Below are positions 1 through 64,000 of a stretch of 64,000 nucleotides of DNA, one piece after another. Source of the DNA: Cladophialophora immunda (lineage: Eukaryota; Ascomycota; Eurotiomycetes; Chaetothyriales; Herpotrichiellaceae). Below the pieces are notes generated by a model. The model worked only from the letters and a program-made list of their open reading frames with translations. It was not told where the DNA came from and did not search any database. The translations under genes were made by a program, and so were the position numbers. How positions within the stretch are numbered: the first letter of the stretch is position 1; each line of letters begins with the position of its first letter. Location: assembly GCF_000835495.1 (NCBI RefSeq), contig NW_015622543.1:3014463-3078462 (forward strand), written 5' to 3'.

Positions 1-490
1 CGAGTAGCGAGATCTGCGACTCGAGGCATTCTAAGGCAAGAGATCGTTGAGAACAGGCAGTTTGAGACAGTAGACGTTGTTTAATCGATGCTGTTGTAAA
101 GCATTTACAGGTGTGCAAGTGCGCACAGTTTACGCGTTAAGTGGCATTCCTGTAGCGTGATAATCTCGCGTTGTATGAGAGAAATAGAGATAGTTAAGGT
201 GTATTTTAGTGCTATAGACGAAACACATTCCTCATATAAATTACTAGGCGCTAGCATTATAGCGTACTTTTTTAGTACGTTGGGGGCCAAGTAAATTCGG
301 TATTATATCGAATCTTCGGTTTCAGAACGTTTATTCTTTCGTCAAGGAATAGATTTCACGTATTTTACCATCACTGGCTGTGGAGTTTCCCATGCTTGTT
401 GTTACCGCCGACTCTTGTGCTGGCGGCTCCTGAGGCCCTTCTCCTCCCATCCAGCCGATTTTTATTCCGGTTGTGTCTTGGGCCGTCGTC
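1..490. other. 3' flank of the KMT6-like gene
   Basis: AT-rich sequence downstream of the methyltransferase stop codon. No frame here looks like a protein and no RNA gene was recognised. Confidence 0.6.
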
Positions 491-3400
491 TCATTGTCGT
501 TTGCGCTGTTGCACCGTGGCCCTTTTAACGTACGGTATATCACCCGGGCCGTAAAGGTCAGAGTCTTCAGAGTCATCATCCAGGTTCCCCTCATCAGATA
601 CGTCTCCATTAGCCTCATAATCTGCATCCTTCGGATCGTCAATTTCGAAATCTCGCACCGTTTCCTTTTCTGAGCTGGACGCTGATTCGTCATCGGTACT
701 CGAACTCTGGGAAACCTGTCTCTTGCGCTTCTGCAACGGACGTACCACGGGGTTCTCGCTGCCCTCCTCCTGGGTGGTGCGGCCACTTTCTCCAGCTAGC
801 CTGTTTATTCCTGCGGTTCGTGCTAGACGGTCGTAGGAAAGAGGAATCCGTGCTCTTTCATGGGACGGTTTTTCTCCTGGCTCCCAGAAATACTTGGTGT
901 GTTCCTCCCCGTATCCATACTTCCACAGCAGCTCTTCTCCGGCCTTGACATCTCGCCTCGCAAACAGCCCGATCCGCACCTGTCCACTGCATAAAAGAGG
1001 CACGGGCTCCACATTCCTGAACTCTTCTTTTTGCGAGTTGTTCATAAACATCATCTTGTTGCCGTTCCTGGACGCGTCAATCTCCTGAGACGCGATGAGG
1101 TCGAAGAGATATTCCTGGTTCTGGATATGGTAGAGCGCGCCTCTCCTGTTGGCCTCTCTTCCGCTGACGAGCTCGCCGACATACTCGCCGATGTATTCAC
1201 CCTTTGAAAGCTTGACTAGATTATAAAGCCCGTAGCCCTGTACCTGGCTAGGCGCCTTGGTTGTATTAGCAGGCACACCCAACTGGATCCGGTTGTTTCT
1301 ACAGCGACCCTGTCGAATGTCATCCTTGTACTTGTTGTAAGAATCCAGGACATCGAGCACGCCACAGCTGAGGCAGATATGAGGGTCGCACTCTCGACCG
1401 AGCTTCCAGCATTCGCACCGTGTATCCTGAAAGCACATCTTTCTACTGCCGATTTTGCAGTTGCACCCCCGGAAACGTCGTTTACAGGAGTCGCTACATC
1501 CGCAGAACCATTCACAGTGTATCTTGGCTTTCGCACATGAGCACGCCGGGTTGTCGTAGCAGGGCCCTTTGTGGGAACAAGGGATGAATAATTCACGTTC
1601 AATCAGATTAGTGCTTTCGGAGATATCAATGATAGGCGCCTGATTCTTCTTGTTCTTCTTCTTCTTCTTACCTAGTGTAGAGTTGGGATCTGGCTGAGGG
1701 AGACTCATTTCAGCTGCGGCTAGGGGCGGGTCGGTAGAATGCTTGACTCTGAAGATCGAAAAGATGATGTGGTTGAAGACCATCATGCAGCTGACCTTGA
1801 TCACTCGCGAGATAAGGCAAGGACCTCGTTTATTGTGGAGGTAGAAGCCCATGAGGCTTTCGACCAAGACTTTCTGCTTCTGCGACATGAATGGCTGGAA
1901 TTTCACCTCTGACACCGTAATATCACGGCGGTTGTTCACGTCCCAGAAGCACGACGGGCAGCACAACTGATCATCTGCCAGTTTGGGATCATTGTAGTTT
2001 CGTGGCGCCCGTTTGTGGCCAAAGACCATCCCGCCGGGCTGTCGCCCCAATAGCTTTCGCAAGCTTGTCGAGGGCTCTACGCAGAATATTCCGCAGAGGT
2101 GAGTGTCGTTTTCAACATCAGGCTCGGCCCTAGGCAGCGACACGAACTTGCGTATGTTGCGATCAGATTCCTCGTCGTTGATAAGTGCTCGGGATTTTCT
2201 AATGTTAGGCTCGTCATCCGAGGGCTCCTCGTATGCTCCGTGGTCCGGACACTGGTGGCGAAAACAGATCAAGCAGAGGTTGGGATCTTGCGCCGTAGCT
2301 GCCTGGGAGTCCGCGTATCGCGGTTGTATTATCCCGCCGAGGGCAACATGCCATAGACTTGACCCAACCAGCTCATGAAAGGCGTAGGCCGTTAGCCCTG
2401 CGAACACAAGCCTCCGATCATCAGGCCGTGGCAGATGTTGGAAGTCTTCGGCCAGATGGCTCCGCCGACTCTCTCGATCAGCCAGCCTGCACATTTTGCA
2501 GGCACGATTTTGTTCTTTTCTCCATGCCGCGCGTGAATTCTCTGACCAGTCGAATTCGATTTGCCGGTCGGGTTCAAACTGTTTTTGCACATAAAAGTAA
2601 AGAATGTCGCTCTTGAACATCTCAAGGCGACTGAATAGATATTCGATCCAGGGCTCCCAGAGCCATACCAACTCTTGGCATGCGCGCTGTTTCGCGAGAC
2701 CCAAGAAGTCGATCTTGTGTCGCTGTTCGAACTCATCATACTTTTTGGATGCATCTTGATCTACGATCTCGTCTTCGGCATCGTACGCTCTGTACCTGGC
2801 GGTCCGGTAGTTGGGTGCAAGGAAACTCGTGTTGAGTCTGCCTATGGACCTGAATTTTGGTAGCATTTTCGTCCCACCCGAAAGGCGCCTTCGGGGTGCC
2901 CGAATTATCTCTTCGTCTTTCTTTGCAGACGAATCCCAACTATTTCCAACGCTCCGTCTTTGCTCGGTGAGCTCCCCAAAAGGGTCCGGAAGATTTGGGT
3001 CAAGGTCTGGACGGGGACGTTGTGCTGCAGTGACCTTGGCCTGCTTGACATCGGCCAGAACGGTTCTTTGCTGCCAGTCGCGCAAGAGTTCACGTAAGTT
3101 GTTCAACATCATGAAGAAAACCGGAACATTGGGACGGAGGGTAGTTTCTCCTGCGGAGAATATCGAAGATCCGGACGAGTCACTGGCGTTGTCAACATCC
3201 CAGCCTTCGTCCACACTGGACGGTTCCTCGACATCCCGGTCTTCTTCCTCCACGCTGGTCGATTCCTCGACATCTTGATCTTTTTCGTCTTCCATTACGC
3301 TGTCCTCTGGAGACTGCTGGTCGGTGGGTTCTTCTTGTTCGCTGTCTGGATGTTGTGGTTCTGGGGCCCGGAAAACAAGCGTGAGTGGCGTTCTTTGGAC

Positions 3401-4960
3401 CCAATCTGTGCTACCTGTGTCCGAGTCCGAGTCCGAGTCCTCATCTGATTCCCTATAGACACTTTCACTCTGAGATCGCTCCTCTTCCGGACTCGACCCC
3501 TCAGTGGATTCTGAAGCTGCTCTTTCAGCCGGGATTCTCACTTTCAACTTCACCAGCAAGGATGGGGGTTCCTTTGTAGGGTTAGGTGCTCTTTGATATG
3601 AGCACGCCAATCCCTGTTCTCTGCAAGAACCACAAGCCGGCACTCTACCGTCGCACTCAAGGTCCCCTTGAGCACAACTGGAGCAAATAAGGCTGTCTGC
3701 AACCTCTGGTGTAATTTTGGAGAGTGGTGCTGCATTGTCACTAGGAGCATCGTCGTTTGGTCTATCTTGCACGACGGGAGGCGACTCATGTCTGCTGTCC
3801 ACAGTGGCGGAGGAAACCGCAGGTCTGGATGCCGATCTCGATTTTCTGCCATGTAGAGTGTGAGATCTAGATTCATGGCGAGCCGTGGACAGCTCAGTGT
3901 TCCTAGAATCGGGATGCTGTTCAATGGTAGGAGCTGAGCTTTCGGATGGTGTACTCTTCCTCCGCGAATCGGACGACGTGCTTCGAGAAGTCAATCGTCT
4001 GGTCTGAGAACCTAACAGTCCTTCAGGAGCCCCTGTTGCGATAGATTCGTCTCCTTCTCGAAGAAGTAACGCGGTAGGAGCTGAGCTCTCGGATAGTGTA
4101 GACCTCCTCTGTGAATCCGACGACGTGTTTCGGGAAGTCGATCGTCTACCCTGGGAACCTGAGAGCCCTTCAGAGGCCCCGGTTGCCATAGATTCGTCTC
4201 TTTCTCGCATCAGTGAGGCAGCAGTTGCTTGTGTTCTGGGAAAGGACTTGGAAGTCGGAGGTGCGGATGGACGGGCCGGTGGCGAATCCGCTGGACGGGT
4301 ACGTGCTCGCTCTGTGTGAACAGGCATTGTATGTGGTTGTGGTGGATTTGTTGGCAATGGATTTACCGGCGGGATACCGGTTGGTCGATTCGGCGTCACA
4401 TGCAATGGTAATCTTCCCGAAAGTCTTGACAGCGAAGTCGCCGATGAATCTGGTGTTGATCTTGCCAATGTTGAATGTGTTGCTGACATTACTGATCCGT
4501 GATGCGGCCGTGAGATTGCTGGGTGTGGATTCTGCCGTGGCGCTTCTTGCGGCTTTGTTAACGGGTTCAACAGAGATCTTATCGCCGACGGTCTTGTAAG
4601 ATGGTGCTGCAGTGGCCGGAGTGCTGTTGGTATTGGGGGTGATTGTCTTTGTGGTAGTGATGGTGACGGTGGTGGCGGCGATGGTGGGATCCTCTCGCGC
4701 GCTACATCAAACGGCTTTTCCGAACCATCATTGCCGGTGAATGCTGGCTGCACAGGTCGCGTGCTTGTAGTGGCTTTCTGATTACTGGTCGGCTCGTCGT
4801 CTGAGTCGGACAACACGATGACCTCAGGCTCGTTGACTGGGGTCCTCGTGGTTGTATGACTTTCCCCCGTGAGCTGCCGTGACATGCCACCAGGAGGTTG
4901 CCTTGATGGTCCAGAAGACTCTGAGGTGGGATTCAGCAAGAAATGAAAGTGGTTATCCAT
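491..4960 (-). CDS. KMT6: E(z)/KMT6-like SET-domain histone methyltransferase with an internal Zn2Cys6 motif
   Basis: Uninterrupted 1489-residue frame from ATG 4960. The C-terminal half has polycomb H3K27 methyltransferase architecture: a SANT-like stretch near residues 1015-1070, a cysteine-rich CXC domain at about 1123-1207, then a SET domain at about 1238-1365 (GYGLYNLVKLSKGEYIGEY, RNGNK, GEELLWKYGYG). The N-terminal 1000 residues are mostly low-complexity, Ser/Pro-rich and acidic. They contain a SUMO-interaction-like motif (EVIVLSDSDDE, about residue 42) and a six-cysteine C-x2-C-x6-C-x6-C-x2-C-x6-C cluster at about 423-457. A long acidic tail follows SET. Oddities: the canonical NHS of the SET active site reads NNS, and the D of the terminal DY reads K although the Y is kept. 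The family call is firm. That it is the active PRC2 H3K27 methylase is inferred. A RbAp48-type protein, another PRC2 component, is encoded at 34.5-36.0 kb. Confidence 0.88.
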   Translation of the reverse strand: MDNHFHFLLNPTSESSGPSRQPPGGMSRQLTGESHTTTRTPVNEPEVIVLSDSDDEPTSNQKATTSTRPVQPAFTGNDGSEKPFDVARERIPPSPPPPSPSLPQRQSPPIPTALRPLQHHLTRPSAIRSLLNPLTKPQEAPRQNPHPAISRPHHGSVMSATHSTLARSTPDSSATSLSRLSGRLPLHVTPNRPTGIPPVNPLPTNPPQPHTMPVHTERARTRPADSPPARPSAPPTSKSFPRTQATAASLMRERDESMATGASEGLSGSQGRRSTSRNTSSDSQRRSTLSESSAPTALLLREGDESIATGAPEGLLGSQTRRLTSRSTSSDSRRKSTPSESSAPTIEQHPDSRNTELSTARHESRSHTLHGRKSRSASRPAVSSATVDSRHESPPVVQDRPNDDAPSDNAAPLSKITPEVADSLICSSCAQGDLECDGRVPACGSCREQGLACSYQRAPNPTKEPPSLLVKLKVRIPAERAASESTEGSSPEEERSQSESVYRESDEDSDSDSDTGSTDWVQRTPLTLVFRAPEPQHPDSEQEEPTDQQSPEDSVMEDEKDQDVEESTSVEEEDRDVEEPSSVDEGWDVDNASDSSGSSIFSAGETTLRPNVPVFFMMLNNLRELLRDWQQRTVLADVKQAKVTAAQRPRPDLDPNLPDPFGELTEQRRSVGNSWDSSAKKDEEIIRAPRRRLSGGTKMLPKFRSIGRLNTSFLAPNYRTARYRAYDAEDEIVDQDASKKYDEFEQRHKIDFLGLAKQRACQELVWLWEPWIEYLFSRLEMFKSDILYFYVQKQFEPDRQIEFDWSENSRAAWRKEQNRACKMCRLADRESRRSHLAEDFQHLPRPDDRRLVFAGLTAYAFHELVGSSLWHVALGGIIQPRYADSQAATAQDPNLCLICFRHQCPDHGAYEEPSDDEPNIRKSRALINDEESDRNIRKFVSLPRAEPDVENDTHLCGIFCVEPSTSLRKLLGRQPGGMVFGHKRAPRNYNDPKLADDQLCCPSCFWDVNNRRDITVSEVKFQPFMSQKQKVLVESLMGFYLHNKRGPCLISRVIKVSCMMVFNHIIFSIFRVKHSTDPPLAAAEMSLPQPDPNSTLGKKKKKNKKNQAPIIDISESTNLIERELFIPCSHKGPCYDNPACSCAKAKIHCEWFCGCSDSCKRRFRGCNCKIGSRKMCFQDTRCECWKLGRECDPHICLSCGVLDVLDSYNKYKDDIRQGRCRNNRIQLGVPANTTKAPSQVQGYGLYNLVKLSKGEYIGEYVGELVSGREANRRGALYHIQNQEYLFDLIASQEIDASRNGNKMMFMNNSQKEEFRNVEPVPLLCSGQVRIGLFARRDVKAGEELLWKYGYGEEHTKYFWEPGEKPSHERARIPLSYDRLARTAGINRLAGESGRTTQEEGSENPVVRPLQKRKRQVSQSSSTDDESASSSEKETVRDFEIDDPKDADYEANGDVSDEGNLDDDSEDSDLYGPGDIPYVKRATVQQRKRQ

Positions 4961-5725
4961 CTTGGATCAGGAGCGAGCAGAGAGTCTGCTGATTGCACCG
5001 CTTTTATGCCTTTGAGACGCAGAAAGTGATGTGAGGATCGGAACCTGCTCACGCCGGGTCTTGACGGTTCCTGGAATTTGCTCGAAATCGTTCTCGTAGA
5101 CACGAGGGCAACGAACTCGATTTCCGTTGACCAGGCTGCCACGTCACATGCCGGATACACAGCCGCGTCGACCCATGTACTCAGTTAACGGGCGCATTTG
5201 AGTTGGTGATATCATTGTTGATACGCCTTGAGCACTTGTTGGAGGTGGGCAGTCAGGGCTCATGTCGATTCTTGCCGGATTAAAGTTGTGGCCAGAGTTT
5301 AAAAGGTCTAAAGCTTGGTTCCAGACGCCGCCGCTTTCACTGGCCAATGAAAATGAGTTGAACCACGCCAGGCAGTATGATTTAGCCCGAGTCGTAATTA
5401 ATCTTTTCTTTGGGGGAAGCAAATAATAGGGAGCTACCAAGTAGGTTCTGAAAGAAACAAATGGCACGGTCTGATGGAGAATAGAGGCACGCCATCTTAG
5501 AATCTAGCTAGTCGCTCAACAGCGACAAGGCGGCCGTCAGATCAAATGTGACTGATATTGTGAATAAGGATGGTGTACCACTATGCCTAAGGACAGAATA
5601 AATGTCCTTTTCTATGATAGTCTAGGCACTGAATCACTTCTCTTTTGCTACTGTAGTACCGTTTCTTGTCAGACTGTGGTACTTGTTTTCGATATCGGCT
5701 CGCTACCTAGGTCGGTACTACTGTA

Positions 5726-5751
5726 ATGCCACGCTTTGTGCCTGCCAAGCC
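5726..5751 (+). repeat. Solo copy of the island outer end
   Basis: All 26 bases are identical to 7801-7826. The next 19 bases still match at about 13 positions, then similarity stops. I found no accompanying gene copy. Confidence 0.7.
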
Positions 5752-6640
5752 CCCAAGACATGCCAGCAGCCCTGCAACGCCTTCGGCCGAGTTACCCAAA
5801 GGTACAGAGTATATACATAGGTAGTCAGATTGGTCCCCAAGACCTAGTAGAATTCACCACGTTTCTCTATCGAGTCACAGAGTACACCATGGTCCGCGTT
5901 TCCTTGGAACGAGTGGTAGCTTTTCGTGCACAGCTCCTTCCGCCGCCACATCTAGGTCTGCCACAGATATATATATTTTCCCCGAACACGTCCTACTTCG
6001 AAGATGAAGTGGAGTGACCTCAAATCTTGGGACTGCATGCACCGGGCGGCAGGGAAGCCAAAGCGTCCTTGAATGTTGTCAACAGGCCCGGAAATCACAC
6101 CGAGGGGTCTTTTGGATCCACAGCAGCACTAAATCCACCCTGACACAAACCCTCGTCAGCGTTGGACGCGAAATCAACGCAGCAGCAACGGAAGCATTGA
6201 CTGGTGACGAGGCGGAGAACGGAAGATGTCCATAGAGCTGGTAGAGCTGGAAGAACATGCACGGAGTTAGCTGCATTTCCTTGGAGAGAAGCTTCTTAAC
6301 TCCGAGACAAGGCTACGGGTCCAGCACCAAGGGCCTGAAAGCGCGATTCGTTATAGCGGGCTTGAGTACAGGTTATTATCTGTGAAAGCAGACCTGCCGA
6401 AGTAGCTCTTCAGGAGTTACAGAACAGAACAGTTATCTCCGTTCAGAGAGACACGGTCGAGATAATGGAATGTAAATGGAAGCAGCCCCCAAAATCCATG
6501 CGGCGGAAGACTGAGGATTCAACTGCTGATAGTCCACAGCCAATTCGCCATATCCACGAATATCGTCCGTCTGAAGACACAAGGTCCTGGGGCAGACAAA
6601 TATGGCTCAAGACGGTGAAGATTTCTCGCTCTCACCGGCG

Positions 6641-6647
6641 TATAAAA
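6641..6647 (+). promoter_or_regulatory. TATA-box-like element of the SDR gene
   Basis: TATAAAA about 85 bp before the start of SDR-like codons. Assigned by position and sequence only. Confidence 0.4.
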
Positions 6648-6816
6648 CATCCCAAGCCGGTAAAGTCCCTCTAACATTCCGCCTCCGCAGCACTCTCGCT
6701 CTCGCCCTCACTGACGGACGTGATAAGTACGAAATTTTACCCCGACGACGCACCATGACACATATCCGGCGATTGACACCAAGGGTTCTCCCGGCTGGGA
6801 CTGCAAGGGAAAGGCG

Positions 6817-7748
6817 ATGCTCATCACGGGGGCCAACGGTGGCGTGGGACGGGCGGTGGTGCAGGCATACGCGCGCGTAGGGGCGTCACATATCGGGCTG
6901 GGCGTGCGGCGCGACGTCAGCGACCTGGTCGGCGCGGTTAAGGCGGCAGCGGCACAGGGAGGCCACCCGGAGCCGACGGTGACGGTGCTGCTTATGGACT
7001 TGGAGGACCGAGCAAGCATCGCGGCGGCGGCGGAGCAGCTCGAGCGCGAATGGGGGCGGCTCGACATCCTGATCAGCAACGCCGCCTTCCTGCCACCCTT
7101 CGAGCCGCTACTTGAGGGCAACGAGGCTGACTATTGGCATGCCTGGGAGATCAACATCCGCGGCACTTACTGGACTGCCAAGGCCTTCCTGCCCCTGCTG
7201 CTGGGCTGCGGCGGCGACAAGACCTTCGTCGCCATCAGCAGCCTCGGCGCCCACATCCTCACCCCGGGTGCCAGTTCCTACCAGACCACCAAGTTTGCCA
7301 TCGTCCGCTTCACCGAGTTCCTGATGCAGGACTACGGTGACCAGGTGAGTGTGCTTCCGCCTGTGCCGGCAGTCCCTTGCTAGGAAGGAGGCAGCATGAG
7401 ACATCGTATGGGAAACCGGAGACGTTAACTCATTCTTTAGGGCCTCCTAGCCTACTCGATGCATCCAGCGTCGATGCTCACCGAGCTTGCCAAGAACATA
7501 CCTTCGAACATGCACCGTGAGTCGAGCGTGGATCCCAAGACTTGTGCTCGGGCTGATCCCGTGGTTCCACAGATCTCCTCAATGATACGCCCGACTTGGT
7601 TGGCGATACCTTTGCCTTCTTGGGCAGTAAAAAGAGAGATTGGCTCGCCGGTCGATTCATCGCCGTGTGCTGGGATATGCCTGAATTGATGGCCCGGGAG
7701 AAGGAGATTGTCGAGAAAGACGCGCTCAAGTTTCGCATGGTCATGTAA
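6817..7748 (+). CDS. Short-chain dehydrogenase/reductase, 5' end apparently damaged
   Basis: NAD(P)-dependent SDR. Exons 6817-7344, 7441-7516 and 7573-7748 are joined by GTGAGT...AG introns in correct phase, giving 259 residues from the first in-frame ATG. Visible motifs: TGxxxGxG nucleotide-binding loop (ITGANGGVG), SNAA in place of the usual NNAG, and the catalytic Ser plus YxxxK (SSLGAHILTPGASSYQTTK). Protein-like codons continue upstream of 6817 (HHDTYPAID...GKAMLITG), a segment many fungal SDRs carry before the fold, but no in-frame ATG precedes them. An ATA followed by one extra T near 6730 sits where the start would be expected. The gene may start at 6817 without its N-terminal segment, or be decaying. 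Substrate unknown. Confidence 0.72.
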
Positions 7749-7800
7749 GGTCAGGTCAGGTACTTGGAAATGGCTAGAGTAGGTACCTAGGTGGGGAGTG

Positions 7801-7859
7801 ATGCCACGCTTTGTGCCTGCCAAGCCACTAAGGAATGTCATCAGCTCCTATCTCGACGT
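7801..7859 (+). repeat. Left terminal inverted repeat of the island
   Basis: Bases 7823-7859 are the exact reverse complement of 13145-13181 (37 bp). The outer 22 bases match the other end imperfectly and match 5726-5751 exactly. The inner end coincides with a TSR-stop reading on the minus strand. Confidence 0.8.
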
Positions 7860-7942
7860 TGCTGGTCGTTCTGCCTTGTCTTCTGTCTCTACACGTCGCG
7901 ACCTGTGTTCCGAGTATCCCTTGAGCCGCGTCCGGGCAGTAT

Positions 7943-8698
7943 CTACGGAGAGTCGCAGACAGGGGAAGGTGGAGGAGGCGCGGATGACTCGCTGGGCTGT
8001 TCCGTGGAGCGTTGCAAGATTGGTAGCTCGGTTATCCAAATGCTCAACTCGGCTCTCCAGGTGCTCAACAACAGCTTGTTCTTGACACGGTCTTCCTCCG
8101 TTTCGGCTTCGGCCGCGTCCTCAAGGTCGTCGACAATCACACCGTCTTCCTCCTCAACTTCAGCCGCGTCCTCAAGGTAGTTGACATTCACATCGTCTTC
8201 CTCCTCAACTTCAGCCGCGTCCCCAAAGTAGTCGACATTCACACCGTCTTCCTCCTCGACTTCAGCCGCGTCCTCAAGGTAGTCCACATTCACATCGTCT
8301 TGCTCCTCCTCGACATCGTTCGGGGGCTCAAGGTACTCTTCGGCCGGAGCCTCGAGGTACTCGAGATACTCTTTTGCAATACCCTCCATGTGCTTGAGGC
8401 GGTCGCCAATCTCTCCGCCCTGGTCCTGCCGAACAGTGTCGATCACGTCCAAGCACCCTTTCGTAAACTTGAGTCGGTCCTTGGGTTCCACGAGGAGTGC
8501 CAGTAGCATGTTGAGTTCGGCATGGAGGCCTTTGCTAAGGCGGTTGTCCAAGTGGAGTGGCCAGCATATATCGAACGCTTCTCTTGTGTTTTTTGCTAAC
8601 CCCAATGCCAATGCCTACTCCTGGTAAGCATCGTGCCCATTGCGCAGCGGACTAACCTTGTCGAATTGTGCTTGATGCTCGCGTGCCAGGTCATCCAT
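7943..8698 (-). CDS. Unknown acidic repeat protein, left copy of an inverted gene pair
   Basis: Proposed exons 8698-8657 and 8614-7943, joined by a 42-bp GTTAGT...TAG intron, give 237 residues starting MDDLAREHQAQFDK. The ATG and intron position are shared with the inverted copy at 12326-13156 (MDNLARQ...), which supports the start. After a helical N-terminal region (about 1-110) come four 17-residue acidic repeats of the type DAAEVEEEDGVNVDYLE, encoded by 51-bp tandem repeats. A different frame further downstream ends ATSR-stop inside the terminal repeat, as in the other copy, so this copy probably also carries a 3' frameshift. No known domain recognised. It resembles a member of a fast-evolving fungal family. 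Confidence 0.5.
8105..8310 (+). repeat. 51-bp tandem repeat, four units, in frame
   Basis: The anchor GCCGCGTCC recurs at 8112, 8163, 8214 and 8265, exactly 51 bp apart. It encodes acidic 17-residue repeats on the minus strand. Confidence 0.85.
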
Positions 8699-9030
8699 GA
8701 TGAGCGGCTGGCGGACGATACCGGAGGAAAGTTGTTGAATGAGCAAATTGCTAGGCGAGCACGCCCAGTGGATACTAGGTAAGTCACTGAATGAGAGACA
8801 CTTTGCGTGGCTGTGAGGGGAGATGACAGAGGTAAGTAGAAGTTTGAGGTGAAGGCGTGACAATATCAAGTGAATATTGCCAGCCGGCACGAACCCTTGG
8901 CAACAGACATTCACTACCAAGTGACACACCACTGCCTGCACCTATGTTCTCGCTGATTCAGATTTAAATTCAAATTTCTTTCTCCTCCTTGACAATCTGA
9001 TTTCTCCTCTCTGGCAATTTTCCCTCCGCC
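8699..9030. other. Gap inside the island
   Basis: Contains the 5' flank of the left copy, with a plausible 3' splice site (TTACCTAG) in its leader, and the pyrimidine-rich leader of the zinc-finger pseudogene. No further gene seen. Confidence 0.4.
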
Positions 9031-9273
9031 ATGGCAGATCAAGACCTCTGTCCCACGTGCGGGAAGGACATTTCAAACATCCAGAACCGTGGGTAGCATA
9101 TCTATAATTGCAAAGGCCTTCCATTCAAGAACTGTCCATCATAAGGAACCGAGTTGGTCAAGCTCAAGAACCCTACTGCACACGTCAACAAATGTGCAAA
9201 GGATGCAGGCCTAATCTATCCTGCTCGCGGCACGAATATTTCGAACTACAAATATCCAGCCTATCATATTTGA
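9031..9273 (+). pseudogene. Tandem C2HC zinc-finger pseudogene with two in-frame stops
   Basis: One frame from ATG 9031 to a terminal TGA reads as two zinc fingers of identical spacing, C-x2-C-x12-H-x3-C. The first is CPTCGKDI...HIYNC. The second is CPS-stop-GTEL...HVNKC, with a TAA exactly where the second cysteine should be. A TAG also sits just before the first finger's histidine. The fold resembles small UBZ/Rad18-like fingers, but that is a guess. The intact spacing with stops at two places argues for a recently inactivated gene. Confidence 0.6.
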
Positions 9274-9487
9274 TATTGCTCAAAAAAAAAAAGAGCCCCC
9301 CGAGAAGACCTATGCGATGAGGGAAAGTCTCAACGAGACATAAGGCTCAAAGCTCCTAGATAAAGGTAGTAATATTACAACCTAAGTCGATCGAAGTCGA
9401 GTTCTTCTAAACTTCACCGATGCAATCGAACCATTTTCATCCGATACACCGTTGCCTCCCGGAGCTCCTCCTTTCTTGCGAGAGCAC

Positions 9488-9943
9488 ATGAAACGCCGAA
9501 GCTTCACGATCTGTGTGTCGAGGTTGTCGACTACGCCGGGAGAAAAATATGACGCCTTCCTTCTTCCAAAGCAGACTCGAAACTCTCAGGCAGCCAGTGG
9601 CGATGAGCGCCTCAATTCATACTATGCAAGACTTCGATCAATAACCCCAGAGTCTGGACTACACCTTGTCACACACGGGATAATCCCCATTCTCGAGCGT
9701 TTCGTTGCCGAACCGCACCATGTTGCCCACGAACACCGCTGGCTTGTTAACGATGCGAGAATCTTGACCTCTGAACACGACTCGAAGGTCCTACCTGCCT
9801 ATCCACCACCACGCATCATTTTCGAGAATGAAGCATGTCGAGCGTTGGTAAAAGTATACGGTGTTGACCCGAATGCTGCACCAGCAAGGACGTGGGAGCT
9901 TCAATATATATATAGAGACGCCGATCTACCCAAACTCCATTGA
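9488..9943 (+). CDS. Orphan open frame of unknown function
   Basis: 151 residues from the first ATG, with mixed composition (ERLNSYYARLRSITPESG, HEHRWLVNDARILTSEHDS) that looks more protein-like than most chance frames. No domain recognised. The frame stays open upstream to about 9452 without an ATG. It could be a remnant of a larger gene. Confidence 0.3.
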   Translation: MKRRSFTICVSRLSTTPGEKYDAFLLPKQTRNSQAASGDERLNSYYARLRSITPESGLHLVTHGIIPILERFVAEPHHVAHEHRWLVNDARILTSEHDSKVLPAYPPPRIIFENEACRALVKVYGVDPNAAPARTWELQYIYRDADLPKLH

Positions 9944-10988
9944 CGAGGATGTTCAAATCGTCCAGCCTCAAGCTAACTTTTGCCCAAGAGGTACTAAAGT
10001 CCCTCCCTCAGCAAAGGAGGAGCTTGTCAATTCCCCCCCCGGCTGGTCGCTGGCTCTCTTTTTCGCCGCCACCTTTGACGGCTTTCTTGGGACGAAAGTC
10101 GAACGTCTGAGTTAGGTGCGCATGGCTATTGAGAAATTCGCCCCACCAACCACCCGTGACGCGGCGAATCCGTTCGGGGGAATGGCCCAAAAGTCTAGCA
10201 ACCATATCAGATCGCAGATACCGTAGAAAATCAAGGCGATTTATCCTAGAAAGAGGGAGAGAGCAAGCCTCAAGAGAAACCATGTGACCACAAAGGCCAA
10301 AAACGCAGTCTCGGAGAAATCACGCAGCTTGAAAGCAATAATCGTCCCAGAAATCAACATAGACGCTATTGTAAAGGTCTTGACTTCGATGTTGACCGAT
10401 TTAGTGTCAGGGAGCGATCATCAGGTGGTGTTTTCACGCGGTGCCCTCGTGGCTGAAAGCATGGCCGGTGAACTTGAGAACGGCTTCGAGATACAACGTC
10501 AGCCACGGCGTGATGGCAACGACCGAAGGAATCACTGGCATATATGCAGTGGCTGTTTCAATGGGTTTCCATGCAGTTCGATATGAAAGACTGGACTCCC
10601 CGGATCTTCTCTGATCCTGTCGACTACGAGCCGTCCTCCTTGCGACACAATCTAGTGGGGGTGTTATTCTATCTTCACAATCCCCCTCACTATATCCCAT
10701 TCATTCGTCTACGCAAAGAGGAGAACATCGCGGCTCTGCCCAATCTGCCCCCTTCAACGCGACATGGGCGATTAGATGACGGTACGTGGGTGATATTTGA
10801 CGATCTCGCTCATCCGCGTTCCAGTCGAGATCACCGAGCCTGCTCTCAACGGCTAGATAGTGCGGAAAACCCTTCTTGGTGTCTCGCTCAGACTGTATTA
10901 TGGCGTTCAGTTCGGCTTTGGACTCGGCGTCAGAGAGTATGGTGTCATCAAAGCCATCTTGCCCTAAGTCGTTGTCGGGATCAGCTTG
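9944..10988. other. Island interior with weak open frames
   Basis: Two frames have some protein-like character: a 91-codon minus frame 10008-10283 (starting MVSLEACSL, including RLDFLRYLRSD) and a plus frame 10544-10999 (including GVLFYLHNPPHYIPFIRL). Neither is recognised. The left arm of the 94-bp inverted repeat is at 10481-10574. Confidence 0.3.
10481..10574 (+). repeat. 94-bp perfect inverted repeat, left arm
   Basis: Exact reverse complement of 11109-11202, with 534 bp between the arms. Both arms encode the same peptide (GFEIQRQPRRDGND...HICSGCFNGFPC) but sit in different surroundings. Confidence 0.9.
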
Positions 10989-11594
10989 TTAGGCATTGAA
11001 ATTGTCCTCTGATCTGTCATTGAATCTCAGTGTCCATCCAGCCGACCTATCCTCCTTGCGGCAAGATTGGCAAAGCAGTGGAGGTGTGGGGGGTCGACCA
11101 AAGAACACGCATGGAAACCCATTGAAACAGCCACTGCATATATGCCAGTGATTCCTTCGGTCGTTGCCATCACGCCGTGGCTGACGTTGTATCTCGAAGC
11201 CGATCCGCTGCACCATGTGAGTCTCATCGATGTTCGAATCGTTGCCGGACCGCTTTCTGGCCATCCAGTGTTCATCAATGTCCTGTGCTAATCCTGGTAA
11301 CGGTTCGCCGGCGGCCACGGCCCAGCGACGGGCTTCTTCCAGGTCCCTCAAAGCAGTCTTCCTCAGAACGTCTTTTGCAGCAGAAGTATCCGAAATCTTG
11401 TTCAGGGTTTCGAGTACGAAGCCCAGCAATTCGACAGAATCGGAGTCCTCATCTTTCCATGGACCGACTGACCCCATTAGTGCAGCAAGGTCGAGCGGAT
11501 CCATATTTGTCTGGAGAGATTTCAGAAATCGTTTGTACTTGTTCAGGTTGACAGCTTTGGCAAGGATCTCTGCATTTCGTGTCGTAATGGACAT
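10989..11594 (-). CDS. Unknown protein with a C-terminal Cys-rich segment
   Basis: Frame open from about 11777. The first ATG is at 11594 (MSITTRNAEILAKAV), giving 201 residues, and an upstream exon may supply the true start. The middle is helical and acidic (DPLDLAALMGSVGPWKDEDSDSVELL). The C-terminus carries a possible zinc-binding pattern, CSGCFNGFPC followed by CQSC. The segment around that motif is the right arm of the 94-bp inverted repeat. Not recognised. It may be the least damaged gene of the island. Confidence 0.4.
   Translation of the reverse strand: MSITTRNAEILAKAVNLNKYKRFLKSLQTNMDPLDLAALMGSVGPWKDEDSDSVELLGFVLETLNKISDTSAAKDVLRKTALRDLEEARRWAVAAGEPLPGLAQDIDEHWMARKRSGNDSNIDETHMVQRIGFEIQRQPRRDGNDRRNHWHICSGCFNGFPCVFFGRPPTPPLLCQSCRKEDRSAGWTLRFNDRSEDNFNA
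11109..11202 (-). repeat. 94-bp perfect inverted repeat, right arm
   Basis: Reverse complement of 10481-10574 without mismatch. It lies within the coding frame of the Cys-rich protein. Confidence 0.9.
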
Positions 11595-11777
11595 GACTTC
11601 TTCACGATGACAGTGAAGGAATGCACGTTGTGCAAGATCTGGAGAACCGACGAGACATAGCACGTCGATCTCCCTCGTCCAAGGTTGGCCCGTAGAGGTC
11701 GATTGCGACTTGTGTGGCCGGTTGTTGGTGCTGGCTTCGACAAGACGGATGCTGGCGGGAAGGTACACTAAGGACAA

Positions 11778-12325
11778 ATGCGTTATTTTGCCATTGAGTC
11801 TAGGTTACCACATGCGGCAAAGTCCGGTGTTGTTGTAAATAGTACTGACGTGTGACAGTAGGAAGGTTGTATGTATTTATAATAGGGTATGGGTTACCAT
11901 TCGGCACAGAGGATGATCTTGGTGGGCATAGCACTCATGTGCTCTAAGAAGAGAGAATTGAATTAAGAAAAGAAATCTTAGTTTTTCAGGAGGAGAAACG
12001 GTCATATATAACATTTGGCATACAAAGAACGCAGGTAGGGGCGATGTCACTTACCAGCAGTGAATGTATGTCGCCAAGGAGACAGTTTGCTGCCTCAACG
12101 ATTGGCAATACTCATGTCTTCACCCGCGCGTCTCCTCCACCTTTACTTACCTGGTTTCTCCTGCTTGATCGCCGAAAAGTCTTCCCCATTCAGCAGCTTA
12201 TCCCCCAGACGTTGCTGTTGCTTGCGCAGCACTTCTGTTCGTTCAACAACGCAACCCGAAGTGTTTCTCACCGTGCACCTTGCTCATGCAACGACTTCTT
12301 CAGATACTGTTAGCCCATACCCACG
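11778..12325. other. Gap inside the island
   Basis: No gene supported. It is the upstream flank of the right gene copy. Confidence 0.4.
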
Positions 12326-13156
12326 ATGGACAACCTGGCACGGCAGTTTCGAGCACGATACCATGAGGTCTGCACTCTCCGCTGTAAACCAATGAGAAGG
12401 CACGGACAAGATGTAGGCGCTAGATTGGGCCAACGCAGGCAACAAAGAGGATGTTCTCAACATATGTCTTGAGCTTCGCTTGGAGCCGCGCCTTGGAAAA
12501 TATCGCCGCACCCTAGTCAACTTTCTTCTCGCATGCCTCGTGAGGAACAGCTCAAATTCGCGAAGAGTGCTTGAACCTGATCGACATTATCCGACAGGAC
12601 AATGGAGGAGACATGGATGACGAAATCAAGAACATTGAACCTCTCGCACAAGAGTTTGTCAGACAGCTCGAGGCCATGGCGGAAGATGAACGTTTGAGTA
12701 CTGAGATGACAAAGAACCTATTGGAGGCCTTGCCAGCAGCAGTTTCCCCCGCCGGCAACGCCAAAGAAACCGAGCAGCAAGGGCAAAGCCGCAGCTGGAG
12801 CCGGAGCTGAAGAAGTCAACCGATCTGTGTGGGAGACAGAAGTTGGTGACGAGGTGACATTGGCGGATGGTAAGATCGGTAAGGCCGTTGGGAGCTTCGA
12901 GAGCAAGCCTATTCGGCCCGTGGGCAACAAGCCTCTCGAGGACGACGACGCTCAGCAAGATATGGCTTCATTCTCCATCGAAGGGATGTTCCGGAACGAT
13001 TCATACAAACCACGAAAAGCAAAGGAGAGCGCTTCCAAGATCAAGCCACCCACGCAACGCACTAGTGAGCGATTCTACGAAACACCAGAGCCACGCTCAT
13101 CCGCTGCTGATCGAGAATCTCCAAGGCAAGGAGGCAAAGCAAGCACGTCGAGATAG
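12326..13156 (+). pseudogene. Right copy of the inverted gene pair, frameshifted
   Basis: Starts MDNLARQFRARYHE and, after an intron at the same position as in the left copy (GTCTGC...GATGTAG, a weak donor), continues ALDWANAGNKEDVLNICLEL, matching the left copy's ALALGLAKNTREAFDICWPL. Compared with the left copy there is a small deletion near 12540 and a one-base loss near 12573. A further frame change lies around 12730. The later frame encodes a Lys/Pro-rich tail (KKPSSKGKAAAGAGAEEV) and ends STSR-stop inside the terminal repeat. The left copy's acidic repeats are absent. Judged a pseudogene because at least two shifts are needed to keep the homology. Confidence 0.55.
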
Positions 13157-13203
13157 GAGCTGATGACATTCCTTAGTGGCTAGGCAGGCAGGCACTGTGG
13201 CAT
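13145..13203 (-). repeat. Right terminal inverted repeat of the island
   Basis: Bases 13145-13181 are the exact reverse complement of 7823-7859. The outer 22 bases are similar to the left end with several differences. Confidence 0.8.
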
Positions 13204-14487
13204 ATGGAATTGCAAGGACGAGCAGCGGGGCGACACAGACCATGGCGTAATCGGTACTCCGTACTAGTATTCAGGCCTTGATACTGTCAGTATTGTTGCT
13301 GAATTCATATCATCTTTCCAGGTTTCGGAGGCCGCTTTCGACCTGTTGGACATGCCTGTGTGCGCTGGCGCCTTGTCCCGCAAACCCTACACAGTAGTCG
13401 ATCCCAGCAAACAGCATGCAACGTACTCCGTCCAGGCGACAGGCTACCATGTACGGAGTACCTCTGCCTCTCGACGAGTCCTCGTAGCTTCCGAGGTTGC
13501 GCTCTCTTCCTCGTCCCCGTTCGAATAGATCGTTCACCGACCACTGGTTACCTTCCTGCTCTGGCTACTCGCCCCTGATGATTGGGCATCCTTACTGCTG
13601 TCTTTGTGAAGTGGATTTCACTGGTGCGGCCTGAAGCTCCCAATTTCCGCTGGCACCCGTTCCCGCTCTCTCACCGCCTTCTTCTGCCCGTCCTATCCTT
13701 GAGACCGCACCCGCACCTGCCTATTCATGGCATCCCACGCCCTGTTGACCAGGTGACGGAGCTAGCGGATCGCCAAGGAGGATTTTTTTTTCAGGGTTTA
13801 AATATCTGTCGCGAAACCCCGCGTCTTCGACGCCGTCTTTCCTTTCTCTTTCCATCCCGGTGCAGGAGTTTTACGTGACGCATGAGGTAAGTCCTCACTC
13901 CTTTACACAAAGTCTTTACTTCTCTTACACCAAGTCCTCACATCTTCTATACATTGTCTCATACCATGCACTGACATTGCAACAGGCTTCTCGCCGATGT
14001 CACGTTTTTGCTAGTTGAAAAGTACGTCAAAAACAACAAAGTCCTCATTCTTGACATGTCATGCTGACTTGATTATTTTTTAGCTACCTACTTGACCGCT
14101 CCATTCGGCCTTCGGGTCGCTTGGGAATATTTGGAACCACACATTACCTTTTCATCATTTCAGCGCCTTGAGCGAAGCTATGGAGAAGAGGACAGGCAAA
14201 CAGGAGGCAAGGAGTTGAGGTGTTAGCTGCAGAAGAAGCTGCACGGGGGGAAATCCAGACGAAATTCAGGATAGATGACTTGCCGAGTAGTCGAGGTTCC
14301 TTTGTATCATGATTCTGTCTTCATCGCTGCTCAAAGCAAGCCTGCAGCGAGTAGATCCATCTCAGTTGCAGGAAATGGGCGGCTGTAGGCTCTGACGATG
14401 TTGAGGAGCAACAGGCAGCCCTGCGCCCCAAACATCCCCAACTCGGCCCTCCAACTTTCATTCCGACCACCATCCACCCCCTTCAAA
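13204..14487. other. Intergenic region, no gene seen
   Basis: Contains TACGGAGTAC-type palindromic words (around 13251 and 13450), a TTTAAATA TATA-like word near 13797 and a GTAAGT donor-like word near 13887. No coding frame was convincing. The 5' flank of the RmlD-like gene ends it. Confidence 0.4.
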
Positions 14488-15520
14488 ATGCCGGCCGCAC
14501 TCATTACCGGGGCGTCTGGATTCTTGGGCCGTCAAGTGCTCAAAATCTTTTCGGATGCTGGCTGGGATGCAACGGGAACAGGCTTCAACCGCGCATCAGA
14601 GACAGTCCGCAAGGTGGACATCCGAGATGCCGATGCCGTCACCAAGCTGTTCGACGAGGTCAAGTAGGGTGGCTTGTATACCGCGGTCAAGCTTCAGCGA
14701 ACTAACACAAGGCTCAGACCTCAAGTCATCGTCCACTGTAGAGCAGAATCGCGACAAGAACGGTACCTGGAGCTAACGTGATGCAGGCGCCGCGGACAGA
14801 CAGCCGGACTCGTGCACGCGAAACCCCGAGGCAGCACACAAACTGAACGTTACAGCAACCGAGCTCCTCGCCTCCTGCGCAGCGAAACGGGATGCCTTCT
14901 TCATCTACATTTCCACAGACTACGTCTTCCCGGGCATACAAGGTCAAGCTCCCTACAAGTCGACCGACTCTCCCAAGCCCACAAACATCTACGGACAGAC
15001 CAAACTCGATGGCGAGACGGCGGTGCTCAAAGTCTCTAATACAGTGGTGTTGAGGGTTCCCGTGCTCTACGGCCCAACCTCCCCCAAGAACAACAATAAA
15101 GAGTCGGCGGTAAACATCCTGATGGATAGCCTGTGGAAATCGCAGAACGAAAAGGTGAAAATGGACGACTGGGCGATTCGCTACCCTACAAACGTGGAAG
15201 ATGTCGCAAGAGTGTGTCTTGACATTGCCAGACTCTACACCGCCTCACCACACCCGGAGAAGCTCCCACGGATTCTGCAGTTTTCGAGCGAAGACCGCAT
15301 GACCAAGTACGCAATCACCCAAAAATTCGCAGAAATCATGGGCCTCCCCTTCGATGGGATCGTGCCCGACAAAGATGGAGGTAAACCGGGGCCCGATGGG
15401 ACGCTGAGGCCGTACGATTGTCACCTTGACACGAGCGAACTGCAGAAGCTGGGGATTGACATTTCGACGGTGGATTTCGTGGCGTGGTGGAGAAGGTGGG
15501 TTGGTGCCTATCGGCATTAA
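14488..15520 (+). CDS. RmlD/MAT2B-like NAD(P)-dependent reductase-fold protein
   Basis: Exons 14488-14663, 14718-14737 (only 20 nt) and 14787-15520 give 309 residues. Introns (54 and 49 bp) have GTAGGG/GTAGAG donors and CTAAC branch points, and the phase closes exactly. The protein is an extended SDR of the dTDP-4-dehydrorhamnose reductase / methionine adenosyltransferase regulatory-subunit family: ITGASGFLG near the N-terminus, PQVIVHCAADRQPD built across the tiny exon, YISTDYVFPG, then YGQTKLDGE with the Tyr-x3-Lys pair. In fungi such proteins are usually annotated MAT beta-like. Whether it binds Mat or acts as a reductase cannot be told. An ATG 90 bp upstream (14398) is in frame, but the fold begins right after 14488. 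Confidence 0.85.
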
Positions 15521-16704
15521 AATGGTATGTTAGGAAAAGGCAACAAAACGATACACGAATGCAGATACTCCTCTCGGTACAGCCTTGTTGGTATGTAAGA
15601 AGCGCCAACACCGACCAGAGGCGCAGGCAGTGGCGGTACGAGAGAGAAAAATGATATGAATGGGTTATGGTTCGATCGATCTCTTCGGCGGGAATCTCTG
15701 CGGCCAAGCAGCTTTTGACCGACTGCTTTGACCGATCCCTCAGGTGTCTCCAGACCTCGCAATACTGCAGTGCAATTTACGATCGCTCCCTGGTTTCACA
15801 GATCAAAGTCCTGTTTCTTGTTCCGTGGCATTTGTTTCGCCGCCACTTTGAAGCCACTCACAAAACTTCGCAAGATTCCGGGCGTCTGTTTTCAATACTC
15901 ACATACGGACGGCAGACGGCGGAAATATTGGCTCATCACGGCCCGGTGCTGCCTGGCAGCGAGCAACAGCTGAATTCATTCCTTGCGGATTCCACCCCTC
16001 CGCTGACCATGTTTGAGTGTTGTTTGGTTCAAGATAAGCCACCGAAGGCGTTGCGACTAGTCGAGGCCTGTTCTATTTCACTGGCCGCCTCTTCCTCCGG
16101 GCAAACCTTCTCTCTCGCTTCAGGCTTCCCACAAGATGTTCTTCCTTTTTCAGAAGGCCCCTTAAGTCAGCACCAGTTGTGGATCCTTCGTCGCCAACTG
16201 GAAGCTATTGGTATGCACTCCCTACCTCGTTCCTACATCTCCTCCCCCGGTGAGTCTGCGGCTTCGCTTCTGTATCTTGTGGCACATCTTTACATTACCT
16301 AAGGCGCAAGGTGCCGCATAACCGGTCGCCGGTCAGATCCTCTCCGCATCAGCAAGCTCGGGTCCAATTGAATCTGGATTCAAATCTGCCTCTCTAGCAC
16401 CTATTCCTCGAGAGAGCTAGCCTTCCTTACAGAAAGACCAGAGCTTTTGGAATCCTCCATGTGCTGCGCGCCGCTAAATGGATGATTAAGCCTACATACA
16501 TGCAGTCCCAAGGCAACTCTCATTTTCCGTATGCGGGTGCTTTACTTGATACTAATACGTTTCATGGCTTGCCGAAACTTTGGCAGGAGGGCATATTCCG
16601 AGAAAATGGGTAGTATATGTGCCCGGCCATGGACCGTGAACTGGACAGAGCATCGTTCTTCTCGTGCGGCACCTCGAAAGTGTCAAAGCTGAGCATCAAT
16701 CAAA
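15521..16704. other. Intergenic region with one doubtful ORF
   Basis: A 211-codon plus frame (15667-16302) has no recognisable feature and Ser/Leu-rich, chance-like composition. I do not call it a gene. Confidence 0.4.
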
Positions 16705-18633
16705 ATGCTCGCCGCGGGAACCCAGCCGCATCAGACCCAGGGCTCGTGGGGGAAGACGAGGCAGAATCTGCTCCAACAGGGGAGCCTTTCTCGGTTTCGG
16801 CTGGGGACACTTGTCCAGAGAGAGAGTCGACGAAAAGCGCCAACTCAACACTATGCGCCGACAATTGCCCAACCTCTCCACGTCCAGGACGCTGGCCAGA
16901 TTGTTCCGAGATCTACGATCCTGCCACGTAATCTGTTGCGAGAGCCATCCGCAGCACCTGTCAACACCCAACAGAATGCTCTACAAGAAGATGAAGCGCA
17001 AGCGGCAGAGTCCACATACATTCCTTCTAAGCTCCTTCGCACCGTGCTGGACACATACAGACGAGAGCTCTTTGCATCATTCCCGAGAGTGGTCGGGAGC
17101 CCCGAGCTGGAGGTTCTCGATGAGTGTAAGCATCGCTTCTGCCGTATCTTTTCAGTGTGCTTCTCGTCACAGGGTCTGATATGCGGCGACAGACATCAAT
17201 ATCATCGTGCGAGATGAGATGCCGTTCAAGGTGACACCGGGAATACGAGCTGTACCCGTGTCGTATTTCATCCCCTTGGCTTTCCAGCATCAAGGACTGT
17301 TCGAATGCTCCATGGCAACGGCACGCGGTATGTTCGAGAGCCGTCGGACAGCACCTCCCTTCAAACCATCCACGGCAGTGTTTGGCCAACGAGCACGAGC
17401 AATCCGGTCCGTTCGTGATCTGCTGTCTCAGCCCGCGTCGTTGCAGGATGATCGAGCACTGATCGGGGTGATGCAATTGATGGGGACACATGTAAGTGGG
17501 CCACCCCCCCTCTCGAGCCACGGCGAGCGAATATCTGACCGACCAAGATCATCACTGGGGATATCGTGTCGTTTCAATCGCACCACAAAGCCGTCAAACA
17601 GATGATAGAGCTGCGCGGCGGCCTCGGAGATACGGACGCGCATCGAGCGCTGCGAGGCTTTCTTGGGATGTGAGATGTCATCTTTTCCGAAAAGTTCTGT
17701 CTCTGAAAGTCATGATCCTGACATGAACCTCCAAGGAATGAAATGTTTGCTCTCATGTTGAAATACGTGACCAGCACTATGCCCGCCGCTGTCCCTGCCC
17801 GGACCTCACCAAGCACATCGCAACCACTGTCAAGCACTACCCGACCACCACCTCTCAACGGCCAGGCATCGTCCCTGCAACGCGCAAGTACCCAGACATC
17901 CTCTCCTCCCACCATCCCGCAGTTGAAGCTGGACTACCCGAGACAGCCCTTCCCCGAAAGCCTCAACGGCATCATCTCCAAACTCCCACCGGGGCTCGCG
18001 GCGCTGTCTCTCACAGGGACCATTTCAACGCAGACGATCGGCCTCCTCGCCCAGGTCGCCCCCTGGGCCGCCTTGACCGCGACCGCGAACCCGTCCGTCA
18101 CGGTGTCCCACCCGGACATCTTCCGCCTGTACTGCGAGCCCATGGAGACGGCCAAGATTGCCCTCTCCATCCTCCTCGCCTTGCCCCCGGTCGCCGCCGC
18201 GCCCAGGCTCGACCACCTCCTCTGCGTCGGCCTGTGCCTCTCGATCCGCGGCGCCCGGAACCAGGCCCGCCCCCCGGCCCTGCACGTCCGATTGCTCTCG
18301 GACTTTGTCGCGGTCGTGCGGTCCCTGATGATCACTCGGACGACGACGACGACCGCCACCACCACCACGAATAGTCCATCGCTGACGCAGCCGGAGCAGG
18401 ACGCCGTCGTGTGGATCTCGTTCCTCGCCGCCTACGGCAGCGGCCACCCGGCCTTCCAGCGCCAGGTCGACGCCCTGCTCGACCTGGTCCTGCAGACCTA
18501 CTCGTACGGCCCGGCCGCGCGGGAGTGGGCCTTCGTGGAGGCCCTGCTGCGCCGCTTCTTCTGGTTCGAGCCCCTCGGCGCGGACTGGCGCGAGCTGTGG
18601 CGTCAGAGCGTCGCTAGGATGCGCGGGGCTTAG
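16705..18633 (+). CDS. Fungal transcription-factor-like protein lacking a DNA-binding domain
   Basis: Exons 16705-17125, 17193-17491, 17548-17669 and 17736-18633, with GTAAGC/GTAAGT/GTGAGA donors and consistent phases, give 579 residues. After a disordered, basic N-terminal 110 residues, the rest resembles the fungal-specific regulatory region found after Zn2Cys6 domains: DDRALIGVMQLMGTH, then SHHKAVKQMIELRGGLGD, a hallmark 'HH.A...MI.LRGG' segment. No cysteine cluster is present in or just before the first exon. Such stand-alone proteins are common in Pezizomycotina and are of unknown function. The last exon is very GC-rich, which produces long antisense frames. Confidence 0.7.
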
Positions 18634-18919
18634 CTGCAAGTACCACGGGGGTGCATGCGCGCACACGGTTGTACAGAGGCTTGCGTGGGATGGCCTCCTG
18701 ACCCAGGCCTGCTACGAGAAGAGATGTGGGGAGGAGGAGGGGTGCAGTCTAACTATGTACTATGCCTTGGCTATTGCGTGGTAATAATACCAGCCTATGT
18801 ATGGCTGACAGACAAGGGCCACGCACGATGTTCATGCTGTGGAATGCAAAAAGTAATATAGCTTCCTTTACGACACCCTTTGCTCTTATCTCTAACCAGT
18901 CAATGTATGTTTCCCAAAG

Positions 18920-20812
18920 TCAATGAAAAGCCCTCTTGATGGCCCTGTCCAAATTGCTCCTCTGGCTGGCCGCCGTATTGTGCCTCTCCATCTGCAAACA
19001 CTGCCACTTCAACCCACTCCACGCGAGGACCAGGTTGAAGACGCGATCCCGATCCGCGGGTCGCAAAAGAACCGTTAGATCGGCGCCGTCGAGGAAGAAG
19101 AACCGCAGCGCCTCGGCGGAGCGCGAGTGGAGGGTTTTTAGGTTCTTGAGGGTCGAGTTGGGGCGGACGTCGACGCCGTCGAGCTTGCGCATCTCGAGGA
19201 GAGAGCAGAACGGCCAGGTCTGGTCTCGTTGTCGGCCCTTGGAATACAGCGTGAAGCTAGTCCTACTGACCATAAGACGTGCGCGTCCTTCGATGTTGTC
19301 GTAGACTCGGAACGAATAGCCATTCTCAGTCCGTCCTAGTGGAGGAGATTCGCTCTGATCATTCTCATCCTCCTCCGCTCCATCGTCGTCCTCATCTTCG
19401 TCGTCTCTTTTCAACTCAAACTCTCTCCAATCTGCCTCTTCCTTCGCAGCTGCCTTTTCTTGCAGCCTCAGCACCGCCAGCTCTGCATGCGTGGGGATGT
19501 CCCAAAACACCCATCTGAAATGTGATAATAACAATCTATATTTAGGAAAGTTTGCGGCGATTGGGTACGTGAAGAAGAATCCACTGCCAAATATGAACCA
19601 TACAAGCTTGACGCAGAATGCCATGTCCGCACACAGCGTGATGAGAAGACAGCAGGAGAAAAAGAAGAGCGTCGCCATAGTCAGCTTCGGCCGTTCCCAC
19701 CGGTGGAAGTTCAGGAGGATTTCGAGCAAGTCCGCTAGGTCACCGAGCTGTAGCTGGATGATCGGCCCAATCTCGTCCAGAAACGGTTCCAGCCAGTCGT
19801 GTTGTCCGTGTCTCTGGATGAGTTCACCCCAGGCTTGCACCCGCGCCTCCCGGTCAAATGCCCTGCTCACGCTCTCGCGCACCATCTGCACAGAGTGTGT
19901 GCGGAGCCTGTTTCGCAAGGTGGAGTAGATGATGTAGAAATACAAAAAGCCCACAATGTGTTGGGTGTACCACAAGATGCAATATAGAGCCAGCCATTTC
20001 GCCGTCCGACGAGGTGTTTCCCACATGTAGATGTGTCGGACATTGACAAGAAAGGATTGCCAGGGCGCCGACGTGATGGCGATCCGCTCGATGATGCGTG
20101 CGAGGTCTTCTAGGTCAAATGGTGGTGAAGCAAAGTCGTCAATGTAGCCGGTCGTAAAGTCGCGGGTATGATAAAGGGCCATGTAGCCGAGATATCTCTC
20201 CCACTCGAACCTCCCTCCGTCCCGGAATTGGGATCGATCGGGGCGAGATATTGGACGAACGACTTTGACGCGGGCAACATGACGTCCCAAAATCCAGGCT
20301 GTCTGCAAGCTTTCTCTTTGGTGTTCGATCTTGTGCACTCGATCGTAGGCTTCGTCCAGCTCAGAAGTGATGGCACTAGAGTCAAGATCTGAGAGATCGC
20401 TCGAAACCGCCTGGGCAAGAGCATCGTGGGCATCTAGCAATTCTTGATCTTGGTCAACCGTCAATGCGGGATGACGCTTTCCAAGTTTGCCGGCCGCAAT
20501 GTGAGTAGCCTTGCTGCGCATCACCCGACGTGGATGGGTAGTGAGGTATTTGACGCTTTTGAAATCATCGCGTACTGCTTCACTCGCCGATTTCTTGCTT
20601 TTGGGTGACGGATTATGAAGGACTTTCGCAGGATCGAAAGCTGCATCAGAAAAGATATTGGCTTCGTCATCAGAAGACGCATCGTCCTGTGCGGGAGAAA
20701 GCAGTCGCTTCGTCTTTGTCTTCGCCTTGTCTTTTACATGAATGGCACTGTCAAGAAGTTGCCCAATATGGTGCTCGGTCCCGGCGATACTGTTACGGGG
20801 ACTCAACGGCAT
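18920..20812 (-). CDS. Multi-pass membrane protein with a GRAM/PH-like tail (DUF3292-type)
   Basis: Single-exon 630-residue protein, ATG 20812. The N-terminal 200 residues are charged. Two hydrophobic hairpins lie at about 285-315 (WLALYCILWYTQHIVGFLYF) and 385-435 (TLFFFSCCLLITLC, FIFGSGFFFTYPIAA). A strongly acidic linker follows (about 485-510), then a C-terminal region (about 520-615) with GRAM/PH-like strands (YSFRVYDNIEGRARLMVSRT). Layout matches the fungal DUF3292 family as I recall it. A role at the ER or in lipid contact is plausible but not shown. Confidence 0.75.
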   Translation of the reverse strand: MPLSPRNSIAGTEHHIGQLLDSAIHVKDKAKTKTKRLLSPAQDDASSDDEANIFSDAAFDPAKVLHNPSPKSKKSASEAVRDDFKSVKYLTTHPRRVMRSKATHIAAGKLGKRHPALTVDQDQELLDAHDALAQAVSSDLSDLDSSAITSELDEAYDRVHKIEHQRESLQTAWILGRHVARVKVVRPISRPDRSQFRDGGRFEWERYLGYMALYHTRDFTTGYIDDFASPPFDLEDLARIIERIAITSAPWQSFLVNVRHIYMWETPRRTAKWLALYCILWYTQHIVGFLYFYIIYSTLRNRLRTHSVQMVRESVSRAFDREARVQAWGELIQRHGQHDWLEPFLDEIGPIIQLQLGDLADLLEILLNFHRWERPKLTMATLFFFSCCLLITLCADMAFCVKLVWFIFGSGFFFTYPIAANFPKYRLLLSHFRWVFWDIPTHAELAVLRLQEKAAAKEEADWREFELKRDDEDEDDDGAEEDENDQSESPPLGRTENGYSFRVYDNIEGRARLMVSRTSFTLYSKGRQRDQTWPFCSLLEMRKLDGVDVRPNSTLKNLKTLHSRSAEALRFFFLDGADLTVLLRPADRDRVFNLVLAWSGLKWQCLQMERHNTAASQRSNLDRAIKRAFH

Positions 20813-21877
20813 GTCAAAAGATGTCTGCGGTCAGGAACCTCAAGTAACTTGCAAAGGGCAAGGCTCAAGGCCTCTTCGTGAAAGCTCAATGTCCAAGTGA
20901 GCACAGCCTGAGAGACATGGGCAATATCTGCTTTTTCAGCCACAGGAGACCCAAGGTCGAAGTGGCTTGGGCACCGGGCGGCCATTGCAAACCAATATCG
21001 GGACGCTGTGGCACCGGCAACACCATATTCCTAACCTTACCTCTGCCCAGTTGATCTAGGCGGTTCTGTTCCAAGTTTTTGACTGTTCAAAACGGGAGCA
21101 CCGAAAGACATCGATTGGATGGAGGGAGGAAGAAGGGATTAGACTGAAGCGAGATCTTGAAAATGGTGCAGATCGATACCCGCTGCTGCCCGCCACTGAC
21201 GATAGTCGAGGACGGGGCTGCTGGTGGCTAAGCAGATGGAAACGATGGCATGTGGAAGCGAGCGAAGCAGAAGCAGCAGCGGCTTGATGGTGGATGGGTT
21301 TGATCGTTGATCGCAGTTGGTCACAGCTGATCGGGATTTGCGATGCGCGGTTCTGGCTGTTTACCCTGCCATATATATATATACGGTGAGGCATTCAGAC
21401 CTATAACTGTCAGCCACAATCGACAAACATCAAACACACTCCTCAAATTCAATCCCCATCGTCATCAGCATTCTCTCGTCGTCATTCTGCGAAGAGTACG
21501 GAGCCCCTACTGCTTCACTAGGTCCAGTACGAGCAGCACAATGCAAACCCGGTGAGAAATCCTACATTCGCTTCGAAGGGGCCGTCATCGTCATCGACAA
21601 CGACCCTCTCAACACCCAGGTAGGTCACGAGCCCAACAAGTGAATCCAAACAGGTGAACGTGGCTGCTGTGTGGGCAGTATTCTGCCTGACCCCCAGTTG
21701 TAAACAAAAAGTCCCGTCTTGATATTGTTCTCCGTCTTATTCATGCTTATTCACTAACTCTTCAAACCAACCCCGGATCGCAATCACTTGAGCTGAATTT
21801 CCTGCCAATGACCAATGCTTTGATTGTCTTTGCTCCCTTTGATTCTTACAGTCTAGCATTCTCTGTCGCTCGTCAAT
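20813..21877. other. Divergent promoter region between the membrane protein and the F-box gene
   Basis: Contains an alternating TA tract (ATATATATATATAC) near 21370 and, around 21500-21640, a GC-richer stretch with splice-like GTGAGA and GTAGGT words, perhaps 5'UTR of the F-box gene. No independent gene supported. Confidence 0.4.
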
Positions 21878-24340
21878 ATGGACGACAATCCGCCGCCAAA
21901 GAAGAAATCACGCTTCTTCAGTAGTGGCAAAAGCAAAGTCGGCAACATCCTGCACCCATTCCGAAAGCAGTCGCAGGCAGACGGCGAGAAGTCGTCAGAC
22001 AACAGCGCTGACAATGACCCTCAGTCAGAGACCAATACGCTTCCACTGCTATCCAATCTCCATACGCCTTCCGTCACGCAGCCGGCGAATCCAGCTCGAC
22101 CCCAGGTTGATAATGTGACGTCTAACTTGGAGCTTTCGAGGCCAATTTCCCAAACCTCAAAGTCCACACCGCCTTCCTCCGCAGCCCAGACGGACTCTGC
22201 GACCCATGGTCCACATCAAGGCGGAGGACAAAGCAATCCATTTCAGCCCTTTGTTACAGAGAGTGAAGCTGAAACGGACTTGGAAACGAGCTCTGGCTCT
22301 GAAGACGATCAGCATGAAGAAGATTTTGACGAGAGCGACCGAGAGAATGTCAAACCAGACACCAATCCAAAGCCTGGGTCGGCCGTAGCCGATTTCGATC
22401 AAACAAGCTTAAGGCACAAACGGAGGAATGCCATCTATGGTGTCGAGGCTCTTCTCCCACCCGGCGCCAACAGACTGCACACATACGGACAACACGCTCC
22501 TCCAAACCCAGCCCCAATCTTTACTCCTGCTCCTCCGGGCCCTCTGGGAAATAGCTACACCTTTGGCGGCGTCCCCACGAACCCTCATGTTGTTCCAGCC
22601 GGCGGACAATATGCCTTCAACTTTCGCACCACGCAGGCTGTGCCCGCGCCACCAACCGTGGAACGAGCTACGAGTGATGGTTTGCGGCACCCACTGGGCT
22701 CCGGTCTTGCTCGCATCGCACAGCAAACTGTTCATTCTGATACCGGTCCCCTCCACCAGCAACAACGGTCACTATCGGCAAACCCGTCGAACACCGTCAC
22801 GGGTGCTTATGTGGACATGGACCGGGATGAACATGGTCGCCGGCTGCAGAATTTCCCGTCACGCGTGCCACGTCCTCCTGCACACCACGGCATCTATGCG
22901 AACCCCAGAGTCCCACCTCACCTGGCCAACCCAGACTCTCTCGTACCGGAACACATGTACACGGCTCCCAACCGTATCGAACACGCCCAAAAGTTCGCTC
23001 GCATCTCCCTGAAACGCAAACGACCCGAAGCAATCCTGCCCCCTCCGTCCTATGTCTACCAGCGCACGGGGGACCCCAACTTCAGCATCTTCCAGGGCTT
23101 CCTGCTGTACCCGGAACTCTGCTTCACCCTGGCAGCACACCTCCCGGTCAAGGACCTGGTCAGCCTGTACGCGATCAGCAAGGACTTCCACACCATCCTG
23201 GACACGCGGTTCACCACGGTCATCCTCTCCCAAGCGACGGCCAAAGCCCCCGAAAGTGCCCGGGCGTTCATGTTCCGCAGCTACGCACACCTCTGCCGCT
23301 GCGACCCGGCCGCCCGCCTTCCTCACCCCAACGCGCGTCTCGCCGCACACAACGTCCCGCGCCGCATCCCGTCCTTCCGATGGCTCAAGATGATCCTGCA
23401 CCGTGAAAAGGTCATCCATGAAATCATGACCGTCTTCGCCGAAGACGGCATCCCCCTCCCGGCGAGGTGTGCGCTGGCGCTCAAGAGGCTGTGGTTCATG
23501 CTGGACATCCCCGACAACGCGCGACGCATCGGCTACTGCCATAACCGGGGGATGATGACGGACCTGGACCTGTACTTCTCCGCGTGCTTCTTCACGAAGC
23601 TGGACATGCGGCTCAACGACCCGGTGTCCGGGGAGAAGAGAGACGGGATGCGCAAACTCCTCCTGGCGCAGCGCGGGTTTACCACGATCCTGCGCGTGTT
23701 GAAGCGCGACATCTGGACGACTAGGTTCGACGCGCTCAGGGAGTGGGTCAAGTGCAAGTACACGCCCGCGCCGGACGAGACGGAGTTGAGCATTTTTGGC
23801 ATTCCCGCGCACCGGATCGGCAAGGGCCGGCTGGAGTACTGGGGCCTGCGGACCGCGCAGCAGCTCGGTCGCCAGCCCGAGGTGCTCCTGCGGCCGGACC
23901 AGCTGATCATCCGCGAGGCGTTCCGACGCGGCATGCGCTTCGACAAGCACTACGTCAAGTTCATGATGTACGGGTATGTGCGCCCGGACACGCTGGAGGA
24001 CTACGCGCCGCGCACGTACGGGCGGAGGATCGCCGAGATCAAGGACGACGAGTACGAGGTGGACGACGTGATCGGCGGGGTCGCCGCGCTCGATGTCGAC
24101 GACGAAGGGTTCGATCCCCTCCTCGACCTCGGCCGGCCCCGCAAGGTGAGCAGCTTCACCATCGTCAAGGAGGACACGTCCAAGCGGGAGAAGGAGCTGA
24201 GGAAGGCCGAGGCAGAGCTGCTGAAGAGCTGTCACGAGTGGTGGGAGCGGGAACTGGCGCAGCAGTGGGAGGGGCAGAAGAAGCAAAAGGTCAGCGGTAG
24301 TGGTGGACGTCGGTATGCTGGCGGATGCTCGACGCGGTAA
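21878..24340 (+). CDS. F-box domain protein
   Basis: Single-exon 820-residue protein, ATG 21878. The N-terminal 350 residues are low-complexity (Pro/Ser/Asn, a basic KKKSRFF start, an acidic patch SGSEDDQHEEDFDESD). An F-box-like helix set follows at about 405-450 (LLYPELCFTLAAHLPVKDLVSLYAIS). The C-terminal half is a conserved fungal region (REKVIHEIMTVFAEDG, RRIGYCHNRGMMTDLDLYF, YVKFMMYGYVRPDTLEDYAP) ending in a charged coiled-coil-like tail. Expected role: substrate receptor of an SCF ubiquitin ligase. The target is unknown. Confidence 0.8.
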   Translation: MDDNPPPKKKSRFFSSGKSKVGNILHPFRKQSQADGEKSSDNSADNDPQSETNTLPLLSNLHTPSVTQPANPARPQVDNVTSNLELSRPISQTSKSTPPSSAAQTDSATHGPHQGGGQSNPFQPFVTESEAETDLETSSGSEDDQHEEDFDESDRENVKPDTNPKPGSAVADFDQTSLRHKRRNAIYGVEALLPPGANRLHTYGQHAPPNPAPIFTPAPPGPLGNSYTFGGVPTNPHVVPAGGQYAFNFRTTQAVPAPPTVERATSDGLRHPLGSGLARIAQQTVHSDTGPLHQQQRSLSANPSNTVTGAYVDMDRDEHGRRLQNFPSRVPRPPAHHGIYANPRVPPHLANPDSLVPEHMYTAPNRIEHAQKFARISLKRKRPEAILPPPSYVYQRTGDPNFSIFQGFLLYPELCFTLAAHLPVKDLVSLYAISKDFHTILDTRFTTVILSQATAKAPESARAFMFRSYAHLCRCDPAARLPHPNARLAAHNVPRRIPSFRWLKMILHREKVIHEIMTVFAEDGIPLPARCALALKRLWFMLDIPDNARRIGYCHNRGMMTDLDLYFSACFFTKLDMRLNDPVSGEKRDGMRKLLLAQRGFTTILRVLKRDIWTTRFDALREWVKCKYTPAPDETELSIFGIPAHRIGKGRLEYWGLRTAQQLGRQPEVLLRPDQLIIREAFRRGMRFDKHYVKFMMYGYVRPDTLEDYAPRTYGRRIAEIKDDEYEVDDVIGGVAALDVDDEGFDPLLDLGRPRKVSSFTIVKEDTSKREKELRKAEAELLKSCHEWWERELAQQWEGQKKQKVSGSGGRRYAGGCSTR

Positions 24341-24414
24341 CGACTTCTGGAGGTGCTAGTGATATCGACGCGGATTGAAAAGGGGAGTCCATTGCCTTCT
24401 GCACCTTGACAATC

Positions 24415-24453
<39 letters not shown>

Positions 24454-25385
24454 AAAGGAATAACTGCGTCTCCGCCGAGGCGCCTTACGTCGACCAGTAC
24501 GGGACGAATTGGGTTGCGGCGCGAGAGAAGGGCGCGAGAGAAGAGCTAGAGCAGAGGAATTGGACAGTGAAGGGAATGTTGCATAGACAGACCCGCAGAG
24601 ACCGAGATATCCTCGCCCAGTCAATCAATAGACCAATCAATCACTCAACAGATCAAGTTCAAAGAACAGCTCCATGGCTCGGGCTCAGGACGACGCAAAC
24701 GCAAACGCAGACGCAGACACAGACACAGACAGACATATGCTATGCCCATCCATGTCCATGTCAAGTCCATCCCGGCAAAGTCGTTAGGTGACAATTGCGT
24801 AGGAATCGCTCCGCAACATCGCAATACAGCATGCATGAAGTGACATGACGTTTGTTTGGTAGTATGTATGGTAAGGTATAGCACCGTCTAGGATATTTAT
24901 GGCATGGACATTTACATACTTCCTTATTAGACTCACAAAAGGGCTACACAGGTACATGTAAACTCAAGAACTCAAATTAAATCGGTTCAAATCGCTTGCT
25001 CTCGAAAAGACATTCTGAATCCGGTTCTGGTTCCGGTACACATGGGTCCAAACTCCGATAAACCCTCCGCATCATGCTTGTGTGGTGTTATGATTGAACT
25101 TTCTGCATACATGTGGCCATGATACCACTGAGATGTAACTTGTGGCAGGAAGGGGCGGGTAGCGACAGTTCCTGGACGACGAGATTCTTAGATCCTGCGT
25201 CTTTCTTGACAAATCTGTACGAGAGATGATGGGGCGCAGCCATCGTTCCTGTAGAAAGAGCACGAAAACGCAAGTGAAAATATTGTGTCCGTAGAGAGAC
25301 AAGTGCCGTACCGCATAGGTTTTCTTTCGAGGACGTCGATCAAGTTGGAAACGCAAGCAAAACAGATCAACCTCCGTGGACCTCT
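24341..25385. other. Intergenic region with simple repeats
   Basis: Carries a (GA)n tract and a degenerate ACGCAA/ACGCAG/ACACAG repeat near 24695-24735. No gene supported. Confidence 0.5.
24419..24449 (+). repeat. (GA)n microsatellite
   Basis: About 15 uninterrupted AG/GA dinucleotides just downstream of the F-box gene. Confidence 0.9.
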
Positions 25386-25770
25386 TCAGCTGGACTTAAA
25401 CAACTTTCCTGTTGCATGCGTTGTAGCTGCGAGGTTGTAGCTGCTCCTGCGCTGGAGGTTCCCGAGGTAGATGTCAGAGAGCATCAAGATGCATGGCGCC
25501 ACAATGTAGCTGGACTCCGTAAGGTGAATTGTCCATGCAAATGTTTCACGATGATCCGCTTCAGACTACCCAACGTCGGCGCTCATGTGGTCTCTCATCG
25601 TAAAGTCCAACCCGATCACCTTGGTCAGGACAGGGACTCGCCCTCGAGTCGTCGCAAACAGCTTGAGCCCCAGCCCCCATTCTTCGACGTTTGTTCAAAT
25701 TCGTCAATGTCCGTGGGTATTGCACCGAGTCCCCATATGCACAAGTACATGTCTTATCGGGATCTGCAAT
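25386..25770 (-). pseudogene. Protein-like remnant, probably of a membrane protein
   Basis: Minus-strand segments read as real protein but not in one frame. One (about 25770-25680) reads YLCIWGLGAIPTDIDEFE...GGWG. A second (25681-25570) reads GLGLKLFATTRGRVPVLTKV...MRDHMSADVG. After a GTAGTC...CAG intron (25569-25510) a third (25509-25386) reads SYIVAPCILMLSDIYLGNL and ends in TGA. The first two join only across a frame change in a G-run near 25675. No start was found and the family is not recognised. Either a decayed gene or a gene with an exon structure I could not solve. Confidence 0.4.
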
Positions 25771-26066
25771 GCATTATTGACATAGAAGGTCCGGTCTAGG
25801 AAGTGTCTCGGTGGATGGTATGTCGAGTCAGCAATTAGCCTTGTAAAGGGTCACAAGGCTAAAGGGATCGGACTCCGCTCTTTGATAAAGCGGTTAGTGT
25901 TCTCCACTGTTTATGGGTACGTCCTGGCACAGTCAATGGCCTGGGCAAAATGTTCATATTGCGTTCCACATTTCAATGTTGATCAATTGTGCGTTTGGAA
26001 ACCTTTTTCAGAAAGCGTTGACGTCTCCAGCCGAGAATTTCCCTCACAAGGGATAGGACTGATCCG

Positions 26067-26987
26067 CTAAGGCTGTGATTCTGGAATGGACTTGACGTCC
26101 AGCTTCGCATCAGACCCCACAAGGGTTTTCGTCTCGGTTGATACCACGGTTTTGATGTCGTCCTTTTGGTGGGAGGGGCTTGATCCTTCCATTTCTGAGT
26201 GTGTGTAATCACCCGGCATCTCTTGTGGATGTGGCCAGTGCGCATCACCAGGAGCCTCCACAGGCGCCATCACCGCTGACGGCATCTCTATTGGAACCTT
26301 CTTTTCGTTGGGAGGCATTTCGGCTGAGTAGGGAGGTGCGGCTGGTGTAGAGTCCGCCTCTAGGATTCGCTGGGATTCCATGTCTCGTCGCTTCTTGCGG
26401 TTGTTCCTGACCACCAAGAAGACGATCAAGGCAACGAGTAACAGGCCTCCCACAGCTGCAGCAATGGCTATGCCAGCTTTGGCGCCCCCAGAAAGACCGG
26501 AGTCAGGGCTCGAAGACGAAGATGCGGTCGACCCCGTGGAGGGGTTGGGAGCTCCAGTCGGAACCACCGAGGGCACCGCAGATGTTGCGACCGACAAGCT
26601 CTGACAGTCGACAGAAAATTGACTGACGTTGGTTGCAGTCATGCAGTTGGAGAAGGGAGCAAGGAACAGAGTTGATGAACTGCAGTACGGGACATCGCTG
26701 CCGTAGACCGTAACTACCGCATATGTTAGCATCCCTCGGGACATTCATTCGGGCCCTCCTGTCCACTCACCGGCACACGTCTGATCCAAACTGGTGACCA
26801 TGAAACTGAGGAAGCCCTGCGAATTTGTTGGGAAAGGTGTACAGGTGCCATCATCTGGACCGGTCTTCCAACTCAAGAATTTCGAGCACTGGCTGTCGGC
26901 GTAGAAGGTGACGTTGGACAAGGCTATCACATATTGAAATTGGAGGGCAGACCACGCAACCGCAGTGGTCAGGCTGAGGAACTTCAT
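26067..26987 (-). CDS. Single-pass cell-surface protein (Mid2/WSC-sensor-like layout)
   Basis: Exons 26987-26771 and 26713-26067, joined by a 57-bp GTGAGT...GTAG intron with a GCTAAC branch point, give 287 residues. Order: a signal peptide (about 1-22, hydrophobic ending VIALS), a cysteine-containing ectodomain, a Ser/Thr-rich stalk (about 110-145), one transmembrane helix (about 150-172, AGIAIAAAVGGLLLVALIVF), then RKKRR and a long cytoplasmic tail. This layout is typical of fungal plasma-membrane or wall-stress sensors and related secreted-anchored proteins. The ectodomain itself is not a recognised WSC domain. Confidence 0.72.
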
Positions 26988-28173
26988 TGCTGCAGCAAAG
27001 GAAATTTCACAGGTACAGGCATGAAAGCAAGCAGATGGAAGAAACGAATGTGTTGCTTGCGGGCAATATCAAGCAGAGGGAAAACGGAAACCGGACCTGC
27101 GGTGTGGAAGGGCGATCAAAAGGACTTTTGTGGCCACAAAGCCCGAAGACAGCGAGGCTCGGACAACGGCTGGAAAGGATTCAGTCTCGCTAAGGTAGCC
27201 GTGAAACGTCAGACAGAGCAAGGACCAATGCGGCATAAGCAAAGGAAGCGAGCAGGCCTGAGGACGAGTAGCTGCCGCTGTTCGAGGGAGCGTGGCAGGG
27301 AGATTTGGCTGCTGCTAAGGCTGATCCTGCGACGTCGTGTTGGTGATGGCATCTGAGGTGACCCCGATGGATTCAACTATTGGTCAACAGGATCACCCCA
27401 GGCACACAGGCAGTGAAATGACAGAACAACAGCTGGAGGGGCGAAAGAGCCTTGGGCCACAGACAACGGGCCCCCAAGAGGGTCGAGGTGGACAGGGTCA
27501 AGGGATGATGGGCGCGAAGGATGAATTGACGTTAGATTGATTCTTCGGGACTGGGCGAGGTGGAGGGACTGCCAGGAACAGCAAGACAAATCTCGTTACC
27601 GTCGCACAAGTCCTTCAGGGGGCTGACCAGCTTGTCAGCCCTACCAGCACAGGATGACGAGTCGATAACGAAGCAACAAGCTGCAGGGCAGATCTTCGGC
27701 CGTAGGCGCAGTTGCGCAGTTGCGCAGTGGTGGTCAAGGCGCAGTTACAGGGGCGCAGTTGCGCGCACGATGGAGCACAGGGTGCGGAATGCCGCTGCCA
27801 CCACCACCAACCTCAAGTCAAAGAATCATCTCGCCTTTCATTCAAAGGATTCGACTCCCTTTGCGTCTACGTACGAGTCCGCACGCCGTGTTTGTGATGG
27901 GTGTGTTTAGTATTCCACACGGCCAGCTCGTGCCATGGCCTCAGACAACGTGATCCCCCTTTGTTTGGCCAGCCCAGGAGGAGTCTTGTACGCCTCCGGG
28001 CTTGCTCCTACAGACTTTGGGCTTCAAAACGCCAGTTGATTCAAATGCCCGGGTATCACAACGTGTGCGGCCTTTTCTTTTCCTTCCCGAATCCACCATA
28101 AGCTCGTCCAACGCCTTGCTGTCTACAGGTAAATGCTTCACGATCACCTCCCACCCATGAGGAACCCCGGGTT
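26988..28173. other. Intergenic region with a GCGCAGTT repeat cluster
   Basis: No gene seen. It includes the upstream region of the surface-protein gene and the 3' flank of TAF6. The notable content is the octamer cluster at 27706-27760. Confidence 0.5.
27706..27760 (+). repeat. Cluster of five GCGCAGT(T/G) octamers
   Basis: Copies at 27706, 27714, 27722 (the first three back to back), 27739 and 27753. The joined copies create palindromic TGCGCA words. About 720-775 bp upstream of the surface-protein start, so a regulator-binding cluster is possible. Confidence 0.75.
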
Positions 28174-29648
28174 TCATAATCCCGCAAGATCCCCCTCGAG
28201 AACGGCCCTTGCAAACCGTGTGTTTCCCGAATCTGCGATCCTCCCTCCAATCACTTCTCCCAGCTTGTCAACCAGCTGGACCCGCGTGTTGGCAGCAGAT
28301 TCAGCCGAGTGTCCGTTCATCATGGGGATGTCATCGTCCACCAATGTCCCGAGGGCGTTGAGGATCGCACTGACGACCTTTTCCGCCTCGCCCTTCTTGA
28401 TGCTCGACTCTTGAATGTCCTCCTCCAATAGCTCCCCGTACGCTTTGACATTAGGCAGTATCAGCTGCCGAACCACCTCCGCCCCGCCAATGGCTTTTAA
28501 TCCAAGGATAGCACCGTAGTGGCTGCCGTATGGCTTCTTCGGATCCAGGAACGTCTTCAGACACGATCGTGCGAGTCGGGGCTTGAGATTGTGTGAGTAC
28601 TTGGAGTATTTATTGCAGAGGTGACCTAGAAGAGCTCCGGCTAGGTCGCGAAGGTCGTAATGATCGAGTGCTCCGATGCCGGTGCCTAAGGTGCGTCCGA
28701 TCAAGCAGGTCAGTACGGGAGGGACCATCGAGGCAACCTGCCATCCCGGTTAGTCATATAGCCAGCGCAAGTTGCTGTCTGGTGCTAGAACACGCACATA
28801 TGGGGTCAGATTGAGTCTGTCGTTCCGGGTCAAGGCATCGGTGACCATCATCATCTGTGTGAGCACGAAGAGATCCTTCAAGTTGTGCGTGACCTTTTCC
28901 GCCACAAATTGCACGAAATAAGGCACGAGCTGATGTAGACCGGGGTCTTCTTTCAAGCTGGCCAACCCTGCTGCGCGATACTCTGGTTGCGTCTCGTCCA
29001 GCACCGACGCGCACACCTTCTCAAAGTACAGTTGTAGTTCTTTAGACAGAATATGTTTGACCTGGGGTTTCGTCGTGGTGTTGTCGGCGCCGCTCATTGC
29101 AGCCAGGGCCGGATTCGCGTTGGGTCCTTTGGGGACCAGTTCGAGATTCCTCGCTTCAGTCGAGGTTGGGTTTTGAGGTATCGAGGGCTGAACACCCTCC
29201 ACAGCCAGCCAGTGAGCTATAATACATACGACTCAGCCAGCGCTCACAGAAGACCCCAAAGCTGAAATCGCTACGTACCTGTAAATGTGACTTCCCTCGG
29301 TACCTTGGGGAGGGGCGCGTTAATGAGCTTCTCAAAATCCATCTCCTCATCCTCGACGTAGAACAGCGGCTGTCCTGGTCCCAGTGACGCCTCCCCATAT
29401 TTCAACGGCCGCGTAGACTCGTAGCCATACAGAGGTTCGATATCCAGCACGCGCAGTGCTTGTGAGATGTCTTGCGACCAGAGGATCGTGCGGCGGGCAT
29501 GTTTCATGAATTTGAGGGCTTCTTGTAGGACTTGGGAAATGCGGTATTCGACGTCGCGGCAGAGTGCTTGGTTGACCTCTTTGTTCAGATTCAAGATGCC
29601 CACCGACTCGGCGACATCCCTGACCGTATCTTGTCCCCAGAGAGTCAT
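28174..29648 (-). CDS. TAF6: TFIID subunit TAF6
   Basis: Exons 29648-29279, 29216-28798 and 28737-28174 give 450 residues, with GTACGT and GTGCGT donors and exact phase. The N-terminal histone fold (about 5-75, [18 protein letters not shown]...[12 protein letters not shown]) is that of TAF6. The family-specific joint [19 protein letters not shown] is formed across intron 1. The C-terminal HEAT-like TAF6C region (about 195-450) includes [33 protein letters not shown] across intron 2 and [17 protein letters not shown]6 pairs with TAF9 in TFIID and, in fungi, also in SAGA. Confidence 0.95.
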
Positions 29649-30147
29649 TTTGAGCTCCTGCGCTGGTCGATGGTCGCAATGTGGAGTGCTAAGCAGGGAA
29701 TGTGGGAGATGAACAATGAGGAAAGAGAGGGATCAGAGGAGTTTGTATTGATCAGGCAGCATCACTGGCCATGAGGAGTTCGGCAGGAACAAGTGATAGC
29801 ATGAAGGCGAATCCTTCAACTGCGCAAGAAACTTGTCCGTGGTGTCCCTGCAAGTTCTCCTCAGACGCCGTGGGGTGTGCAGTTTGTACAGGCTCTTGGG
29901 GTCCCCTGCCCCGTGCTTGCGGCGCGGACCAATTATCACCTACTGCTAGTAACTACCTAACGTAACAGATGATCTCAGAGGTGAACGCCAGCCAGTTGGT
30001 GCTAGACCATATATCAACTACCGAGTACTCTGCACACACTTACATGCTCATTACCTAGATGCCCTTCTGCTCCATCTTCGCACTAGACAAGACGACTCCG
30101 CCTTGCTCGCAACCACTTTCAAAGTTAAATGGGCGAAACCTCCCATC
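29649..30147. other. Intergenic region, TAF6 promoter and MDR 3' flank
   Basis: No gene or RNA recognised. Confidence 0.5.
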
Positions 30148-31251
30148 TCACACTCCATCTGAGACTCGCCAGACCAGTCTCGCGCCACTCACCTTCTTCT
30201 CTCGGAGCATTTTCAACGCTTTCTCCGCCCTCTGCAGCATTGTTTCCCCTTCGACAAGGACCTGCTCGTTCGCCTCGATGATACCCTTGGCGAGACACTC
30301 GGGCATGATGTCACTTTGCAAATGTTCCGCGAGGAATTTGTTCTCCAAATAAAAGTGCGTGCGGACGCCCACCGCCTGGACGCCTTCCGGCCACTGCGCC
30401 GCCTTGTTAACGTCCATTTCGTAAATCGGTTGCACCCCTTCAGCGGCGTCCTTGACGATGATGGGAAGGAGAATCGCGACTTTCGTGCTAGATTTGGGCC
30501 TGACTATTCGCGATATAGGCACCACGCTGCCGTTGAGGTTGCCAATGCAGTCGAGGATGAAATGGATTCCTCTGGATGCGGGTTGGGCATCTATAAAGGC
30601 CACGATATCTTGTTCAACTCCTGGATCTCGATAGTCGAAACACTTGGCCGCGCCGTAACCACGTAATTTCTCATGATGCTTCTTGCTAGCCGTGGCGATG
30701 ATGTTGGTATACCCATACCACTTCAGGATTTGCAAAGCGTACTGTCCCACGCTGGAACTTCCACCCCAAATCAATATCCATGACTCCTTCTCCTTCGGAA
30801 TATACCCTTCCGGCTTGGGCCAGGGCAACTCGAAACCGAAATCTTTAGTGAAGGTGTGCCATGCAGTCACAAAGTTGTTGGGGACCGTCACCGCCTGTTG
30901 CATCGTGATATTGGGAGGAATCTTGCCGAAAAGGAATTCTGGCGCAACCGCGTATTCCTGGTGTGCTTTCTCCGCCTGACTACGCCAGGTGAAGCCAAAG
31001 ACCTTGTCCCCAACCTTGAATTTCTTGACATCGGGTCCTGTTTCAACAACGGTGCCAGCAATGCCGTCACCTAATACCTGTGGATGTTTGACCAGAAGGC
31101 CGCCGTCGGCTTGGTGCAAGTCAAGGGGGGTCGAAGCGGTCCATTCACACCGAACCCGGATTTCGTTTGCAATTGGTGTCGGGGTTGGAACTTGAAGCAC
31201 TTCCAACGGAAGACCTGGACCAACGGTCACCACAGCAGGGTGCGTGCTCAT
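30148..31251 (-). CDS. MDR-superfamily oxidoreductase (zinc-type alcohol dehydrogenase / enoyl-reductase-like)
   Basis: Single exon. The first ATG is 31251, giving 367 residues. The N-terminal GroES-like fold (LDLHQADGGLLVKHPQVLGDGIAGTV) is followed by a Rossmann domain with the nucleotide loop WGGSSSVGQYALQILKW. The catalytic-zinc cysteine and the structural-zinc cysteine quartet are absent, so this is a zinc-independent member like fungal ToxD/trans-enoyl-reductase-type proteins. Its 5' end faces a Zn2Cys6 regulator gene on the same strand 0.6 kb upstream, a frequent arrangement for a locally regulated enzyme. Substrate unknown. Confidence 0.85.
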   Translation of the reverse strand: MSTHPAVVTVGPGLPLEVLQVPTPTPIANEIRVRCEWTASTPLDLHQADGGLLVKHPQVLGDGIAGTVVETGPDVKKFKVGDKVFGFTWRSQAEKAHQEYAVAPEFLFGKIPPNITMQQAVTVPNNFVTAWHTFTKDFGFELPWPKPEGYIPKEKESWILIWGGSSSVGQYALQILKWYGYTNIIATASKKHHEKLRGYGAAKCFDYRDPGVEQDIVAFIDAQPASRGIHFILDCIGNLNGSVVPISRIVRPKSSTKVAILLPIIVKDAAEGVQPIYEMDVNKAAQWPEGVQAVGVRTHFYLENKFLAEHLQSDIMPECLAKGIIEANEQVLVEGETMLQRAEKALKMLREKKVSGARLVWRVSDGV

Positions 31252-31847
31252 TGTGTATGTCGACAAACACTATTGATATTGTCTCTGGGTTTTCGATAGA
31301 TGGTATTGTGATGGCTATGGGCGTCGTTGAAGAGCTCTTTGGTGTGGTCCTAGACACAGATGCTTGTTGCGGTAGGGCTTTATATACACAACAAGCGAGT
31401 GTTCCCAGGGCCACCACATCTTGAAGGCGGCCTCCGCAGGTGCATTTGCCAATGCTTTTTCTGCTGGGATGGCGATCACACTCCAATCATACCACCGATA
31501 GTGCAACATGCACCATGCCCATTACTAAGGAGCGGAGCAATACGGTGGATCATACGACCCAAAATTTCGTCCGTTGGTGGCGCTGGTGGTCTGGAGTATC
31601 GAACAGGAGTCCAACGACAGTCTATTTCGAGTCCTGCCATGGTTCTGCTGTGGCGCTAAGTGAGACGACAGGCCTTTTGGAACACTCTTTAATTGGATCC
31701 CAGCAGAGATCCAGTGCTGTAAAAGGGTTTCAAGATCCATATCGTACCCTTCTTCGCTTGAAGTTGTTCCATTCAATCGGGATCGCTCAAGAAGCATAGC
31801 TTTCGACCAGTTTCTATAACCAACAGGAACTCGTGATGGACCGCACT
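31252..31847. other. Intergenic region, MDR promoter
   Basis: No gene seen. It lies between the regulator's stop and the oxidoreductase start and should hold the latter's promoter. Confidence 0.5.
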
Positions 31848-33551
31848 TTAGTCATGGAAATTTACCTTCGGGTCAAAGGGCGGAATGTCCGAGGCCATTC
31901 TCATATGCGTGTCGCCGATTTGGATGAGTTTTCGCACTACCCAATCCCTCTCTTGGCCAGGCTCAAAGACCATCAAGCACAGTCTGAGGGCGAAGGTGAT
32001 GAAAAACGGTCCCAAGAAGGATGATGTCAGCATAAAAGGCGCAGTCCGACACATCTCTCGTGAGATCTCTCGATTCTCCATAAGATACAGCTCGTGTTTC
32101 TCGGGCGCGACATCTCGCTCGATGTCCTTCAAAATAAGGTTGAGGATGACCATAATTGTCCAATAGCCAACATGAGTAGACGCAACAAACACGTTGACAA
32201 ACACATACTGTTTCGGGAACACGGGATCCATGGTTTCCATCGTCGAGGTCTCGAGTCCTTGTTTCTTGAGTGTGGCTCGGAATCTCAGATTGATAGATTT
32301 GAGGTTGGCTCTATGCAATCGCGTCCGCGCGAGAAGGGCCTCTACATGAGCGGCGTATTGATCAGGTGGTAGCTTCCGTCGAGCCTCGCCTAGATTCCTG
32401 GCATCTCGTAACGTCGTTGGAATGAAGATATGCTCCAGATAAAACTCTTCAGCCAGGTCGAAGATATCCATTCGTTCGCCGGGAATGCCAGACGCTCGCA
32501 GATCTTCATGAATCTTTTTGGACATCTCGATCCACTGTGGCTCGGCTAGAAAGCAAGCGTCGTCTCTCATGAAAGCATCAATGACGATGGTATGGCGGTA
32601 GGCAAGATAGACATCTCGATCAAGACCTGATAGATGACGAGATGGTCCACGAATGCGCATCAATGTTCCCGCACCACCTGCATGGCGCACCCAGGACTGA
32701 TTGGAGTCGGAGGCAAACATTTCATAGAATGACAGCAGAATCGTGGCCGACAGCGTCTCGGTTGACATCCCCTTGGCGTCATCCATCAGCGATTGATTGA
32801 GAAGACGCAGCGCCTTGCCATAGTATTGTCGTGATTCTTGCACGAACAATTCCGTCCGCTGCATTCGACTCAAGTGGACCAAAGAGACTGCGCGAACCGC
32901 GGTGTCGAGGAGTTTCGATCCGAATAGGGTCGGCAGCTGCGCCAGCCAATTTTGATGGCTCCGCATCTGACGCGGAAGCAACAGTGGACCATGGCCACCT
33001 AACGAGGAAGAAAAGGTGTTGAGAAGCTGTTCTTGAACCAGCTGAGGGGAGTAGACGGCGTCATTGAGTGTCAATTCGAAGGGGATGTCCACGTTTATCA
33101 ACTCATCACTTAAAAGCCCACCCCATCCATGCGTTGATACCGGCGGACCCAACAGATCAGCGTCGGGATATATCTGATTCTCTAGCAGATTAATGAAAGG
33201 ATTTCGAGACGGTAACGCTTGGTTGGGTCGATAACGACTCACTTCAAGGTCCGGTGTATTGAAACGGGTGATCAGGTCGGTCGATTCTTCAGGTGATGAC
33301 TCTGTTGATTGACTGTTGTTGCTTGTAGAGGGGGACGTGCTGTCGAGCGCGATCCTCGACTCGGAACCATCCCTCTGGCCAAATCGCTTGCGGAGTTTGG
33401 ACCCTTCATCATAAATCCTCAGATCGGAATCGTATCCTGGGCACGGACGATTGCCTCTGGCACAGTTATTGCAGGTCGGGCGTGTCAAGTCACACCTGAC
33501 TCGGCGCTTGACGCATATGCGACAGCCTTTGCTTCTTGGGATGCCAACCAT
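31848..33551 (-). CDS. Zn2Cys6 transcription factor
   Basis: Single exon, 567 residues, ATG 33551. The binuclear zinc cluster is at the very N-terminus: Cys 10, 13, 20, 27, 30 and 37 (GCRICVKRRVRCDLTRPTC), with the usual basic residues between the second and third cysteines. The rest is a fungal-specific regulatory region without its own catalytic motifs (LVHLSRMQRTELFVQESRQYYGKALR, LSATILLSFYEMF). Probably a DNA-binding activator or repressor. The neighbouring oxidoreductase is the obvious candidate target, by position only. Confidence 0.9.
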   Translation of the reverse strand: MVGIPRSKGCRICVKRRVRCDLTRPTCNNCARGNRPCPGYDSDLRIYDEGSKLRKRFGQRDGSESRIALDSTSPSTSNNSQSTESSPEESTDLITRFNTPDLEVSRYRPNQALPSRNPFINLLENQIYPDADLLGPPVSTHGWGGLLSDELINVDIPFELTLNDAVYSPQLVQEQLLNTFSSSLGGHGPLLLPRQMRSHQNWLAQLPTLFGSKLLDTAVRAVSLVHLSRMQRTELFVQESRQYYGKALRLLNQSLMDDAKGMSTETLSATILLSFYEMFASDSNQSWVRHAGGAGTLMRIRGPSRHLSGLDRDVYLAYRHTIVIDAFMRDDACFLAEPQWIEMSKKIHEDLRASGIPGERMDIFDLAEEFYLEHIFIPTTLRDARNLGEARRKLPPDQYAAHVEALLARTRLHRANLKSINLRFRATLKKQGLETSTMETMDPVFPKQYVFVNVFVASTHVGYWTIMVILNLILKDIERDVAPEKHELYLMENREISREMCRTAPFMLTSSFLGPFFITFALRLCLMVFEPGQERDWVVRKLIQIGDTHMRMASDIPPFDPKVNFHD

Positions 33552-34536
33552 GCTTGATGTGATTGAGCGAGCATGAGGGGTCGGCAGTCGAGTGAGAAGA
33601 GAGGGCGTGACCTCCTCTAATAGGGGCGCATGCGGTATCTGAAAAGGCAGTCAACCTCTAGACGGGGGGCTATCGATGCGAGCGACATTCTTCATCATCG
33701 CAGAAGTCACGGAGATGTACAGAGGGAGGGAAACGAGAAAGGTTGATGCCTGATCAGATGGTGAAATACCCACATAATAAGAGGGCCGAGCAGTCACATT
33801 GAGTGGCTGCCGACAGCAATACCACGAACCACGGGAAACGGCTCCACGGCCCAGGGAGTGCAGGGCATTGAGGACAACGAAGGAGAGTCGATCAGCTATG
33901 ACGACAAGCCCAGCACCAAGTGTGGCAGAGAAGCCCAGCAGCCCAGCAGCCCAGCAGCTCAAGGAGTCCAGGGAGCAGGAACGCCAGTACTAAGCGTTTT
34001 GGATAAGCGGTTCCAGGCGCCCATCGTGGCGCAGCTTTAACTGAGGAGCCCACAAGTCCAGAAGCCCACAATTGCACACCTGCAGTTACGAGTACTGGCC
34101 AATGCCCGCTGCCGCCCTTTGCCCCCTCGCTATGCGCCTGCACGGACAATCCCGCTGCCGCAGCCACACACCAACTGCATAGGTAGGTATGGGCATGTAC
34201 CAGATACGCCATACACCGCGAGAAACCAACTGAACATTTCCCTTCCTTTGCTTTTACTAGCTGAACCGCGCCTCGTGGTGCTGGTTTCGTCGGAACTGGC
34301 TCAGCAAAGGCAACCCATAGCTCTTGTGTCATACTCTCAGTAGCCTCGGAGGTCTCGACCATGCCCATATTGCAAAGACAGACTGCGCTGGCACCAAACC
34401 ATGCTCAAGGCAAAGGACGGTATGGCACACCAAAAGAGGCCCAGGTTTAGTTCAAACCAGCGTCTGTGCACGATAAGCCTCGATTTCAGACCAGAGGACC
34501 CAAGCCAGACCCCTCATCACTCTTTACTATTTCCAC
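33552..34536. other. Intergenic region
   Basis: Contains a short CAGCAGCCCAGCAGCCCAGC tract near 33938-33960. No gene recognised. Confidence 0.5.
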
Positions 34537-35958
34537 TCAGCCTTCCAGCTCATTCATTGCGACATCTTCTTCATCAGGACAAACAATCGCCTCTGACGGC
34601 TTCCACACCTGGATCAGATTGTCATCCGCTGCACTGCAAACCACCCATGGGATGTTTTTGTTCCATGAGAAATCGCTGATCCGGTTGGTATGTCCTCCGT
34701 GCATGAAAAGAAGCTCTGGGGAACCGTCTTCACTGTCTTCAGGGGCCTGCTCATCGCCGACTTTTTCCAAATCCCAACAAATTATCCTTCGATCGTAACT
34801 GCTGGATGCGAGAACCGACTCTTCAAATGGATGCCATTCTAGTGTCGTCACACTGTCATTGTGCCCTTCGAGAACGTGCAACTTGTCCGTGAGCTTCCGC
34901 AGGTCCCAGATGGCAATCGTCTTGTCGGCACTTCCAGTCGCAACCAAAGTCTCTATTGAAAGGTTGAACGCAAGGGCGTTGACCGCATCCCGATGCTGCC
35001 TCTCACACTTAGCGGCAGCTCGCTCAGTGTTAGGCTGTCTCAGATCCAGAAGCTGCATGGTGATATCGTCCGATACAGTTCCCAGCAGATTTGGGAGGAT
35101 GGGATGAAATTGTACGTCATTCACTATCGAGCTGTGGTGTGTGTATCGGCGAGACTCGTGGAGCAACTTGTTGGTTTTCGATGCCTGCGTGATGTCCCAC
35201 AGTCGGACTGTATGGTCTTCGCTGGCTGTGGCCAATTGGCCCGACTGGTGAGGATCCCAACTGAGACCGTAGCCTTCCTTGGTGTGCCCACTAAGCTCTA
35301 TTGTAGGATTAGGCCTTCCTGAAGGCAGGCCAGGGAGTTTCGACCTGTCCCATATCATGACTCGCCCATCGGTGCACATGGTCGCGATGACATTCGGATT
35401 CTGTGGCTGATATCGTGCCTTGTTGACCTCCCCAGGATGGTCAATTTTCTGGACAATATTGAACTTGACTTCAATTTGATTTCTGCCCGATGGGCCTCCG
35501 CCATACCCACCAATTTCTCCTGTCTCTTCATTGTAATCCTCCACGTCGGCTTCCTTGTGATCGGGTAATTGGACGCTGGCCACTTGTAGGTAGTTCGGTT
35601 GACCTTCAGCCGTATGTGTGCCTATCAAGAGGCGGTGTTTGGAGTAGTTGGTGTCAGGAACCCTGAATGTCTTAGCCACTAGACAGGACCGACCGAGTAG
35701 AGCAGGTTACTTACGCTGTCACATCTGGGAACCACTGAGTGGTTAGGGTGGGCCAGTCCAGGGCCGTACTGAGGATCATGTCATATAGAAAAGGAGCGTT
35801 CTTCTTCCATGTCTTGTATTCTTCATTGATGATTTTCGATTCAGTCTCGGCGTCTTCGTTGTTCAACTCTTGGTCGCTCACTGAATATGGACCGTGGTTA
35901 GCAAAGGGAGCTGCGCTCTGAACAAGGCCGCCTTACTATTCTCGTCGTCCTCCGCCAT
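34537..35958 (-). CDS. RbAp48/Msi1/Hat2-type WD40 histone-binding protein
   Basis: Exons 35958-35937 (22 nt), 35880-35715 and 35662-34537 give 437 residues. Introns have GTAAGG and GTAAGT donors and the phase closes only with the TTCAG acceptor at 35663. The N-terminal helix and chaperone motif ([34 protein letters not shown]) precede a seven-bladed WD40 propeller ([41 protein letters not shown]). This family is the histone H3/H4-binding subunit shared by CAF-1, HAT-B, NuRD-like and PRC2 complexes. Fungi often have more than one paralogue and I cannot say which this is. PRC2 relevance: a KMT6-like gene lies at the start of the window. Confidence 0.93.
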
Positions 35959-36426
35959 TTTGTCTGGTTCGAGATGAGAGCGTAGGGAACTCGAGAAGGG
36001 TGAGGACTATCTCAATGTGAGGAGAGTGAATCGGCGGCAAGGATGGTTTATAAGACTAGAATAGCTTTGCAGTCCCCCTTCAAGCTCTTGATTAAAAGAC
36101 GCGCCCGCTCTAGACTTCAGAACCGCACTTGAACCGACGCGTTAAGTGACCCGCCCAAAAGGGCTAGGGCGCCAAGACCCCAAAATGGCCGAAGCCGATC
36201 TCGTTGCCGCCAGATCCTCGACATCGAGCCTCAACTCATCATCGATTCCGCATAAACATCATTTATTCTCAAATAGAGGTCATCTCTGCAGGATAAACTA
36301 CCTTCTCTCCTGCATATCTACGACTAGCGCCTATCGTATGTGAAATTCAGCGAGTGGCGGCTTGGTACACATTCTCTTTTTCATCGATATCAAGAAACCT
36401 CGTTTGGATCTGCGCCCACCGCCACC
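35959..36426. other. Divergent promoter between the RbAp48-type gene and XRN1
   Basis: Short shared upstream region. The XRN1 frame is open from 36340, but its conserved start is at 36427. No other feature seen. Confidence 0.5.
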
Positions 36427-39400
36427 ATGGGTGTCCCCAAATTCTTTCGATGGCTCAGCGAACGATACCCTGCGATATCACAGCTGATTGCCGAAAACCG
36501 CATTCCTGAATTCGACTGTCTTTACCTCGACATGAATGGCATCATTCACAATTGTACGCACAAAGACTCGGACTCGCCCTCTTTCCGAATGACGGAGGAC
36601 AAGATGTTCATTGCCATCTTCAACTATATAGAGCACCTTTTTGGCAAAATTAAACCCAAAAAGCTGTTTTTCATGGCCGTCGATGGAGTGGCGCCCCGCG
36701 CCAAGATGAACCAGCAGCGCTCACGCCGCTTCCGTACCGCACTTGATGCAGAAAAGGCTCGCGAAAAGGCTATTAAAGAAGGCGTGGAGTTGCCCAAAGA
36801 AGACCCCTTTGACAGCAACTGCATTACCCCCGGCACCGAGTTCATGGCAAGACTTACCAAACAGCTCAAATATTTCATCAGCAAAAAGGTCTCTGAAGAC
36901 GTCGATTGGCAAGGCGTCGAGGTCGTCCTGTCTGGCCATGAAGTCCCTGGCGAGGGAGAACACAAAATCATGGAGTACATCCGACAAGCCAAAGCGCAAC
37001 CTGGTTATGACCCCAATGTGCGCCACTGTCTGTACGGACTGGATGCTGATTTGATCATGTTGGGTCTTCTCAGCCACGACCCTCATTTCTGCTTGCTTCG
37101 CGAGGAGGTTACTTTTGGGAGACAGTCCCAGAAGAAATCCAAGGAATTGGAGCATCAGAACTTCTACCTCATGCATCTTTGCATTGTCCGAGAATACCTG
37201 GAGTTGGAATTCCAAGACCTAAAGCAAGAGGGCACCCTTGATTTTGATTATGATATGGAACGAATCATTGACGACTTCATTCTGATGGCTTTCTTTGTGG
37301 GAAACGATTTCTTACCCAACCTCCCCAACCTGCACATCAACGAAGGAGCGCTGGCGCTTATGTTCCAAAAATACAAACAAATTCTCCCAACACTGGGCGG
37401 TTACATCAACGAGCATGGTGTGATCAATCTGCAGCGATTGGAGGTCCTTTTGAATGAGTTGGCGGAAGTGGAGGATCGTTTCTTTGAGGCAGAATATGCC
37501 GGGGCCAAGTGGATCGATGCGAAGCGGAATGGGCAGAACGCAGACGAGCCACTGACAACTTCCCGTGGCCCTATCAGAGTCTCTCCTGAACAGAAGAAGC
37601 TCTTCAGGGAGGTGAAGAAGTACTTTGTGTCACCCGTCAACAGCGACCCTACGACGAGACAGCCACTAAACCTACCTTCCACACTTCCAGCACGGGATCG
37701 CAAATTTGTACAGCAGCTTGCGACCGACTTGCACCTGCAGTGGTCCACAAAGGAAGACGGCAACGGCAACCGCTTCCTTCAGTTGGAATTTCCTGCCAAG
37801 GGGGAACAGGCGGAATCGGATGAGGAAGAGGAAGAATCAGAATTAGCCATAATGCGGGTCTTGAAGCGATACGAGAACGCGAAAGTCGAAGAAAGCACCA
37901 ATGAGCAAGCCCAACAAGACATGCAGAAGAAATACGACCAGAAGTTCCAGGAGTGGAAAGATCAATACTACAAAGAAAAGTTCGGCTGGGGCCTCGAGAA
38001 TGAAGAAGCCTTGAGGAAGTTGTCGGAAAACTATGTGCAGGGCCTGCAATGGGTCCTTTTCTATTATTATCGTGGCGTTGCTTCGTGGCCCTGGTTTTAT
38101 CAATATCACTACTCGCCAATGATCTCGGATGTCAAGAGAGGCCTGGGTGCGGACATGAACTTCCATCTCGGTCAACCGTTTCGGCCATTTCAGCAGCTGA
38201 TGGGCGTTCTTCCGGATCGAAGCAAGAAAATTGTCCCAGAAGTTTACCATGACCTGATGACGTCGAAAGACTCACCCATTATCGACTTCTATCCACGAGA
38301 TTTTGAGCTCGACATGAACGGCAAGAAACAGGAATGGGAAGCTGTCGTCAAGATCCCGTTTATTGATGAGCGGCGGCTTCTCGATGCTATGGCTCCTAAA
38401 GATGCTTTGCTGTCCGATGACGAACGCCTTCGCAATGATTTCGGGGTCAGTCTGAAATTCACGTATTCTCCAGAAGTCGACTACACTTATCCTTCTTCGC
38501 TTGTCGGAATCTTCCCAGATCTACCACATTGCCATTGCATCCAAAATGAATTTGAACTTCCTACCATGGATGGCCTGGAGCCGTACGTGGGTCTGGTGGA
38601 CGGCGTCAAACTTGGTGTCGCAGCTTTGGCAGGCTTCCCCAGTCTGAAAACCTTGCCGTTTACCGGCTCGTTGGGATTCCACGGTGTAAATGTATTCCAG
38701 CAAGACAGTCGAAATGAGAGCATGATCATCACTTTGTCAGGCACAGAGACAAGAACCAACGTGGAGTACGCCAAAGTTCTTTTGAATAGGCGTGTCTTTG
38801 TGGGATATCCATTCTTGCAAGAAGCAAAGATTGTCAAGGTTTCAGACGAACTTTTCGACTACGTCATGGCGGATAATGGGGAGAGCGTGCCTCATCATAT
38901 CAGGGAGATTGAGCATTCTGGGAACGAAATTGACCAGTTCCGGAAGAAGGCAGATCGAATTGAGAAATACTACAGCAAGAGACTCGGAATGTTGATTGGC
39001 GAAGTGGAATCTCTCGTCCAGGTTGAGATGCTCAAGGGACTCAAGAAACTGGACGATGGATCGACAGTCAAGGAATTCGCCGAGCTTCCAGGTCTGGACA
39101 CTATCCATGCGACGCAGCTTTTAGTCGAAAATGTGGTCAGCGAAGACGTCCGTTTCATTGAGCAAGCGGCTGTGGCCATTGAAGAAGAATTTCCAGACGG
39201 TACTAACGCCTTCTTCCTCGGCGATTACGCTTATGGACGCCCTGTCAGTGTGATTGGCCATGAAAACGGAAAGGCAAAATGCTTGATTGCACTCTCGAAA
39301 GCGCGCCAGGTGGAGTTTGGGCGCGAAATCGCCCGTCAAGCAGAAAGACTGTCACCATATACGCCTTCATACCAGGTTGCCCAGAGCCTTAACCTGAATC

Positions 39401-40674
39401 CACTGGCATTGGCAAAGATCACCTCTTCCTTTTCCATCACGGTGGAAGGGACTAGAGTGAATCTAGGCCTCAACCTCAAGTTTGAAGCCAAAAAGCTCAA
39501 AGTTCTAGGCTATTCGCGCAAAGGCTCGAGCGGGTGGGAGTTCAGCCGGGCAGCTATCGAACTGATCCAGCAGTATATGATCAAATTTCCGCAGTTCATC
39601 GCTGGCATCCACAAGAACCCGCAAGGTGACATGTTACCTGCGACAGCATACTTCCCCGGCGACGAACAGCAGGCCAAAGCAAAAGTCAAAGAGATACAAG
39701 CATGGTTGAAAGAGATTGAATCAAAGAGCTTCGAGAAGGTCCCTCTCGAAGCCGAGCAGTTGGACTCGGAGATTGTGAAGCGTATCGAGCAAGCTGCGGA
39801 CGAGGCACTTCGCTCTGAACCGCCTCCTTACAACAAAACTATCGGAGGAGTTCCTCGTAATGGACTTTTGAAGCCCTCGGATGCGCAATGGCGGCTTGGA
39901 AATCAGAAATTTAGTCTCGGAGACAGGGTGATCTACGTGGCTGACTCTGGCAAAGTTCCAATTGCCTCGAAAGGAACTGTTGTTGGCTTGACCCAAACTA
40001 CAAGGGAAACTTGGCTTGATATTGTCTTCGACGTCTCTTTTATGAGTGGGACGTCGTTGGGAGATCGTTGCTCACCATTCCGCGGATCCACCGTGCCAAC
40101 ATGGTCTGTTTTGAATCTCAGCAATCGACAAGTACTTGCTTCATCAAAAGCAAGCGCGAATCGACAGACAAATGGCAGTGCGCATTCTCCTCTCACTGTG
40201 CCAGGTTATGGTCAACCTGGGATCGGAGGCCCAGGTCAATTACGCCCAGCCGGAACGCCTCCAGCATTGAGAGGTACATGGCGCGGAGCTGTATCTGGAC
40301 ATCCGTCCGGTGGGCGGGGGCAAACGAACGGCACGTCAGGCCGGGGCCAAATGACGGGGACTTCAATGCCAATCCGGAACATGTCAAGCTCACCTGTCAA
40401 CGGTAACCGCGGCAATGCGACAAATGGTCAGTATGGTCGTGGTGGCCGCGCAGCGATGGGCCATGTCAGCGCTCGAGGAGGGTACACAATTGTCGACCGA
40501 GGCGATGCTCAAGCTGGTGTTGTCCAGAACAATCCCAATTTCCGGCCCAAAGCGCAGAACAATGTACCTCCACCGGCCAGCTTGAACCTTCCTGCCACCC
40601 CACGAGGCCGTGGTCGAGGACGAGGTGGTACGTCTAGAGGAGGACGAGGTGCAACGCCGCGGGGAGGATCATGA
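36427..40674 (+). CDS. XRN1: 5'-3' exoribonuclease XRN1
   Basis: Single exon, 1415 residues. The ATG at 36427 is chosen over the in-frame one at 36340 because the invariant N-terminus MGVPKFFRWLSERYP begins there and it has a perfect context (CCGCCACCATGG). The nuclease core includes YLDMNGIIHNC, GEGEHKIMEY, GLDADLIMLGLLSHDP and FVGNDFLPNLP, carrying the acidic metal ligands of the Xrn family. Conserved region 2 (GLQWVLFYYYRGVASWPWFY) and the downstream PAZ/KOW/SH3-like region follow. The last 150 residues are Gly/Arg/Asn-rich with RGRG repeats. Cytoplasmic decay of decapped mRNA. Confidence 0.97.
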   Translation: MGVPKFFRWLSERYPAISQLIAENRIPEFDCLYLDMNGIIHNCTHKDSDSPSFRMTEDKMFIAIFNYIEHLFGKIKPKKLFFMAVDGVAPRAKMNQQRSRRFRTALDAEKAREKAIKEGVELPKEDPFDSNCITPGTEFMARLTKQLKYFISKKVSEDVDWQGVEVVLSGHEVPGEGEHKIMEYIRQAKAQPGYDPNVRHCLYGLDADLIMLGLLSHDPHFCLLREEVTFGRQSQKKSKELEHQNFYLMHLCIVREYLELEFQDLKQEGTLDFDYDMERIIDDFILMAFFVGNDFLPNLPNLHINEGALALMFQKYKQILPTLGGYINEHGVINLQRLEVLLNELAEVEDRFFEAEYAGAKWIDAKRNGQNADEPLTTSRGPIRVSPEQKKLFREVKKYFVSPVNSDPTTRQPLNLPSTLPARDRKFVQQLATDLHLQWSTKEDGNGNRFLQLEFPAKGEQAESDEEEEESELAIMRVLKRYENAKVEESTNEQAQQDMQKKYDQKFQEWKDQYYKEKFGWGLENEEALRKLSENYVQGLQWVLFYYYRGVASWPWFYQYHYSPMISDVKRGLGADMNFHLGQPFRPFQQLMGVLPDRSKKIVPEVYHDLMTSKDSPIIDFYPRDFELDMNGKKQEWEAVVKIPFIDERRLLDAMAPKDALLSDDERLRNDFGVSLKFTYSPEVDYTYPSSLVGIFPDLPHCHCIQNEFELPTMDGLEPYVGLVDGVKLGVAALAGFPSLKTLPFTGSLGFHGVNVFQQDSRNESMIITLSGTETRTNVEYAKVLLNRRVFVGYPFLQEAKIVKVSDELFDYVMADNGESVPHHIREIEHSGNEIDQFRKKADRIEKYYSKRLGMLIGEVESLVQVEMLKGLKKLDDGSTVKEFAELPGLDTIHATQLLVENVVSEDVRFIEQAAVAIEEEFPDGTNAFFLGDYAYGRPVSVIGHENGKAKCLIALSKARQVEFGREIARQAERLSPYTPSYQVAQSLNLNPLALAKITSSFSITVEGTRVNLGLNLKFEAKKLKVLGYSRKGSSGWEFSRAAIELIQQYMIKFPQFIAGIHKNPQGDMLPATAYFPGDEQQAKAKVKEIQAWLKEIESKSFEKVPLEAEQLDSEIVKRIEQAADEALRSEPPPYNKTIGGVPRNGLLKPSDAQWRLGNQKFSLGDRVIYVADSGKVPIASKGTVVGLTQTTRETWLDIVFDVSFMSGTSLGDRCSPFRGSTVPTWSVLNLSNRQVLASSKASANRQTNGSAHSPLTVPGYGQPGIGGPGQLRPAGTPPALRGTWRGAVSGHPSGGRGQTNGTSGRGQMTGTSMPIRNMSSSPVNGNRGNATNGQYGRGGRAAMGHVSARGGYTIVDRGDAQAGVVQNNPNFRPKAQNNVPPPASLNLPATPRGRGRGRGGTSRGGRGATPRGGS

Positions 40675-42482
40675 GGTGATGGCACCTACCGGTCTGCAAA
40701 TCCGTATGATTAGCGAAGGTCTGTCGGTCTTGAACAGGTGTATGGTTTTGTCGTCAAGAGCATGTGGTGGTGCAAGTTTGGGCTGCAAGAGATATTAGTG
40801 AGTAAAGGGTTTCAGTCACACGGAGGAAGCCGATGTTATCGCTCCAGTTGAATGCAGCGGACCGGATGGAGTCGTGGGCGATTGAGCCTTTCCGAGCAAG
40901 GCTAGCGATCCTTGCAAGCTCGCTATGCAACGCAGAGCCCCGCAGTTCGAAGCGTCCGGTACTCCTCCAGTCCGTCAAACCAACTGGCACATGCTGGAAC
41001 GGAAAGGCGAGTTCAGAATACGAGGTTGCGGAAACGATCGCCATGAGAAGCGCGGCGCACCCGAAGAAAAGCCATAGATGCGAATGGGGGGACGATGGGA
41101 TCGATTGCAACCAATCCTTCAGTCTCCAGATCCTCGCGACAATGTGTCCTTGTTTGCCTGTCTCTATGCAAGTTCCTGCTCCCCCCTGGATGTACGTTAA
41201 GGTCCGACGCTTGAAATGCACGTCATCTGATGGGCCGTTTGCCTTACTAACTACGGAGCACGAGTTTCCTGTTCCAGCTTTCGCGAGTTCTGCAAAGGCC
41301 CCGCCTTGAGGTCTTATGCTTCGCCGAGGGGCAATGTGGCGAAAAGGTTCACACTCGCCCGAACTCTTCGACTCGGGCTGCATATCTCCCGTTCCCAGGA
41401 CAGTGTGACCCCCTCGTTTCCCGGTGGCGCTCTTTCAAGCTGATTCGATCCAGGTGTTGCGTTCCTGGCTGCCTCTCCACGCCAGGCTCTGGCACCACGT
41501 CAGATCTGCTCGTCAAACCCCTCAACCGAGTCCCTTGCTACCCCCACGCTATCGAGCGTCAGACACGTTTTCTTGCTGGTGGGCTATTGTTTCCAACGTT
41601 CAAGTTGATGCCACCATCCATCCCCACAGTCTCTATCCACGATGACATGCTGCCGTGCTGCCGCCAACCCCTTGCCGACGGGCTTTTACTGCCTGCTCTT
41701 TCGAGATAAAACACATGACCCGGGCTTCGACATTGACAGACCCCATTGAAACCCGTTTGACTCCCTCCGTGGCAGGCTAGCATTGGGGTTTTGTTCCTCC
41801 TGCTTGGTTAGGGTGCGGAGAGCAGATTCCGGCGCACGAACCATGCTGTGTGACTCTATTATCAGCTCCCAAGACTCACAGCAATCCACGATACAGATCA
41901 CCAAACCCATTGATATTGACGAGTTCCCATTTCTCCCCCATTTGTTATCTCATGAGGCCTAGTCAAGCATTGGCTCCGCTACAATTCCCTTACCAATCAG
42001 CTTGATGCTGCGGTCCGGGCTAGGATCACGCTTTCTCGCAGTGACAGCCGCCTCCATTTCTCTCATCATCTGACTTTGTGGATATCTCTTGTTCCCTTTC
42101 CTGTCTCTTCCGCATCGAGCCTTGGTCCAACCTCAACAATTTTTGGGCAGACAAACCACCATGGCGGTTGTAATTGTGACTCTGTATCGCTCTCCCTCGA
42201 TTGTCAAGTGAAGACCCATCCGCGGCTGGCGCTGGCCAAGGCAAGTCGAAGCCAACACGAAGTTGCCTTTTGGTCTCTTCTCCAAGTCCAAGAAGGGATA
42301 TTGGATCCTGAGAAAGCCCCGAAAGAAGGCTCCGCCACTTCGAGGCTCCATTGGACTAGACATCACACACAACAAGGCCCGAGCCTGATACTTTGACCGG
42401 TTGCCTACGACCTGTCGCCATCGCTCTCATTCCCCCCCCAGAAGTCACGGAATACTAGAGTCTACTAGAGTCAACATCAAAC
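40675..42482. other. Long intergenic region before the ACT-domain gene
   Basis: A minus frame 40754-41383 (209 codons, one hydrophobic stretch) and an overlapping plus frame 40833-41309 are both unconvincing. Short uORF-like ATGs lie just before 42483 (for example 42162, 16 codons), so part of this may be a long 5'UTR. Confidence 0.4.
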
Positions 42483-44111
42483 ATGACGGACTCGATGAAC
42501 CTGATCTCAGCGCAGATATCATTCTTGGTAAGCCCTTCCGGCTATTGTCCTGGTTGTGTATATAAGAAGATCCAGCATGCATCAGGCTCTGCCTTGCCCT
42601 GTTGAGAACCATTATTTTCCAACTCTACATCCGCTTATTTCCCCCTCCAGGAAGCACATCTCGCTCTAATCCATATCCCTATCGAACTGTATGCCTTATC
42701 CCTCCAGCCTATTCTCCGGCTTCTGTTCGGGGAAGACCACGACGAGGACGCCGCAAAGATTTCTTGGACCAACCGCCATGATTTTCTCAATGTCTCCATC
42801 ACTGCAATCGAATGCTCCATTATATGCTCGCGACATCTTGCAGACCGGTTCGTGCGCCCGGTAGCCGAGGTCCTCAACAGCTTGTACGCCAGCAACAAGA
42901 AGGGCAAGTCGAAGGGGGAAATCCAAATCTGGAACGAAGACTATACAGTCATTCAAGTCGACGGACAGGGCCTTGACGCTGGTCAGAGAGTGCTGGAGTT
43001 GACGTCGCCACTAGCCATGGCTGGAATGTATGTCTCCCCCCCCCAAAAAGGTGTTTGTTTTCAGTTCTAATGAATCATCAACTGATCTTGATTCCATGAT
43101 CCCAACTATTGTAGAAGCATTTTCTTCATCACGACCTATTTCTCCGACTACATCCTTGTTCCCTTCCGGTCACGAGGCACCGTCACCAGAGCCCTCCAAC
43201 AGCGGGGGTTCGTCTTCTCCAAGGCCGCCGACGCCTTCGTGTCACAACTTTCACCAGCATCTCCCACCTTGCTTCAAGGCGGTGCGAGACCATCGCCCTC
43301 ACCGTTCTACGACAACTCGGCGCCCACCACGCCGCCGGCCAAAGACATCCCCGAACTCCAGCTCCGCACGTTCAGGAAGCTCAAGCGGAACAACATCACG
43401 CCCTTTGTCGACGGTAACATCCGTCTGGCAAACTGCGCCGGCAGCCGCGAGTACAACAAGGCGAGTGAAGAGCGGCTCAAGAACGACCTCCTGCAGGTCC
43501 TGCTCGCCACGGCGGCGCCCACCAGCACGAGCACGAGCACGAGCATCTCCAGACAGCCGGCCATGATCTCGCCGACCGGGCTGAGCCTGGGCCTTGGCGG
43601 CAGCAGCAGCAGCACTCCAACACCCCTGGCGGCGCCGTCGGCTGAGTTGGACTTTGGCGCCAAATTCCTCTCCCTGACCATCACCGCGGGCGAACCCATC
43701 TCGATCCTCCTGGAGCACCGACTGCTCGACCGCCTGGGTGGGTCCCTGCTGGGCGCCAAATCCGACGACGACGCCCTGGTCCCCATCACGCTCGACCTGC
43801 GCGACCTCCCACTCGACGCCACGGGCATCGTCTGCGGCGTGGCCGGCCGGCTGGCCCAAGGCAGCACCGACCTCCCGGACGAAGAGGTCGTTCTGGGCTT
43901 CAACCCGCCCGGCCCAAGCGGCAGCACGACGACGGCGACGACACCCGCGATGGCCGAGGCTGGGACCCGTGCTCACGACGAGCCCGTCGAGATCTCCTTC
44001 CTCAGCACCGCCCGAGCCGGCACCGTCATCGTCCGCGCCTCTCAGCTCCACAAGGCGCTCGAGGCGCTCGACTACGGGATGAAGAGGGTCGGAGATGCGG
44101 ATCGACCGTGA
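42483..44111 (+). CDS. CASTOR/GATS-like ACT-domain protein
   Basis: Exons 42483-42527, 42651-43027 and 43115-44111, with GTAAGC and GTATGT donors, give 472 residues. The N-terminal half resembles the cytosolic arginine-sensor (CASTOR) ACT architecture: HLALIHIPIELYALSLQPIL, then NVSITAIECSIICSRHLADR, and, formed across intron 2, SPLAMAGISIFFITTYFSDY, the segment where CASTOR proteins read AGISIF...SSY. A Ser/Thr/Gly-rich linker (about 290-335) precedes a second ACT-like half (LSLTITAGEPISILLEHRLLDRLG). Animal CASTORs sense arginine for TORC1. For fungal members the ligand and partner are, to my knowledge, not established. The second half is GC-rich and gives long antisense frames. Confidence 0.72.
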
Positions 44112-44607
44112 GCGCGAGCGTGTGCGTGCGTGAATGTGGATTGGATGGTTACGACTGGTTCGTTCCGTCCTCTCCAGGAGAGCCACTAATCTGAGCCCAC
44201 AAGGGAGGGTGAGGGCGAGCGCTTGAGAGAGACTGAGGCCAGTGAGTTCGAGGAGGAAAAACCCAAGCCAGGATTGTTGCCGCCCTGAGCACCATGGCTC
44301 ATGATCTGCATTAACTCCGGAGGACGAAAGAAAAAGGGCATTCAGCACATGGAAGAAGGCATCGGAAGGGAACGAGACAAGCGTCTTGCTCGTCGCTCGT
44401 CGTCCAGCAGGCATGGGATGATGCGACCGGGATCTTTCGACGCGGCGGAAAAAGTTATTTCTACCTTTTCTATTATATCTCTCTTTCTCTCCCTTGGTAT
44501 TTAGTCCCCCTTTTCCTGACGTCCTTGAGACGAAAGGGTGTTTGGAAGGACTCAAAAAAGCTTTCAGACAGTATAAACACCAATACCTGCGTGCTTACAT
44601 GGGCCTG
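44112..44607. other. Intergenic region between convergent genes
   Basis: 3' flanks of the ACT-domain and MORG1-like genes. Nothing else seen. Confidence 0.5.
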
Positions 44608-45612
44608 TCATCCAGCGCCGTAGATCTTGACTACGCCATCAGCACCTCCACCAGCCCATAGACTCTGTCGTGCCTGCCCTAGGCTGCCTTCCCTCCATCT
44701 CACGACGCTCACCACCCTGTCAGATTCACTGACTCGGACACTCCCCACGCTCTTGCCGGAGAGGACATCCCAAGCGCGCACACTGCCGTCGCTCTCGCTA
44801 CCACTCAGCACCAAGGCGTCGTTTGCGCCGAGACAGCTCCTCAACCTGAGACTCTCGTTTTTGTACCCTTCCCTGGCGTCCTCGGGAGGGAAAGCCCTCA
44901 GACACGTCCCGTCCCCTCGATCCATCAGTCGGATCCTCCCGTCGAGGCATCCCACAAGCATCGTTCTTGCGTCTCTCGAGAGGTCCAGGCTGGTCACACT
45001 CCCGGGCATCACATCCACCGTCACCTTGCCCGTGCGGATATCGTAGGATCGCACCCTGCCGTCAATGCTACCTGCTACGACCTCGTGTCCGTTGCCCGGT
45101 ACCACGACGCTCGAGATGCCGTCTTTTGCCTCTTCGAGAACCATGAGTGGCCGTGCGTCCCGGCTCTTGACATCCCACAGCCTCACGCTGGTGTCATCAC
45201 TCCCGCTCGCGAGTACACTGTCCCCGTCTCCAGCGAACGCCACGCAGGTGATCCGGCTGCTGTGTCCCTGTGTGGTATTGTTCCCGAATCTCCTCAGCGT
45301 GCCATCTGCGGCCTGGACGTCCCAGAGAAACACGGCGCGATCGCCACCCACCGATGCAAAGGTCTGGTTGTCTTGTGCACAGGCGATGTCGAGAATGGGG
45401 TAGCCGTGGGCGGAGTATTTCTGGATCGGTACGGACAAAGGGTTCTCAGGCTTAGACGGCTCGGTGCGGGTCAGGTGGACTTGTCGGTCGGAGCTGCCGG
45501 TGAGGACGTAGGTGCCGCCGAGAGAGGAGAATGTGATGGCGTTAATTGGGCCTGCGTGCGAGGTGATGTTGTTCACCAGGACAGCGGGTAGTTTCGGTGG
45601 TGAAGGGCTCAT
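44608..45612 (-). CDS. MORG1/WDR83-type WD40 protein
   Basis: Single exon, 334 residues, ATG 45612. A full seven-bladed WD40 propeller: HAGPINAITFSSLGGTYVLT, SVGGDRAVFLWDV, HSSRITCVAFAGDG, ASGSDDTSVRLWDVKSR, AGSIDGRVRSYDIR. Length and blade order match MAPK-organizer 1 (WDR83), which in animals scaffolds ERK signalling and also occurs in spliceosome preparations. The fungal function is inferred. Confidence 0.88.
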   Translation of the reverse strand: MSPSPPKLPAVLVNNITSHAGPINAITFSSLGGTYVLTGSSDRQVHLTRTEPSKPENPLSVPIQKYSAHGYPILDIACAQDNQTFASVGGDRAVFLWDVQAADGTLRRFGNNTTQGHSSRITCVAFAGDGDSVLASGSDDTSVRLWDVKSRDARPLMVLEEAKDGISSVVVPGNGHEVVAGSIDGRVRSYDIRTGKVTVDVMPGSVTSLDLSRDARTMLVGCLDGRIRLMDRGDGTCLRAFPPEDAREGYKNESLRLRSCLGANDALVLSGSESDGSVRAWDVLSGKSVGSVRVSESDRVVSVVRWREGSLGQARQSLWAGGGADGVVKIYGAG

Positions 45613-46489
45613 GATGGTGCTGGCGGATTGGGAGCACGCTCTAGGTTATAGCAAGGTACGCAGGACGTTCTTTGTAGGAGGATGGTATGAGAGTCGACGG
45701 GAGAGGGAGAGTGGAAGGAGAAGACCTTACTGTCAACGAAGACATCATCTGCATCGTCTACGCTCTGTTTGCTGTCGAGTGGTCGAATGCAGGACGCAGG
45801 ATGGACAACAGGTCACAAGCGACCTCGAGTTGTCTAGGGAGAACCACCAGCCTCACAGGGACCCGTACCCAACAAGTTGCAGGCACATAGGTACCTCGTA
45901 CTTCGTGCTCGGCGCGTATCCAGTTCTGTGGTCTGTGAGTATTGCTCCAACTGCGTTACTATACGGGCTCGACGGCTTGGTAAAACCCGCTTGGAGCTCA
46001 CATTGCCGCTTTTATATACCCCTCCCTCCTATGTAATTGTCTGGGCTAAAAGGAGTGGTTACTAACGGCCGCTTTTAACACGTCCATACCAAGCACCAAG
46101 GCCGCTTATTTCTTGGTCTTCCATCTTCGATTTTCCCAATACCAGTCGTTGCTGCTCATCTCAGCCGCCGCGGCCCAAACATATCATGGTCCTTTAGGAA
46201 GTACGTGACAATGTCGCTGCCATTGTTCAGCGAGTTTCTTTCTCCAAGGGCTGAACAATTTGACGCGTTGAAGGTAGGCCTAGATTACGCCACTTGGATA
46301 ATGATTAGCTGCGTTTCAGCCTACGAGTCAATGGTCTTGATACTCAATGGCCGATGAGGCTGTCACCTGTGTCGAGGCTTTGGCGTCTGGAAGCCTGTCG
46401 GCCAAGCTGAAAAAGGTTTGCGGCTCCCTTACCATGCAATTGTTTTCTGTCTCGCAGAGCTTTGCGCCAGAGAGCGCCTGCGGACGCAC
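45613..46489. other. Divergent promoter region
   Basis: Lies between the MORG1-like and DUF6536-type genes. No gene supported, although an upstream non-coding or N-terminal exon of the membrane-protein gene could lie around 46347-46430. Confidence 0.4.
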
Positions 46490-48971
46490 ATGGCAAATCC
46501 AGGCATACGGTACACGGCTCTCACTTCACGTCAACTGAGCGAACAGCCCGGTGGAGGCAACGAGAACAGTGCTTCCGGCATCCCACTTCGCAGTGTAGGG
46601 ACATCTTCACACCTTCGACGGAAAGCTATAGGGCGATCCAGTGAGAGCGCAACCATCACAGGAGATCACAATATTGACTCGACCTCCATCCCACCACGAG
46701 GCGATCCACCGACAGGATCCTTTGCGAGCGTTCCACAGTCCTCTCGCACATCAGAAGCCGCGCACCTTTTGCCTAATACCCCTCTCCTAGAGACTATCCT
46801 GCATGGATCTCAGGAAGATGCAACATCAGGAGCACGGCGCAGCACCAGCTTCCTGCTGTGGGGTGGGGCGAAGCAGCCTGACCTGGCAGAAGAAGAAACG
46901 GCGGAGGATGATCTGCGGTTGAGCAAGACCTTCAAACAGAAATATCTATCTGGTCGCACTGTCAGTCTTCGCTTCTTGGCGACTTGTGTGGCTATCATTC
47001 TGATCCTCAACGTGGCCGTTCTGATCTACTCAGCCAAGCGCGGACCCTCCATTTCGGGCTCACTTCTGGTCGCGCAGGATCAGTGCACCACTATCAAAAA
47101 ACTTGACGTGGGCCTTCATGCACTCATTAACATGCTCGGTATCCTTGCATTGGCTGCTGTGGGTGGTTTCATCACGGCCTTGTCATCGCCCAGTCGAGAA
47201 GATCTGGATCGAGCACACCGAGTGGGCGCTTGGTTCGATATTGGCGTTCCAAGCATCCGTAATCTCAAATACATCGGTTGGAAACGCAAGTACATGTGTA
47301 TAATTATCTACTTGCTGTCCTTTCCGATACACATCATGTGGGTTTGGGGATCTGGATGCTGTACAATCCTGCTGACCAACCCGTGTTAGGTACAATTCAG
47401 TCCTCTGGGTGAACTTGAATTCTACAAGCTTCTACTACCTGATCGTGTCGGACGACTTCCTAACTGGAGCAGCATATGACATGACCAACATACCTCTTCA
47501 ATACGTGGTAGAGCCCTCGATCGAGCAGCCTGCAGCTGATAAGATCCAAAGTATGCAGGCGCATGCCTCAAGCTACGCTGTTCTCGACCCTGGAGACTGC
47601 ATCGACACGTATTCGAATATTTACCCATCCAAATACTCGGATCTCATCATGGTCAGCTCGCACGAGACTGTCACCAACTCCCTGCTTCTGTGGGACCTCT
47701 ACCTGTCTTCCTCCTCCTCGTTCCTCTGCTCGCCTCCTGTCACCAACGAACACGAAGCCGAAGATCTCTTCGACTACTCACCAGTCTGCGATTTCGATTC
47801 AATCAAGAAAGATCTTGGGAATTGGACAACTTACGGCTACCACATCAAATACTGCCTTGCTCGGGAAGTCGATCTGGACTGCTCTCTGAATCTGGATATT
47901 GTCCTCATGACGATCATGATTGTGTGCAACGCTCTTTTGCTCGCTCTCATGATCTTCACTTTGACCGTTCTGTGGCCGATCACACGCAGGACTCTTGCTG
48001 TCCATGGAGATGTCATTGCAAGCTATTTGCAGGCCGAAGACGAGTTCTCACACGGAATGTGCATGGCTGAAAAGATGCGACTTGAATACTTTTGGACCAA
48101 TCGCGGTAAACCCATGCCCATCTACGTTACTCCACGAAGATGGTTCCAGTCCATGAACAGAAGACGGCTTCTTATTCTCATCGGCATCTTTATTGGTGGC
48201 CTCGTGCTGGTTGGCATCATTACCGGATATGCACTCTATATTGTCCGTCATGACCGCCGGCTTCCCATCTCCTGGCGCAGTCTTTGGAACTTGGGGTTCG
48301 GAAGTACGACAGTATCTGGCGAACTGGACATGAACGAGAGTGGTTCCGTGACCTCGCTGGCATTTGTTTCGAACATCCCGCAAGTGTTCTTGGCCTTCAT
48401 CACGCTCGTCACGAATGCAGCCATGGTGGAAATGACGCAAGCTGCTGACTACGCCCAATTCGCCCCCAAGAGCCAGCGGCTCCGCGTCAGTGAGGCTGTT
48501 GGGTCCCAAGACGGGACATATCTGCTGGGCATGCCCTACAACTACGCGATCCCGACCATCTCCATCACGGCGCTCCTGCACTGGTGCGTCTCCCAGTCCA
48601 TCATTCCCATCAAAGTGACCGCCCCCAGCACAGACTCGCAGGCCCTGGACTTCGGCACGGCGGACCTGGTGTTCTCGCCGCTGGCAACCATCGCAAGCGC
48701 CGTCATGGGCGGCGTGCTCGTCATCGCGACCCTCCTGCTGGGACTCCAGACGCTGAAGCCCCCGATGCCGCTGGCGAGCAGCTGCAGTCTGGCATTGAGC
48801 GCGGCGGTGCATCCCTACGAGGAGATTGTCGACCAAACCGCGATCTACGTGCCGGTCAAGTGGGGTGTGGTTGAGTTCAAGGATGGGCCAGAGGGCAGGA
48901 TCAGTCATGCCTCGTTTGTATCGAGTAGGCGGCCGTTGCTGAAGATTGATTCGACGGCGAAGTACAGGTGA
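46490..48971 (+). CDS. Large multi-pass membrane protein (DUF6536-type)
   Basis: Exons 46490-47337 and 47390-48971, split by a 52-bp GTGGGT...TTAG intron that rebuilds HIMYNSVLWVNL, give 809 residues. The start is the first ATG in frame that follows the poorly conserved leader. An upstream ATG (46418) is also in frame. A disordered N-terminal 150 residues is followed by the fungal DUF6536 pattern (SLRFLATCVAIILILNVAVL, KLDVGLHALINMLGILALAA) and about eight predicted membrane helices in all, including IVLMTIMIVCNALLLALMIF and LLILIGIFIGGLVLVGIITG. Function unknown. Such proteins are numerous in Pezizomycotina. Confidence 0.75.
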
Positions 48972-49526
48972 TAAATATTACTCCCTCCGGATAGAGGACG
49001 CTACTAGGAGGGCTACAATTTATGACTTGATGAAAAACGTCCTGAAATACTTGCAAGAGAGACACAGAATATCCGAGCCATGCAGAATGCGCAGACTGGG
49101 CTTAAGATGGATCATGTGTAGCAAATAATAACTTATGTACTTGTATGGGCAATGCGAGACTGTTCCGCTGAGGGAGTTGCCCCGGATCCCCAGCAGAGAA
49201 CGAGATCGGAGCCCGTATCCAAACAGCACGGCAACACAAAGCTCCATACACATCCATATTTACCAGGGTAGCAGAGCTCCCCTATATATCCACCGATCAG
49301 TACGGAGTACTGTTCACCTTTGGTAATCAAGATCAGTCAGTCAGTTTAACCGCCGTTGAGTTGAGGTTACACCATTCCCAAATTTTTGTGTTGAAGATTT
49401 CGCCCAAAGCGCCTCCCTCGTTTTCCAGACATCCAACGTCTCTCGTCATAATAATGTCAAACAAAAAGGGGGCCCAAAAGCCTCTCCTCCATCCCAATCC
49501 AAATCATGCAGCCCCCCCACGGACCT
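48972..49526. other. Intergenic region between convergent genes
   Basis: Includes a palindromic CAGTACGGAGTACTG word near 49300. No gene seen. Confidence 0.5.
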
Positions 49527-50594
49527 TCACTTCCGGTTCAACAGGCTCAGGAACTCCTCTCGTGTTTTGGCACTGCTCCTCATGGCGCCCAGCATGCAGC
49601 TCGTCGTCGTGGAGCTGCTGGTCTTCTGCACGCCTCTCATCACCATGCAAAGATGGCTGCTCTCCATGACGACCGCGACGCCCTGTGGTTTCAGCACTTC
49701 GGCGATCGCCAGCGCGACTTGTTTCGTCAGCCGCTCTTGCACCTGCAATCGGCGCGAGAACATCTCCGCCAACCGAGCCAGCTTGGATAGCCCGAGCACG
49801 CGCCGGTTGGGGATATACCCAATATGCATCTTCCCGATAAACGGCACCATGTGATGTTCGCATAGGCTGAACACTTCGATGTCCTTGACGATCACCAATT
49901 CGTCGTGGTCCTCGTGAAACACTGCCCCGTTGACCAGGTCCCGCACGTTCTCCTCGTAGCCCTTTGTGAAATACATCAGCGCCTTCGCGTATCTCTCCGG
50001 AGTGTCTCGCAGCCCCTCTCGGTCCGGGTCTTCGCCAATACACTCGAATATCGTCCTGACCGCTCCTGCGAGTTTGTCCAGGCGGACCTGTGCCTGTTCC
50101 GGGGTCTGATCGAGGCGTTCGCGGGTGCCGATGCACGGCCAGGAAAGGCCGTCAAAGTCGATGGGTGGATTGAGTGTGTATGGGCTTGCAGGACGCGACA
50201 CCGTCGAGGCAGGAGGGGTGGGCGGCGCTTCGTCTCGCTCGTCTCGAGCCGGGGTGTGTAGTGGGGGAGCCCGTTTCGGGTCGGTCTCCTTTTGCGCACT
50301 CTCTAGGCCCAGCCATGATGTCCCGCTCGGCATGGTGGCTTGCGACGCCGTTTGAGCTTCGGCCGTGAGGTCTATGGTTCTCCGGCGGCCGTACGTGGCT
50401 TTGATGGAAGAAGCGAGGTTCTCTCGTTCCTGCGCGCGAGTGGTCGTCGTCTGGGAACGGTGCAGAGGGGAAGAACCATTCAACAAGTACGAAGGGACGG
50501 CGGAGCGAGGTTTTGGGTGCAAGGGCGCGGGAGGAGGGACGCTGTTGCCGTGGTCTAGAGAAGGGGGTTTCGGCGTAGGGTTACTTTGACTCAT
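49527..50594 (-). CDS. GTP cyclohydrolase I
   Basis: Single exon, 355 residues, ATG 50594. Catalyses GTP to 7,8-dihydroneopterin triphosphate, the first step of folate/pterin synthesis (yeast Fol2). The C-terminal 200 residues are the classical enzyme: [20 protein letters not shown], the zinc/active-site segment [40 protein letters not shown], and the second zinc cysteine in [13 protein letters not shown]. The first 150 residues are a disordered Ser/Pro-rich extension, as is usual in fungi. The mature enzyme would be a homodecamer in the cytosol. Confidence 0.96.
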
Positions 50595-50938
50595 GGCGGG
50601 GGAAGGGCGAGGGCAGGGTGCAGGGTGAGATTTATGGCAGAGGCATGGTCTTTCGACCAGGAGAACACCGAACGGGATTCTAGCTCCAACACAGGATGTG
50701 ACGGTCAGGACTATATGTAGGCAGGCAAAAGGTATTACCGTGCTGGTTTGGGTTTTTGTATCTTCGTCGCCGAATTATGGTCGCTGTGAGGACATGTCGG
50801 AGGAGGGAGTCGGAATCTTTTTTTTCGTCCTGCGCCCTTGCAGCCGGCGCCAGCCAATCGGAGGACGCCGTGCGTGATCCGGGCGCCAAGCCCAGAAAAG
50901 ACCACGGCTTGGCATCAACCACGGTCCTCCTTTTCAAC
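50595..50938. other. Divergent promoter between GTP cyclohydrolase and U2
   Basis: No gene. It ends in the TATA element of the U2 gene. Confidence 0.5.
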
Positions 50939-50946
50939 TATATAAA
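50939..50946 (+). promoter_or_regulatory. TATA box of the U2 snRNA gene
   Basis: TATATAAA about 50-58 bp before the inferred U2 5' end, followed by a pyrimidine-rich tract. This suits an snRNA-type RNA polymerase II promoter. Confidence 0.6.
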
Positions 50947-50996
50947 CCTCGATCCCTCTCTCCTTCTTTTCCTTCTCTTTCTTCTTTTTCCTTTCC

Positions 50997-51216
50997 TCAG
51001 CTCTGTGAGTCCCACCCCTCCTCACCCCCCTACATTTGATCTCTTGCTGACTGTTGTTTCCCAGCTTTGCCAACTGGCTTAGATCAAGTGTAGTATCTGT
51101 TCTTTTCAGTTTAATCTCTGAAATGACACCACGTGTGTCTGACTTTGATTAAATTTATTTTTGCACGCCGCTCGAGACTCTCTGTGCTTGCACGGAGCAT
51201 CTCGAGCACCGTGTCC
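50997..51216 (+). ncRNA. U2: U2 spliceosomal snRNA, apparently interrupted by an intron near its 5' end
   Basis: Bases 51076-51126 match the most conserved part of U2 almost letter for letter: GGCTTAGATCAAGTG, the branch-point-pairing GTAGTATCTG, then TTCTTTTCAG and the stem-loop II continuation. Stem-loop I is GCC-AACT-GGC. An Sm site (ATTTTTG) lies near 51157-51163. It is followed by a long terminal hairpin with GCTCGAGA...TCTCGAGC arms. The 5' end is unusual. Directly upstream of CTTTGCC (51065) lies a perfect intron-like block, 51005-51064: GTGAGT donor, TGCTGAC branch point and CCCAG acceptor. Removing it joins TCAGCTCT to CTTTGCC, restoring TCTCTTTGCC, the 5' sequence yeast-type U2 is known to have. 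Without splicing that segment is lost. The ends (about 50997 and 51216) are inferred. Identity as U2 is near certain. The intron is a strong inference. Confidence 0.93.
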
Positions 51217-51829
51217 GAGGCCTCACACTGCCGCCTTGTGACGCGAACAAAACCCCTTTTCATCATGGATTCCTTTGCCTTGCGCAAAGCCTTGGAGAAG
51301 AGTTGGATCTGTTTATAAGCCATGTTGTGTGCCCAGAGTCACTCGAGAGTGAAACTGCGCCTTGAAAGACTGGCTTGCCACGACATCTGCCCCCATTGCT
51401 CTCTGATGTTCTCACTGCCAGGCTACCAAGTTCACCCTTTCTTCACCGCTCCTCCACCCTCACGCCCACCGGACCTCACGCGACTGCTGCCTGTTTGTAG
51501 GCACGCGGCGGTGAGTGACGGGCGCCTGCTCTCAAGCTTCAAAACGATTTGTTGAGTCTTTTCGAGTCCATAGCGCTATGTCCATCATGAAGCGAGAAGT
51601 CAAAATCTCTGGATTCCACACGAGGACCATGGTACCGCAGTTTCTTGGAATGCAGCCTATCCCCTACACTACACTACTCATAATCATCTTCGCAACGAAA
51701 CAAGGCTGCTCGTCCGTCGGGTTGGCTTCCAGAGGCGCGTCGACGCACCACCTCGCCTCTTGCCCGTCTTCCAAGTGACCTGCTCCCGCAAAAAGAATGT
51801 GCGGGCCTCCTCTTACTGCTACTGCTTGG

Positions 51830-51861
<32 letters not shown>

Positions 51862-52029
51862 TTTACCGTACCTACTGACGAGGGAAACTCGAGAAGCCGA
51901 TTCCCGGTCCGTGCATTGATAAAAGAGCCACGAGTGCCAAAGGTCCGATATACACACCGGTGAAGTGGACGCATTTTGTCCTAGGCCCTCCGATGTGGGA
52001 ACCGCCGCTGGGTGAGGTCTCTGCCTTCT
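51217..52029. other. Intergenic region, U2 3' flank to regulator 3' flank
   Basis: Holds a GGTGTC hexanucleotide microsatellite. No other gene seen. Confidence 0.5.
51831..51862 (+). repeat. (GGTGTC)n microsatellite
   Basis: About five tandem hexamers in otherwise ordinary intergenic DNA. Confidence 0.85.
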
Positions 52030-54652
52030 TCATCCAAGCATGACTGCAGGAGATCATCAGTGTTGGGAGCGGTGCTTTGCATGCAGGGTGCCGGCATGTT
52101 ACTACGCGAGGAGATAAAAGACGACTTACCCTCCCAATTCCAATCTTTCATAACGGTCAGCCAATGCAACTTCCCCCTCACCGTATAGTCGATGAATCCA
52201 GCTCGCGTCACTGGATCTACGCCCTTCTTAAATGCAGCTGACTCGGGGAAATCCGTCGATGCTGAACGAGACCGTGCGTCTGCATCAAATCGAGCTGTGA
52301 CTTCACCGGCGGATCTTGAAGCACCAGGCGTCGCGTGAATCGGTGAACCATCTTTTGGTAGACCAGCTGCAGTCGACGGCGGGCTGGACGGCGACTTCTC
52401 ATATACAACGCCGTAACGCGATTCATATTCATCCCTTCTCCGCCACACCTCCATTGTGATCTCTTTGCATCGGTCCACGATTCCTGTGATCATGCGTTTG
52501 GACATGAGATCCCAGCGCTCGCGCACCCAGGCTCTGTCATCTTCGTCGAAGGCTTCACATCCTGCCATCATCAGCGGGAATATGTGCACAATGATCGTAC
52601 GCGACGACAGTGGAATGGTCGCGAGGAAGACGAGACACTTTGACGCCAACTCCCAGATCGAGTGCACCCAGGGGAGTTCCGGGACTGCTTGACGGAGGAG
52701 CAAGAGCGAAGCCCATCGGTACGCCTCTGCCGTTTGGATCGAATTGGTGATACTGGGGTTCAGTTCGACTCCACCCTCCGAGTCTATCAGCGGAGCCCAG
52801 CCTTCTATCGCCATTCTTAGCTCTATCGCCTTGGAGATGATGGCCGGAGAATTGCGCTTCTCCGTTCTCTGTCGAACGCGACCGACCAGCTCGCCCAGCT
52901 GGCCGATCAACGGGAAAAGCGTGATCGCGCAGCCCATGAGTGGATCAAGTTGCTGTTCACTGGGAACAGCGCTGCTGAGCGACGTGCAGGCGGTCATGAA
53001 TGCGGTGTCGTTGAAGCTTTGAGGTGCCATAGATACCAACCGAGCAATAACGTCCATGTACAAGCATGTATTCGCCAAAAAGCTCAGACGGCTCACATCT
53101 CCCGGGGTAAACCTCGATGTCTGGTGTCTGGAAGCAGCTTGTCGGATCAGTGCCTTGGCACGGTTGACGTGGTCAATTCCTGTCGACGACTGCTGATAGT
53201 CCCATGTTTCTGCGAAGCCCAGTGCCAATCTCGTCGCAATGGCCGCTTCCAGAAGCATGTTGCCGTTGTCCTCGTTGTTGACGAGAGCTTGCTCACCGGA
53301 CTGGAAATGCCGCAGTCCAATGACCCGGAGCTGCGACTGAGTCCTGCACATGTGCAAGCACGTCATTGCAGCAAGTGCGTGATAGAGAGCAGGACAGCCA
53401 GATGCTAGGGGCCAGACCAGCGTTCGCCATGGATTCTTGGTTTCGTCATCTTTGATCGAGAGGATGGTGCATGTCTGCTGCTCAAAGAGATGCCGTATCA
53501 TTTCCGGAGTACCACTAGGAGACTGAGGCTGGTGATATATTGTTTGAAGGCTATCACCGCTGTTATGATCCAGAGAATGGGAAGGTGCCACAACGTTTCC
53601 CAGCAATTCGGAAGCGCACTCGGTCTGTGGCTCGGACAGGCTCATCTGCCAATCGATGTTTCCAAAGTCTTCCTCCAGCGCGGCCTCTGCCGACTCCAGC
53701 AACTCGTCAAGCCCGGACATGTTCCACTCGATATCATGATTCAATTCGAATCCACTTCCGTCCGTTTGTAGGAGCAAATCGTCTAGCTGTGATAGGTCGT
53801 AAGAACTCGCATCTGCTGGAGAAATCGACAGGAAGCGATAGTGGTCGGCAACGCAGGATGCTAGGTTATAGGTAGCATCATCAAGGTGGTCTGCAACCGA
53901 TGACAGTGTTTCACAAACGGGAACTCCATTGTTGCCAAAAGTGCTTTGAGCATTGACATGAGCACTGGCGGATTCGATTGACCCTCCAGATATTGTCGTC
54001 GTCCTCTGATGGTCTGGTTCGAACGAAGATGGCATTACTATTTCAATCGGGGGTATTTCGACATTGTCAAGAACTCCACGACTTGCAGCGAGTGTGCTAG
54101 ACCGTCCCGGCACTCCGTCGTCCCCTTGGATTGTTTTGGAAGGACCATCGGGTAGTTTGGACTCGTTAGCCTGGACGTCACCTCCCACCACTTCATTCGT
54201 CGTTTGATCATCTGTTGAAATCGCTGGCACCTCTCGACGTTGCGACAGTCTCCTGGACACAATTTCACCGTTGGAGCGTCCATCCTTGCTCTGTTCAAAG
54301 ACTTTCCATCTGAGGAACTTTTGATAGCCGCCACAGGTCACTCCTCGACGGGCGCATTGTCGACATGTTGGCTTGTCCTCATCACATTTCGCGCGCCTTG
54401 CCTTGCAGGTCACGCACCCTACAACGGCCCCGTCAGCGATTATTCAAGAAATAAGTGGTCGATATTGTTTGTCATGGTGGTGCGGTCCTAATGTTGGTGC
54501 CATATTGGCCGGGACAGGGGCACTTTCGTACCATTGCGACTTTTTGGTTGCTTGCGTCTGGATGTTCCCTCATTGCTTCTCGCCTCAACCGTCGGAGCAG
54601 GAGATAGGAAGGTTGAAGTGCTTTTTGCAAGGAGGGTAGCAGGTTTGGGCAT
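52030..54652 (-). CDS. Zn2Cys6 transcription factor, candidate cluster regulator
   Basis: Exons 54652-54532, 54418-52130 and 52043-52030 (14 nt) give 807 residues. Intron 1 (113 bp, GTACGA...GTAG, CTGAC branch point) is required to complete the zinc cluster: it joins KQPKSRN to GCVTCKARRAKC, giving Cys 42, 45, 52, 59, 62 and 69. Intron 2 (GTAAGT...TGCAG) leads to the short end NWEVMLG. If it were not removed, translation would run on to about 51981. The middle is a fungal-specific regulatory region (PEMIRHLFEQQTCTILSI, LVWPLASGCPALYHALAAM). The gene lies first in a run of amino-acid-related genes (permease, two oxygenases, GCL-like ligase), so it is the likely local regulator. Confidence 0.9.
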
Positions 54653-55192
54653 CAGAGAATCGCTATGTTGGGCAGCGTGGACCGTGTAAGAGCGCTATCG
54701 GTGGGCTCAGGATGCACATGTGTGCCTTGTAATAAGAGCAGCCCGCTGTGTTATAAAGTCTGAAGAGAAATCAAGGCCGAGTGAGAGCATGGCGAATTGG
54801 ATGACATATGAAGATGCGCTGTGGACATGCAGCTCGATTCTCTCTGCCGGGTAGGTGTACTCTAAGCGTCTGGGGGTGCTGGAAGAGGGGTTGTTCCTGC
54901 GCCCAATGACGGTGATCCAAAGGCCCTCGGGTGACTCCTAGTGGTTAAGAAGCTTATCTGGCGCCTATCGTGGCCGGGCGAGCCACTTAAAGGCCCTATG
55001 AGCCCGCCTACTCACCCCTAGAGTCCCGTGGCTAAGATAAGTAGTGCATGCCTACCTACGGTACAAACAGAGCTGCTGATAAGGAGTCCAGCTAAAGTAT
55101 TACTTTGAAGGGGAGTCTTCGTTTGCCGACATTGTCCATTGTTTACTTTACTTTTGCTCCATCTGCATCCTCTCGGCAAGCATTCAAGTCTC
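54653..55192. other. Intergenic region
   Basis: Upstream region of the regulator and 3' flank of the permease. Nothing else recognised. Confidence 0.5.
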
Positions 55193-57089
55193 TTATACGG
55201 AACCACCTTCGTTGTGCTTTCTGCCCCTGATCTTGAACATGTCGAGAGCCGATGTCCAAACATCCTCCCAAATGCCCAAGGGCGGATCGATGCCCTGTTC
55301 GTAGGCGTCGATGACCGGCTTATCCCACACCAGGTCTGCCTCATGCGGTTTGACGACCTTCGTTCTCTTGATCAACTTCCATCCCACATATAGGACCGCG
55401 CATACAAAAATCATGGTGTAGTAGGTGAAAAAGGTCCCAACGTCCCAGAATCCGGGAAGGAAAACCGTGTAGCCTTGGATGAAGACAATGATGGTAACAA
55501 AGACCAAGCCGAAGCAGTTGAGGTACGGTTGGCACCAGCCTGGAATATGAATTAGCAACAGATATCTCTCGATGGAGAACGAGGGTCTGCAACATACCTC
55601 GGTACGGGAGTGTTCTGCGGTCAATGCCCTGCGCCTTCAGAGCACGGTAGAAGAAGAGGTACGTTGTCCCCATAAAGACATAATTGAGCACCTGTGAGGC
55701 CGTGACAAGGTTGACGAGCCATTTGATCGCAGTCGCCGACCCCTTGCTGACTTGCAAGAAGCTCAAGAACGGGAATACCATGGTAATGGCGAAGCACCAG
55801 TACGGGACGCCGCTCGCGGTCGTTGCCTGCAAGAATCTGGGTGCCTGGCCTTGGAGAGAGAGACTGTACAGTGAACGGGTCGCCATATAACAGTAAGAGT
55901 TGCCCGCGGAGAAGATGCTTGTCAACAGCAGTGCGTTGACGAGGTGAGGCAGGCCTGTGATACCGAGATTTTGCATTGCGATAATGTAGGGAGATGACGC
56001 TCCCGTGGAACCGCCTTGGGTGTTGAGGACGTGGATCAGGGTGGCACTATTGTACGGTAGGACAATGCCGACACACAGCGCTCCCAAGATGAAGAAGCAG
56101 CCGAATCTCCAGTATCTGTTGTGGTCAGCGATTCACTCACCGAGCAGGTCGGAGGAAGTCCCAACTTACACTGTCTTGAACGCTGCCTTGATTGTGATCC
56201 GCGGATACACCGCCTCTGCGGAAACCATCGCGATGTATTCTGGGCCGCAAATGGTAAAAGCTGCCACGAACAGAGCACCCAAGAAGCCCTCGAACCTTCC
56301 CAACGAACCGGTGGTGATGTACTCTGCGAAGGCGCCTGGATTGTTCCAATAACGGAACCCGTATGCGTCGTGCTTCGGATTGCCGCCTACCATGGTGATG
56401 AAGGTGAAAAAGAACAGGATGAAAACCAGGAACACCTTGCCCAAGGATAACCAGAACTCAGCCTCGCCAAACCAGCGGACCGCAAAGATATTGATCAGGG
56501 CGTAGAGGACGATGCAGGCCAAACAGACGGCCCATACCGGGATGTCGTCCCTCCAAAACGTCAGGACGAGGTTGAGGGCCGAAATCTCGAATGGGATCAG
56601 GATGGCTTCGTAGAGGAAGAAGTTCCAGCCGGCAACGAAGCCGAAGGAGTCGTCCACCCACTTGCCCGCGAACCGGATGAAGGACCCAGACACCGGCATG
56701 TAGACTGTCATTTCCGCCAGACTGCTGTTGATGCAACCGAGGACGCAGGCATAGAACAAAAACGAAAGCAGCATCGAGCCCGGACCACCCTCGAGCAATG
56801 CCCAGCCGATACTGACGAACTGTCGATCTGATTTAGCCTCTCTTCACGGTGACGAAATTTGACATCGAAATCTCTTCGAGTACACGACAGCCTTTGCGAG
56901 GCAGGGGTCACTTACGAGAGCCGTACCAATGGTGCCTCCGATGGCAATGAGTTGAATCTGGCGGTTGCAGAGCGAACGGTGAAGGTTGTCGACATTCTCA
57001 ACCTGTCCGAGCTGGTTGGCACTGAGGGTGGTCTGCAATTCGAGGGACTCCTCGGGGAGCCCCTTCAACTCTGTCATCTTGGAATCCAT
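55193..57089 (-). CDS. Amino-acid permease (fungal YAT/APC family)
   Basis: Exons 57089-56916, 56819-56170, 56115-55598 and 55539-55193, with GTAAGT, GTAAGT and GTATGT donors, give 562 residues. Plasma-membrane proton-coupled uptake of amino acids is the family role. Motifs: RQIQLIAIGGTIGTAL in helix 1, SSLAEMTVYMPVSGSFIRFA, CGPEYIAMVSAEAVYPR, GNSYCYMATRSLYSLSLQGQ and WCQPYLNCFGLVFVTI, with twelve membrane segments expected. The N- and C-termini are cytosolic and charged. It lies between the Zn2Cys6 regulator and the PhyH-type oxygenase, all on the minus strand. The substrate cannot be told from sequence. Confidence 0.93.
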
Positions 57090-57816
57090 GTCTGGGAAAC
57101 AGTAGAGGATTCGGGAAACGGGAGGGTTGACATTGTGTAGGCGGCGACAGCATGGTCCTTTTTATCGCCTCGCGGGGACCCATGTAACTCTGCGACATAG
57201 ATCTATTTCCCAATATACGATAGCATCCAACTAATTGCAAAACTGGCGAAGAAACACGTACGGGCCTTTTCAAAGAGTGAGATTTGGGCAAAGGCTGAGG
57301 TGGGACTGATAGTGGTTGGGACTTAATTACTAAATCTGTCACGCCATCGCACTTTTTCTGTCAAAACAGCACATGGCGACGGTTTCCTCGGCGATGATAT
57401 CGTTATCTCAGAGATACGTTGATATCGCCTGTCGACAAGATCGATCTAGGCTTTGGGCTGGTCTAGAAGGGCAACATGCCGAATACTAATTATGCGAGAG
57501 CAAGGCTTTGCGGGTAATGTGCTGAAGATTTCAATTGGCGCCTTAGAGACGAATCGCGCACATACTCTCTCATCTTCCAACTCTAACCTTAGGTTCTATC
57601 GACAATTCATCTTTTTATACTCTCTGATGACGAGTGGAAAAGAGACGCTGAACTGTCTGAGACGACGCGTCCTGAGGGCCCAAAAGGGGGGATTTGAAAA
57701 GCCAATCCCGGCCGTTCCAAACCCTGCAAGCTGCGAATCTGGGTCATGTTCTCGAACGACACTAACAGTCTTCACCTCTATGTACCTGCCACTGAGCCAC
57801 TCCTTGGACAGAAGCA
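57090..57816. other. Intergenic region, permease promoter
   Basis: No gene supported. The 3' flank of the PhyH-type gene is at the right edge. Confidence 0.5.
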
Positions 57817-58842
57817 CTACTGGCTCACCTTTTCAAAAACAGAGGGCAAGTCCAGCGATGGATCCTCGTTGTCGACGACCCCGAGAACCGTGGAAGGCTT
57901 CTTGTACCCGAGAAGCGAGAGCATTTTGTCGCTCATGGTGAGCACTTTGCTTCTCGGGACGGCGAGAAACTGGTTTTCTTCCGTGCGCAGGTTGCCCCGG
58001 ATGAAGAACAGACCGTGGACCTTGCGCACCTCGTTCGGGATGGAGTTGTGGCCGCCGCCGTGGTAGCATGAAGCCAGGAATATCAACGCAGAGCCCGGCT
58101 CCATTTCTAGATGCAACCCCCCCTATCAGCCTGTTTTTTTTTCCATACCAGGGAACGATGTGAATGGCCACAGCGTTGTGTTTGGTAGGGGACACTCACC
58201 GGCAAAGCAGACTTCGTCCGTCCGTGGACGTCGCGTATCGTCCCACTTGTGAGAGCCCGGGACGAACATGGTGGCGCCGTTTTGGCGCGTCGTCCTCGAC
58301 CCAGCAATCAGACATCCAAATTGGCTGGCCTTTTTGAGGTCGAATTTGCCTCCGTGCCGGATCCCGTGCACGTTGTCGTCTCGGTGCAGCCGCTGTCGAG
58401 GCGCACCGTAGCCAATGTAAAACGTGATGCTGATGCTCAACAGCGGGTCGATAATGTTCTCTTCCACGATGTCTTCGCGGACGACCTTGAATTTCTCCTG
58501 CAGGATGGACGTCCGCAGCTCCTCCAGCACGGGGGATTCACAGATTTTGGCGATGGTCGGGGACTTGCCCACGAGCCCTGGTATGGCCAGAGTTTCTTTG
58601 GGGATAATGTGCAACGCGCTCTTCTCGGTCGACCTGGTTTGTTTTCGATGGGCTTCGACGTCGCGATCAATGGCAGCAATGTCTTCCGCGGTCGCAAATC
58701 CCGTTAGAATCACTCCCCCGTCTCGTTCGATTATGCCGAGTATCTCCTCGATTGGTGCGCTTGCAGATATGGAGGTAATGGAGCTGGATGGTTCATGAGT
58801 TTGATCAATCGGGTCTGGAGGCCCAAACATTGAAATCCCCAT
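57817..58842 (-). CDS. Phytanoyl-CoA-dioxygenase-type Fe(II)/2-oxoglutarate oxygenase
   Basis: Exons 58842-58200 and 58106-57817 (GTGAGT...CTAG intron) give 310 residues. The first ATG (MGISMFGPPDP) is chosen. The frame is open further upstream to about 58974 without an ATG. Double-stranded beta-helix core: the iron-binding HxD lies in LHRDDNVHG, the distal His in SCYHGGGHNS, and FFIRGNLRTEENQ may supply the 2-oxoglutarate-binding Arg. This PhyH branch typically hydroxylates small molecules in fungal natural-product pathways (cf. fumitremorgin/meroterpenoid oxygenases). Divergently paired with the second oxygenase at 59419 across a 576-bp promoter. Confidence 0.87.
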
Positions 58843-59418
58843 TTTCGCTTGCTGAGTATAACTGTTCGACGATATCCCACGGGGTGTTAAGAGAAATAAT
58901 CGGTGAATGTAGTTCTGGGACAACCTCGTTATTATAAGGCGGGGTCTCCATCGAAGAAATTGCAGTGAATCCAAGGTTTGCTTTGTGAACGGGACAGGGC
59001 GTGCCAGTCTCGAGGCCGAAATGGAGCTCAGTGACGAGCGAGGCCCGTCAAAGGTAGTGGAGCATCCAATCAGAGGCTCTTCAGGGCGTGGGACTTAGTT
59101 TCCTGTTTCGTTTCTCTACGGCGATGTGCGTGTCCTGTCGACTACCAATCCGGGGAGGACGGTGGGGCTGTAGAACTTGATTTCCGCAATGGGAATGCTC
59201 TGAAGATAAACGGGACGTGGATGAGACGGAAGCGAGGACGGTCCGATAACAAATCCTGTCTGTCAGAGTCGAGACATTGATAGCGTTTATCATATTGGCA
59301 AGGCAGTGATAAGTTCCAATGCTACAAATACATCTTTGTCCTTCCTGGACTCATCTTGAGCAGGACGAACAACAAGCTGTATTTATATACTATTTAACGC
59401 GAGGGATCAATCATCACG
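58843..59418. promoter_or_regulatory. Divergent promoter of the two oxygenase genes
   Basis: A shared upstream region for the minus-strand PhyH-type gene and the plus-strand oxygenase. A TATTTATATACTATTTAA word near 59379-59396 is a TATA candidate for the plus gene. Such sharing suggests co-expression. Confidence 0.45.
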
Positions 59419-60561
59419 ATGGCGACGGCGGAGGTCGATGTGCGGCCTCCAGTGCACACCTCTAAGATTAGGCCCATCATTAGTGAACATCTTCACCAGG
59501 CTAGCACTAGACCACGCGCAATTTTTGATCCTGAGAAGCATTTGGTATATCGCGAAGACCCAAAGATTTTGATGCTCAAAGATATCGGCCTCTCAGAAAA
59601 TGTGGGCATATCGCCAGTTGCCATTTCCGAGCCCTTCCCTCTGTTCAGCGAAGAAGCCATAAGCCATATGAGGAGCGAGATTTTCACCCACGAAGTTTGG
59701 GACAACTGTTTGTACAGCACCGATTTCGCGGGCTGCCAGCTCAGAGGCCACTGTCCAAAGTAAGAGATCCGTTTTCTTTGGTCGTGTCTCATATTTCTGG
59801 ATTGACGCCTGCAATTGCCACCCGCGACTAAATTCCTGGAAAGGTATGCCCCGTTCATGTACGATGCCTGGAAGAACCCCAAGACTCTCGCCATTGTGTC
59901 GAAAATTGCCGGCATTGACTTGGTGCCCGCTATCGATATCGAGATCGGAAACATCAACGTCTCCGTTCAAGATCGTCTGAGAAACTACCAGAAGCAAGAA
60001 CGTCAATCGGATGATGACATCCCAGTCACCAAATGGCACGTGGACAGTTACCCGTTTGTGTGTGTAGTGATGATGAGCGACGCTTCTCAGATGGCTGGGG
60101 GAGAAACAGCGATCAGGACCGGCTCTGGAGAGATCCTCAAAGTCCGTGGACCACAGATGGTGAGTGTGACGAACTTGTATTTGTCTGTGTGAAAGTTGCT
60201 CACAAGTCGACAGGGCAGTGGTGTTGTCCTTCAGGGTAGGCACATCACACACCAGGCATTGGCTGCACTTGGAGGAAGTGAACGGATTACCATGGTGACG
60301 GCTTTTCGCCCCAGGGACCCTCTGATCCCGGACTCCTCGGTTCTCACTACCATCAGGCCCATCACAAACCTATCGCAGTTGTACTTCCAGTGGACAGAAT
60401 ACAGGGTGGAGGTCCTGCAAGAACGTCTGCGGTTGATACTTGAAGTTCTAAGGAAGCAGCATCAGGCCGATCAACAGACAGATGCCACCAAGATCAAAGA
60501 GTTTCTTCAGCAGCAGATCGACTGGCTCTCAGTCACGGACAAAGAAATCGTTCCGAAGTAA
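59419..60561 (+). CDS. Fe(II)/2-oxoglutarate-dependent oxygenase (second, distinct type)
   Basis: Exons 59419-59759, 59844-60159 and 60214-60561 give 334 residues. Splice sites are GTAAGA...AAG and GTGAGT...ACAG, in phase. Iron ligands: HxD in VTKWHVDSYPFVCV and the distal His in GRHITHQA, with a later Arg/Ser (ERITMVTAFRPR) suiting the co-substrate site. The family resembles fungal Fe2OG proteins with the YAPFMYDAWKNPKTLAIVSKIAGIDLVPA signature. The C-terminus is helical (LRLILEVLRKQHQADQQ). In-frame protein-like codons precede the second exon inside intron 1, so that splice is slightly uncertain. A partner to the divergent PhyH-type enzyme and to the downstream ligase, by context. Confidence 0.83.
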
Positions 60562-61472
60562 CGTTTCACCTGTGGTGCTGGGCGCGTAGAATAGACGTCG
60601 GGTCTTGGCCCTTGGAGCTTTTGTATCGGACATTGAGCACCGGGGTTGTAGGAGCACATCAATAGAAGTATGTTTGCAATTGCACAGACAACCATATTTT
60701 CGGCTCACAAGTAATTGCTCACCAATCAAAGGGCCAGATCATGGTTGGACTTAACTTCCTGATTTGGAAATTTCTCTGCCGCAACGGGGATGAGGCTGCT
60801 TAGATTAAGGGACGACTGGCCACTGATTAGCTGGAGTTCGTCCAGCGCACGGAGGGATAGTTACCTTCTATGAAACATGATTCGGGCGAAAAGGCTTCGC
60901 TGGTCTGCTGACATGGGGAATGAGAAGATCGATGAAATCCCTTGCAAGAGGATTTTCAAGCCTTCGGTATTGGAGGCTGTGGTCCACTCCACCAGCAGGT
61001 AACGAATACAGTGGATCAAAAGTACACAGACGTCAACCATCTTCACGTCACGCTTCTGGCGGCGAAGATCTCGTTTGCTTGACCTCGAATGAATGTGCTC
61101 GGTTTTGCTATATACCTTCATTTGCTGCTAAGCGCCGACTTGGAAGACTAAGGAACGAAAACTACCGAACGAACCAGCCACACACGTACCGACAGTTCGG
61201 AAGCCTCCAATTGTTCCAATGTCCCGCCAATGACGTCAACTAGAATGAGGGCTTCAACTGGTTGAACCCTCGGCGCGCCTGATGGAATGAGTTGCGGTGT
61301 GGTAAGACATTATAACCAGGCACGCAGGACACAGCAAGCATAGAAGTCCTGTTCTGCGTGTTAGCGATGTATATCTGTTCCGCAGCTGTCTTTCAAGAAG
61401 CTAGAACACAGACTCGATCATTGATTTAGACGACATTTGAAAAAGCAGGTGAAGGGTCTGGAGGATCTCGCA
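60562..61472. other. Intergenic region before the GCL-like gene
   Basis: Some minus-strand frames exist (for example 60861-61121, 86 codons) but none is convincing. Upstream region of the GCL-like gene. Confidence 0.4.
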
Positions 61473-63780
61473 ATGGAATTTAGGTACGACCACATCTAAC
61501 TAGATCATCGAACTTGAGAACTCAGAAAAAGGGCAGTACGAATCACGACGAGAGTGGCTCTCACTGGGCTGAGGTCGTGTCCATCTCTCAGAACATTAGA
61601 CGCCGTGCGATGCTGGTAAGAGACGACTTTTGAATTATGGGAATTGGAAGAGGGTACAAGTTGCCAATATCGTCTTTGCTGACGCCCTCTTGCCAAGCAA
61701 TTGATAGATCTGTTTGAAAAATATAAAGACATAGATGGGTATCCTCCGTTATGGGGGGACGAGGTAAGTGACTGCCAGATAACATGTCGAAATGTGAAAT
61801 ATGAGGCTCATGAAAGACGCCATCAGATCGAGTACCAACTCCTAGCATATGACGATTCAAACCAGCGGGCAAATCTGCTCCTGAAACAGGAGGAAGTACT
61901 CAACAATGTGGAGAGGTTACATACGGATGTTGATGATGGCCGTCAAGGCGCAACGATCCCCAGGTATTATTCTCCTTTCCCTTTCTTCGAGCGCAATTGA
62001 TGCCCACGACAGCCAGTAAGCATCAAAAGACCGCACCGGAATTTCAGCCAGAGTTTGGCAGCTTCATGATTGAGGCTACACCGGGGGAGCCTTACGACGG
62101 CGGCAGTATCAAGAGCTTGTTAAGTGTGGAAGCAAACATGCGAAAACGGTGAGAACAGAGAGGCTGACTTCGGAGGACATCGGTTGATATCGGTACTACT
62201 AGGAGGCGAATGATACAAGCTTGTCTTGGGTTAGGCGAAGCGGTCGTCACACTGCCAGGTTTTCCACGCCTGGGCGCCCCAGGCCCTTACACTGAACCTG
62301 CCCTACCAACTCACGGACTCTTGCTCCAATCGCAGTTTCTTCCCGATGGATTGATCAGCACACATGAGCGCTATGGCACAATCCATGATAACATGAACGC
62401 GCGCCGTGGAGGGCGTCCGTGCAAAGTCAAGATTCCAATCTATAGAGACGAGAATACACCCTGGCCTTGGAAGGAGTCGATGCAGTTCCCACACCAAAAC
62501 CATGCGCAAGAGGACGACGCAAGACAACATCATGACAATGCGGCAGAGAACTTTATATATGGCGACAGCATGGCGTTCGGGCCAAGTTTCTGCGGGCTGC
62601 AGGTCACGATCCAAGCAAGAAACCTCCGAGAAGCGCGCTACCTGCATGATCAGTTATGTCCGCTTGGTCCCATCATCATGGCATTGTCGGCGGCATCACC
62701 ATTCTTTCGTGGGTTTCTCACTGACACCGATGTTCGATGGAATCAAGCGGCTTCCGCGGTGGACGACAGAACTACAAATGAGCTTCGGTCAAATGTAATG
62801 TAGGCTCCAAAGCCAACCTGATCCTCTCACTGACAGGCCAGCAGACTATCAAGCCATTGGGCTTGCATGCACGGTGGTCATCCACGGCAATGTACATATC
62901 GGACGACCCACGGCTTCGACCGGTCTACAACCCGTCAGAAATTAAAGCTGATGCAGCGATCAAGCAATATCTCCAACATCACAGTAGCATGGATGCCCTC
63001 TTGGCTTCGCATTACGCCAACATTCTGACTCGCGACCCAATCGCCCTAACAAAGAACGAACTGAGATCTTACGAAAGCCTTGATCTCTTTGAGATCCTCC
63101 ACTCTGCAGTCTGGCCGCATGTCGATTTCAAACTGCCGTCCAAAACCGGGGCGGCGGGATGGCGGGTCGAATTTCGTCCCCTGGAAGTACAATTGACCGA
63201 TTTCGAAAACGCGGCGTTCGCCTTGTTCGTTGCCTTGCTCGCTCGCGCTATTTTGCATTACGATCTCAATTTCTACATTCCGATTGAGAAGGTGGCGGAG
63301 AATATGGAGAGGGCGCACACCCGCAATGCAGTCCGCAAGCAGAAATTCTTCTTCCGTGTAAAGGTGGAGCGAACGACATCAGACGGAAATCCAGAACCAG
63401 AAGAAGAATATGCCCTGATGACGACGACCGAGATCATGAACGGGTCTCCGAACTTGCAAGGCTCAAACGGTCAATCCTTCCCTGGCCTACTCCCGCTTGT
63501 GCAGTCCTACATCCTCGAAGTTTTTGGGGACGTCCCTGAAGAGGCCAGACAGAGGATTGACAAGTATCTGGACGTCATCCGGAAAAGGGCCACTGGAGAA
63601 ATGCTCACACCGGCGAGCTGGATGCGACAATTTGTGCAAAGGCATCAAGACTATAGCAAGGACAGCTTCATTTCAGAGCGTGTCTGCTATGATTTGATGA
63701 AAGTCGTCCAGGCTCTGGGACAGGGCAGTATTGATCCAGCAGAGTTGTTCTCCGTGAGTGCACAAGTCGACGAAAAGTAA
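61473..63780 (+). CDS. Divergent glutamate-cysteine-ligase-like enzyme
   Basis: Reliable exons: (about 61508)-61615, 61698-61763, 61827-61963, 62017-62148, 62203-62794 and 62845-63780, with phase closing at every join. About 650 residues. The start (ATG 61473 via a 35-bp intron) is uncertain. Eukaryotic-type GCL motifs run in order: LWGDEIEYQLLAYDD, LLLKQEEVL, EFGSFMIEATPGEPY, FPRLGAPG, IPIYRDENTPWPW, FCGLQVTIQARN, ARYLHDQLCPLGPIIMALSA, FRGFLTDTDVRWN, GWRVEFRPLEVQLTDFENAA, NFYIPIEKVAENM. GCL joins the gamma-carboxyl of glutamate to cysteine using ATP. Here the usual Cys-Cys next to LQVTFQ is Cys-Gly, and conservation is lower than I expect for a housekeeping GCL, so a specialised paralogue is likely. 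Confidence 0.85.
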
Positions 63781-64000
63781 TGAACTAGTGTACCAGGCAA
63801 GCTTAGAGGCACCATAATACCGCTTGATGTAGCCTACCTGTTAGATTCAGGGTCATCAAGGACACAGCCTCGTGTTCCGAGCAGAGAAAAAGTCATATTC
63901 GCATCTGGCTGTTTTTACCGATAGCTCGTATATTTGAGGCACCTATTGGTCCGCTCGTATGCCAAGATCCACACTCCTAAAACGGCGACACTCCCATAAC

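Follow-up and report, generated by a model that had tools for sequence, protein, structure and literature searches.

Interrupted U2 and U1 snRNA genes in Cladophialophora immunda: a proposed spliceosomal intron after a 6-nt first exon of U2

The U2 snRNA gene in the window (i.e., the whole 64,000-nt stretch of DNA analysed here) was evaluated together with the spliceosomal RNA genes found elsewhere in the genome of Cladophialophora immunda. This gene, termed U2a, is very probably a working RNA polymerase II gene with its start at about 50999 and, following an exon of 6 nt, a U2-type spliceosomal intron at 51005-51064. The second U2 gene of the genome, termed U2b, appears to be interrupted likewise. 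Neither of the U2 genes found lacks introns; hence, the formation of U2 would depend on U2 itself. The finding is larger than the single interrupted gene proposed in an earlier reading of the letters of the window (the sequence-only reading), as the second U2 gene and two interrupted U1 genes were located outside the window. The features of U2a are given below.

50941..50946, plus strand: TATA box TATAAA, its first base 58 nt 5' of the proposed +1
50999-51245, plus strand: U2a snRNA gene on contig C3, 3' end approximate (the Rfam match extends to 51252)
50999..51004, plus strand: exon 1 of U2a, AGCTCT, 6 nt, predicted to be adjacent to the cap, the same in U2b, able to pair with the 3' tail of U6
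51005..51064, plus strand: proposed spliceosomal intron of U2a, 60 nt, with a GTGAGT donor, a TGCTGAC branch site at 51045-51051 and a CAG acceptor at 51062-51064
51065..51245, plus strand: exon 2 of U2a, the remaining U2 body (Rfam RF00004), 3' end approximate
51255..51302, plus strand: element 3' of the gene, TTTTCATCA ... TGGAGAAGA, containing a small hairpin, from the alignment of five U1/U2 genes

In the surroundings of U2a, a GTP cyclohydrolase I gene was observed in divergent orientation at 49527-50594 on the minus strand, approximately 400 nt upstream of the U2a start, with 95% identity to its counterpart in Fonsecaea multimorphosa. A short GGTGTC tandem run was observed downstream of U2a, at about 51831-51860.

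The U2 body recognised at this locus by the sequence-only reading was clearly borne out, as the region 51058-51252 scored 132.1 bits against the Rfam U2 model RF00004 (E value of 1.2e-26), for which the gathering score is 46. CTTTGCC...GATCAAGTGTAGTATCTGTT was read directly 3' of the intron, and the GTAGTA branch-recognition sequence and an Sm-like ATTTTTG were also read directly in the gene. Stem-loops IIa, IIb, III and IV were present in the covariance alignment, and the pairs of stems IIb and III were counted as well. The Rfam comparison of the unspliced form, which had been proposed as a check, agreed with the U2 identity; its 5' end was aligned without a gap. The first positions of the model were occupied by the last bases of the proposed intron, which agreed weakly with the model. 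The elements of the 60-nt intron that had been pointed out earlier, namely, GTGAGT, TGCTGAC and CAG, were all read in place, and the paralog has an intron at the same site. The branch A is at 51050, i.e., 14 nt before the acceptor. The insertion therefore has the composition of a U2-type intron, with a GTRAGT donor, a CTRAY sequence near the 3' end, a YAG acceptor and a host-like length. The two mRNA introns mapped in the HAT2-like gene of the window were 56 and 52 nt long; the six snRNA introns proposed in this work are 52-63 nt long, and in each of them a CTRAY branch site precedes the acceptor by 10-14 nt. A HAT2-like protein of the window showed 99% identity to one of C. immunda, a species of the Herpotrichiellaceae (Chaetothyriales). 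Joining 51004 to 51065 yields AGCTCTCTTTGCC, and the predicted spliced product reads AGCTCT^CTTTGCCAACTGGCTTAGATCAAG.

The position of the first nucleotide was evaluated according to the promoter. A50999 is likely to be the first nucleotide of U2a because the TATA spacing is 58 nt and a C-A initiator is found there. With the start at the A of CTCA, exon 1 would probably have 6 nt, and the exon of about 8 nt that was assumed earlier should be shortened. TATAAA was located 58 nt before the first nucleotide in both U2a and the intronless U1 gene (L010), and the start of the latter, AUACUUACCU, is fixed by function. The exact spacing of 58 nt occurred in two of the five U1/U2 genes, and the boxes of the other three, at 54, 40 and 54, were weaker and no more than TATA-like. 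The start of U2a was deduced from the TATA spacing, which leaves room for the view that U2 forms the 3' exon of a longer transcript begun further 5', in which the intron is real and the mature end is longer or is trimmed after splicing. This view shares the intron with the preferred one, so the probabilities of the two overlap. It was considered improbable, as the distance from the TATA box to the A equals that in the intronless U1 gene with its functionally fixed 5' end, and the identity between U2a and U2b drops to 40/100 in the 100 nt just upstream.

Moreover, the block TTTTCATCA...TGGAGAAGA with its small hairpin was present downstream of both U2 genes and all three U1 genes. The mean column identity was 86% for the trimmed core of the five-gene alignment, and a DNA search using one copy of the element recovered three of the five copies, the query counted. 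The presence of this block in all five genes suggests that they are all real transcription units. The element may possibly act as the snRNA 3'-end signal of C. immunda.

The U2 family search covered the 42.2-Mb genome (39 contigs) in a heuristic manner, with 411 candidates, of which 46 were scored, and gave three matches at two loci. The second locus and its proposed introns are listed below.

L004, C8:1133911-1134265, minus strand: U2b, the second U2 gene, approximately 3 kb from the contig end; three introns are proposed
C8:1134204-1134259, minus strand: intron 1 of U2b, 56 nt, at the same site as the U2a intron
C8:1134097-1134151, minus strand: intron 2 of U2b, 55 nt, after ...GTTTAATC
C8:1134037-1134088, minus strand: intron 3 of U2b, 52 nt, after TCTGAAAT

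Upstream of U2b, degenerate CTTCAGCATC-type repeats were observed on the minus strand at about 1400-1700 of L004.

In the genome search, U2b was split into two pieces of 51.3 bits (above the cut-off) and 44.6 bits (below it). As a single stretch, it scored 101.4 bits against the Rfam U2 model, with 57 and 62 nt lying opposite 2 and 13 model positions, respectively. When all three introns were removed, U2b was the same as spliced U2a over the first 67 nt, a stretch that spans all three junctions. The exons of U2a and U2b were identical at 167/184 aligned positions, whereas the identity of intron 1 was 28/56; the interior of the intron had drifted while its signals and the exons were kept, as is typical of a U2-type intron. 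Intron 1 of U2b retained the donor, the acceptor and the branch site (14 nt from the acceptor, as in U2a), and the sequence of exon 1, AGCTCT, was unchanged. Introns 2 and 3 of U2b flank an internal exon of 8 nt. In comparison with the uninterrupted copy, intron 2 starts with GT and ends with AG, and its placement is fixed; its AAG end is rarer than CAG or TAG. The placement of intron 3 can be shifted by one base.

The base pairs of the two U2 genes were compared in hand-picked helices. One pair of stem IIb was altered on both sides between the genes, from A-U to U-A, and one pair of stem III was also altered on both sides. Stem III of U2b had three non-standard pairs in these helices and that of U2a had none, and a weakening of U2b is possible on this account. 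U2b thus appears to be under constraint yet imperfect. The sequence-only reading had envisaged a second, intact U2 locus with the present one silent; a second locus was indeed found, but it carries the same intron and two more. No intronless U2 was found in the genome by the U2 family search and the DNA searches with both U2 genes, all of which led to the two loci only. The intron-bearing copies might nevertheless be decaying pseudogenes, with the RNA being supplied by an intact U2 that escaped detection. The heuristic nature of the genome search, a possibly incomplete assembly (U4 was not found at all) and the non-standard pairs of U2b stem III speak for such a situation, in which the introns may still be real, and its probability therefore overlaps with that of the preferred reading. 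It was considered very unlikely, given that the predicted spliced products of two diverged genes are identical over 67 nt, that two pairs (one in each of stems IIb and III) changed on both sides, that the promoter and the downstream element were retained, and that one family search and two DNA searches reached no locus other than U2a and U2b.

The ability of the U2 5' end to pair with U6 in the U2/U6 helix II was explored with and without splicing. The genome had one U6 match, which was full-length according to Rfam and uninterrupted. The spliced U2 end AGCUCUCUUUG formed 10/11 pairs with the U6 tail CAAAGAGUGCU, with one U-U mismatch and an energy of -12.3 kcal/mol, whereas the unspliced ends of U2a and U2b each formed 6/11 pairs at -3.3 kcal/mol. 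Hence, a 5' end capable of helix II with U6 is predicted after splicing, in line with the earlier claim that splicing restores the start of U2. When the whole U6 tail and 13 nt of U2 were used, the values were -12.7 kcal/mol for the spliced end and -6.0 (U2a) and -3.7 kcal/mol for the unspliced ends. Among all the hexamers that could replace exon 1, 19/4096 reached at least 10 Watson-Crick pairs with U6, and 176/4096 reached 10 pairs when G-U was counted. Five GT sites from 50906 to 51064 were tested, and the predicted donor came first with 10 pairs; the alternative GT at 50924 would yield 9/11 Watson-Crick pairs. The U6 complementarity alone was not decisive because of the U-U mismatch, the 9/11 pairs of the GT at 50924 and the value of -6.0 kcal/mol for unspliced U2a.

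The probability that the intron signals arose by chance was estimated using shuffled sequences. A donor-branch-acceptor stretch abutting CTTTGCC occurred in 7/20000 dinucleotide shuffles of 50931-51064. TCT before a GTRAGT donor, with the acceptor end abutting CTTTGCC and the branch site not required, occurred in 1/20000 shuffles of the same region. The bare donor-branch-acceptor motif was found three times on the plus strand and four times on the minus strand of the window, and its mean count per shuffled strand was 2.05 (range 0-6, 20 shuffles). The density of the motif was rejected as proof of an intron, as the window count was within the shuffle range. The bare motif is not rare; hence, the case for the intron rests on its position, the paralog and the U6 complementarity. 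The very short, cap-proximal exon of 6 nt was counted against the intron. An intronless U2 with its start shortly before CTTTGCC (at about 51055-51064) and with CCCAGCTTTGCC retained, 50999-51064 then being an intron-like promoter or leader, is very unlikely even with the ungapped Rfam alignment of the genomic U2a 5' end and the common bare motif in its favour, since the TATA box would be approximately 114-123 nt from the start as against 58 nt in the intronless U1, the unspliced ends of both U2 genes lose most of the helix II pairing, and U2b retains the donor, branch site and acceptor.

The U1 genes were examined via a U1 family search of the genome, in which 41 of 807 candidates were scored and three matches were obtained (L009, L010 and L011). 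Their scores, as a set, were 43.6, 40.3 and 29.1 bits, all below the Rfam cut-off of 69.5. The uninterrupted copy was among these, indicating that the low scores did not come from the introns alone. L010 is uninterrupted and reads ATACTTACCTTG. The proposed introns of the other two copies are as follows.

L009 1624-1686, minus strand: proposed intron of U1, 63 nt, splitting ATACTT^ACCTTG
L011 1641-1697, minus strand: proposed intron of U1, 57 nt, splitting ATACTT^ACCTTG

Relative to the uninterrupted copy, both insertions start with GT and end with AG, and their placement is fixed. They have GTGCGT or GTACGT donors, a CTRAC branch site and a TAG end. The split site (AUACUU^ACCU) is within the sequence that pairs with the 5' splice site, after nucleotide 6, and this position is common to U1 (L009 and L011) and both U2 genes. 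Between L009 and L011, the identity was 115/130 aligned positions for the exons, 31/55 for the introns and 42/77 for the upstream regions. The three U1 genes had diverged, and the uninterrupted L010 was the most diverged by eye in the alignment.

Among the other spliceosomal RNAs, U5 had one full-length Rfam match in the genome. U4 was not found by the Rfam family search of the genome, and the control searches were likewise without a match. Four U4 patterns, based in part on general U4 features and in part on the C. immunda U6, were also used. Pattern 1 gave 2 matches (1 for the reversed-pattern control) and pattern 2 gave 8, exceeding its control (0); all 10 loci were read, with no Rfam match. 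Pattern 3 gave 4 matches (control 3), one of which was the U6 gene, and 3/4 loci were read and scanned, with one weak, unrelated match. Pattern 4 gave 64 matches (control 102), of which 30/64 were taken as loci and keyword-filtered; 10/30 were scanned with Rfam and none matched. U4 is accordingly regarded as undetected rather than absent, and a diverged or interrupted U4 is possible, though unsupported. The U2 of a fungal relative was searched for with exact U2 patterns, which gave 0 stretches in viral contigs; in genome contigs, one scan gave 0 and another gave 4 stretches on three bacterial-bin contigs. The U2 genes on the latter were left out, as they appear to come from contaminating eukaryotes that are probably not close fungal relatives.

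Judging from these sequence features, a pathway for the formation of U2 can be proposed. RNA polymerase II most likely starts at about 50999, and the nascent U2 transcript would receive a cap. The existing spliceosomes would then excise the 60-nt intron of U2a, and its removal would create the functional U2 5' end AGCUCUCUUUGCC..., which forms the U2/U6 helix II. A new U2 snRNP would in this way be made by an existing U2 snRNP, in a self-dependent, positive-feedback step of spliceosome supply. It is probable that all of the U2, together with two of the three U1 genes found, relies on the very spliceosome assembled from these RNAs, that there would be no restart if U2 runs out, and that the arrangement fits an origin by reverse splicing; U1 retains one uninterrupted copy (L010). 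If the transcripts are spliced as predicted, U2, by which branch points are recognised, and two of the three copies found of U1, by which 5' splice sites are recognised, would be made only through splicing. The supply would be an autocatalytic loop that naturally senses the capacity for splicing, and the genes would provide a test of a minimal capped first exon (6 nt) and a minimal internal exon (8 nt).

An old proposal holds that introns get into snRNA genes via reverse splicing. The insertion points observed here are AUACUU^ACCU in U1 and AGCUCU^CUUUG in U2, the latter within helix II, and both would leave capped exons of 6 nt. Because these two sites lie in stretches that contact, and pair with, the substrate or U6, they fit an origin by reverse splicing into the RNAs of the spliceosome itself, which is offered as a suggestion and bears on the old proposal. 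A spread of introner-like elements was not supported because the U2 introns do not recur, the DNA searches with the two U2 genes giving the two U2 loci only, and the six snRNA introns share no word longer than 12 nt.

Rhodotorula hasegawae is a basidiomycete yeast, unlike the ascomycete C. immunda. Its U1 and U5 genes reportedly bear introns too and would then resemble U1 and U2 of C. immunda in having introns in spliceosomal RNA genes; the intron of its U2 is said to lie deeper in the RNA, close to the region of branch recognition. The R. hasegawae U2 gene reportedly contains an intron of the mRNA type (Takahashi et al., 1993, as cited in PMC2586383) and would, like U2 of C. immunda, be a fungal U2 gene with a spliceosomal intron. 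Fungal U3 and U6 introns are well known, the latter as in Schizosaccharomyces pombe (Canzler et al., 2016, as cited in PMC5832005), and U6 is likewise an snRNA gene that needs splicing to yield a splicing RNA. U6 is interrupted in S. pombe, whereas in C. immunda the one U6 found is uninterrupted and U2 and U1 are interrupted. In a survey of U3 in 147 fungal genomes, U3 and U6 are given as the only small structured RNAs known so far to be often interrupted (Canzler et al., 2017, PMC5832005). The fungal U3 snoRNA is likewise a small structured RNA with spliceosomal introns; unlike U2 and U1, it has no part in splicing. Among the matches listed, which comprised titles and abstract starts with the subscription literature mostly outside, none described an intron in the U1 or U2 of a filamentous ascomycete. 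Introns in snRNA genes are already known in fungi, and the U2/U1 case of C. immunda is a new and extreme variant. Furthermore, software that expects uninterrupted snRNAs may mis-start or split such interrupted genes, and in the case of U2a, Rfam put the start of the gene within the intron.
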